DNA of 37,126 nucleotides, taken from contig JAJQBC010000081.1 of assembly GCA_021203465.1 (NCBI GenBank), positions 1-37,126 of the forward strand. The letters are read 5' to 3'. The stretch comes from Lachnospiraceae bacterium. Lineage in GTDB: Bacteria; Bacillota; Clostridia; Lachnospirales; Lachnospiraceae. Shown one piece after another: positions 1-37,126 of the stretch. Below the pieces are notes generated by a model, which searched no databases, had not been told where the DNA came from, and saw nothing but the letters and a program-made list of their open reading frames with translations. Each line of letters begins with the position of its first letter. Position 1 is the stretch's first letter. The translations under genes were made by a program, and so were the position numbers.

Positions 1-72
1 AATATTTTTATTTTACCATTCAGCACCAAAATTGCAAGAGCAGCACGGCTTTTCGGACGGCCGCATTTTTTG

Positions 73-101
73 TTTACTTTTCCAAACTTATATACTATGA
101 T
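73..101 (+). promoter_or_regulatory. Probable promoter of queH
   Basis: A -35 box TTTACT (73-78) and a -10 box TATGAT (96-101) are separated by 17 bases. Transcription would start near 108, leaving a leader of about 100 bases before the chosen queH start at 212. The leader contains a small CCTGC/GCAGG hairpin (170-185). I see no known riboswitch in it. Confidence 0.5.
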
Positions 102-211
102 ATTGAAGGCAAAGCTACTTGAAGCACATCTTTGATTGCATGTTCTGTGCCTGTATGCGGCTGTGCTTACCTGCATCCGAGCAGGCAAACCTGTGGAAAG
201 AGGATCCGGAT

Positions 212-856
212 ATGAACCGACGAAACTATCAAAAAGAGCTGGATAAGGAAATCGACCACGTTCAAGGGACAGGAATTATCCCGACGCTCCTGCTGCATAG
301 CTGCTGCGCGCCCTGCAGCAGCTATGTGTTGGAATACCTGACAGAATATTTTCGGATCACACTGCTCTACTACAACCCGAACATCTACCCGGAGAGCGAA
401 TACCGCTGCCGGGTGCAGGAGCAGCAGCGGTTGATCCGGGAGCTGCCGACGCGCCACCTGGTCGAATTTCTGGAAGGCGATTACCGCCCGGAGGATTTCT
501 ATGCCTGTGCGAAGGGGCTGGAGTCTCTGCCGGAGGGTGGCGAGCGCTGCTTCCGCTGCTACCGTCTGCGACTCACCGAGGCTGCAAAAACGGCAAAAGA
601 AAAGGGCTGCGACTACTTCGCCACAACCCTGTCCATCAGTCCGCTGAAAAATGCCGATAAGCTTAATGAGATCGGCGAGTCACTGGCCGCGGAATACGGT
701 CTTCGCTGGCTCCCGAATGATTTCAAAAAGCGGGACGGCTACAAACGCTCCATCGAACTGTCAAAAGAGTACGGACTCTACCGGCAGGATTACTGCGGCT
801 GCGTCTACTCTCAGATGGAGCGGAATCGGCAGAAAAACCCTATCTCGTCGGAATAA
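212..856 (+). CDS. queH: Epoxyqueuosine reductase QueH
   Basis: This 214-residue protein belongs to the QueH (DUF208) family, which carries out the last step of queuosine synthesis: reduction of epoxyqueuosine in tRNA to queuosine. The family cysteines are visible. They are an adjacent pair plus a third in the HSCCAPCSSY motif (Cys31, 32 and 35), a CxxC in RCFRCYR (113 and 116), and a CGC near the end (195 and 197). The YYNPNIYPESEY segment is also typical of the family. An in-frame TTG at 119 would add 31 residues, but the ATG at 212 is better: it follows an AGAGG ribosome site and begins where the family homology begins. The 3' end overlaps the convergent VOC gene by 17 bases. Confidence 0.9.
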   Translation: MNRRNYQKELDKEIDHVQGTGIIPTLLLHSCCAPCSSYVLEYLTEYFRITLLYYNPNIYPESEYRCRVQEQQRLIRELPTRHLVEFLEGDYRPEDFYACAKGLESLPEGGERCFRCYRLRLTEAAKTAKEKGCDYFATTLSISPLKNADKLNEIGESLAAEYGLRWLPNDFKKRDGYKRSIELSKEYGLYRQDYCGCVYSQMERNRQKNPISSE

Positions 857-1208
857 TTTCCAGCCAGTATCCGTCCGGATCCTGAATAAAATAGACTCCC
901 ATCGACGGATTCTCAAAGCAGATACAGCCCATCTCCTGATGATGCGCATGCGCCGCCTCAAAATCATCCACGCGAAACGCCAGATGAAATTCGCAGTCTC
1001 CCAGATCATAGGGGCGATCCATATCCCGCATCCAGGTCAACTCCAGTTCAAAATCCGTCTCCTCGTTTTTCACAAAGACGATGATGTATGACCCGTCGGC
1101 CGCTTCCTTTCTGCGCGTTTCGGTAAGACCCAGCGCCTCTTTATAAAATGCAAGTGATTTGTCCAGATCCGCCACATTATAATTTTCATGAACCATCTTA
1201 AATTTCAT
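840..1208 (-). CDS. VOC-family (glyoxalase/bleomycin-resistance fold) protein
   Basis: This is a 122-residue single-domain VOC protein. The beta-alpha-beta-beta-beta repeats are recognisable: MVHENYNVADLDKSLAFYKE at the start, then an FHLAFRVDDFEAA segment, and an ending of YFIQDPDGYWLEIIP. Glyoxalase I-type metal positions fit His8 near the start, a central Glu/His region and the Glu in the WLEI motif, so a lactoylglutathione lyase-like or related isomerase/lyase role is possible but unproven. The ATG at 1208 follows AGAGGTG. A GTG at 1217 lies inside that ribosome site and is unlikely to be the start. The gene begins 42 bases after trpS on the same strand, so it may be the second gene of a trpS operon. 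Confidence 0.8.
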   Translation of the reverse strand: MKFKMVHENYNVADLDKSLAFYKEALGLTETRRKEAADGSYIIVFVKNEETDFELELTWMRDMDRPYDLGDCEFHLAFRVDDFEAAHAHHQEMGCICFENPSMGVYFIQDPDGYWLEIIPTR

Positions 1209-1250
1209 ATTGAGCACCTCTTTTTTTATTTCGTCGATCCTTCTGTCTCT

Positions 1251-2255
1251 TCAACGCACCCGGTCCGGGAAGCCGACCTTGTGCTGCACCTTCCGCAGCG
1301 TCTTTGAAGACACATAAGAGGCCTTCTCGGCATTTGCCTTGATAATCCCATCGATGTATGCTTTATCCTTCTCCAGCTCCGCGTAGCGCTGCTGCAACGG
1401 CTTCAGCACACTGACCACCGCCTCGCCCACGGCCATTTTGAACTCGCCATATCCCTTTCCGTCGAATTCCTTCACGACCTCTTCCGGTGTCTTCGACGTG
1501 CAGGCACTGTAAATGTCAATCAGATTATGGATGCCGGGCTGCTCATCACGGTAGAGAATCTGCGCCTCGGAATCCGTCACCGCACGCTTGCACTTGCGCA
1601 TGACCGTATCCGGGTCGTCCATCAGATAGATCGAACCGTTCGGGTTCTCGTCGGATTTGGACATCTTCTTCGACGGATCCTGCAGGCTCATGATCTTCGC
1701 GCCGACCTTGCCATAATAGCCCTCCGGAATCGTAAATACGTCGCCATAGATCGCGTTAAAGCGCTGGGCAATATCCCGCGTAATCTCCAGATGCTGCCTC
1801 TGGTCGATGCCAACCGGCACAACGTCTGCCTGATAGAGCAGGATATCCGCCGCCATCAGCACCGGGTAAGTGAACAGACCCGCATTGATATTGTCCGCAT
1901 GCTTCGCGGACTTATCCTTGAACTGCGTCATCCGGTTCAACTCACCCATATAGGTGAAGCAATTCAGAATCCAGGCCAGCTCCGCATGTCCCGACACATG
2001 CGACTGGTAATACAGGCAGTTCTTCTCCGGGTCGATTCCCGCCGCAATGTAGATCATCAGCAGACTGCGCGCGCGCTTCCGAAGCGTCGCCGGATCCTGA
2101 CGGATCGTGATCGAGTGCAGATCGACCACACTGTAAAAACATTCATATTCGTCACAGAGGTTCACCCAGTTGCGGAGCGCCCCCAGATAATTCCCCAATG
2201 TCAGATTCCCTGTGGCCTGCATCCCGCTGAACAAAACTTTCTTTCCCTCAAACAT
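1251..2255 (-). CDS. trpS: Tryptophanyl-tRNA synthetase
   Basis: This 334-residue class I aminoacyl-tRNA synthetase charges tRNA-Trp in the cytoplasm. The HIGH-like signature appears as TGNLTLGNYLGA (residues 15-26), which is the usual TrpS form, and the KMSKS loop is at 197-201. The length is normal for the bacterial enzyme. The start follows a GGGGAGG ribosome site 7 bases upstream of the ATG. On the minus strand there is no T-box specifier or antiterminator motif upstream. Instead two structured repeats occupy the trpS-luxS interval. The short gap to the VOC gene downstream suggests cotranscription. Confidence 0.97.
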   Translation of the reverse strand: MFEGKKVLFSGMQATGNLTLGNYLGALRNWVNLCDEYECFYSVVDLHSITIRQDPATLRKRARSLLMIYIAAGIDPEKNCLYYQSHVSGHAELAWILNCFTYMGELNRMTQFKDKSAKHADNINAGLFTYPVLMAADILLYQADVVPVGIDQRQHLEITRDIAQRFNAIYGDVFTIPEGYYGKVGAKIMSLQDPSKKMSKSDENPNGSIYLMDDPDTVMRKCKRAVTDSEAQILYRDEQPGIHNLIDIYSACTSKTPEEVVKEFDGKGYGEFKMAVGEAVVSVLKPLQQRYAELEKDKAYIDGIIKANAEKASYVSSKTLRKVQHKVGFPDRVR

Positions 2256-2304
2256 AGCTCAATCCTCCCCATCTGTTATGATATATAACGCTCTCTATAC
2301 CTGA

Positions 2305-2452
2305 GCCGTGCGAGACATATATCTATATGAAAACCATTGGGCAGCGTCGGCACTTAACGAAGTCAAGCCAAAGGCGCAGACTGAGTTTAGTGTCCGCTAC
2401 GCTGACCACTGAGCGAGAGCGCGTTTTCAGATAGATATATTCCTCGCACGGC
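2305..2452. repeat. Structured MITE-like repeat, copy 1
   Basis: This 148-base element is bounded by 30-base inverted ends (2305-2334 and 2423-2452) that match at 27 of 30 positions. The inner part of each end carries the core ATATATCTATNTGAAAAC and its complement. The interior (CATTGGGCAGCGTCGGCACT to GAGCGAGAGC) has further short self-complementary segments. It codes for nothing convincing. A closely related copy follows at once. The outer arm here is GCCGTGCGAG paired with CTCGCACGGC, a different sequence from the outer arm of copy 2. Confidence 0.8.
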
Positions 2453-2604
2453 GCCACTTGGAGCATATATCTGTCTAAAAACCATTGGGCAGCGTCGGCA
2501 CTTGGTGAAGTCGAGCCGAAAGGCGAAGGCTGAACCTAGTGTCCGCTACGCTGACCACTGAGCGAGAGCGAGTTTTCAGATAGATATATGTTCCCACTGG
2601 CGCC
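2450..2604. repeat. Structured MITE-like repeat, copy 2
   Basis: This is a second copy of the element, 155 bases long. Its 33-base inverted ends (2450-2482 and 2572-2604) match at 28 of 33 positions, and two of the mismatches would be G-U pairs in RNA. The interior is about 85-90% identical to copy 1. The outer arm is GGCGCCA-type on both sides, unlike copy 1, so pairing is kept although the sequence differs. The two copies share bases 2450-2452. Confidence 0.8.
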
Positions 2605-2644
2605 CCACTTGCAGTAAATGCCCATATCATCATAACTTTCTTCC

Positions 2645-2673
2645 TTGCCTTTGTCAATCAACTTTGCTATAGT
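2645..2673 (+). promoter_or_regulatory. Probable luxS promoter
   Basis: TTGCCT (2645-2650) and TATAGT (2668-2673) are separated by 17 bases. They lie just upstream of an AAGGAGG ribosome site and the luxS ATG at 2698. The predicted start point leaves a leader of under 20 bases. The promoter lies about 40 bases after the end of repeat copy 2, so the repeats are outside the transcript. Confidence 0.6.
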
Positions 2674-2697
2674 GAGGGAAAAGGAGGCTATACGGTT

Positions 2698-3177
2698 ATG
2701 GAGAAAATCACGAGCTTTACGGTTGACCACATTCGTCTGATCCCGGGCGTCTATGTGTCGAGAAAGGATCCGGTCGGAGATACGGTTGTCACAACCTTCG
2801 ACCTGCGCATGACGAGCCCGAATGACGAGCCGGTCATGAACACTGCGGAGATACACGCCATTGAGCACCTCGGCGCGACCTTCCTGAGAAATCACGCACT
2901 CTATGGGACAAAGATTCTCTATTTCGGGCCGATGGGCTGCCGCACCGGCTTTTATCTGCTGTTGGCAGGTGATTTTGAGTCGGCAGATATCGTGAACCTG
3001 CTGATCGAGATGTACGAGTTTATCCGCGATTTTGAGGGAGATATCCCCGGAGCCGCTCCGCAGGACTGCGGAAATTATCTGGATATGAACCTTCCGATGG
3101 CGAAATGGCTCGCCCGGAGATATCTGGACGAAGTGCTCTACGATATCACGGATGAGCGCCTGCACTATCCGGGCTGA
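2698..3177 (+). CDS. luxS: S-ribosylhomocysteine lyase LuxS
   Basis: This 159-residue enzyme of the activated-methyl cycle cleaves S-ribosylhomocysteine to homocysteine and DPD, the precursor of autoinducer 2. The metal site is intact: HxxEH at His53, Glu56 and His57, plus Cys124 in QDCGNY. The catalytic cysteine is Cys81 in GPMGCRTGFYL. The length is normal. The start is fixed by an AAGGAGG ribosome site. The gene stands alone, with its own promoter and a hairpin terminator downstream. No pfs/mtnN gene is adjacent. Confidence 0.97.
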   Translation: MEKITSFTVDHIRLIPGVYVSRKDPVGDTVVTTFDLRMTSPNDEPVMNTAEIHAIEHLGATFLRNHALYGTKILYFGPMGCRTGFYLLLAGDFESADIVNLLIEMYEFIRDFEGDIPGAAPQDCGNYLDMNLPMAKWLARRYLDEVLYDITDERLHYPG

Positions 3178-3286
3178 TGATTTTCCCGGCTTGCAGAGTT
3201 CGCAGGAAATCGTCGTGAAGCTGTGCAAAGCATAAAGGCATGGCGAACTGACATGTCTGCACATCAAACATAAAGAGATTAAAAAA

Positions 3287-3332
3287 GGAGTATGCGCCAA
3301 ACGGATCCTTCAATCCGAGGCGGCCATACTCC
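3287..3332. terminator. Bidirectional hairpin terminator between luxS and transketolase
   Basis: The arms GGAGTATG (3287-3294) and CATACTCC (3325-3332) form a stem, extended by a few GCC/GGC pairs. On the minus strand the stem is followed by six T residues, a good terminator for the incoming transketolase operon. On the plus strand the tail is only TCTGTTCTT, so termination of luxS would be weaker. Confidence 0.7.
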
Positions 3333-3413
3333 TCTGTTCTTATACATATTCCTGACCCTGACTATATGAACTGCATGCCCTGATAAACACCATCGTTTGC
3401 ATGCGGCTTTTCA

Positions 3414-4352
3414 TCACAGCCATGCCTTAATCTTCCCGTAAATGCCCTTTCCGTCCAGACCGAATTTTTCGAGCAGAACCTTCGCCGGGCCGGACTCACC
3501 GAAGCGATCCTCAACGCCAATGCGCAACATCTTCGTCGGCGCATTCTCCGAAAGGGCTTCTGCGACCGCCCCGCCGAGGCCACCGATGATCGAATGCTCC
3601 TCCACCGTCACGACCTTGCCGGTCTTCTTCGCGGACGCAACGACCAGCTCTACGTCCAAAGGCTTGATCGTGTGAATGTTGATCACCTCAGCGGAAATGC
3701 CGTCTGCCTCGAGCAGCTTCGCCGCCTCCAGGCTCTCGCAGACTTCCAGACCTGTCGCAATGATCGTCACATCCGCGCCTTCCCGCAGCGTAATGCCCTT
3801 GCCGATCTCGAACTTATAATCCGCGTTGTCGTTGATGACCGGAACCGCGAGACGTCCAAATCTCATATAAACCGGTCCGACATACTCAGCAGCTGCCTTC
3901 ACCGCGGCTCTCGCCTCCACATCGTCAGACGGAACAATGATCGTCATACCCGGGATCGTGCGCATCAGGGCGACATCTTCATTACACTGATGGGTCGCGC
4001 CGTCCTCACCGACGGAAATACCCGCGTGGGTCGCACCGATCTTTACATTCATGTGCGGGTAGCCGATGGCATTGCGCACCTGCTCAAAAGCTCTGCCCGC
4101 CGCGAACATCGCAAAAGTCGAAGCGAAGGGGATCTTGCCCGCAGTGGACAGCCCCGCCGCGACGCTCATCATATTTCCCTCAGCGACACCGCAGTCAATA
4201 TGGCGGTCCGGGAAGGCTTTCTTGAAAACACCTGTCTTCGTCGCGCCCGCGAGATCCGCGTCCAGCACCAGGACATTCGGATTCTGCTCCCCCAGCTCCA
4301 CCAGGGCATTGCCGTAACTCTCTCTTGTCGCGATCTTCTTTACTTCTGACAT
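3414..4352 (-). CDS. Transketolase, C-terminal subunit
   Basis: This 312-residue protein contains the pyrimidine-binding and C-terminal domains of transketolase. Two-gene transketolases are common in Clostridia and archaea. It begins with the usual TRESYGNALVELGEQNPNVL pattern. It keeps the catalytic glutamate in DCGVAEGNMMSVAAGL, the ATHAGISVGEDGATHQ loop and a C-terminal domain with VVTVEEHSIIGGLGG. Together with the upstream N-terminal subunit it transfers two-carbon units between sugar phosphates in the non-oxidative pentose phosphate pathway. Its start codon overlaps the end of the N-terminal subunit gene by 13 bases, so the two are probably translationally coupled and made in equal amounts. 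Confidence 0.95.
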   Translation of the reverse strand: MSEVKKIATRESYGNALVELGEQNPNVLVLDADLAGATKTGVFKKAFPDRHIDCGVAEGNMMSVAAGLSTAGKIPFASTFAMFAAGRAFEQVRNAIGYPHMNVKIGATHAGISVGEDGATHQCNEDVALMRTIPGMTIIVPSDDVEARAAVKAAAEYVGPVYMRFGRLAVPVINDNADYKFEIGKGITLREGADVTIIATGLEVCESLEAAKLLEADGISAEVINIHTIKPLDVELVVASAKKTGKVVTVEEHSIIGGLGGAVAEALSENAPTKMLRIGVEDRFGESGPAKVLLEKFGLDGKGIYGKIKAWL

Positions 4353-5179
4353 AACGCTTCACCCACTTTCTCCAAATCTGCCATCGCCACCGCGTACTGC
4401 TCGTCATTCGGTGCCGTACCATGCCATGATGCCTGATTTTCCATAAAGGAAACGCCTTTGCCCTTGACGGTCTTCGCAATGATCGCCGTCGGCTGTCCCT
4501 TTACCGTCCGCGCTTCTGTAAACGCGGCCCGGAGCTGGTCCATATCGTTTCCATCCGCCACGTTGATCACGTGGAAATTGAATGCCTCGAATTTTTTATC
4601 AATCGGATAAGGAGAATTGACATCCTCGATCTTTCCGTCGATCTGCAGACCATTGTTGTCCACGATCACCACAAGGTTGTCCAGCTTTCTGTGTGCGGCC
4701 AGCATTGCCGCCTCCCAGACCTGGCCTTCCTGAATCTCGCCATCTCCAAGCAATGTATAGACACGATAGGACTTTCCGTCCAGCTTGCCGGCAATCGCCA
4801 TCCCAACCGCCGCGGAGATGCCCTGTCCCAGAGAGCCCGACGACATATCGATACCCGGAAGATCCTGCATGCACGGATGCCCCTGCAGACGGGTTCCTAC
4901 ATGACGAAAAGTCTGAAGCTCCTCTACCGGGAGATATCCTCTCTGCGCCATCGCACTGTAGTAACCCGGCGATGTGTGCCCTTTGGACAGCACGAAACGA
5001 TCCCTGTCCGGATCCTTCGGATTCTTCGGATCGATATTCATCTCTTCAAAATAGAGATAGGTAAAAATGTCCGCCGCAGACAAAGATCCGCCGGGATGTC
5101 CCGATTTGGCACTGTGCACGCCCGTTACAATCCCTTTGCGGACTTCGTTTGCAATCTTTTTCAGTTCTAAAGTCTGCAT
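4340..5179 (-). CDS. Transketolase, N-terminal (TPP-binding) subunit
   Basis: This 279-residue protein carries the thiamine diphosphate-binding half of transketolase. The motif GDGEIQEG followed about 30 residues later by VDNNGLQ is the TPP/Mg motif, and SGHPGGSLS and SKGHTSPGYY hold the conserved histidines. It forms an active site only with the C-terminal subunit encoded by the overlapping downstream gene. The ATG follows AAAGGAG. Upstream is a separate promoter, so the pair forms its own two-gene operon rather than an extension of the glycerate kinase transcript. Confidence 0.95.
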   Translation of the reverse strand: MQTLELKKIANEVRKGIVTGVHSAKSGHPGGSLSAADIFTYLYFEEMNIDPKNPKDPDRDRFVLSKGHTSPGYYSAMAQRGYLPVEELQTFRHVGTRLQGHPCMQDLPGIDMSSGSLGQGISAAVGMAIAGKLDGKSYRVYTLLGDGEIQEGQVWEAAMLAAHRKLDNLVVIVDNNGLQIDGKIEDVNSPYPIDKKFEAFNFHVINVADGNDMDQLRAAFTEARTVKGQPTAIIAKTVKGKGVSFMENQASWHGTAPNDEQYAVAMADLEKVGEALCQK

Positions 5180-5268
5180 GGTTTTCTCCTTTTCTGAAAA
5201 ATTGTAACTGTTCCAGACAGCACGCCGCAGGTCTTCGCTTCGACGCTGTTCTGAACTGTTATCATAAA

Positions 5269-5299
5269 TTTATACTATCATAAATCCCGGAATTTTCAA
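5269..5299 (-). promoter_or_regulatory. Possible transketolase promoter with overlapping direct repeat
   Basis: On the minus strand TTGAAA (5299-5294) and TATAAA (5274-5269) are 19 bases apart. A 10-base direct repeat, TATCATAAAT on the plus strand, occurs at 5260-5269 and 5276-5285 with a 16-base period and overlaps the -10 region. It could be an operator. The roughly 80-base leader that follows contains an imperfect hairpin. Confidence 0.4.
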
Positions 5300-5324
5300 G
5301 ACATTATTGCCGGACTGCCACAGA

Positions 5325-6461
5325 TCAGGAAAGCGCCGCCGCGAGGCGTGCCACCTGCTCTGCCGTATTCTCCATGTTCTGTCTTGCTGTCTCCGGATCC
5401 ATCGCCTCATCAAGTGTACACACGCCGCGCAGAATCGGGAAGAACGCGTCAATCCCATTTTCATTGCAGGCCTCCGCTCCGGGAGCGATCGAACCGGCCA
5501 GCGCCACAACCTTCGCGCCATGCTTCTTCGCCATCTTTGCAATACCGACCGGAACCTTTCCCATCGCGGTCTGCTGGTCGAGGCGGCCCTCGCCGGTGAA
5601 CACCAGATCAGCACCCTCAAGCGCACGATCCATCTCCACCGCATTCATCACGAGCTCAATGCCCGGCTGCAGATCCGTGTTCAGGAAGGTCAGGAATGCA
5701 TAACCAAGGCCGCCCGCAGCCCCGGCTCCCGCCGTGAGCGTGCAGTCCCTACCCGTCGCCGCCACAGCAACCTTCGCAAAGGAAGCCATGTCCTGATCCA
5801 GCTGCTCCCTGATATCCTCTGTGACGCCCTTCTGCGGCCCGAAGATGTAGGTAGCTCCGGTCTCTCCGCAGAGCGGATTGTTCACATCACAGGCCACGCG
5901 GAAATGGCATTCCTTCAGCTCCGGAATCACCTTATCCATACGAATCGAGGCGACTTTGCCCAGAGCAGAAGCACTGATTCCCGCAGCTTCTCCCTTCGCA
6001 TCGAGGAATTCATATCCCAGCGCCGTGAGCATACCGATGCCGCCGTCGTTCGTGGCGCTGCCGCCAATACCGACAATGAACTCCCGGCAGCCGCGGTCAA
6101 TCGCGTCCCGAATCATCTCGCCGACGCCATAGGTCGTCGCGTCCAGCGGGCGCTTGTCCTTGCCAACCAGAATAATACCGGCCGCAGCAGCCATTTCCAT
6201 GATCGCCGTGCCCGACTCACGAAGCAATCCGTACTCCGCAGTCACCGGTGCCTCCAGCGGCCCGTGCACCTTCGTCTGCACCGGCTCTCCGCCCATGCCC
6301 TCCACGAATGCTTCCGTCGTACCCTCTCCGCCGTCCGCTACCGGTTTTACAAGAATTTCCGCCTGCGGAAGAGCTTTCTGCACACCCCGCTCGATCGCAC
6401 GTCCTGCCTCCATCGAACTTAAGCTTCCCTTCAGGGAGTCAATCGCTATCACTACTTTCAT
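5325..6461 (-). CDS. glxK: Glycerate kinase (GlxK/GarK family)
   Basis: This 378-residue glycerate kinase phosphorylates D-glycerate to a phosphoglycerate that enters lower glycolysis. Family features are the N-terminal IAIDSLKGSLSS motif, KPVADGGEGTTEAF, a GIGGSATNDGGIGML segment and FTGEGRLDQQT followed by KVPVGIAKMAKK. The length is normal. The ATG follows an AAGGAG ribosome site. The gene has its own near-consensus promoter and is separated from the RraA operon upstream by a terminator. Its position beside a sugar-acid catabolic locus suggests use of glycerate released from acid sugars or tartronate semialdehyde, but no tartronate reductase gene is in the window. Confidence 0.95.
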   Translation of the reverse strand: MKVVIAIDSLKGSLSSMEAGRAIERGVQKALPQAEILVKPVADGGEGTTEAFVEGMGGEPVQTKVHGPLEAPVTAEYGLLRESGTAIMEMAAAAGIILVGKDKRPLDATTYGVGEMIRDAIDRGCREFIVGIGGSATNDGGIGMLTALGYEFLDAKGEAAGISASALGKVASIRMDKVIPELKECHFRVACDVNNPLCGETGATYIFGPQKGVTEDIREQLDQDMASFAKVAVAATGRDCTLTAGAGAAGGLGYAFLTFLNTDLQPGIELVMNAVEMDRALEGADLVFTGEGRLDQQTAMGKVPVGIAKMAKKHGAKVVALAGSIAPGAEACNENGIDAFFPILRGVCTLDEAMDPETARQNMENTAEQVARLAAALS

Positions 6462-6495
6462 CGCATTTCCTTCTCCTTTGAAAAAAGTTGCTTTT

Positions 6496-6525
6496 ATTAT
6501 ATAAGATTTCTTCCGGGCTTGTAAA
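6496..6525 (-). promoter_or_regulatory. Promoter of the glycerate kinase gene
   Basis: On the minus strand TTTACA (6525-6520) and TATAAT (6501-6496) are separated by 18 bases. This is a near-consensus sigma-A promoter placed 35 bases upstream of the glycerate kinase start codon. Confidence 0.7.
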
Positions 6526-6552
6526 CAGAAATTCGCACATTTCTTTTCATTT

Positions 6553-6589
6553 TAAAAAAATAGAGGAAGGAGCCTTCTGCCCCTTCCTC
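6553..6589 (-). terminator. Rho-independent terminator after the RraA gene
   Basis: On the minus strand the stem GAGGAAGG / CCTTCCTC (6589-6582 with 6570-6563) is followed by ATTTTTTT. It begins just after the stop codon of the RraA-family gene. It ends the permease-to-RraA operon. Confidence 0.85.
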
Positions 6590-6599
6590 CGTTCTGCCA

Positions 6600-7265
6600 T
6601 CAGATGGCTCCGATTTTCATGTAAGTGCTCTCAAGCGATGCGCCGGAGCGAATGCTGTCACGCGTCTGGTTTTCCCGCTCCTCAATCTCAAAAGCCCTCT
6701 TGATTACCTCGTCAAAAATTTCCTGCGGTATGATCACGGTTCCGTCGATGTCGCCGAACACGATATCTCCCGGATTGATTGTGACTCCATCGATCTGGAT
6801 CGGAACCAAGCATTCATTGACCTCAGCACGGCCCTTCGAGCTGCTCGGAAGATGTCCTCTGTAGATAAGCGGGAAGTTCATCTCGCGAACCACCTTGAGA
6901 TCACGCGCCATTCCGTCCAGCACAGCCCCGACGCCGCCTTTCTGAAGAATCGCAAGGCTCATGAGTTCTCCCAGAATCGCACAGCTATAATTGCCGCGGG
7001 TGGTCAGTACCATCACATCGTCCTCCTTCATCTGGTCGATGCAGCGGCACTGCGCCGTCAGCGGATCCTCCGGCATGGAGTAAACCTCCGTAGCGATACA
7101 GGTAAAGGCACGTCCCACCACTACGGTATCCGGAAACAGTGCATCCATCTCCCGCCCCAGAAACTGATTGCGATAGCCCATGGAATCCAGGACATCACAT
7201 ACCAGACCCGAGTACAGGTTTTCCTTCAAATACTCAATCGTATACTCTCCTATTTTTCCGCTCAT
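6600..7265 (-). CDS. RraA-family aldolase/decarboxylase-like protein
   Basis: This 221-residue protein belongs to the RraA / 4-hydroxy-4-methyl-2-oxoglutarate aldolase superfamily. Members cleave pyruvate-containing hydroxy acids or decarboxylate oxaloacetate. The signature GAVLDGMARDLK (substrate and Mg-binding Arg-Asp) and the GDIVFGDIDGTVIIP segment are present. It is the last gene of the operon that starts with the permease and the HyuA-like gene, 35 bases after the membrane-protein gene, and is followed at once by a terminator. The operon context suggests a role in catabolism of a keto or hydroxy acid. The RNase E-inhibitor role of Escherichia coli RraA is unlikely here. The exact substrate cannot be read from the sequence. 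Confidence 0.88.
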   Translation of the reverse strand: MSGKIGEYTIEYLKENLYSGLVCDVLDSMGYRNQFLGREMDALFPDTVVVGRAFTCIATEVYSMPEDPLTAQCRCIDQMKEDDVMVLTTRGNYSCAILGELMSLAILQKGGVGAVLDGMARDLKVVREMNFPLIYRGHLPSSSKGRAEVNECLVPIQIDGVTINPGDIVFGDIDGTVIIPQEIFDEVIKRAFEIEERENQTRDSIRSGASLESTYMKIGAI

Positions 7266-7300
7266 TTCATTTTCCTCCTGTTACTGTTATTTGTTTTCTC

Positions 7301-7864
7301 TTAACGCCCGGTGCGCATCCTTGTCTCTATCTGCTTCAGCAAGGCCTTGCCCTCCGCCGGGCGAATCCGCTTCACCGCATAACCCGCGAATTCCCGGAAT
7401 TTTGCGGAATCGCCGCTTATAGACACGATTTCCTTATCCTTTGTCGTGAGCTTCAAGGAACGCCCCAGCATGGATTTGTCTACCTTCACGATATCGTCCC
7501 AGTATACGGTCTTCACCGACCCAAAGGCAGATATCAACTCTATACGCTCCTCAAAGACCTGCGTCTTCTTCACAAAAGCATAGAGCAGGCTGTACGCCCC
7601 CAGAAGCTGGCTAACCAACTGAAACCCCGCCACAAACAACCAGGAATTCATCCCTGTACCCGCCACAGTCTCATCCATGAGCTTCATCGCGCATACGACA
7701 TAACCAAGGGCGATCAGCATCACCCCAAGGACAGCCGTCATCCAGGTTTCCCGCAGGCACATTTGGCCCCTTTCCTTCGGTTGCTTTCTTATCGCTAAAA
7801 TAACTGCGGCTATCACGGCCGCCAACGACAATGCCATACTGGCATAAAGAATCGACTGACTCAT
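7301..7864 (-). CDS. Membrane protein with C-terminal PH-like domain, unknown function
   Basis: I do not recognise a named family for this 187-residue protein. Three hydrophobic segments are visible (about residues 5-26, 42-62 and 73-97), with a basic cytoplasmic loop after the first. A soluble domain of about 90 residues follows. Its pattern of short strands (VFEERIELIS, YWDDIVKVDK, RSLKLTTKDKEIVSI) and a closing helix resembles bacterial PH-like domains. Its start overlaps the stop of the HExxH gene by 4 bases (ATGA), so the two are translationally coupled. It sits inside a catabolic operon without an obvious metabolic role. Confidence 0.75.
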   Translation of the reverse strand: MSQSILYASMALSLAAVIAAVILAIRKQPKERGQMCLRETWMTAVLGVMLIALGYVVCAMKLMDETVAGTGMNSWLFVAGFQLVSQLLGAYSLLYAFVKKTQVFEERIELISAFGSVKTVYWDDIVKVDKSMLGRSLKLTTKDKEIVSISGDSAKFREFAGYAVKRIRPAEGKALLKQIETRMRTGR

Positions 7865-8523
7865 CCGTCCAGCTCCTCCTTAAGTCTCATCAGCTTTTGA
7901 TACAGCCTCTGCGCCTGCTCCGGGTCGCGGGGCAGCAACATCAGCACATCATATACATAAGGCGAGTAGTCCATGTTTAAAAGCGTACGGGCGAATTCCA
8001 TGGCCGCCACCTCTTCCAGAGAGACAAGACGGCTATCGCGCAGGATCGGCCCCAACTTCCACAGGCGAATATGCTTTTCATTGATATACAGAGTCTTTTC
8101 CCGGCTCTGGACGACATGGAAAAGCTCATGGGCAAGCAGCATATCCTCCACACTTGTATTCCCAAGCCTGTCGTTCAGCTCCGCCGCTTCGAGAAGGGAC
8201 TGCACTTCCCGCGCATTGTCCTCATAGAGCTCGATCCTGTCCGGCTCATAATAACAGGCGAAGGTGATAAGCCCCATCCCTGACGGCATGGGCAACCTTT
8301 CTATCGTGATGCCAAGGCCGGCAGCCAGCTTCTCGCAATCCCCGCTTCCATAACGCTCCATGAGCTTTTGCGCTTCTTCCCGGCCGCAGGCGGCGGCTTT
8401 CCTATAAAATTCCTGATAGTCTTCCCGGGACAGCCGGCCTCGCAGGGGCTCCTTCGCATAAGCATAGGCGCCCCACACGTCGTCGCCCAGAGACAGCAAA
8501 TCATCGCACCATTCTTTCAGCAT
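7861..8523 (-). CDS. ImmA/IrrE-like zinc metallopeptidase-type protein
   Basis: This 220-residue soluble protein has a clear zincin motif, LLAHELFHVVQ, with HELFH at 132-136. A downstream LEEVAAMEFAR segment (about 169-179) could give the third, acidic metal ligand, as in ImmA/IrrE-type peptidases. No helix-turn-helix or signal peptide is visible. The start codon overlaps the stop of the HyuA-like gene (TAATG, one-base overlap) and the 3' end overlaps the PH-like membrane gene by 4 bases. It is therefore tightly coupled to both. A processing or regulatory role for a partner in the operon is possible. No function is known to me. Confidence 0.75.
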   Translation of the reverse strand: MLKEWCDDLLSLGDDVWGAYAYAKEPLRGRLSREDYQEFYRKAAACGREEAQKLMERYGSGDCEKLAAGLGITIERLPMPSGMGLITFACYYEPDRIELYEDNAREVQSLLEAAELNDRLGNTSVEDMLLAHELFHVVQSREKTLYINEKHIRLWKLGPILRDSRLVSLEEVAAMEFARTLLNMDYSPYVYDVLMLLPRDPEQAQRLYQKLMRLKEELDG

Positions 8524-10652
8524 TACTGTATCTCTGTCTGTGAACTAATGATAATAATACTCTCGTCCGGATCCGCGTCCAGAAACTCGCTGCGCATAAT
8601 GATCATCAGCTGTTCAAGGCTCAGTGTATTCGAGAAATCAAGCACCTTTCCTCCGATGCAGAGGAAGATATCCGGCGTACAAACCATCTCGTTCCTGTAG
8701 GTTTCCATCTCATTCCAGAGCTCTGTGGTCTTATCCTCCCACTCAGAAGCCTTGCAGGTACCCGCGATAGCGTTACCACACTGTACCTTGATAAAGCCGC
8801 GGTGATCGACAAGGCGAAGCTGCTGTTTATTGCCAACCTTATGCCCAAACACAAAGAAGATGTCATTGACAAGCAGGGTCTCCGTCTCCTCCACAGAAGT
8901 ATGCATGGAATCAGCGGCGAGCTTTTTCGCCTCCTCCTCATTGCAGCGCAGCTTGAGATCCGTAGCCTGCACTTCATTGGAGCCCAGCGCAATCGCCGTT
9001 ACCTTAGATGTCTGCGCGTCTATCTCGACCTGCACCTCGATCGTATCCGGCACCGCGCCATTCTTGATCGCCATGGCCTTTGCTTCCTTCTTGATCGCCG
9101 CGATATCCTCCGTGGTCGGATTCGGAATCACGCGTTCCACTACGTCGCGGATCATGGCCAACGCCACGCCGATCGAAGAGATAACCTCCGCATGCTCCGG
9201 AATCGAGTAATTCATTCCCATGGCCTGCGCACTGTAGGGAAGCAGGGCTCCCGCTCCGCCGCCGCAGCCAACCAGTGAAATCTGATCCCGCTCGATCTTA
9301 TACTTCTCGGCAAAGCCATTTATGACCGGTTCGATCTTCTCAAATGCCTTCTGGAGAATCTGCCGCGCACATTCCTCAATAGACACACCGAGATAATCCG
9401 CCAGCGGCTTGATGCACTTGCGGGCACTCTCCACATAACCGTAGCTGTACTCGCCTTCTTTTACATAACCAAGGACATTGGCCGCGCAGCTGTTCGTGAT
9501 CGTCACTCTCTTGCCACTCGCAAGCTTGATGCGAACATAATCCGCCGGATCGCCCTCCTTGGGGGCAAAGAATTCAAGCTCCGGATCCACGATCTCCTCC
9601 TCCGGCGTATAGACCGCATAGGTAAGGCCGGCGATGTGAGCGCTTCTGGGTCCTACGTCCACCAGCTTGCCGTCGTTGGCACGAACCATCGAACCTCCCG
9701 CCACACCAAGTACGATAACATCAAGGGAGTTTACATATGTCTGATGCCCGCCTACCGTAGAATACTCCACAGCCGGACGGCCATTCTTGATCACGCCGAT
9801 ATTGGTAGATGTTCCGCCCACCTCAAAGTAAATACCATTGGAAGCACGAAGATACATCAGCGCGCCCATAACAGACGCCGCAGGACCGGAAAGCATGGTC
9901 AGCACCGGGCGCTTCTTCATCTCATTGATGTCCATAACGCCGCCGTCGCCGCGCATAATCATCAGCGGCACGTCAATACCTGTCCGGCGAACCGCCATCT
10001 CCGTACAGTTCGCGGTGTTCATCATCTTTGGAAGAATGCTTCCATTGATGGCCGCGGTTCGCGTGCGGCGCGTAAGCCCATAAAGCTTGCTGATCTCGGA
10101 AGCTACACTCACCATGAGACCCTTTTTCTCCGCCTCCTGCTTCACCAGCAGCTCGTCGTCGATTCCATCCACGCCGAAGGCCTGAGACGCCACAATAACC
10201 TCAGCGCCCTCGCCCTGGAGCTTTGCGACCTCCTGAGCCACGCGGGATTCCGATATTTCCTTATTTTTCAGGAAGGTATGGCAAGTCTCAATCTTGCGCC
10301 CGGTTCCCAGATCAATATCTCCGATATTGCTCTGCTTCTTAGCCAGAAAGCCTTCGAGGCCGCCTCCCGCCATGGCGAGAATGCCCACCTTTGCCACATC
10401 GCCCTCCAGCAATGCGTTTGTCGCCTGTGTCGTGCTATGGGCAATGAATACGACATCCTTGGGGTCAATATCATTTTTGGTCAGGCAATTCTCAAAACAC
10501 TCGATAACGCCTGCCGCAACGCCCAGTTCATCATCGTGGGTCGTCATGACAATGGATTCTCCAACAATCTCCTGTGTCTCATTATCCAGTGCCACTGCCT
10601 TTGTATGGGTTCCACCTACGTCGATACCGACGCGGATACTTCTCTTACTCAA
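8523..10652 (-). CDS. Hydantoinase/oxoprolinase family protein (HyuA-like)
   Basis: This 709-residue ASKHA-fold protein is related to N-methylhydantoinase subunit A, acetone/acetophenone carboxylase subunits and 5-oxoprolinase. It starts with RVGIDVGGTHTKAV (phosphate 1 motif). A central EVGGTSTNIGVI segment follows, then the late LVGCGGGAGALLPY adenosine motif. Family members couple ATP hydrolysis to ring opening or carboxylation and usually need a HyuB-type partner. No hyuB gene is present here, and the C-terminal 170 residues look unlike the usual HyuA tail. The gene lies 107 bases downstream of the permease gene and is coupled to the HExxH gene. Its substrate is unknown, but the locus points to an acid or cyclic derivative taken up by the permease. 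Confidence 0.85.
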   Translation of the reverse strand: MSKRSIRVGIDVGGTHTKAVALDNETQEIVGESIVMTTHDDELGVAAGVIECFENCLTKNDIDPKDVVFIAHSTTQATNALLEGDVAKVGILAMAGGGLEGFLAKKQSNIGDIDLGTGRKIETCHTFLKNKEISESRVAQEVAKLQGEGAEVIVASQAFGVDGIDDELLVKQEAEKKGLMVSVASEISKLYGLTRRTRTAAINGSILPKMMNTANCTEMAVRRTGIDVPLMIMRGDGGVMDINEMKKRPVLTMLSGPAASVMGALMYLRASNGIYFEVGGTSTNIGVIKNGRPAVEYSTVGGHQTYVNSLDVIVLGVAGGSMVRANDGKLVDVGPRSAHIAGLTYAVYTPEEEIVDPELEFFAPKEGDPADYVRIKLASGKRVTITNSCAANVLGYVKEGEYSYGYVESARKCIKPLADYLGVSIEECARQILQKAFEKIEPVINGFAEKYKIERDQISLVGCGGGAGALLPYSAQAMGMNYSIPEHAEVISSIGVALAMIRDVVERVIPNPTTEDIAAIKKEAKAMAIKNGAVPDTIEVQVEIDAQTSKVTAIALGSNEVQATDLKLRCNEEEAKKLAADSMHTSVEETETLLVNDIFFVFGHKVGNKQQLRLVDHRGFIKVQCGNAIAGTCKASEWEDKTTELWNEMETYRNEMVCTPDIFLCIGGKVLDFSNTLSLEQLMIIMRSEFLDADPDESIIIISSQTEIQ

Positions 10653-10698
10653 GGGATACTTCCTCCTCTAATTATAGTCTTTGGAAATCAGGGATTGG

Positions 10699-10728
10699 GG
10701 AAGGAGACTTGAAACCAAGTCCCCTTCC
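10699..10728 (-). other. Intercistronic stem-loop between permease and HyuA-like genes
   Basis: A 13-pair stem with one mismatch (arms 10699-10711 and 10716-10728) and a four-base loop lies in the 107-base gap. No T-run follows it in either direction, so it is not a standard terminator. It may stabilise the upstream permease message or lower expression of the downstream genes. Confidence 0.55.
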
Positions 10729-10759
10729 GGAATGAAAAAGCTAGTCAGGCAGTAAGAAT

Positions 10760-12064
10760 TTAAACGAACATGAAATATGCTATAAGCTCAAGGATAAACG
10801 CACAGGGCAGAGCGAAAGGCATAACCTGCTTCATATAGTCCTTGACATTGACCTGCGTATAACCGATCGCCCACATATTCCAGGACTGCGTCGGGCAGAC
10901 ATTGGTCGTCACCGTACAGCAAGGTATGTAGAACAGCGGGTACAGAATGTAGAGCGGCAGATTCGTCGTGCTCGCCACGATCGCGAAAGTCGCCACGCCT
11001 GCGCCCCAAATCGTAAGCGGGCCTCTGTACAGAGCCAGGAAGCCAAAGATACCAAAAATCAGGAACAGCGCGAAAACATTGGACGGCAGGATCGGAGCCA
11101 CGATCGGTGCGATCAGGTTCGCGCAGCTGCCCGCAGACTTAATGAACATCTGCAGGAACATCAGGAATGCAAGCACCAGACCCACATCGGCAACGCCGTC
11201 ATGGAAGGTCTTCTGAACCAGCTCTGCGATCTTGTTGTAGCTCTTCATGTTGCCCGTGAACAGCAGCGCCCAGATAACGGAAATGCAAATAGCCGGAACC
11301 TGCTGTACGCCAAAGACGATCGCAAGGGTAACCGGAAGCAGCGGGGTCAGCATCGCCAAAACACCCACGTTCTTACCGCTGGTATTCACGTCAGCAGTGG
11401 CCGCCCACGCATGAGATTTTTTCTTGCCGCTCAGCAGAACCATCAGGATGATGGAAACCATATGGATCGCGAACGCGACAAAAGCGAATCTATACCACTG
11501 GCTCCACTCTGCGGAGGTGGACAGATACTGTGCATCGTTTACAACCAGAGTGCCCGCAGCCTGAGTCAGCAGCGACTGGTTAAAATAGAGGCCGCAGCCA
11601 ACGCTCATGACAAAGGAACCGGCTGCCAGAGTCTTCGGAATTCCCAGAGAAAGCATGATCGGGAACACGATAACACCGATGGCAACGACAGCGCCCGGGC
11701 CATAGGAAGTAGTGAAAATAAGCGCCGTAACGATGCAGAGCAGGATGCAGGTGAGACCCGGCTTGTCGCCGCCCAGCTCTACAGCCTTACGGATGATGGT
11801 TCCGGCAATACCGGTATCGATCAGAACACGTCCAAACCAGCTGCCGAAGATGATATATACGGCGGTGGAACCGAAACCGGTAGGCCCGCCGTTGAAAATT
11901 GTCTCATTGATAGTTGTCCAATCGATCACGCCGGCGATCGCGCCAAGTCCGGACCAGAGCACTGCCATAATGAAAAGGCCGAGCATAAGATTGCCGCCCT
12001 TTAACGCGTAAACAATAAACGCAAGATAGGTAATCAGAAGAATTACGCCAATGATTGTTTCCAT
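10760..12064 (-). CDS. Permease of the GntP/CitM ion-transporter type
   Basis: This 434-residue integral membrane protein has about 11-12 hydrophobic segments spread over its full length. It resembles the ion-transporter superfamily permeases (GntP, CitMHS and related) that move organic or sugar acids with protons or sodium. Conserved-looking features are FGSWFGRVLIDTGIAGTI, the TTSYGPGAVVAIGVIVFP re-entrant-type segment and a second TNVCPTQSWNMW segment near the end. It is the first gene of the minus-strand operon, facing the LacI-family regulator. It is the likely entry point for the substrate of the locus. Exact family and substrate are uncertain. Confidence 0.8.
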   Translation of the reverse strand: METIIGVILLITYLAFIVYALKGGNLMLGLFIMAVLWSGLGAIAGVIDWTTINETIFNGGPTGFGSTAVYIIFGSWFGRVLIDTGIAGTIIRKAVELGGDKPGLTCILLCIVTALIFTTSYGPGAVVAIGVIVFPIMLSLGIPKTLAAGSFVMSVGCGLYFNQSLLTQAAGTLVVNDAQYLSTSAEWSQWYRFAFVAFAIHMVSIILMVLLSGKKKSHAWAATADVNTSGKNVGVLAMLTPLLPVTLAIVFGVQQVPAICISVIWALLFTGNMKSYNKIAELVQKTFHDGVADVGLVLAFLMFLQMFIKSAGSCANLIAPIVAPILPSNVFALFLIFGIFGFLALYRGPLTIWGAGVATFAIVASTTNLPLYILYPLFYIPCCTVTTNVCPTQSWNMWAIGYTQVNVKDYMKQVMPFALPCAFILELIAYFMFV

Positions 12065-12321
12065 AAAGTATTATTTCCTTTCTCTTCTTTCTTTTCTCAA
12101 CTCAAACCCCTAAAAAAACTGCCTGAAAAACACTTTTTACTCCCTCGCCCCCTTCAAAACGTAGCGCATGCCCCGCCCTTAACATTTCGGACAGAACCTT
12201 TGCCGCGAATCCGCCTTTTGGGCAGATCATAAAAAAACAACAAGCTACTAAACCAAGATAAGAAGTTTATCGGTTTCATATTGCTCCTTTATATGACCCC
12301 TCCCGAAAAAAATGTACAACT

Positions 12322-12327
12322 AACGTT
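12322..12327. promoter_or_regulatory. Possible LacI-family operator or cre-like site
   Basis: The sequence GTAAACGTTA on the minus strand has the central CG of LacI/CcpA-type operators, with a 6-base perfect palindrome AACGTT. It lies about 65-70 bases downstream of the predicted permease start point, where a bound repressor could block elongation. The match is short, so confidence is low. Confidence 0.3.
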
Positions 12328-12399
12328 TACGAGACAAAATTTCCTTCTCTCTTGCGTTTTTGTGCTTTTTTTGTTCAAATTCCTCTTTGGTTTAGTGCT

Positions 12400-12429
12400 A
12401 TTTTAACATAAGTCTATTTTTTTTTTCAA
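12400..12429 (-). promoter_or_regulatory. Probable promoter of the permease operon
   Basis: On the minus strand TTGAAA (12429-12424) and TAAAAT (12405-12400) are 18 bases apart. A TGT just before the -10 box makes it an extended -10 promoter. It would drive permease, HyuA-like, HExxH, PH-like and RraA genes as one message ending at the 6553-6589 terminator. Confidence 0.6.
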
Positions 12430-12563
12430 TCCCCAAATCATCTTTTTCCCCTATTATTCCCTATTTTCGTGATTTCTCCCAATTTTTCCTTTTTATAAAA
12501 CCGTTTTCATTTATGAGCATTTCACAAACTTTTGTTTTTTAATTTTATTTTACCTTCCTCGCG

Positions 12564-12593
12564 TTGACATCCCTTTCCTGATTTTGTTATAAT
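12564..12593 (+). promoter_or_regulatory. Promoter of the LacI-family regulator gene
   Basis: Perfect TTGACA (12564-12569) and TATAAT (12588-12593) boxes are separated by 18 bases. This is the best promoter in the window. It lies 70 bases upstream of the regulator start codon and probably also serves the KDPG aldolase and KDG kinase genes. Confidence 0.85.
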
Positions 12594-12663
12594 TTGTACG
12601 AATAGCCTGCTATATAGTTCAGTTTTTGGCAGTTTCACATAATTATTCGGGGAGCATGACAGT

Positions 12664-13734
12664 ATGAAAGCAGAGAAGAAGGCGGTTACCATCAATGATA
12701 TTGCACGAGCTGCCGGGGTTTCTAAGACAACGGTTTCACGCTATATCAACGGGAAGCACTCCCTCATGAAGGAGGAAACCCGCAATCATATTCAAGCTGT
12801 CATCGAGATGACAAATTATCACCCCAATTCTATTGCACAGTCTCTGAAATCCGGACGCTCCTATCAGATTGGCATTGTCGTGGCCGATATTACTTCGCCC
12901 TTCTCGTCATCTCTGATCCGGGGAATCGAACAGGTGCTTCTGGAAAATAATTATGTGGCGTTCCTCGCCGACAGCCATGACTCCGTCGAGCTCGAACAGC
13001 AGGTCATTGAGTCACTCCTGAGCCGCAAGGTAGACGGCCTTATCGTCAATACCAGCGACTGCCACAATCCCTTTCTGATCCAAAACGCTGTGAACGGAGT
13101 GCCGATCGTCCTCTGCGACCGCTATGTAAATGATTTCAAGTTCTCTTTCGTTGGATCGGCCCATGACCAGCCTCTCTTTCAGGCAGTGGAGCATCTCAAG
13201 GAAGAGGGATTTGCCAAGGTTGCTTTTTTTACGCAGGAGTACAGCTCCAATTCTGCCCGCTATATCCGGCGGAATACCTGGCTCAGGGCACTCGGGGAGT
13301 TTTATCCTGATCTGGACGCCGAACCTCTCTCTGTCACGATCGACATCAACGACATGGCCGGAACCATAAGCGCCCTCAAAAACCTGCTGGACGGATGCAA
13401 AGATGGCGAGATCCCTGCTATTATAGGCGTCAATACCATCACCGTCATGCATGTCATTGCGGCTATCCGCAGTCTGGGCCTGCGGCTTCCGAAGGATATC
13501 GGGATCTGTGGTCCCGACGACTGGGGGCAGGGTGAGCAGATCAACTGGCCTGTCATTGTATCTCCCGGAATCACGACCTTTTCAGTTCCGTCTTACGAAA
13601 TCGGACGTTCGGCGGCACAGGTTCTTCTGGAACAGATTTGTGACCCGGATGCGCCCAAGCGGGAGGTCCTGTTTCCTTCCGAGCTGGAGATCCGCAGTTC
13701 TACACGGTTAAAGAGCGCGGAAAAATTCCCTTAA
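12664..13734 (+). CDS. LacI-family transcriptional regulator
   Basis: This 356-residue repressor-type protein begins with a LacI helix-turn-helix (residues about 8-55; motif DIARAAGVSKTTVSRYING, then a YHPNSIAQSLKSGRS hinge). A periplasmic-binding-protein-like sensor domain follows, opening with IGIVVADITSPFSSSL. It is the size of KdgR-type regulators. The gene precedes KDPG aldolase and KDG kinase by one short gap and is divergent from the permease operon. It very likely controls both arms in response to a pathway intermediate such as KDG. The ATG follows GGGGAG. Confidence 0.93.
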   Translation: MKAEKKAVTINDIARAAGVSKTTVSRYINGKHSLMKEETRNHIQAVIEMTNYHPNSIAQSLKSGRSYQIGIVVADITSPFSSSLIRGIEQVLLENNYVAFLADSHDSVELEQQVIESLLSRKVDGLIVNTSDCHNPFLIQNAVNGVPIVLCDRYVNDFKFSFVGSAHDQPLFQAVEHLKEEGFAKVAFFTQEYSSNSARYIRRNTWLRALGEFYPDLDAEPLSVTIDINDMAGTISALKNLLDGCKDGEIPAIIGVNTITVMHVIAAIRSLGLRLPKDIGICGPDDWGQGEQINWPVIVSPGITTFSVPSYEIGRSAAQVLLEQICDPDAPKREVLFPSELEIRSSTRLKSAEKFP

Positions 13735-13783
13735 GCTGATATCAGGCTTTCTATTCTATTTTAAATCATATGGAGGCAACACT

Positions 13784-14740
13784 ATGGATATTCTTGAAAG
13801 ACTTAGAAACGCGGGTGTGGTTCCCGTAGTCGTGATCGAAGACGCAAAAGACGCTGTGCCGACAGCCAAGGCAATGCTTGCCGGCGGAATTGACGTGATG
13901 GAGATCACCTTCCGCACCGCCGCCGCCGCCGATTCTATCAAGGCAGTTTCGGAGCAGTGCCCGGACATGCTGGTGGGCGCGGGTACCGTGATCACTCTGG
14001 AACAGTGCAAAAAAGCTGTGGAATGTGGAGCGAAGTTCATCGTCTCCCCGGGCTTTGACGCCGAGGTTGTGGCCTGGTGCGTGGACAAGGGCGTAGCTGT
14101 AACGCCGGGATGTGTGACTCCTTCCGAGATCATGGCAGCTATGAAGCTTGGTCTTAAAGTCGTCAAATTCTTCCCCGCAAACGTATATGGCGGCCTGACT
14201 GCGCTCAAGAGCCTCTCCGGACCCTTTGGTTCCATGAAGTTCATCCCCACCGGCGGCGTGAACAACCAGAACCTCAGCGATTTTATCCGGGCTTCCTTTA
14301 TTCAGGCTGTGGGCGGTAGCTGGGTATGCCCCAAAGCCGATATCGCGGCAGGCAATTTCGACAAAATTACCGCTCTTTGCGCGGAGGCGAGGCAGGCTGT
14401 TCTGGGCTATGAAATCGCTCATGTGGGAATCAATACGGACGATGCGGACGCGGCAGCAGCTGTAGCAGAGACCTTCGCGGACGCCTTTGGATTCCCGGCA
14501 AAGGTTGGCAACAGTTCGATCTTTGCCTCTTCGGCTGTAGAAATTATGAAGTCCCAGTTCCTGGGAGAAAAGGGGCACATTGCCATCCGCACCAACAGCG
14601 TGGACATTGCGGCGGCGGATCTGCAGAAGAAGGGATATACCCTGAAGCAGGATACCGTAAAATACAAAGGCGATCGCATGAGCGTTGCCTATCTCGAGAA
14701 GGAATTCGGCGGTTTCGCGATTCATCTTGTTCAAAAATAA
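13784..14740 (+). CDS. eda: KDPG/KHG aldolase fused to a VOC domain
   Basis: This 318-residue protein has two parts. Residues 1 to about 208 are a class I KDPG/KHG aldolase, which cleaves 2-keto-3-deoxy-6-phosphogluconate to pyruvate and glyceraldehyde 3-phosphate. Visible catalytic positions are Glu40 and Arg44 in MEITFRT, the VGAGTV loop, and the Schiff-base Lys128 in KVVKFFPANVYGG. Residues from about 211 to the end form a VOC (glyoxalase-like) domain that opens with EIAHVGINTDD and closes with GGFAIHLVQK. Ordinary Eda proteins are about 210 residues, so the second domain is an addition. The start follows TGGAGG. KDG kinase begins 21 bases downstream. Confidence 0.93.
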   Translation: MDILERLRNAGVVPVVVIEDAKDAVPTAKAMLAGGIDVMEITFRTAAAADSIKAVSEQCPDMLVGAGTVITLEQCKKAVECGAKFIVSPGFDAEVVAWCVDKGVAVTPGCVTPSEIMAAMKLGLKVVKFFPANVYGGLTALKSLSGPFGSMKFIPTGGVNNQNLSDFIRASFIQAVGGSWVCPKADIAAGNFDKITALCAEARQAVLGYEIAHVGINTDDADAAAAVAETFADAFGFPAKVGNSSIFASSAVEIMKSQFLGEKGHIAIRTNSVDIAAADLQKKGYTLKQDTVKYKGDRMSVAYLEKEFGGFAIHLVQK

Positions 14741-14761
14741 ACAGAAAGAAAGGATTATATC

Positions 14762-15787
14762 ATGAAAGTATTAACATTTGGTGAGATTATGCTCAGACTT
14801 CGCACTCCGGGTCATGAGCGCCTGTTCCAGAGCAATATGATGGAGGCTACCTTCGGCGGAGGCGAAGCCAATGTGGCCGTCTCTCTGGCAAATTACGGCA
14901 TGGATGTAGAGTACTGCACCGTGCTTCCGAACAATGCTCTCGGCGACGAGTGCATAAAGGAGCTCCGCAAATTCGGCGTGGGCACCGGACGGATCGCCCG
15001 CGGAGAAGGACGGATGGGAATCTATTTCCTCGAGAATGGCGCGAACCAGCTTCCCAGCAAGGTCGTCTACGACCGCGCCTATTCCGCCATCGCGCTCGCG
15101 AAGCCGGGCGATCTGGACTGGGACGCGATCTTTAAGGATGTAGAGTGGTTCCACATAACGGGCATCACCCCCGCCATCAGCGAGAGCGCGATGGAGCTCT
15201 CACTTGAGTCTGTAAAGGCCGCGAAGGAGCGCGGAATCACCGTATCCTGCGACCTCAATTACCGCAAAAACCTCTGGAAATATGGCAAGAAGGCCTCTGA
15301 GGTGATGCGCGAAATGGCTAAATATGTAGACGTAGCCGTGGCTAACGAGGAGGATGTACAGAAGTCTCTGGAGATCACCACGGACGTAAATGTGGAGTCC
15401 GGTGAGCTGGACAGAGAGAAATACCGGGCACTGGGCGACAAGGTTCTGGCTACCTACCCGAATATGAAGATGATCGCCATCACCCTTCGCGAATCGCACA
15501 GTGCGGACTGGAACGGCTGGGCGGCCTGTCTGAATGACGGCAAAAACTTCTATGTATCAAAGAAATACGAGATCCGCGATATCGTGGACCGCGTCGGCGG
15601 CGGCGACAGCTTCGCGGGCGGACTCATTTACGGCCTCAACAGTTACGAAGACAAGCAGCAGGCTCTGGAATTCGCGGTGGCGGCTTCCTGCCTGAAGCAC
15701 AGCATCATCGGTGACTTCAACAGAGTATCGGTGAGCGATGTAGAGAAACTGGCCGGAGGAGACGGCACAGGTCGCGTGCAGCGTTAG
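14762..15787 (+). CDS. kdgK: 2-keto-3-deoxygluconate kinase (PfkB family)
   Basis: This 341-residue ribokinase-family sugar kinase phosphorylates 2-keto-3-deoxygluconate to KDPG, the substrate of the aldolase encoded just upstream. The N-terminal TFGEIMLRL and the [16 protein letters not shown] substrate-binding motif are present. The C-terminal anion-hole/catalytic motif is [13 protein letters not shown], with Asp282 as the base (GGGD replaces the more usual GAGD). The combination with Eda supports the KDG assignment over other sugar kinases. The start follows AAAGGA, and a strong terminator follows the gene. Confidence 0.93.
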
Positions 15788-15848
15788 GGTCTGCATCGTT
15801 TCCTGTCCACTGTACATTTCAAACATCCCAACTGTAAAATCTTTCAAA

Positions 15849-15887
15849 AAGAATTGTGCCACGCCATCGTAGCACAATTCTTTTTTT
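15849..15887 (+). terminator. Rho-independent terminator after kdgK
   Basis: The stem AAGAATTGTGC / GCACAATTCTT (15849-15859 with 15872-15882) continues with ACG/CGT around a CCAT loop and runs into seven T residues. It closes the regulator-eda-kdgK operon. Confidence 0.92.
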
Positions 15888-15938
15888 ACCAATATTACCG
15901 GCCTTCTCTATTCCTTATCACTGTTTCTTTCCGTCACT

Positions 15939-15967
15939 TGACAGATCTACGGAAGATCCCTAAAATA
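15939..15967 (+). promoter_or_regulatory. Promoter of the AEC transporter gene
   Basis: TTGACA (15939-15944) and TAAAAT (15962-15967) are separated by 17 bases. They lie 37 bases upstream of the start codon, so the transporter is independent of the kdgK operon. Confidence 0.7.
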
Positions 15968-16004
15968 GAAGCGTTCTGAAAACATAAGAAAAGAGGATTC
16001 TCCC

Positions 16005-16937
16005 ATGCAGATCAGTATTCTGCTCGCACAGCAGATCGTAAAACTGTTCCTCATGATTTTGGTGGGGTATATTCTTGTAAAACTGAAAATTCTGGACAGC
16101 AAGGACAGTCAGGTAATCTCAAAAATTCTGCTGTATGCGGTCCTGCCCTGTTCCATCGTCAGTGCGTTTCTGGTGGATATCACACCGGACGTTGTAGAAG
16201 GGCTGAAGCTGACGCTGGTCGCCGCTGTGCTTCTCCAGACCCTTCTGCTGCTCTGCAGCCATATCCTGCGCCGCATCTTCCGACTCGACGAGGTAGAGCT
16301 GACTTCTGTTTATTACTCTAATACCGGAAACCTGATCCTCCCGATCGTAAGCTATATGCTCGGAGCAGACTGGATCATCTACGCCTGCTCCTATCTGTGT
16401 GTCCAGACCGTATTTCTCTGGTCACACTGCCGTATGCTGCTGAGCGGGGCGAAAGAATTTCACCTGAAAGATCTTCTCCTGAACATCAATATGATAGCGG
16501 TCTTCGTCGGCCTTTTTCTGCTTATCACTGGTTTTCCCGTTCCGGAGCTGCTCGGATCTACCGTGGATACGATAGCCGCCACCGTCGGTCCCTTAAGCAT
16601 GTTCGTGATCGGCATGCTCATCGCGGACAGCGACCTGAAGCGGATCTTCACGAATCCACGCATCTATTTCATCTCATTTCTGCGGCTGATCTGTCTGCCA
16701 CTGCTCGGACTTGTCATTTTAAAGATCAGCGGCCTTACTGTCTGGATCGAAGGGGCGAAAACGCTTCTTATGATCACCTGTTTTGCAGTCGCGTCGCCGA
16801 CCGCCACCAGCGTGACGCAGTTCTGTCTGCTCTACGGACACGATTCCCGCTATGCGGGAGAAATCAACGTCATGACGACGCTCCTGTCAATTGTCTCCAT
16901 GCCGATGATCATCGCTCTTTTCCAGATCTTCCTGTAA
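16005..16937 (+). CDS. AEC (auxin efflux carrier) family transporter
   Basis: This 310-residue membrane protein has two bundles of hydrophobic helices, as in the AEC family, which contains bacterial malate/malonate and other organic-acid carriers. Typical features are the first-helix pattern QIVKLFLMILVGYILVKL, the VLPCSIVSAFL segment, YSNTGNLILPIV and a C-terminal ATSVTQFCLLYG segment. The ATG follows AGAGGA. Its 3' end overlaps the convergent YdcF-like gene by 51 bases. The substrate is unknown. Proximity to the KDG locus may suggest an acid, but it has its own promoter. Confidence 0.88.
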   Translation: MQISILLAQQIVKLFLMILVGYILVKLKILDSKDSQVISKILLYAVLPCSIVSAFLVDITPDVVEGLKLTLVAAVLLQTLLLLCSHILRRIFRLDEVELTSVYYSNTGNLILPIVSYMLGADWIIYACSYLCVQTVFLWSHCRMLLSGAKEFHLKDLLLNINMIAVFVGLFLLITGFPVPELLGSTVDTIAATVGPLSMFVIGMLIADSDLKRIFTNPRIYFISFLRLICLPLLGLVILKISGLTVWIEGAKTLLMITCFAVASPTATSVTQFCLLYGHDSRYAGEINVMTTLLSIVSMPMIIALFQIFL

Positions 16938-17522
16938 AAAGAGGTCCCGCTGTTTTTTTCGATATTCCTGAAAAATATTCCCAAACTGTGTACCGCAGTG
17001 CTCTACCTCGCGCAAGACCAGCTCTGTGGACGCCTCGGACTTATACCAGTTCCCGCGGCTGATCCCCTTCGTCACGACAGGGCAGACGAGAATCCTCGCC
17101 TCCGGAAAGCAGACCTGATAGTAAAGGCTCGCGCGGCGCGCATGATAAGCCTGACAGCAGAGAATCGCCGTTCGGATCACAAGTCCTGCAGCGTCGGTCA
17201 CGCGGCGTGAAAACATCGCATTCTCATAAGTATACGTGGACTCTGCCTCCTGCAGGACTGCCTCCCGTGGCACACCCTCCCTTTCGAGAATATCGCACAG
17301 AAACGCGCACTCCGTCTCAAAACGGGGATCGCCCGTAAAGTGCCCGACGAGCTTCCCATATTTGCCGGAAACCAGAATATGCGGCGCATAGCCCTCCCGC
17401 CAGAGCACGGCGGCGCGCCGCGCCAGCACGCCCTCGTCCGAGCCGGGAATGAAGATCATGTCCGCCTTCTCCGGCTCGTCCTCCAGAAAAATAAAATCCG
17501 TATAGGCATCTACAAAGCTCAT
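16887..17522 (-). CDS. YdcF-like protein (DUF218)
   Basis: This 211-residue protein has the DUF218/YdcF Rossmann-like pattern: DMIFIPGSDEGVLARRAAVLWREG, then HILVSGKYG, a central ESTYTYENAMFSRR, and TAILCCQAYHARRA. Related proteins bind nucleotide-type cofactors or act on envelope precursors. No signal peptide or membrane segment is visible. The last 17 codons are antisense to the end of the AEC transporter gene and are charged and low in homology, so the natural end may have drifted. It overlaps the upstream aminotransferase gene by 4 bases and is therefore cotranscribed with it. Confidence 0.85.
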   Translation of the reverse strand: MSFVDAYTDFIFLEDEPEKADMIFIPGSDEGVLARRAAVLWREGYAPHILVSGKYGKLVGHFTGDPRFETECAFLCDILEREGVPREAVLQEAESTYTYENAMFSRRVTDAAGLVIRTAILCCQAYHARRASLYYQVCFPEARILVCPVVTKGISRGNWYKSEASTELVLREVEHCGTQFGNIFQEYRKKQRDLFLQEDLEKSDDHRHGDN

Positions 17523-18688
17523 GATTTTAAAATTCCGCTCTCATCAATCAAACGGACCGCCTGCCCGATCGTCTCCACCGGGTAGACAAGCGCCATGCGC
17601 ACGTAACCTTCCCCAAGACTGCCAAAGGCTGTACCCGGCGTGACAATGACGCCGGTTCTTTCCATCAGCTCGAGCACAAATTTCTCGCTGCTATCATAAT
17701 TCTTTGGGATCGGCGCCCATACGAACATCGTCCCCTGTCCGTCCGGCACATCCCACCCGATACCCGTTAGGCCGCGGCAGAGCGCGTGGCAGCGCTCCTC
17801 ATAGGCTCTGCACTGCTCCTTCACGCTGTCCTGCGGACCGGTGAGCGCGGCGATCGCCGCCTTCTGGATCGGCAGGAAGATACCGTAGTCAATCTGAGAG
17901 CGGACATTCTTGAAGCGCGCGATCATCTCCCGGTTCCCAAGCGCAAAAGAAATCCGCATCCCTGTCATATTGTAGGATTTCGACAGGGAATAGAACTCAA
18001 TGCCGACATCCATCGCACCCTCGTAGGACAGGAAGGATTTGCCTTCCCTGCCGCCGAACACAATGTCCGCGTAGGCGTTATCGTGGAGCAACATGACATT
18101 GTACTTCTTCGCGAAGGCGATCGCCCCGCGGTAAAAGTCATCATCCGCAACCGAGCAGACCGGGTTCGCCGGGTAGGACAAAATCATAAACTTCGCCCGG
18201 CGCGCACTCTCCTCCGGAATATCCCGGAAATCCGGCAGGAAATTGTTCTCACGGTAGAGCGGGTAGGTCTCGAGCTTCGCGCCCATCAGTTCCGGACCCG
18301 CGCCGAAGACCGGATAGCCCGGATTCGGCACCAGCACCGTGTCCCCCGGGTCACAGAGCGCCAGCGCGATATGCGCCATGCCCTCCTGCGAGCCGTACAT
18401 GCTCATGATCTGATCTGTTGCAAGCTCCACGCCAAAGCGGCTTCTGTAAAAATCGCTGACCGCCTGCAAAAGCTCCGGCCGGTCCGCCAGCGCGTACTTG
18501 TAATTTTCCGGATCACGGCAGGCCTCCACCATCTCCTCCATGATATGCGCAGGCGGCGCAAAATCCGGCGTCCCCACAGAAAAGTTGTAGACCTTGCGGC
18601 CTTCCGCGATCAATTCGTTCTTCTTCGCGTTCAGCACGGAGAAGATACCTTCCGGCATGTCCGAACGTCTGGAAAATGTGAGTTCCAT
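17519..18688 (-). CDS. Class I/II pyridoxal-phosphate aminotransferase
   Basis: This 389-residue fold-type I aminotransferase has the usual landmarks: YGSQEGMAHIALAL, PNPGYPVF, the SYPANPVC cofactor/substrate segment, Asp203 in LHDNAYADIVF, and the Schiff-base Lys237 in SLSKSYNMTGMR. It resembles alanine-type and LL-diaminopimelate aminotransferases in this fold subgroup. I cannot fix the substrate. The ATG at 18688 follows AGGGAG. The longer frame starting at 18724 lacks a ribosome site. It is paired with the YdcF-like gene and divergent from the DUF1292 gene. Confidence 0.9.
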   Translation of the reverse strand: MELTFSRRSDMPEGIFSVLNAKKNELIAEGRKVYNFSVGTPDFAPPAHIMEEMVEACRDPENYKYALADRPELLQAVSDFYRSRFGVELATDQIMSMYGSQEGMAHIALALCDPGDTVLVPNPGYPVFGAGPELMGAKLETYPLYRENNFLPDFRDIPEESARRAKFMILSYPANPVCSVADDDFYRGAIAFAKKYNVMLLHDNAYADIVFGGREGKSFLSYEGAMDVGIEFYSLSKSYNMTGMRISFALGNREMIARFKNVRSQIDYGIFLPIQKAAIAALTGPQDSVKEQCRAYEERCHALCRGLTGIGWDVPDGQGTMFVWAPIPKNYDSSEKFVLELMERTGVIVTPGTAFGSLGEGYVRMALVYPVETIGQAVRLIDESGILKS

Positions 18689-18718
18689 ACTATTTCTCCC
18701 TTCGTATTCAGATGGGGC

Positions 18719-18747
18719 TTGCAAATCTCCCCTACTTCTGTTATGTT
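18719..18747 (+). promoter_or_regulatory. Possible promoter of the DUF1292 gene
   Basis: TTGCAA (18719-18724) and TATGTT (18742-18747) are 17 bases apart, 30 bases upstream of the DUF1292 start codon. The -10 box is weak. Confidence 0.4.
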
Positions 18748-18777
18748 AAAGAAAAATCTGTTGAGAGGTATATACTG

Positions 18778-19131
18778 ATGGCCAATACATGTGATGAAGC
18801 AAAATGTACCGGAGACTGCTCTACCTGCAGTGCCCAGGATTTAACCGTGACCCTGACTCTGGACGACGACACGCAGGTCGAATGCGCGATCGTCGGTATT
18901 TATGAGGTTGGGAAGCGGCAGTACATCGCTCTGCTCCCGCTCGACAAGAACGGCGAGAACCAGGACGGTGAGGTCTATCTCTACCGCTATGAGACGAGCC
19001 CATCCGGAGCACCCGTACTCGGCAACATCGAGAGCGACGAGGAGTATGAGGCGGCTTCCGAGGGCTTTGACGAGATGCTCGACTCCATGGAGTACGACGA
19101 ACTCATACCGGAGGAGGAAGTGGACGCTTAG
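18778..19131 (+). CDS. DUF1292 (YrzB-like) protein
   Basis: This 117-residue acidic protein contains the DUF1292 core: [20 protein letters not shown], then [10 protein letters not shown] and EVYLYRYE. A Cys-rich N-terminus ([13 protein letters not shown]) precedes it and a strongly acidic tail follows. The four cysteines in the first 20 residues could bind a metal. The family is widespread in Firmicutes and its role is unknown. The ATG at 18778 follows GAGAGG. The stop overlaps the convergent smpB gene by 4 bases. Confidence 0.88.
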
Positions 19132-19595
19132 TATAAATGTTTCACTTTAAAATCGCGCTCCGTCTCGCGGCGCAGGTCTTTCTTTGCGATATCCGCGCGC
19201 TTGTCGTAGAGCTTCTTGCCGCGGGCGAGCCCGATCTCCACCTTCGCGAGATTTCCCTTGAAATAGACACGCAAGGGGACGATCGTATAGCCCTTCTCGG
19301 CGGTCTTCCCGAGCAGTTTATTGATTTCAGCTTTGTGCAGCAGAAGCTTGCGCACGCGCAACGGGTCGCGGTTAAAAATATTTCCCTTCTCATAGGGGCT
19401 GATATGCATACGATAGATGAAGACCTCGCCCTTATCGATCTTCACGAAGGACTCCTTGATGCTGCACTTTCCCATGCGCAGGGACTTCACCTCCGTGCCA
19501 TGCAGGGAGATCCCCGCCTCAAAGGTATCCTCGATAAAATAATCGTGGTAGGCCTTTTTATTATTTGCAATCAGTTTCACACTGTCTTTTCCCAT
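19128..19595 (-). CDS. smpB: SsrA-binding protein SmpB
   Basis: This 155-residue protein binds tmRNA and brings it to stalled ribosomes for trans-translation. The beginning ([22 protein letters not shown]), the [20 protein letters not shown] segment, the [13 protein letters not shown] stretch and the basic C-terminal [16 protein letters not shown] are all standard. The ATG follows GGAGGAATT. secG lies upstream on the same strand. The RNase R gene that usually separates secG and smpB in Firmicutes is absent, and no tmRNA gene is adjacent. Confidence 0.97.
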
Positions 19596-19667
19596 AATTC
19601 CTCCAAAACCTCATCCGACGGTGCCATTTTCTCAAAGGATACAAAAACGGCAATCTGATACCAGAAA

Positions 19668-19695
19668 GGCACTCCTGCTTATGTACAGAAGTGCC
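19668..19695 (-). terminator. Hairpin between secG and smpB, weak terminator
   Basis: On the minus strand a 10-pair stem (19695-19686 with 19677-19668; one G-U pair) has an 8-base loop and is followed only by TTTCTGGT. It may partly terminate secG transcripts or process the message before smpB. Confidence 0.5.
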
Positions 19696-19747
19696 CACTC
19701 ATTACCTTCCGGCAGGCCGTTATGTGAAATGTTGGCGAGACAGTGCG

Positions 19748-19987
19748 CTAGAATACGCTCAGGTTCAGAACGATTGCCAGAACAAAAAACAGCACCAGCA
19801 GGATCTTTGTCCCCTTCGCGATGGTGCCCTCCATCGAACGGCCCTTATTCTTTCCCCAGTAGGTCTCCGCCGCACCCGCGAGTGCACCGAGTCCATCGGA
19901 CTTTCCCTCCTGCATAAGCACCAGCACCGTCGCCACAATACATATCAATACAAATATCGCCATGAGAATGTATCTCAGAATCTGCAT
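19748..19987 (-). CDS. secG: Preprotein translocase subunit SecG
   Basis: This 79-residue membrane protein has two transmembrane segments (about residues 3-24 and 57-77). Between them is the SecG loop with the QEGKSDGLGALAG and TYWGKNKGRS motifs. It is the small accessory subunit of the SecYEG channel. The ATG at 19987 is 7 bases after AGGAGG. The GTG two codons earlier lies too close to that site. The gene has its own promoter, whose -35 box overlaps the stop codon of the ABC ATPase gene. Confidence 0.95.
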   Translation of the reverse strand: MQILRYILMAIFVLICIVATVLVLMQEGKSDGLGALAGAAETYWGKNKGRSMEGTIAKGTKILLVLFFVLAIVLNLSVF

Positions 19988-20017
19988 TTTCACACCTCCT
20001 ATGCGTCAAACAAAAGC

Positions 20018-20046
20018 ATTGTAGCACAGCTTTCCAAAAATTACAA
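20018..20046 (-). promoter_or_regulatory. secG promoter
   Basis: On the minus strand TTGTAA (20046-20041) and TACAAT (20023-20018) are separated by 17 bases, 30 bases upstream of the secG start codon. The -35 box includes the stop codon of the upstream ABC ATPase gene. Confidence 0.65.
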
Positions 20047-20763
20047 CACCTTTGCGAGGAAACTTTTCAGTCTTTCGTTCTGCGGATTCCCAAAAAATTC
20101 CCGCGGCTCATTCTCCTCCATGACGACACCCTCATCGATAAACATGACGCGTGTGGCCACCTCCCGGGCAAAGCCCATCTCGTGCGTCACGACCACCATC
20201 GTCATGCCTTCATCCGCGAGCTTCTTCATGAGTTCCAGCACTTCGCCGACCATCTCCGGGTCAAGCGCGGATGTCGGCTCGTCAAAGAGCATGACCTTGG
20301 GCTTCATCGCGAGGGAACGCACGATTGCAATCCGCTGCTTCTGTCCGCCGGAGAGCTGATTCGGATAGGAATCTGCCTTGTCCTCCAGATTCACGAGCTT
20401 CAAAAGCCGCATCGCTTCCTGCTCCGCCTCGGATTTGTTCATGATCTTCGCGCGCTGCGGGGCAAGCGTGATATTGTCCTTCACCGTCAGGTTTGCGAAC
20501 AGATTGAAGTGCTGGAACACCATACCCATGTGCTGCCGCACTTTGTTAATATCCGTCTTCGGATCGGTGATCTCCTGCCCGTCGAAGACGATCCTACCTG
20601 CGGTCGGCTGTTCGAGCAGATTCAGACAACGCAGGAAGGTAGACTTGCCGGAGCCGGACGGTCCGACGATAACGACCTTCTCGCCCGGAGCAATGTGCGT
20701 GTCAATCTGTTTGATCACCTGATGATCCCCAAATGATTTCGATAAGCCTTTAACGTATATCAC
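20041..20763 (-). CDS. Polar amino-acid ABC transporter, ATP-binding protein
   Basis: This 240-residue ATPase of the GlnQ/HisP group powers amino-acid uptake. The Walker A motif is [16 protein letters not shown], the Q-loop lies in [16 protein letters not shown], the signature is [16 protein letters not shown] and the Walker B is [12 protein letters not shown]. Translation appears to start at GTG (20763), 14 bases before the end of the permease gene, with GGGAGG upstream. This overlap indicates coupling to the permease. Confidence 0.96.
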
Positions 20764-21481
20764 TCTGTCTGAGCCTCCCTTCTAGTTTTCCAAGCAGCCA
20801 GGTCAGGAACATAACCATGACAAGGTAAATAGCCGCAATCGCGAAGAACGGCACGAAGGCCTGATAGGTCTTCGACTGGATGATCATCGCGCCCTTGGTC
20901 AGGTCCTTGAGGCCGATGACCGTCACGATCGATGTCTCCTTGAGCAGCGTGATCATCTCATTTCCAAGCGCCGGGAGCACATTCTTGAAGGCCTGCGGAA
21001 TGATGATGAAACGCATCGTGTCCGCGTAGCTCATGCCGAGGGAACGGCCCGCCTCCATCTGCCCTGCGTCGATCGACATGATGCCGGAGCGGATGATCTC
21101 CGCGATGTACGCACCGGAGTTGATGCCGAAGCTAAGAATCGCGCAGCGGATCATATTGCTGTCCGTCGCGCGGGCGCTGGCCCAGATGACGAACCACATG
21201 ATCAGCAGCTGCACCATCGTGGGCGTCCCGCGGATCACGGTCAGATAGACCTTGCAGACCCCGTTCAGGAATTTCAGAACCGGTCCTCTCTTATTTACCG
21301 GCTGCTGATCGTGCGCCGAACGAATGATCGCGATGATCACGCCGATCACCAGACCCAGAATCAGCGCAAACACCGTCACAAGCAGCGTGATCCCGATTCC
21401 GCGGACAAAATACTGGTAGTTATTGTCCAGTATGAAGGTCTGATAAAGACCCAGCTGCAGGCTGCTGATTAATTTTTCCAA
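20750..21481 (-). CDS. Polar amino-acid ABC transporter, permease
   Basis: This 243-residue inner-membrane protein of the HisM/GlnP type has about five transmembrane segments. It carries the EAA loop that contacts the ATPase ([19 protein letters not shown], followed by [16 protein letters not shown]). Translation appears to start at a TTG codon (21481) placed after GGGGGAG, which is unusual. A strong terminator-like hairpin separates it from the binding-protein gene, so it is probably made at lower level than the binding protein. Confidence 0.95.
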
Positions 21482-21499
21482 GTCGTCTCCCCCTTTCAG

Positions 21500-21535
21500 A
21501 AAAAAAGGGTGTTCAGTTCTTTATGCTGAACACCC
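21500..21535 (-). terminator. Intra-operon terminator/attenuator after the binding-protein gene
   Basis: On the minus strand a perfect 10-pair stem GGGTGTTCAG / CTGAACACCC (21535-21526 with 21516-21507) is followed by seven T residues. It lies between the binding-protein and permease genes. Partial read-through would give much more binding protein than membrane components, as is common for ABC importers. Confidence 0.85.
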
Positions 21536-21627
21536 CCGTTGATGCTCTTTCCATGGCTGTCCTTTTTTCATGCGGACCGCAGCTGCCTCACCGGACCAGC
21601 TACCTCACACAAGACCCGGGCGAGCCT

Positions 21628-22518
21628 TTACTCTGCTGTAATATAGGTATCGAGGATACTCTGCACCGTGCCGTCCTCAATCAGCTCCGCGAGCGCCGTG
21701 TTCAGTGCGTCGAGCAGCGCCTCATTGTCCTTGGACACCGCAATCGCGTAATCCTCTACGACATACTCCGTCTCCAGAATCTCGAGTCCCTCATTTGCCT
21801 CCACATAGGAGAGCGCCGGCTGCTCGTCGATGACCACACAGTCCACCTTGCCCTGCAGCAGAGCCTGCACCGCGGTCGCGCCGTTCGTGTAAGCGATCAC
21901 TCTGTCCTCGCCGTAATCGTCGGAGCAGTAGGTATGTCCGGTCGTGCCTTCCTGCACGCCGATCAGGATGTCCTCATTCGACAGGTCGTCCACCGACGTG
22001 ATCTCGGAGCCTTCCGGCACAATAATTACCTGAATCCCGGTCGCGTAGGAGTCCGTAAAGTTCACGTTCTCCAGCCTGTCCTCGGTCACGGTCATGCCCG
22101 CGATGCCGACGTCAATCTTGCCGGACTGCACGGAAGTGATGATGGACGAGAAATCCATGTCCACGATCTCAAGCGTAAGGCCGAGCTTCTCTGCCAGCGC
22201 CTCCGCGATCTCCGCGTCGATGCCGACGATCTCATCCGCGTCATCATAATACTCGTAGGGCGGGAACGCCGCGTTCGTACCCATCGTCAACACGCCTTCG
22301 GTAACGGTCGTCACCTCAGCTGCTTCCTCAGACTCTTCCGCCACTTCTTCTGTCTCCTCCACGGCCTCGGCCTCTTCCTCGGCAACCTCTTCTTCGGTCT
22401 CCGCTTCCGTCGTCTCCTCTGCCGTGTCCGCTGTCGTCGAGCTGCTGCTTCCACATCCGGCAAGAAGCGCTGCCGCCATGCTCAGGCAAAGAACCGCACT
22501 TACGATTTTCTTTTTCAT
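21628..22518 (-). CDS. Amino-acid ABC transporter substrate-binding lipoprotein
   Basis: This 296-residue lipoprotein starts with a signal peptide ending in the lipobox LLAGC (Cys22). A linker of about 45 residues follows, made almost entirely of Glu, Ala and Thr. The SBP_bac_3 domain then opens at LTMGTNAAFPPYEYY and includes GIDAEIAEALAEKLGL, GMTVTEDRLENVNFTDSY and IGVQEGTTG. It captures a polar amino acid outside the membrane for the downstream permease and ATPase. The ATG at 22518 follows GGAGGAG. The longer open frame upstream is not translated, because the promoter lies inside it. Confidence 0.95.
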   Translation of the reverse strand: MKKKIVSAVLCLSMAAALLAGCGSSSSTTADTAEETTEAETEEEVAEEEAEAVEETEEVAEESEEAAEVTTVTEGVLTMGTNAAFPPYEYYDDADEIVGIDAEIAEALAEKLGLTLEIVDMDFSSIITSVQSGKIDVGIAGMTVTEDRLENVNFTDSYATGIQVIIVPEGSEITSVDDLSNEDILIGVQEGTTGHTYCSDDYGEDRVIAYTNGATAVQALLQGKVDCVVIDEQPALSYVEANEGLEILETEYVVEDYAIAVSKDNEALLDALNTALAELIEDGTVQSILDTYITAE

Positions 22519-22573
22519 AATGTCTCCTCCTGTAAATTGATCTTCGCGGATTTTCCGAAACCCGCTTGCACCT

Positions 22574-22601
22574 ATTATATAGGAAACTTCACGAAATGCA
22601 A
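22574..22601 (-). promoter_or_regulatory. Promoter of the amino-acid ABC operon
   Basis: On the minus strand TTGCAT (22601-22596) and TATAAT (22579-22574) are 16 bases apart. The start point near 22567 leaves a leader of about 50 bases before the lipoprotein gene. Confidence 0.7.
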
Positions 22602-22698
22602 GTTTTTTTGCATAATTTACTGTAAAAGTCTGGACGGCGGCTATGCGGACTGCATACTCTAAAGAGCACAAGTGCTTGCGACGCGGAGCAGCTGACTT

Positions 22699-23241
22699 TC
22701 ATATTTCATATCTTCGATAAATTCTTCCCTCCAGATTCTTCCATAGAAACGTCCCGTCCTCATAGCTCATGTAGCTATGCTCGCTGCCCTCCTTCGGGAT
22801 CGCCACCGAACCGGGATTCATATAGACATAATCCTCATGCTCGCGGCAGACCGGCACATGCGTGTGGCCATGCAGAAGGATATCGCCCTTTCCCAGCATC
22901 GGAAGGTTTCCCTCGTGGAACACATGCCCGTGCGTCAGGAAGATCATCCGCCCGCGCTCGTAGAGGAAACCGTAATCCGCCAGAATCGGAAACTCCAGCA
23001 CCATCTGGTCGACCTCGGCGTCGCAGTTGCCACGCACGCAGAGAATTTTTTTCTTCAATGGGTTCAGCATCGCGATGACCTCCTTCGGCGCATAGCCCTC
23101 CGGCAGCTCATTCCGCGGCCCGTGGTAGAGGATATCGCCGAGCAAGATCAGGCGATCGGCCTGCTCCCTCTCATAAGCCTCCAACAATTTCCCGCAGTAA
23201 TATGCGGAGCCGTGAATATCAGACGCGATCAGCAGCTTCAT
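22699..23241 (-). CDS. YfcE-type metallophosphoesterase
   Basis: This 180-residue phosphodiesterase of the YfcE/MJ0936 family keeps all metal-binding motifs: ASDIHGSAYY (Asp8, His10), LLGDILYHGPRN, RGNCDAE, LTHGH and HGHTHVPV, ending with NPGSVAIPK. Members hydrolyse phosphodiesters with Mn or Ni. The gene overlaps the end of the upstream AAA ATPase gene by 23 bases, so it belongs to the Fic-VWA-MoxR transcription unit. Confidence 0.93.
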   Translation of the reverse strand: MKLLIASDIHGSAYYCGKLLEAYEREQADRLILLGDILYHGPRNELPEGYAPKEVIAMLNPLKKKILCVRGNCDAEVDQMVLEFPILADYGFLYERGRMIFLTHGHVFHEGNLPMLGKGDILLHGHTHVPVCREHEDYVYMNPGSVAIPKEGSEHSYMSYEDGTFLWKNLEGRIYRRYEI

Positions 23242-24730
23242 ACAATCCCTCCACTTCTTCTATCTGTTTTATAAGCCTCTGCTCCATACTTTTTATATCC
23301 TGCAATGCTGCAAATTCCGATCTATCAAAACCAAGGCTCGCAAAATCGCCGTGCCGCCGCAGGCCGAGCAGCCAGTCGGCCAGCTCCTCTTCCTCACCAA
23401 ACATCTCTGCTACAAAGTCCGTCATCCGGTTCAGAAAGCCACAGAGAGCCCCTCGCTCCCGTTCGAGAGCCTTTTCTTCCTGCAGGAGTCGGCTTTCCCG
23501 TTCTGTTCCTTTGTGTCCGCTCTCACCATCGGACAATGTTCCGCCTGTTCTTTCCGACAGTTCCCCCAATCTCACATCTACCCACTGCTCGATGCGCTCC
23601 TCCTGCTCCTTCAGAAGCCCATACTCCTTCCTGACCTTCCGCGCATGAACACGCTGCCGCAGGAATTCCTCCAGTGACAGGTTACCGGATTCATAGCGCT
23701 CCCACACCTCTTTCAAGCGTTTCCGCTTTCGCTGCTTTTCTCCAAACGCCGTCAGCCGCTGGGAGGCCGCCGACAGCAGATGCTGAATAAACATACAGCG
23801 TACGTCCGCTCCGGCCGCCTTCAGTTCCTCCTTCAGCACGGATATTTCCTCCGGCGTCAGCCGTCCGTCCAGCAGCTCCGGGATCCGATAAGTACCCAGA
23901 CAGCGAAGGTACAGCCGGTAGTAGGCATCAAAATCCGCCGCCGTCTCCCTGCTCCGCAGAAATTCCTCCATAAACGTGTGCGTGACGGTAAGCCCCTGCC
24001 GTTCGTATTCCTTCAGTACGCTCGACAAATCCTCCCAGCCTCTGGCCGTGACGAACTCTGATTTTTCCCGCGTCAGCGTCACGCGATAGAACTGCTCCGG
24101 CTTCATCTCCAGATAGGAGAGAACCGCCGGATGCACGCCGCTGGGCAGCGCATAGTCCTTCCAGACACCAAAATCCGCCTCCACCTCCAGCGTCCGCACG
24201 CGGTCGAGCGCCGCCATATCGAGCTCACGCGCGGAGCGGTTGAATTCCGGCGGATTGCCGGCCGCGACGATGACCCAGCCCTCCGGAACCGGATGCGTAC
24301 CAAAGGTCTTGAACTGCAGAAGCTGCAGCACGGTCGGAATCAGCGTCTCCGAGACACAGTTGATCTCGTCCAGAAAGAGGATCCCCTCGCGGTAGCCCGT
24401 CTCTTTCATATAAGCATAGAGCGAAGCAATGATTTCGCTCAGCGTATACTCCGTCGCTGTGTACGTTTTTCCGTCAAATTCCCGTTTCACAAGCTCCGGC
24501 AGCCCCACCGCACTCTGCCTGGTGTGGTGTGTCATCGCGTAGGAGACAATTCCCACACCGCAGAGCCGGGCTGCCTGCCAGGCGATCGCCGTCTTGCCGA
24601 TGCCGGGCGGCCCCATGATGAGAAGCGGGCGCTGCCGCTCAGACGGGACGCGAAGGCTCCCCTCCTCGTCCCTGGCCGTGTAGGCTTTCACACTCCTTAT
24701 GATCTCCTCGCGCGCTTCCTGTATGTTCAT
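23219..24730 (-). CDS. MoxR-type AAA+ ATPase with long C-terminal helical region
   Basis: This 503-residue protein has an N-terminal AAA+ domain of MoxR type: Walker A GPPGIGKT (40-47), Walker B ILFLDEIN (117-124), sensor 1 AAGNP (156-160) and an arginine-rich ALDRVRT. From about residue 280 the protein is strongly helical and charged, with likely coiled coil at about 340-470. The next gene upstream encodes a VWA-domain partner. Together they fit MoxR/VWA pairs that remodel or activate target proteins. The ATG at 24730 follows AAGGAG. The upstream extension of 28 residues has no ribosome site. Confidence 0.88.
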   Translation of the reverse strand: MNIQEAREEIIRSVKAYTARDEEGSLRVPSERQRPLLIMGPPGIGKTAIAWQAARLCGVGIVSYAMTHHTRQSAVGLPELVKREFDGKTYTATEYTLSEIIASLYAYMKETGYREGILFLDEINCVSETLIPTVLQLLQFKTFGTHPVPEGWVIVAAGNPPEFNRSARELDMAALDRVRTLEVEADFGVWKDYALPSGVHPAVLSYLEMKPEQFYRVTLTREKSEFVTARGWEDLSSVLKEYERQGLTVTHTFMEEFLRSRETAADFDAYYRLYLRCLGTYRIPELLDGRLTPEEISVLKEELKAAGADVRCMFIQHLLSAASQRLTAFGEKQRKRKRLKEVWERYESGNLSLEEFLRQRVHARKVRKEYGLLKEQEERIEQWVDVRLGELSERTGGTLSDGESGHKGTERESRLLQEEKALERERGALCGFLNRMTDFVAEMFGEEEELADWLLGLRRHGDFASLGFDRSEFAALQDIKSMEQRLIKQIEEVEGLYEAADRV

Positions 24731-24843
24731 TTGATACTCCTTTTTCCTGCAGGAAATCTTTGGCAAAAATTCCGGCAACAGCTTCGAAGACTTCCTGCTT
24801 ACATGCAAAAACACACCAACTCAGAATCTGCGGATATATCTGT

Positions 24844-26151
24844 CTACTCCAGACATAAATCACTGGCCCAGTCCGGTGTCCTCCCCTTCTTCAAATCCTT
24901 ACTCAGGAAGACAAACGCAGTCTCATAGGCCGGCGCCTCCGATGGATAAACGCCGTCCCCGTCTGTAAAATAAAGAAGCCCCCGCAGGTCCTTCAGCTCC
25001 CCCGACTCCACAAGAGAATCCACCAGCCGGAAGACCGGTGTAAAATCCGTATCGCCGTGCCCTTTGACCTCAATATTCCGCAGATAATCCCGCCACTCCT
25101 TTTCCGAAGTGATCCGCGCATGATCCTGTACCAGGCAGTCGCACTGGATGATGTGGACGTTCATCTCCTCAAAGAAGTTTTCCTTCTCCCGCAGAATCTC
25201 CCAGGTCTCCTCGAGGAAGCGTCTGACTATCCCGCCCGAACAGGAGCCGGAGGTGTCAATCGCGATGACGAATTCCCGCAGCCTGCGGACTTCCCGATAC
25301 TCCAGAGGCTCGAGAAATACCAGCCTTTCATACATACTCCGACTGTAATCATAGGGAATATAGTCGAAGCTGTCAAGATCAAGGCTCCGCTCCTCTCCCT
25401 CCTGCGCAAAGCGCTTCAGAAAACGCCGGTAATCATAGCTCTTCCGCTCCTCAAGCACGATCGCCTGCGTCTGTCCGCCGCCGCTTCCGCCTGCCTGCCG
25501 CCGATGTTCCCGCTCGCTTTGTGGAAGGCTTTCAAAAACCGTCCGCCAGCGGTGCACCGCCGTCAGCTTTCTCTGAAGATCCTCCGGCGCCCCGAACTCC
25601 CGGTGCACAGAATTCTCCTCATCGTCCGCTTCCCGGCTCACCCAGCGCGTGTGATCATCCCGGCGAAAAGCCTGCTCCAACTCCAGAAGCCGTTCTTCTT
25701 TCTGTGCTGCCAGCCATCCGGCCACCTCCTGCTCCCGGATGGGAAGCTGCGCCTCCCGAAGCTCCCGGTAGCAGCGGCTCCGCGCCGCCGGAATAGGTCT
25801 CTTGAAACCGGGCACCGCCATGCGGTCGATCCGATACTCCGTCGCGATATCACAGGCCAGTGTCCAAAGCCTCTCTCCTCCCACAGGCTCCCGGAACGCA
25901 TGCAGATAGAGCCCATGCAGGACGAGATGCAGATGTGTGCGCATCAGTCGCCGCGAATCCTCCGCAAAAAGACGGCAGACCTCCCCCGGATTCCACCAGA
26001 AATCCACGCCGTCTGTGCCAGAGGCGTCATCCGTCCAGCGGGTTTTCGGAACAGCCAGCGCCGCGCCAAAATGCGGTAGCTGCTCCCGCAGCGCGAGCTG
26101 TGACAGCCGCAGCGCTTCCGAGGCCAGAGTGATGATGTGATCGCTGTCCAT
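24844..26151 (-). CDS. VWA-domain protein, DUF2201-like, partner of the MoxR ATPase
   Basis: This 435-residue protein has a C-terminal von Willebrand A-like domain with a MIDAS motif VIAIDTSGSCSG (Asp299, Ser301, Ser303) and a later GDTDFTPVF. The N-terminal part resembles the DUF2201 putative metallopeptidase region, with a histidine-rich HLHLVLHGLYLHAF segment (about 73-86). The catalytic glutamate of a true HExxH is missing. A Gly/Gln/Ser linker (about 219-230) joins the halves. The pairing with the MoxR gene 113 bases downstream suggests a joint substrate-binding role. The start at 26151 is a choice: an in-frame ATG at 26193 lacks a ribosome site. Confidence 0.82.
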   Translation of the reverse strand: MDSDHIITLASEALRLSQLALREQLPHFGAALAVPKTRWTDDASGTDGVDFWWNPGEVCRLFAEDSRRLMRTHLHLVLHGLYLHAFREPVGGERLWTLACDIATEYRIDRMAVPGFKRPIPAARSRCYRELREAQLPIREQEVAGWLAAQKEERLLELEQAFRRDDHTRWVSREADDEENSVHREFGAPEDLQRKLTAVHRWRTVFESLPQSEREHRRQAGGSGGGQTQAIVLEERKSYDYRRFLKRFAQEGEERSLDLDSFDYIPYDYSRSMYERLVFLEPLEYREVRRLREFVIAIDTSGSCSGGIVRRFLEETWEILREKENFFEEMNVHIIQCDCLVQDHARITSEKEWRDYLRNIEVKGHGDTDFTPVFRLVDSLVESGELKDLRGLLYFTDGDGVYPSEAPAYETAFVFLSKDLKKGRTPDWASDLCLE

Positions 26152-26212
26152 GGTTTTCCCTTTCTTTTTGTCTTTTCCCTTAAAATAGCCCATGTTTTAA
26201 GGGCATTTTGCT

Positions 26213-27259
26213 TCAGACCTTCACATAGGCTGTAGACGGACCTGCTCCCACCTTCGCAATATAACCCCTTTTGACCAGATCCGTCAGTGTCCTCTCCACC
26301 GTCACTTTACTGATATCGGGACATATTTCCAGGATCTCTTTTTTGGTAATCTTTCCAACTCTCTGGTCAATCACCATCCGAACACGTTCAGGCTTTGAAA
26401 GATTTCTATTTTTCAGATGCTCCACACGCCCTTCAAATTCCCGACAGGCCTTCAGCAAAATACCCAGATAATATTTCAGGAACGGTTCATAGCTGTTCAC
26501 ATTCTCATGCCATCCTGCGGAGCTGTCCTGCAGCACCTCATAATAAGTTTCCTTCGTATTTTCAATCAACATCTCGATACTGATATATTTTCCTACAATG
26601 TAGCCTGCCCGATAAAGCAATAACAACGTGAGAAGACGGCTCATACGACCATTTCCATCATCAAACGGATGGACACAGAGAAAATCCAGAATAAACATGG
26701 GAATCAAAATCAGTTTGTCCATACGATTCGCATTCCACGCTTCAAGAAAGCCGCCGCACATTGCCCCCATGGCCTCTGCTGTCTGAAAAGCCGGAACTGC
26801 TATAAATCTCGCCTTCTGATTGCCTTCCGCATCTGTCTCGGCAATCACGTTATCCGCTATCTTATACCTTCCTCCCACGGCGCTCTGCGAATACGAGTAC
26901 AGATCTCTGTGAAGCTGCAAAATAATATTAACAGTCGGCGAAATATACTCATAGCTTTCATGAATTTCCGCCAGCACCGCCCGATAGCCCGCAATCTCCT
27001 CCTCAGAACGGTTGCGTGGCGTTGCTTTTTGCTGTACCAGCTCCTCAAGTCGCTTATCCGTTGTGTAAATGCCCTCGATCCGGTTGGACGCCCCGGTACT
27101 CTGAACCAGCGCGATGTCAAGCAGCGTTTTCAAATTGTCCGCGTTCGCCTCGATAAACAGCTCCTGCTTTCCCTTATACTCGTGAATACCTGCAATCATC
27201 TGTACAATCTCCGGGGTAAGCAGCTTTTCCGCTTCTTTGGTATAGTCGAAATATCTCAT
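26213..27259 (-). CDS. Fic-domain protein (AMPylase-type) with C-terminal winged helix
   Basis: This 348-residue protein carries the full Fic motif HPFDDGNGR (197-205), which transfers AMP or another phosphate moiety to protein hydroxyl groups. An N-terminal inhibitory helix with the S/TxxxE(G/N) motif (Ser58 to Gly63, SNRIEG) would keep it autoinhibited. The C-terminus (about 285-348) looks like a winged helix. Start choice matters: the ATG at 27325 lies upstream of the predicted -10 box, while the ATG at 27259 has AAGGAG nine bases before it and fits the transcript. It is the first gene before the VWA, MoxR and YfcE genes. No antitoxin gene is adjacent. Confidence 0.93.
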   Translation of the reverse strand: MRYFDYTKEAEKLLTPEIVQMIAGIHEYKGKQELFIEANADNLKTLLDIALVQSTGASNRIEGIYTTDKRLEELVQQKATPRNRSEEEIAGYRAVLAEIHESYEYISPTVNIILQLHRDLYSYSQSAVGGRYKIADNVIAETDAEGNQKARFIAVPAFQTAEAMGAMCGGFLEAWNANRMDKLILIPMFILDFLCVHPFDDGNGRMSRLLTLLLLYRAGYIVGKYISIEMLIENTKETYYEVLQDSSAGWHENVNSYEPFLKYYLGILLKACREFEGRVEHLKNRNLSKPERVRMVIDQRVGKITKKEILEICPDISKVTVERTLTDLVKRGYIAKVGAGPSTAYVKV

Positions 27260-27296
27260 AAAGCATATCTCCTTCATGCCTTCTTCGATCTCCATC

Positions 27297-27325
27297 ATTT
27301 TACAATATAATGACGGAGATTTCAA
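27297..27325 (-). promoter_or_regulatory. Promoter of the Fic-VWA-MoxR-YfcE operon
   Basis: On the minus strand TTGAAA (27325-27320) and TAAAAT (27302-27297) are 17 bases apart. The predicted transcript begins near 27290, which rules out the more upstream Fic start codons. Confidence 0.7.
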
Positions 27326-27357
27326 CGGATATGATGCAGATTCCGCCTTATAGTAAT

Positions 27358-27386
27358 TTGCAATTTTTCAGGGCATATAGTATACT
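27358..27386 (+). promoter_or_regulatory. Promoter of the DtxR-like regulator gene
   Basis: TTGCAA (27358-27363) and TATACT (27381-27386) are separated by 17 bases, 26 bases upstream of the start codon. It is divergent from the Fic promoter. Confidence 0.7.
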
Positions 27387-27412
27387 TAGAAAAGTCACGG
27401 AGGTCAAAAATT

Positions 27413-27790
27413 ATGAAAATGCAGGAATCCCCGGAAGATTATCTGGAAGCGATTCTGGTCTTATCCAGAGAGCTTGGAAATGTACGTTCCATCGATGTCG
27501 TGAATTATCTCGGCTACAGCAAACCCAGCATCAGCGTCGCGATGAAGCGCCTGCGCGAAAATGGCTTTGTCGCACTCGACGACCATGGGAACCTGATTCT
27601 GACGGGCTCCGGCCTGTCGATCGCGCTGAAGATCTACGAACGCCACCTGACCATCTCACAATTCCTGATGTCCATCGGCGTCAGCGAGGAGATCGCAAAA
27701 AAAGACGCATGCCGCATGGAGCATGTCATCAGCGACGAGAGCTTTGAAAAGATCAAGGCCCTCACCAGTTCATCCCGCGTCAACGCTTAG
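27413..27790 (+). CDS. DtxR/MntR-family metal-dependent regulator
   Basis: This 125-residue protein matches the N-terminal winged helix and dimerisation domain of the DtxR/MntR family: ESPEDYLEAILVLSRELGNVRSIDVVNYL, then YSKPSISVAMKRLRENGFV as the recognition helix, and DACRMEHVISDESFEKI, which supplies metal ligands. It is near the MntR size and lacks the SH3-like domain of DtxR. It would repress metal-uptake genes when Mn or Fe is bound, but no metal transporter is in the window. The ATG follows GGAGG. The 3' end overlaps the convergent phosphoesterase gene by 21 bases. Confidence 0.92.
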   Translation: MKMQESPEDYLEAILVLSRELGNVRSIDVVNYLGYSKPSISVAMKRLRENGFVALDDHGNLILTGSGLSIALKIYERHLTISQFLMSIGVSEEIAKKDACRMEHVISDESFEKIKALTSSSRVNA

Positions 27791-28411
27791 CCGAGAAGCA
27801 GCGCCTCTTCTTCTGCGATCGCACTCGATCCATTCGTCCAGCGTGAGCGGCGTATAGTCCGAGTACATGCAGAAGCAGTTGATCATATTGGACGGAACCG
27901 GCCTTTTTTCTCCGCTCGGATCCTCATGGATCGTAGAACACGTGATCTGCTGAAACTGTTCGATCAGGCGCTGATCCATTGTGTCATGAACATGCCCGTA
28001 GAGCATGTATACTTTGGGAGCCCCCTTTTTGGTCAGACGATACTGCCCGTTGTAGCACATAATCGGATAGTGACAGAGCACCACCTTCCGCCCATTGTCG
28101 TGCATCTCCTTATAGGGCAGGATCCACTCGAAGCGCGCCGCGTTGTAGGCTTTATTCCGCAGGAAGCGGTCGTGATTTCCCTGTATCAGGAAAAGGCGCC
28201 CATGCAGCTTTTCCAGAAGCTCGTTTGTCTCCTCCGCTTTTCCCCACGACAGATCGCCAAGGATAATCACCTCGTCGTTCCTGCGCACCTTTTCATTCCA
28301 TTTCCGCAGCATGTACGCATTCATCTCTTCCGCATCCGCGAAGCCCCGGCGATCCATCTTCGTATTCAGGCCTTCATGGAAAAAGTGCGGGTCGGCGATA
28401 TAGTATCTCAC
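27770..28411 (-). CDS. Calcineurin-like metallophosphoesterase
   Basis: This 213-residue phosphoesterase keeps the metal motifs YYIADPHFFHEG, IILGDLSWG, IQGNHDRFL, VLCHYPIM and LYGHVHDT. It matches a family of small cytosolic phosphoesterases common in Firmicutes. The best start is the GTG at 28411, placed 6 bases after GGGAGGT. The ATG at 28444 lies on top of the predicted promoter. Its physiological substrate cannot be read. Confidence 0.9.
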   Translation of the reverse strand: MRYYIADPHFFHEGLNTKMDRRGFADAEEMNAYMLRKWNEKVRRNDEVIILGDLSWGKAEETNELLEKLHGRLFLIQGNHDRFLRNKAYNAARFEWILPYKEMHDNGRKVVLCHYPIMCYNGQYRLTKKGAPKVYMLYGHVHDTMDQRLIEQFQQITCSTIHEDPSGEKRPVPSNMINCFCMYSDYTPLTLDEWIECDRRRRGAASRLSVDAG

Positions 28412-28434
28412 GGCGGCACCTCCCTCATTTGTCC

Positions 28435-28463
28435 AGTCTAACACAGGCCAAAGTCGATTGCAA
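28435..28463 (-). promoter_or_regulatory. Promoter of the metallophosphoesterase gene
   Basis: On the minus strand TTGCAA (28463-28458) and TAGACT (28440-28435) are 17 bases apart, close to the GTG start at 28411. Confidence 0.5.
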
Positions 28464-28490
28464 ACCTGAGCTCCTGAAAGTTCTTAATTA

Positions 28491-28520
28491 ACTTTCAAGT
28501 AAATTACTTTCAAGTAAATT
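28491..28520. repeat. Perfect 15-base tandem duplication
   Basis: ACTTTCAAGTAAATT occurs twice in direct succession (28491-28505 and 28506-28520). Just beside it GAAAGTT and AACTTTC form an inverted pair (about 28476-28496). The block lies about 65-90 bases upstream of the phosphoesterase transcription start. It could be a pair of binding sites for an activator or repressor. Confidence 0.7.
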
Positions 28521-28542
28521 ATAGCAATCTTACGCTTCACTG

Positions 28543-28707
28543 TCAGGCCGCCGAAAACTTCCAGATCTTTCGGATCTGCCACGCCAGCTCCTCATAGCTC
28601 CAGACGCGGCCGCTGTTCTTCACACTGTTGGGGTCGTTCAGGGTGAAGCCCTCATCCGTATACCCTGTCAGCACGATGGGAAGCAGGATTTTCCATGTAC
28701 GCTTCAT
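28543..28707 (-). pseudogene. Remnant of a C39-like peptidase joined to a signal-peptide start
   Basis: This 54-codon frame has a very good ribosome site (GGAGGAG before the ATG at 28707). It begins with a signal-like MKRTWKILLPIVLTG, and then immediately has a segment typical of the very end of C39-like (Peptidase_C39_2) proteins: GYTDEGFTLNDPNS, then WSYEELAWQIRKIW. The catalytic body is missing. I infer an internal deletion that joined the start and the end of a former secreted peptidase gene. It could instead be an intact small peptide, but the homology argues for a relic. Confidence 0.5.
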
Positions 28708-28918
28708 GTCTCCTCCACCTCCCTCTGCAGGGGCAGCGTCAGCTCCGCCGTCGTTCCCTCCCCTTATACACTGTAAAAACGAAGCTGCCCTCGTCAAATC
28801 GCGTCAGGCCTTCCTCTCCGTCCATCGCACAGATACAGCGAAAGCCTTCGCGCGTGAGCGTCCCCGCGATCAGATGCGAAATTGCCCTGTCATCTTCCAC
28901 AATCAGTATATTCGTCAT
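28704..28918 (-). pseudogene. Collapsed response regulator / histidine kinase genes
   Basis: The frame begins as a normal receiver domain (ATG at 28918, TNILIVEDDRAISHLIAGTL, then AMDGEEGLTRFDEGSF). It stops being a receiver just where the phosphoacceptor DLVLLD strand should come. In a shifted frame the following bases read GEGTTAELTLPLQREVEET and stop, which is a typical end of a histidine kinase ATPase domain. That kinase stop overlaps the ATG of the C39 relic by 4 bases (ATGA). The simplest explanation is a deletion from inside the regulator gene to the end of the kinase gene plus a small frameshift. Confidence 0.6.
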
Positions 28919-28972
28919 CACACTCACCTCAAGATTATGATAACATCAGGATGTGTAAGAGTTGCCACACTC

Positions 28973-29001
28973 TTGATCTTTTTCCGCGCGCAGGCTATAC
29001 T
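28973..29001 (+). promoter_or_regulatory. Promoter of the aldo/keto reductase gene
   Basis: TTGATC (28973-28978) and TATACT (28996-29001) are 17 bases apart, 41 bases upstream of the start codon. Confidence 0.6.
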
Positions 29002-29042
29002 TTTAAGGGAATAAATTTTCAGAAGAAACGGAGGATGCATAA

Positions 29043-30221
29043 ATGTATTACAACGATTTTCAGGGTATGAAGCTGTCCGCGCTCGGCTTCGGCACCATGC
29101 GACTGCCGCAGCTCGCAGACGGCACGGTTGACGAATCGCAGCTCGCGCAAATGACCGCTTACGCGATTGAGCACGGCGTCAATTATTTTGACACGGCCTA
29201 TCCCTACCACAGCGGGCAGTCGGAGGTCGCAATCGGAAAAGCGCTCTCCGCCTATGACCGGGATTTCTGGTACCTTGCGACCAAATTTCCGGGGCATCAG
29301 ATCAGCGCCAGCTATGATCCTGCTCCGGTGTTTGAAAATCAACTTCGCAAATGCGGCGTGGACTACTTCGATTTTTATCTGCTGCACAATGTCAATGAGG
29401 CTTCTGTTTCTACATATCTTGACCCCAAATGGAAGATTATTGACTATTTTAAGGAGCAGAAGCGCCTCGGCCGCATCCGGTATCTGGGCTTTTCCAGCCA
29501 CGCCAACACGGATTCGCTAAAACAGTTTCTTGACATTGCGGGGGCGGATATGGAATTCTGCCAGATCCAGCTCAACTATATGGACTGGACACTGCAGGAC
29601 GCCAAAGGGAAGGTAGCGCTTCTGAACGAGAGAAACATTCCGATCTGGGTCATGGAACCCGTCCGCGGCGGAAAGCTCTGCAGTCTGTCGGACACCGACG
29701 CAACCAGACTGAAAGCACTCCGGCCGGAGGAAGGCATCCCTGCCTGGGGCTTCCGTTTCCTGCAAGACATTCCCGGTGTAACCGTTACTTTAAGCGGCAT
29801 GTCCAACATGCAGCAGATGGAGGAGAATATTGCCACCTTTGCCTCCCCGGAACCGCTGACAGCGGCAGAAAAAGAGATTTTACTGGACATCGCCGAGGGG
29901 CTGAAGGATTCCGTTCCCTGCACCGCCTGCCGGTACTGCGTGGAGGAATGTCCGCAGGAGCTCGATATTCCCACGCTTATTTCCTTTTACAATGATCTTC
30001 GCATCACACCCAATCCCGTCACTTCCCTGCGTCTGGAATCCTTCCCGCAGGAAAAGCAGCCGTCAGCCTGCCTGGGATGCGGAAAATGCGCAAAGATGTG
30101 CCCGCAGTCCATCAAAATTCCGGATGTCCTGAAAAGCCTTACCGCCCTGCTTGAGACGATCCCAAAATGGGCCGATGTCTCGCGCGAACGGGAAGAAGCT
30201 GCAAAGAAATGGAACGGCTGA
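29043..30221 (+). CDS. Aldo/keto reductase with C-terminal ferredoxin domain
   Basis: This 392-residue protein has an aldo/keto reductase barrel (residues 1 to about 285) with the catalytic region NYFDTAYPYHSGQSE and a KFPGH strand. A ferredoxin-type domain (about 295-360) follows with two cysteine clusters, CTACRYCVEECP and CLGCGKCAKMCP, likely holding two [4Fe-4S] clusters. This fusion is common in anaerobic Firmicutes as a putative oxidoreductase of unknown substrate. The ATG follows GGAGG. It stands alone between a promoter and a strong terminator. Confidence 0.93.
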   Translation: MYYNDFQGMKLSALGFGTMRLPQLADGTVDESQLAQMTAYAIEHGVNYFDTAYPYHSGQSEVAIGKALSAYDRDFWYLATKFPGHQISASYDPAPVFENQLRKCGVDYFDFYLLHNVNEASVSTYLDPKWKIIDYFKEQKRLGRIRYLGFSSHANTDSLKQFLDIAGADMEFCQIQLNYMDWTLQDAKGKVALLNERNIPIWVMEPVRGGKLCSLSDTDATRLKALRPEEGIPAWGFRFLQDIPGVTVTLSGMSNMQQMEENIATFASPEPLTAAEKEILLDIAEGLKDSVPCTACRYCVEECPQELDIPTLISFYNDLRITPNPVTSLRLESFPQEKQPSACLGCGKCAKMCPQSIKIPDVLKSLTALLETIPKWADVSREREEAAKKWNG

Positions 30222-30304
30222 GCGCAGTCGGCTAAGCCTGTTGCTGCGCGGCAACCACTGTATAGACGGTCATGTCCGCCGACGCGAACATCATGAAACA
30301 CAAA

Positions 30305-30361
30305 AGCAGACTGTATTGTACTTCCCTTGCAGGATTTACAATACAGTCTGCTGATTTTTTT
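30305..30361 (+). terminator. Strong terminator after the aldo/keto reductase gene
   Basis: A perfect 16-pair stem (30305-30320 with 30337-30352) is followed by GATTTTTTT. It terminates plus-strand transcription. On the minus strand it follows the end of the fusion enzyme gene with a weaker TTTTG tail, so it may act in both directions. Confidence 0.92.
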
Positions 30362-30370
30362 CGTGCTATG

Positions 30371-32923
30371 CTAGCAGGTTGCGCCGCCTTTGACGTTCTT
30401 CTTCAGAATTGCTTCCTTGTCGATCTTATTGCTGAGCAGTTTATCACAGACATAATCGAAGCCCAACCTCGTCACAGTATCGGCAAAGCGCTCGCCACTC
30501 TGTCCCTCGTCGCGGAAAAGCAGGATCGCCTTCTCGACGACATCCATGACTTCCTCCTCGGAGGTGAAGATTCGCGGCAGCGACTCGCCGTGCGCGACCT
30601 TCTTGCCCCAGCGTCCGCCGATATAGATGCGATAGCCATCCTGATATTCAATCGCGCCAAACGGGCAGGAGTTCTTACAGCGCCCGCAGTTGTTGCAGAC
30701 CGATGGATCGATGTTAATCTTTCCGTCGACGACCTTCGCCACCTTGATCGGGCAGGTAGATTCCATCTTACACTTCTTGCAGCCATGGCACTTGCTGTAG
30801 TCCACAACCGGCACTCTCTGTCCGACTATGCCTAAATCGTTCAGATTCGGCTTCACGCAGTTGTTCGGGCAGCCGCCGACCGCAATCTTGAACTTGTGCG
30901 GCAGCGTCACGCCGTGATATCCCACATAGAATTTCTCATGCAGCCGCTCGGACAGACCAAAGGTGTCGATCAGGCCGTACTGGCAGGTCGTACCCTTGCA
31001 GGACACCACCGGGCGAACCAGCGAACCGGTGCCTCCGGTCGAGAGCCCATGCTCACCGAGGAAGTCGATCACAGCCTGAATATTTTCATGCTTCACGCCC
31101 TGAATCTCCAGCGTCAGACGGGTCGTCATCGTCATGGCTCCGGAACCATACTTCTCAGCAGCCTCCGCAATCACACGATGCTCTTCCGAGGTGATCCTGC
31201 CGTTACGGGTGATCACGCGGACATTGAAAACGTCCGGATAGCGCTTATCCTGCAGGCAGCCAAGCCCCTTCACACGCTTGATCTCCTCGGGCGGCAGCGT
31301 GCCGGTAAACTCCACCTTCACATTGCTGGTCCAGAGTCCGCCCTCCAGCACGCGCGTGTTCGTGTAACCCAATGCTTTCAGCCGGTTCTGCATGAAGTAG
31401 CTGCGCTTTCCTTTCGCACAGACAATCAGCAGCTTCTCGTCCGGCGCCACATCCGGAAGCGGAGCGTTCACCTTCGTCAGGTCATACCAGGGAGCTCCCG
31501 GCACCGTTGCCTTCGGATGAACGTCGATGACCTTGTAGCCCTTCGCCTTCCCTGCCGCGTATTCCGCGGGTGTGAAGGTCTCGAACTCTCCGTTTATCTT
31601 ATTTTCCAGAATATAGCAGGCCTGAACAAAGGGATGAATCGCTGTGGAAAATGGCGGCGCGTAGGCATAGTCAAGCGCGTCGAAATCCTCCAGCTTCATG
31701 CCAGCAGAAATGCCGGTGACCGCGATATCCACCATCTTGTCCACCGCGCCGGAGCCGAGCACCTGAATACCAAGCAGCGCATGCGTCGTCCTGTCCGCAA
31801 TCAGCTTGGTGACAAAGACGGAGGCGTCCGGATAATAGTGCACCTTGTCGTCGGTGACGCAGGTGACGCTGACGGCGTCATAACCCGCTGCCGCAGCCTG
31901 TTCCTCGGTAAGTCCCGTGCGTCCGGCGTTCAGATCATCCGCAAGCCGCACGACGCCGGTGCCAAGGCATCCGCCATAAGCGGCGTTCGCTCCTGTGAGG
32001 TTCTTCGCCAGCATCCGCCCGGTGATATTCGCGGTGGATCCCATCGCAGACCACTGCGGCTTTCCGGTCAGACGGTTGTAGACCTGCGCGCAGTCGCCGA
32101 CCGCGTAGACATCGTCCGCGTTCGTTCTCTGATACTTGTCGACAACGATCGTCCCCCTGTTCATCTCGATCCCGGAATCTGCGAGGAAGCCCGTCGCCGG
32201 TCTCACACCAATCGCGAGCACAACCAGCTCTCCCTCGAAGCTGCCGACGCTTGTGCGCACGCCGGTCGCCTTCTCAGAGCCAAGCACTTCCTCGAGGCCC
32301 GCGCCGGTGATGATCCGCATTCCCTTCTTCTGCAGCTCCCGGCGTATGTAAGCCGCAACCTCGGCATCGAAGAGATTCGGCATCACCTGGGAGGCCATGT
32401 CGACGACTGTGACCTTCAGGCCCTTCGCCATTAGATTCTCCGCAATCTCAAGACCGATGAAGCCGCCGCCCACGACCACAGCACTCCTGCAGCTGTTCTT
32501 CTCCGCGTAAGCGCGAAGACCGATCGCATCGTCCGGACAGCGCATCGTGAAGACGCCCGGCAGCTCTTTTCCCGCCACATTCGGCACAAAAGGCACGGCG
32601 CCGGTGGCGATGACCAGCTTGTCGTAAGATACGCTCTCCCCGTTCGCAAAGGCGACCGTCTTTGCCGCCGTGTCCACGGAGACCGCCTCCATCCCGGTGC
32701 GGACTTCCACGCCCGTCAGTCCGGTGAAGCTCTCCGGCGTGTTGACGATTAGCTCCTCCCTTGTCTCGATGCTGCCGCCCACATAATAGGGCAAACCACA
32801 GCCCGCGTAGGAAATGTCCTGACTCTTCGTAAAGACCGTAACCTTCGCGCTGCGATCCTGACGCATCAGCTTCGCCGCTGTCTTCGTTCCGGCGGCCACG
32901 CCGCCGATGACTACTACATTCAT
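30371..32923 (-). CDS. Three-module CoA-disulfide-reductase-like / rhodanese / sulfite reductase-like enzyme
   Basis: This 850-residue protein has three parts. Residues 1-445 are a flavin/NAD(P)H oxidoreductase of the CoA-disulfide reductase/NADH oxidase type: VVVIGGVAAG, the redox cysteine Cys42 in YAGCGLPYYVGG, VVVGGGFIGLEIAENL, and a dimerisation motif APPFSTAIHPF. Residues 446-539 are a rhodanese domain with catalytic Cys502 in VCAKGKRS. Residues 540-850 resemble an AsrC-like sulfite/nitrite reductase: siroheme-[4Fe-4S]-type cysteines at 642, 647, 685 and 689, and two ferredoxin clusters (712-724 and 743-753). The ATG at 32923 follows AAAGGAG. It likely moves electrons from NAD(P)H to a sulfur species. 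It is divergent from a LysR gene. Confidence 0.88.
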   Translation of the reverse strand: MNVVVIGGVAAGTKTAAKLMRQDRSAKVTVFTKSQDISYAGCGLPYYVGGSIETREELIVNTPESFTGLTGVEVRTGMEAVSVDTAAKTVAFANGESVSYDKLVIATGAVPFVPNVAGKELPGVFTMRCPDDAIGLRAYAEKNSCRSAVVVGGGFIGLEIAENLMAKGLKVTVVDMASQVMPNLFDAEVAAYIRRELQKKGMRIITGAGLEEVLGSEKATGVRTSVGSFEGELVVLAIGVRPATGFLADSGIEMNRGTIVVDKYQRTNADDVYAVGDCAQVYNRLTGKPQWSAMGSTANITGRMLAKNLTGANAAYGGCLGTGVVRLADDLNAGRTGLTEEQAAAAGYDAVSVTCVTDDKVHYYPDASVFVTKLIADRTTHALLGIQVLGSGAVDKMVDIAVTGISAGMKLEDFDALDYAYAPPFSTAIHPFVQACYILENKINGEFETFTPAEYAAGKAKGYKVIDVHPKATVPGAPWYDLTKVNAPLPDVAPDEKLLIVCAKGKRSYFMQNRLKALGYTNTRVLEGGLWTSNVKVEFTGTLPPEEIKRVKGLGCLQDKRYPDVFNVRVITRNGRITSEEHRVIAEAAEKYGSGAMTMTTRLTLEIQGVKHENIQAVIDFLGEHGLSTGGTGSLVRPVVSCKGTTCQYGLIDTFGLSERLHEKFYVGYHGVTLPHKFKIAVGGCPNNCVKPNLNDLGIVGQRVPVVDYSKCHGCKKCKMESTCPIKVAKVVDGKINIDPSVCNNCGRCKNSCPFGAIEYQDGYRIYIGGRWGKKVAHGESLPRIFTSEEEVMDVVEKAILLFRDEGQSGERFADTVTRLGFDYVCDKLLSNKIDKEAILKKNVKGGATC

Positions 32924-32994
32924 GCTACTCGCTCCTTTTCCCATGACAGATATAGCAGACCCATTTCCAGCCATTCTGCCATGTCTTTTTCTTG

Positions 32995-33024
32995 ATTATA
33001 CTACCTCCCGTGTGATAAAATCAA
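32995..33024 (-). promoter_or_regulatory. Promoter of the three-module enzyme gene
   Basis: On the minus strand TTGATT (33024-33019) and TATAAT (33000-32995) are 18 bases apart, about 70 bases upstream of the start codon. The -35 box is part of an inverted repeat that looks like a LysR binding site. Confidence 0.65.
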
Positions 33025-33048
33025 TTTAACGTTTCTTATGTATTGATT
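33019..33048. promoter_or_regulatory. Candidate LysR operator
   Basis: AATCAAT (33019-33025) and ATTGATT (33042-33048) form an inverted repeat with a 16-base AT-rich spacer. It covers the -35 box of the minus-strand promoter and bases upstream, the usual place for a LysR-type regulator. The LysR gene starts 126 bases away in the other direction. Confidence 0.45.
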
Positions 33049-33174
33049 AAATTATTTTATCATAGTAACTCAGTCAACATGAATTGGAGAACAGAGGCTG
33101 GCTCAGGCCGAAGCAGATCGGAGACCTGTGACCAGCTGTTCCGAAATCGTTACGATTTTTTCAGGAGGTATCTC

Positions 33175-34050
33175 ATGCTGGATTATCGGATCGAAACCTT
33201 TTTGGTATTGTGCGAATGCAGAAATTATCGCCAGACCGCAGAGCTGCTGCACATCACGCAGCCCGCCGTTACGCAGCAGATTCATCACCTCGAGCAGGAA
33301 TACGGCTGCAAGCTGTTCCGCTATGCGAATCGGCGGCTTGAAAAGACCGAAGCTGCGGAAACGCTCGAGCTCTACGCGCGGGCGGAACGGCTCCATGAGC
33401 AGTCTCTCCGGGAACAGCTGAAGAAAAAAGACCCGATAAAAAAACTGCGGATCGGCGCGACAAAGACCATCGGAGATTATTTCCTCGCCAAATACATTCA
33501 CCGTTACCTGCACGACGAGAACCATTCCCTTGATTTCCTTGTGGACAATACGGAACGTCTTCTACGGGAACTCGAAGAAAACCAACTGGACTTCGCGGTC
33601 GTCGAAGGTTTTTTTGACAAGAACCGCTTTGACAGCATCCTGCTGCACAGAGAACCCTTCGTCGGAATCTGTCGCTGCGACCACCCCTTCGCCGGACGGG
33701 AGGTTTCCATCGACGAGCTGCTCAGCGAGACGATCATCCACCGGGAGGACGGCTCCGGCACGCGGGCGATCCTTGAGCAGGAGCTGATGGGCTATAACGA
33801 ATCGCTCAGCCGCTTCCATCGACGCATCTGTATTTCCAGCTTCAAGGTAATTCTCGACCTGGTACGTGAAGGCTTCGGCGTCTCCTTTGTCTACAATGTC
33901 CTTGCGGACAGCGACCCGGAGCTGGCCAAGTTTTCCCTGCAGGACGACCGCGTCATCCGAGAATTCAACATTGTCTATCTGAAATATGCCGACCAGAGAG
34001 AAAAGATCAGCCTGTTTTTTGGGGAAGAGCCGCTTCGAGACCATCCATGA
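33175..34050 (+). CDS. LysR-family transcriptional regulator
   Basis: This 291-residue regulator begins with the LysR winged helix (MLDYRIETFLVLCECRNYRQTA, then LHITQPAVTQQIHHLEQEYG, residues 1-60). A periplasmic-binding-like effector domain follows from about residue 88 (KKLRIGATKTIGDYF). The ATG at 33175 follows AGGAGG. The 44-residue upstream extension of the open frame is not supported. It is placed between the divergent sulfur/redox enzyme and the nitrogenase-like operon downstream, so it probably controls one or both. The effector is unknown. Confidence 0.93.
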   Translation: MLDYRIETFLVLCECRNYRQTAELLHITQPAVTQQIHHLEQEYGCKLFRYANRRLEKTEAAETLELYARAERLHEQSLREQLKKKDPIKKLRIGATKTIGDYFLAKYIHRYLHDENHSLDFLVDNTERLLRELEENQLDFAVVEGFFDKNRFDSILLHREPFVGICRCDHPFAGREVSIDELLSETIIHREDGSGTRAILEQELMGYNESLSRFHRRICISSFKVILDLVREGFGVSFVYNVLADSDPELAKFSLQDDRVIREFNIVYLKYADQREKISLFFGEEPLRDHP

Positions 34051-34060
34051 CACTGGCCTA

Positions 34061-34089
34061 TTGTCATTTTCTTCACCCGGTGCTATGAT
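34061..34089 (+). promoter_or_regulatory. Strong promoter of the nitrogenase-like operon
   Basis: TTGTCA (34061-34066) and TATGAT (34084-34089) are separated by 17 bases. TGC precedes the -10 box, giving an extended -10 element. The promoter is only 11 bases after the LysR stop codon, so the operon has its own start near 34096. Confidence 0.75.
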
Positions 34090-34130
34090 TTTCATAAGCT
34101 TAAGTATAACAGGGAGGGAAACATCCACAG

Positions 34131-36344
34131 ATGAAAAAACCAATGGAACTGGCCGTATACGGCAAGGGCGGTATCGGCAAATCCACCGTCAGTGCAAACC
34201 TGTCCGCCGCGCTGGCTCTCTCGGGGAAGCGCGTTCTGCAGATCGGCTGCGACCCAAAGCATGATTCCACACGGCTTCTGTTGGGCGGAACCCTTATCCC
34301 GACTGTGCTTGATTACCTGAAGACCGTAGACAAGCGGCAGGCGCAGACGGAGGAGATTCTTCGCGAAGGCTTTATGGGTGTCGGTTGCATCGAGGCCGGC
34401 GGCCCGAAGCCCGGCGTAGGCTGCGCTGGACGCGGGATCATCTCCGCTTTTGAATTTCTGAACCAGCACCACACCAAGGACGCCTATGACATCGTTCTCT
34501 ACGACGTACTGGGAGACGTCGTCTGCGGCGGCTTCGCGGTCCCGGTTCGCCGGGAATACGCTGACGCCATTTTCCTTGTGACAAGCGGGAAATTCATGGC
34601 GCTGTACGCCGCCAACAATATTCTGCGCGGCATCCGCAATTACGACGGGGATACCTGGCAGCGCGTGGCCGGAATTATTTTCAATGAAAGAAAGGTGGCA
34701 GATGAGGCGGAACGCGTCAACCGCTTCGCACGCGCTGTCGGGCTTCCAATCTGCGCGCATGTACCGCGCAGCGATGCGTTCGCGCACGCCGAACGGCAAA
34801 ATCGCACGCTGATGCAGATGGATGGTTGCGAGGCGGAGCAGCGCGTGTTCCGCGAACTGGCACGGCAGATTGGCGGAGGGCTCAGGCTCTACAAAGCCTG
34901 CCCCCTAAGCGATGAGGAGCTGGAGCGCGTAGTATTCGGCGCGGAGGAACGGGCAGAACAGCCCACCGAAGTTTCCACTGCCAGAACTTTTTCTGAAAAA
35001 GTTGCCTCCCTACCGGAGCCAAAAGCAGAGACCGAAGAAATCCCTAAGAGAAGCGGAGCAGAGTGTCCTCCGCTCTACGGCTGCGCCTTCAACGGTGCGG
35101 CGACCGCCGCCATCAATCTGACGGACGCTCTGGTGATCGCACATTCACCGAGGGCCTGCGCGTTCTATACCTGGCAGAACATCAGCTCCCCGGGGCGGAA
35201 AAATCTGTTTAACCGCGGCATTCTCATGCCCTCCGCCATCAGTCCCCATTTCGAGTGCACGGAAATGGGACAGTCCGACGTGGTCTTCGGCGGCATGGAA
35301 CGTGTACGTGAGGCCGTGTTGCGGGCGATAGACCGGCATCCCGGCGCCGTCGTCGTCATCAGCTCCTGCGTCAGCGGGATCATCGGCGACGATATCCGAA
35401 GTCTGGAAGAACTGTCCACGCCCGAAATTCCGGTCATCACGGTCCCTGCTGACGGCGATATCGCCGGCGACTATATGGAGGGAATCCGCATCGCCATGCA
35501 CACGCTGGCTGAAAAGCTGATTGACCCTTCCGTCTGGCCTCGGCCTCAAAGCCGTCTGGTCAATCTGATCGGCGAGACGGGCGTCTCCAACAACCGCGAA
35601 ATAGACTTTCGCATTGTAAAAAGCTGGCTGGACGCAATGGGCATCTCCATTGGCTGCCGTTATCTGGGAGAGGCCTCCTGCGCGCAGATGCGAAATTTTC
35701 TGGCCGCACCGCTGAACATCCTTGCCAATGACAATGCAGAGGGACGCGAGCTAAAATCCTGGCTGAGCGAAACCTACAGCTGTACATTTCTCGATGAAGC
35801 GCTCCCGATTGGATTTGAGGCGACCGCTCGCTGGCTCAGGAAGCTCGGTGCATTTTTTGACTGTGCCGAGCAGGCAGAGAGTCTGATTACCGGACAGCGG
35901 GAGCTCTATCAAAGAGAAATCGAGCGCTGGAAACCCGTTTTTCAGGGAAAGAGGGTCTTCATGACGACAATCAATACCAACATGGACTGGCTGCTCGACA
36001 CCGCGGATGCCGTCGGCCTGCGCTTCGTCTCGATCGGAGTTCTGAACTATCTGCACCAGCCCGTGAAAATCACGGATCACCCAGAGAAATATCCCATCGA
36101 CGAAGATTTCGACTGGAGCCGGAGCCAGACGCTGATCCGGGAGCTGCACCCGGATATTGTGCTCTCCAACTACGTGACCAGAACGGATGCGGAGGACTGT
36201 CTGGTCGACTCCATGCCGATGAGTCCAATGGTCGGATTTCACTCCGGCATCGAGGTCATCGCGCGCTGGGGCAGGCTGATGCAGACAAAACGAAAGGGGG
36301 AATGGATGGATGACCGGTCCTTGTTCGAAAAGTATTACGCCTGA
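34131..36344 (+). CDS. Nitrogenase-like fusion: NifH/BchL-type reductase joined to NifD-type subunit
   Basis: This 737-residue protein joins two subunits that are normally separate. Residues 1 to about 265 are a complete NifH/BchL-type iron protein: P-loop GKGGIGKST (11-19), GCDPKHDST (39-47), and both cluster cysteines, Cys98 in GVGCAGRG and Cys132 in [10 protein letters not shown] Glu/Pro/Lys linker (about 270-310) follows. Residues from about 311 are a NifD/NifE/BchN-type subunit with three cluster cysteines at NifD-like spacing: Cys318 (YGCAFNGA), Cys343 (PRACAFY) and Cys413 ([11 protein letters not shown]). There is no nifENB or other nitrogen-fixation gene in the window. It would pass ATP-driven electrons to an unknown substrate with the next protein. 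The start follows GGGAGG at a rather long spacing. Confidence 0.92.
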
Positions 36345-37126
36345 CGGGCTCAGCGGCATGATCTTCGCGCTGGAGGGAATCAAAAACGCCATCGTGCTTC
36401 TGAACGGTCCGATGGGCTGCAAATTCTATCACAGCACAACTTCTCAGTTTCTCGCGCTGCGGCCGCCCCTGTACCTTCCCGCTTCCGAAGACGGGGAAAA
36501 AATACCGGTGGGCTACAATTTTCTCAACAACTGGTTTTTCCGCCAGTCCCGCGTACCCTGTACCTGGCTGGACGGCTATGACTATGTCTACGGAACTGCT
36601 GACAAGGTTCGCGACGGTCTCCTCTACCTCCGCGAGCACGTGAATTTCGAGCTGCTGGCCATCGTCAACTCCCCCGGCGCGTCGCTGATCGGCGACAATC
36701 TGGAGGAACTGGTCCGGGAAACCCTCCCGGACTGTCTGTGCGTCATGCTCGAGTCCCCCGGCTACTCCACTGATTTTTGCACCGGCTACGAGACGGCTCT
36801 CATGGAGCTCTTCCGGCAGGTCGGACCGCACATCTGGACAAAAACAACGCAGCCCACCGAAAATTCGCTCCAGAGAAGAGTAAACCTGCTCGGTCTCTCT
36901 ATCTGGCAGCGCTACTGGGAGGGCGATCTGGCAGAATTAAAGCGTCTGTTTGCCCTCTGCGGGATCGCCGTAAACTGCTGCCCCGCCGCACAGAATTCCA
37001 TGGAGGAATTGAGCCGTCTGCCGGAAGCCGATCTCAATGTCGTCGTCTATCCGGAAATGGCTTCGCGAGTGGCAGAATTATTACAGGAAACCTGCGGCAC
37101 GCCATACTATGTCTGTCCGGGACCTC
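36310..37126 (+). CDS. NifK/BchB-type nitrogenase-like subunit, partial at window edge
   Basis: At least 272 codons are present and the frame is open at the right end. The start ATG at 36310 lies 35 bases inside the end of the fusion gene, in another frame, so it is translationally coupled. The N-terminus reads [20 protein letters not shown], then [11 protein letters not shown], the position of the second NifK cluster cysteine (Cys37). The first NifK cysteine is not at the usual place; Cys5 lies a few residues upstream of it. At the third site the sequence is [11 protein letters not shown], without cysteine. This fits a divergent beta subunit that supplies only one or two ligands to a cluster shared with the NifD-type half. 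Confidence 0.85.

Follow-up and report, generated by a model that had tools for sequence, protein, structure and literature searches.

A nitrogenase-like fusion of Fe-protein and catalytic subunit, and its candidate role in corrinoid reduction

Several nitrogenase-like enzymes, namely DPOR, COR and CfbCD, have been described as reducing tetrapyrroles. DPOR is ATP-dependent, has one [4Fe-4S] cluster in its catalytic part, for which Asp is given as the fourth ligand (PMC11423573), and works with a separate reductase. CfbCD is the tetrapyrrole reductase of methanogens, and CfbD is described as functioning without a K subunit (PMC11423573). Methylthio-alkane reductase (Mar) and isethionate reductase (Isr) are C-S reductases that anaerobes use in their metabolism; both are HDK enzymes of group IV, also with separate reductases. 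A different arrangement, in which a fused nifH-nifE-like protein is encoded by a single ORF followed by a K/N gene, was reported by Dos Santos 2012 (PMC3464626) and appears as cluster 443 of PMC11237513; the fusion in Methanomassiliicoccales is mentioned in PMC4153887 and again in PMC11237513. These mentions, made in passing in papers of 2012, 2014 and 2024, give neither a function nor gene neighbors, and no function for the fused family was found in the literature.

We analyzed a stretch of 37,126 nucleotides from a Lachnospiraceae bacterium, referred to here as the window, which carries such a fusion near its end. A single uninterrupted ORF (34131-36344, plus strand) encodes 737 residues that comprise a complete Fe-protein (NifH) domain and a NifD/E-type domain (Table 1). 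In a Pfam-type profile search with the fusion chain, PF00142 (Fer4_NifH) matched residues 6-268 (E 8.5e-94, 314 bits) and PF00148 (Oxidored_nitro) residues 318-714 (E 5.5e-62, 210 bits). The P-loop (residues 11-19) and the [4Fe-4S] ligands C98 and C132 are invariant across 21 aligned fusions, and the Fe-protein domain bears the family signature GCDPKHDST. An earlier sequence-only reading had proposed a genuine fusion with intact signatures of both parts and D-domain cysteines spaced by 25 and 70 residues, and both points held: C318, C343 and C413 correspond to Cys62/88/154 of NifD; all 54 fused D domains retain the second and third of these, and 53 retain the first, with a gap in the remaining one. 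A stop or frameshift between the halves was looked for in the window sequence and none was found; the junction is read through, with zero stops within the ORF, and the same architecture is shared by the relative L043 (86% identity) and by 54 fused ORFs in all, in which the tether measures 13-74 residues (median 32).

Table 1. Coordinates of the fusion, its domains and its neighbors in the window.
Feature	Position	Strand	Remarks
CoA-disulfide reductase/rhodanese/sulfite-reductase-like fusion	30371..32974	-	divergent neighbor; profile matches
LysR-type regulator, candidate local regulator	33127..34050	+	PF03466, PF00126; start codon chosen by analyst
Fe-protein (NifH-like) domain	34131..34946	+	residues 1-272; PF00142; limits by phmmer
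Tether between domains	34947..35054	+	36 residues; Glu/Pro/Ser-rich; sequence not conserved
NifD/E-type catalytic domain	35055..36344	+	residues 309-737; PF00148 318-714
NifK/N-type subunit gene, first 272 residues	36310..37126	+	PF00148, 124.5 bits

The fused ORFs are spread over 52 loci, some of them multiple copies within one genome, from 44 genomes of Bacillota, Treponema, Myxococcota and methanogens, which rules out a frameshift or assembly artefact. The family spans three bacterial and two archaeal phyla, has as many as seven copies in the genome of a single gut methanogen, and includes an H-H-D form in Myxococcota. A K-type gene lies beside the fusion in 54/54 cases. Gene order is the same as in the fused group of Dos Santos 2012, the lineages reported there (Archaea, Firmicutes, Deltaproteobacteria) overlap with ours, and a single H plus E/D ORF followed by K/N fits the description of that group. 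The fusion is therefore genuine and neither an artefact nor unprecedented, and the earlier view that the arrangement had gone unrecorded has to be withdrawn in light of the published mentions. New here are the clade, the cysteine pattern, and the riboswitch and B12-gene context of the family.

In the window, the K gene overlaps the end of the fusion by 35 nt (all HD/K overlaps assume the longest K reading that the possible start codons allow) and is cut off by the contig end at 37126. Inspection past this point located the remainder on another contig of this genome, C139, whose initial 55 nt are the final 55 nt of the window: positions 4-591 encode K residues 256-451, with 81% identity to L043. 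The next three genes on C139 lie on the opposite strand and, judged by eye, are seemingly unrelated. Throughout, "operon" refers to strand, spacing and overlap only.

In a tree of the characterised families tested, the fused proteins grouped together in a single clade, separate from nitrogenase, NifEN, Mar, DPOR and Cfb, an outcome in line with the sequence-only reading. The window falls in a subclade with L043, L035, L039 and L057, and the nearest unfused sister is L080 (SH-aLRT 84 for D and 96 for K). The earlier argument against N2 fixation was also borne out. The FeMoco ligands are missing from the 54 fused D domains (Cys275 in 1/54, His442 in 0/54; the window has Asn and Val there), and the window fusion scores below the NCBIfam cut-offs for nifH (311.5 vs 394.35) and nifD (88 vs 653.55). 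NifB gave no match at E 1e-10 in the window's genome, which is 98.5% complete, so that a cofactor of the FeMoco or L-cluster type would not be expected. Judged from these features, N2 fixation by the fused enzyme is very unlikely, and it was rejected as a function.

The cluster ligands also differ from the P-cluster set of three cysteines in D and three in K: D has its three, whereas the three cluster places in 55 K sequences read Asp/Glu/Asn, Cys and Pro/Leu, and in the window's K only C37 among these three places is a cysteine. Three cysteines in the D/E chain plus one in the K/N chain (the Cys95 position of NifK), for one [4Fe-4S] cluster, resembles NifEN; Serratia NifN reads G, C, G at the same three columns, and among D-type NCBIfam models NifE scores highest for the fusion. 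On the other hand, the nifE score is 128.2 against a cut-off of 505.1 bits, the clade is separate, the NifE Cys at position 275 is absent, and the genome is without NifB. The family differs from DPOR in its fused reductase and in having Cys rather than Asp as fourth cluster ligand, and the window's scores against DPOR and COR models are below cut-off (BchL 227.5 vs 345.15; BchX 190.1 vs 331.2; BchN 47 vs 419.95; the incomplete K against BchB 65.7 vs 490.35). CfbC is the second-best H model (307.6 vs 402) and CfbD scores 34.3 vs 268.4; the K gene beside every fusion sets the family apart from CfbD, and Methanococcoides has a CfbCD-like pair (L213, judged by eye) in addition to its fusion.

The sequence-only reading had left the substrate open, which can now be narrowed, as the relatives point to corrinoids. 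A cobalamin riboswitch (RF00174) is found on the same strand at the 5' end of the operon in four bacterial fused loci. In L049 it is followed by BtuF-, BtuC- and BtuD-like genes and then HD; in L060 by an ABC ATPase, SLH and DUF4430 proteins, HD, K and an ECF S component; and in L044 (405-622) by a TIM-barrel gene and then HD. The unfused sister L080 has two tandem riboswitches ahead of TonB receptor-ExbB-ExbD-TonB-x-BtuF-like-BtuC-like-H-D-K. Among archaea, the order in L178 is btuF-btuC-btuD-cbiZ-chlI-chlD-HD-K (CbiZ PF01955, 184 bits), and CbiK (PF06180) occurs in the operons L048, L198 and L199. Bacterial L205 has abutting CobN-CobN-ChlI/D-HD-K genes. The TIM-barrel gene (L044, L048, L198) may be CbiR, a suggestion only: it matches PF01261 in L044, with no NCBIfam match in L044 or L048 and no PDB match in L044.

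Frequencies were compared between 53 fused loci (the 52 together with L190, in which a TAG interrupts the frame), which were picked by best scores rather than at random and count genomes G778, G779, G786 and G1062 more than once, and 62 unfused controls, the remaining hits of the homology search, including L080. CbiZ was present in 10/53 vs 0/62, CobN in 9/53 vs 0/62 and ChlI in 8/53 vs 0/62; the CbiZ and CobN rates are confounded by taxonomy, since the controls are mostly bacterial and all CbiZ and 8/9 CobN loci are archaeal. Riboswitches were found in 4/20 bacterial fused loci vs 0/14 controls (Fisher p 0.13), and BtuC-like genes also occur in 10/62 controls. All four CobN proteins tested exceeded the TIGR02257 cut-off. 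ChlI, ChlD and the transporter parts score below their NCBIfam cut-offs. Across 120 genomes of one archaeal order, 63 had both fusion and CobN, 7 the fusion only, 3 CobN only and 47 neither, as raw counts uncorrected for relatedness and completeness, some of the 70 fusion-matching genomes (e.g. G1091, G1114, G1145) being matched only in part. CobN was present in only 10/24 fusion-bearing genomes tested and was not found in the window's genome, nine other Clostridia-class genomes or the genomes of L044, L045, L053 and L057. At the genome-wide level, FecCD transporters (15/17 fusion-bearing vs 13/14 control genomes) and CbiZ (106/120 genomes) were uninformative; for CbiZ only adjacency to the operon counts.

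These observations lead us to favor the view that the fused enzyme is probably an ATP-driven enzyme that reduces corrinoids during B12 salvage rather than an N2 reductase. The tetrapyrrole reduction described for DPOR, COR and CfbCD also speaks for this, as does a Roseobacter locus (L211) with the order bchN-bchB-magnesium chelatase H-bchL, chelatase H being a CobN-type protein. In L045 the riboswitch (2647-2880) immediately precedes HD (3046) with no transporter between them. B12 riboswitches also control B12-independent replacement isozymes, and this locus would suit an enzyme switched on when cobalamin is scarce to replace a B12-dependent reductase, acting on a substrate that is not a corrinoid. 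We consider this rather improbable, because it leaves the co-operonic BtuFCD-like, ECF S component, DUF4430, CbiZ, CbiK, ChlI/ChlD and CobN genes unexplained, along with the genome-level co-occurrence with CobN. Reduction of some other imported metallo-tetrapyrrole or metal chelate (haem, a chlorophyll product, F430 or a siderophore) appears similarly improbable. FecCD-family transporters move haem and siderophores as well as B12, the best match of the L058 ATPase is a haem model (below its cut-off), and the chelatase is strongly matched by both CobN and BchH models. Riboswitch, CbiZ and CbiK nevertheless indicate corrinoids.

The window itself has no cobalamin riboswitch and no B12 gene was seen adjoining the operon. 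Lowering the search threshold to a lax level still revealed no riboswitch in its relatives L035, L036, L037, L043, L051 and L057, and the substrate of these may therefore have changed. Directly upstream of the fusion, after an 80 nt gap, lies the LysR-type gene, and LysR-like sequence, split in two pieces, is at the equivalent place in L043. In both loci the CoA-disulfide-reductase/rhodanese/sulfite-reductase fusion also adjoins, and L057 has a PALP-family gene (PF00291), CysK-like on inspection by eye, that shares 4 nt with the K end. Such neighbors would fit an Isr- or Mar-like role in organosulfur assimilation, with C-S cleavage under a CysB-like LysR and sulfide or sulfite passing to the sulfite-reductase-like fusion. 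This too is unlikely. The sulfite-reductase-like gene is present in just 2/53 fused loci (the window and L043), which makes its operon membership doubtful; CysK-like genes are weakly linked (4/53 vs 3/62 controls); and in L181, L183 and L186 a TATA-binding-protein-type gene (by eye) separates the operon from the CysK-like gene. Mar, represented by L100_D2, which matches 9fmg_A (PDB 9FMG) with 917 bits, lies outside the fused clade and is reported to use nitrogenase metalloclusters (PMC12552129), whereas the window's genome is without NifB. Isr, a family with no sequence in the tree, has one cluster cysteine in IsrD and three in IsrK as given in PMC11423573, the reverse of the 3 + 1 pattern here.

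For the corrinoid reductase, the B12-gene association was observed in relatives; from it we infer the reaction and its possible extension to the window protein, beside which a LysR gene is found instead. The two-gene enzyme would probably assemble as (HD)2K2, with the Fe-protein permanently tethered to the catalytic chain. By homology, ferredoxin or flavodoxin would reduce a [4Fe-4S] cluster between two H domains, and ATP binding and hydrolysis would drive low-potential electrons into a D/K cluster, presumably [4Fe-4S], held by the observed three cysteines of D and one of K. Electrons would then reach the substrate in the D/K cavity, the site of FeMoco in nitrogenase and of protochlorophyllide in DPOR. 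The substrate would be a corrinoid or related metallo-tetrapyrrole, imported or recycled by the cell, and reduction of its ring or cobalt would be a preparatory step before CbiZ and CobN/ChlID, where present, remodel it or exchange its metal. The earlier suggestion that the tether fixes stoichiometry is right as far as it goes; it is incomplete in that, with a single H for each D, the enzyme carries half of the usual Fe-protein complement. A tentative possibility, to which we give somewhat less than even weight, is that in (HD)2K2 one Fe-protein dimer of this ATP-driven corrinoid reductase serves two catalytic halves alternately, the Myxococcota H-H-D form providing a full dimer per half.

The tether offers a testable object for the old question of whether every electron-transfer cycle requires the Fe-protein to come off its partner. 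If the corrinoid role is correct, it would add a new substrate class for nitrogenase-like enzymes and give the fused family a function. It would also imply an ATP cost, paid by anaerobes for low-potential chemistry, in recycling B12; predictions put the share of human gut bacteria that use this compound but do not synthesize it at 58% (PMC7733943).

The sequence-only reading had claimed that a nitrogenase-like reductase and alpha subunit are fused at the end of the window, and the fusion proved real. A single ORF encodes a full NifH-family domain (H; residues 6–268, 314 bits in Pfam) followed by a full nitrogenase component 1 domain (D; residues 318–714, 210 bits), and no stop codon was found anywhere in the frame, including between the two halves. 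The partner subunit (K) continues past position 37126: its missing residues (256–451 in the numbering of L043, a close relative with the fusion at 86% identity) were found on another contig of this genome, C139, whose first 55 nt repeat the window's final 55. The genes that follow K on C139 lie on the opposite strand and, judged by eye, appear unrelated. The divergent gene upstream encodes CoA-disulfide reductase, rhodanese, and sulfite-reductase-like ferredoxin domains as a single chain and is kept in L043.

Genes at the fusion locus of the window and gene orders at related operons
Locus	Feature or gene order	Position	Strand	Remarks
Window	HD fusion ORF	34131–36344	+	737 residues; PF00142 and PF00148 in a single chain
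Window	K gene	36310 to contig end	+	Second PF00148 protein, incomplete; overlaps fusion by 35 nt
Window	LysR regulator	80 nt upstream of fusion	+	Profile matches
Window	CoA-disulfide reductase/rhodanese/sulfite-reductase-like fusion	30371–32974	divergent	Beyond LysR; profile matches
L080	TonB receptor, ExbB, ExbD, TonB, unknown, BtuF-like, BtuC-like, H, D, K
L178	BtuF-, BtuC-, BtuD-like, CbiZ, ChlI, ChlD, HD, K		one strand
L198	ChlD, TIM barrel, CbiK, CbiZ-like, BtuF-, BtuC-, BtuD-like, HD, K
L205	CobN, CobN-type, ChlI/D, HD, K			Abutting or overlapping
L060	Gene without Pfam match, double ABC ATPase, SLH and DUF4430 proteins, HD, K, ECF S component

In a profile search, none of the best 25 of 35 NCBIfam matches for the window reached its own cut-off (nifH, 311.5 vs 394.35 bits; CfbC, 307.6 vs 402; BchL, 227.5 vs 345.15; nifE, 128.2 vs 505.1; nifD, 88 vs 653.55). 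In a quick tree of 62 rows, with SH-aLRT support and no bootstrap, several long reference branches, and BchXYZ and Isr left out, a branch with SH-aLRT 99 separates 28 fused D domains from the other rows, and another, also with SH-aLRT 99, does so for 10 partner K proteins. Their nearest rows were the D and K proteins of L080, the closest unfused sister locus (SH-aLRT 84 and 96). NifD/E, AnfD, MarD, BchN, and CfbD all fell outside the fused clade, which is therefore distinct from the characterized families tested. The MarD reference, L100_D2, scores 917 bits to PDB 9fmg_A, from the Mar structure (PMC12552129).

Residues were aligned with NifD, K, E, and N from a Serratia plasmid (L212) and BchN and B from Roseobacter (L211). 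Cys62, Cys88, and Cys154 of NifD are kept in 53/54, 54/54, and 54/54 fused D domains (one gap). Across 55 K proteins, Asp (49), Glu (5), or Asn (1) stands at the position of Cys70, Cys at that of Cys95 in all 55, and Pro (54) or Leu (1) at that of Cys153. Three cysteines in D plus one in K is the NifEN pattern, Serratia NifN having Gly, Cys, and Gly at the three K positions, and from this pattern one [4Fe-4S] cluster is expected in D/K, with neither P-cluster nor FeMoco. Cys275 is present in 1/54 and His442 in 0/54 fused D domains, and NifB had no match at 1e-10 in the window's genome (98.5% complete), all of which makes N2 fixation very unlikely, in keeping with the doubt already raised about it.

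A fused nifH-nifE-like group was described in 2012 (Dos Santos, PMC3464626), a "fused nifH/nifE" is named in a table of Borrel 2014 (PMC4153887), and a 2024 survey (PMC11237513) records a NifH-NifD/E fusion in Methanomassiliicoccales and, for Methanosarcinales and Methanomicrobiales, split forms alongside fused ones. We found no function for the fusion in openly licensed literature; one may be in print elsewhere. In the window's family, 115/397 genomes match the query at E 1e-40, mostly over the NifH part only. G320, the sole other listed genome of the window's genus, has no match at this threshold, and full-length fused relatives occur in five other genera of the family (G154, G058, G203, G216, G229). 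In the window's class, 9/391 genomes pass 1e-120, five of them with whole-length, stop-free matches (the window's genome, G740, G775, G623, G426). A scan of 84,980 species genomes, from which at least 80 loci were kept, revealed fused ORFs, among the matches listed, in Lachnospiraceae, Sporobacter, Peptococcaceae, Eubacteriaceae, Clostridium tetanomorphum, Oscillospiraceae, Treponema, and Myxococcota, and, among archaea, in Methanococcoides, Methanoregula, and members of the Methanomassiliicoccales type. In the phylum of Methanococcoides, 11/246 genomes match (8 full-length without a stop); in the archaeal order of L055, 70/120 match at 1e-130, most near full length and a few partial (e.g. G1091, G1114, G1145).

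At least 54 fused ORFs from at least 52 loci and 44 genomes were extracted. All 54 have a same-strand K-type gene beside them. Taken from its longest possible start, K overlaps HD in 50 of them (not in L046, L192, L193, L194), and the H-D tether spans 13–74 residues (median 32). At L053:2627-5884 (Myxococcota), D is preceded by two complete tandem Fe-protein domains (H-H-D); at L051, H and D lie in different, overlapping frames. A sheep-omasum methanogen (G778) has seven copies of the fused gene (L055, L190–L195), several adjoining their own CobN or BtuC/BtuD-like genes and two with an internal TAG, at residue 280 of the fused frame in the additional locus L190, within the H-D tether, and at residue 570 in L193. 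Because Methanomassiliicoccales are known for pyrrolysine (PMC4153887), read-through is conceivable; a split gene is conceivable too. One TAG also occurs in the CobN gene close to the operon of L048.

Other nitrogenase-like sets were encountered in the same searches. Two Lachnospiraceae genomes each have a pair of unfused H-D-K sets with HypF and HypD between them (L041:6699-18810, L042:8116-19749), joined at L041 by HypC and an AIR-synthase-type HypE candidate (Hyp matches PF22521, PF01455, PF01924, PF02769). Hyp genes are responsible for assembling the Fe(CN)2CO unit of [NiFe] hydrogenase. We found nothing on H-D-K sets with HypF and HypD in openly licensed literature; a 2012 study (Dos Santos, PMC3464626) recorded twin NifHEN sets in bacteria of this kind. 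Molybdenum/tungsten-cofactor riboswitches (RF01055) lie near unfused nitrogenase-like genes at L093:5612-5753, L093:7690-7838, and L096:3521-3652.

Operon partners, riboswitches, and CobN co-occurrence all point to corrinoids, and we consider a corrinoid role likely at the level of the family. In neighbor counts (tblastn, 60 bits) at 53 fused and 62 unfused NifH-type loci of the same scan, CbiZ (10/53), CbiK (3/53), CobN (9/53), ChlI (8/53), and a TIM barrel (3/53) each scored 0/62 at unfused loci, and BtuC (22/53 vs 10/62) and CysK (4/53 vs 3/62) occurred at both, the comparison not being taxonomy-matched, with archaea accounting for 10/10 CbiZ and 8/9 CobN loci. At L055, 16 nt separate the CobN end from HD, and the Eubacteriaceae genome that carries L046 has a second fusion copy at L205. 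Each of the four tested CobN proteins scores above the TIGR02257 cut-off, and two permeases exceed that of Pfam FecCD; ChlI and ChlD of L048 and the tested transporter parts fall below NCBIfam cut-offs, so their names rest on similarity. DUF4430, present in the L060 operon, resembles cobalamin carriers. The TIM-barrel family (PF01261 by L044) recurs beside fused operons at L044:845-1882, L048:3420-4469, and L198:17071-18072, and could be a CbiR-like cobamide-remodeling enzyme.

Cobalamin riboswitches (RF00174, threshold 31.5 bits) lie at the operon head on the same strand at L044 (66.9 bits), L045 (54.7), L049 (60.7), and L060 (34.6), and the operon of L080 is headed by a tandem pair (92 and 111 bits). 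No RF00174 match was found in the window, in 12 bacterial loci (L035–L039, L043, L046, L047, L057, L133, L134, L205), in L051 and L056 (split or incomplete), in L053 and seven archaeal loci, or in 14 unfused controls. Position counts for more here than frequency, which is 4/20 bacterial loci vs 0/14 controls (Fisher p 0.13; controls 1/15 if L080 is included). Among 120 genomes of one archaeal order, 70 have the fusion and 66 CobN (58 above cut-off), with both in 63, the fusion alone in 7, CobN alone in 3, and neither in 47 (Fisher p 4e-22, uncorrected for relatedness or genome completeness). CobN was detected in 10/24 fusion-bearing genomes tested (7 above cut-off) and not in the other 14, namely the window's genome, nine others of the Clostridia class, and those of L044, L045, L053, and L057. 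Since the CobN-negative L044 and L045 have the riboswitch, CobN is not an obligatory partner.

The window groups in the tree with L043, L035, L039, and L057 (Lachnospiraceae-/Oscillospiraceae-type). No B12 genes were found beside the operon in this group by eye or by marker search, and RF00174 had no match at a lax threshold in L043, L035, L057, L036, L037, or L051. The LysR and sulfite-reductase-like neighbors are common to the window and L043, and a CysK-like gene follows K in L057, as might be expected if the protein acted on organosulfur compounds. Because this lineage combines sulfur-type neighbors with a lack of B12 genes and riboswitch, we lean only slightly toward extending the corrinoid role to the window's own protein, and regard an organosulfur role for it as improbable.

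DPOR, COR, and CfbCD are nitrogenase-like enzymes that reduce tetrapyrrole rings (review PMC7242693), and in the L211 phototroph cluster a magnesium-chelatase H gene lies between the DPOR genes. By analogy, an H-domain dimer in a corrinoid-reducing HD-K would donate electrons to the [4Fe-4S] cluster of D/K, which would relay them to a corrinoid bound in the D/K cavity, where either a ring bond would be saturated or the cobalt reduced. One H per D would imply a single Fe-protein dimer per D2K2, with two H domains in place of the canonical four. On this stoichiometry the two H domains may pair within one heterotetramer, serving its halves alternately, or between complexes, and the H-H-D form would lift the one-dimer constraint. 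CbiZ, CobN/ChlID, or adenosylation could act next on the reduced corrinoid. On this proposal HD-K would be an ATP-driven corrinoid reductase of B12 salvage.
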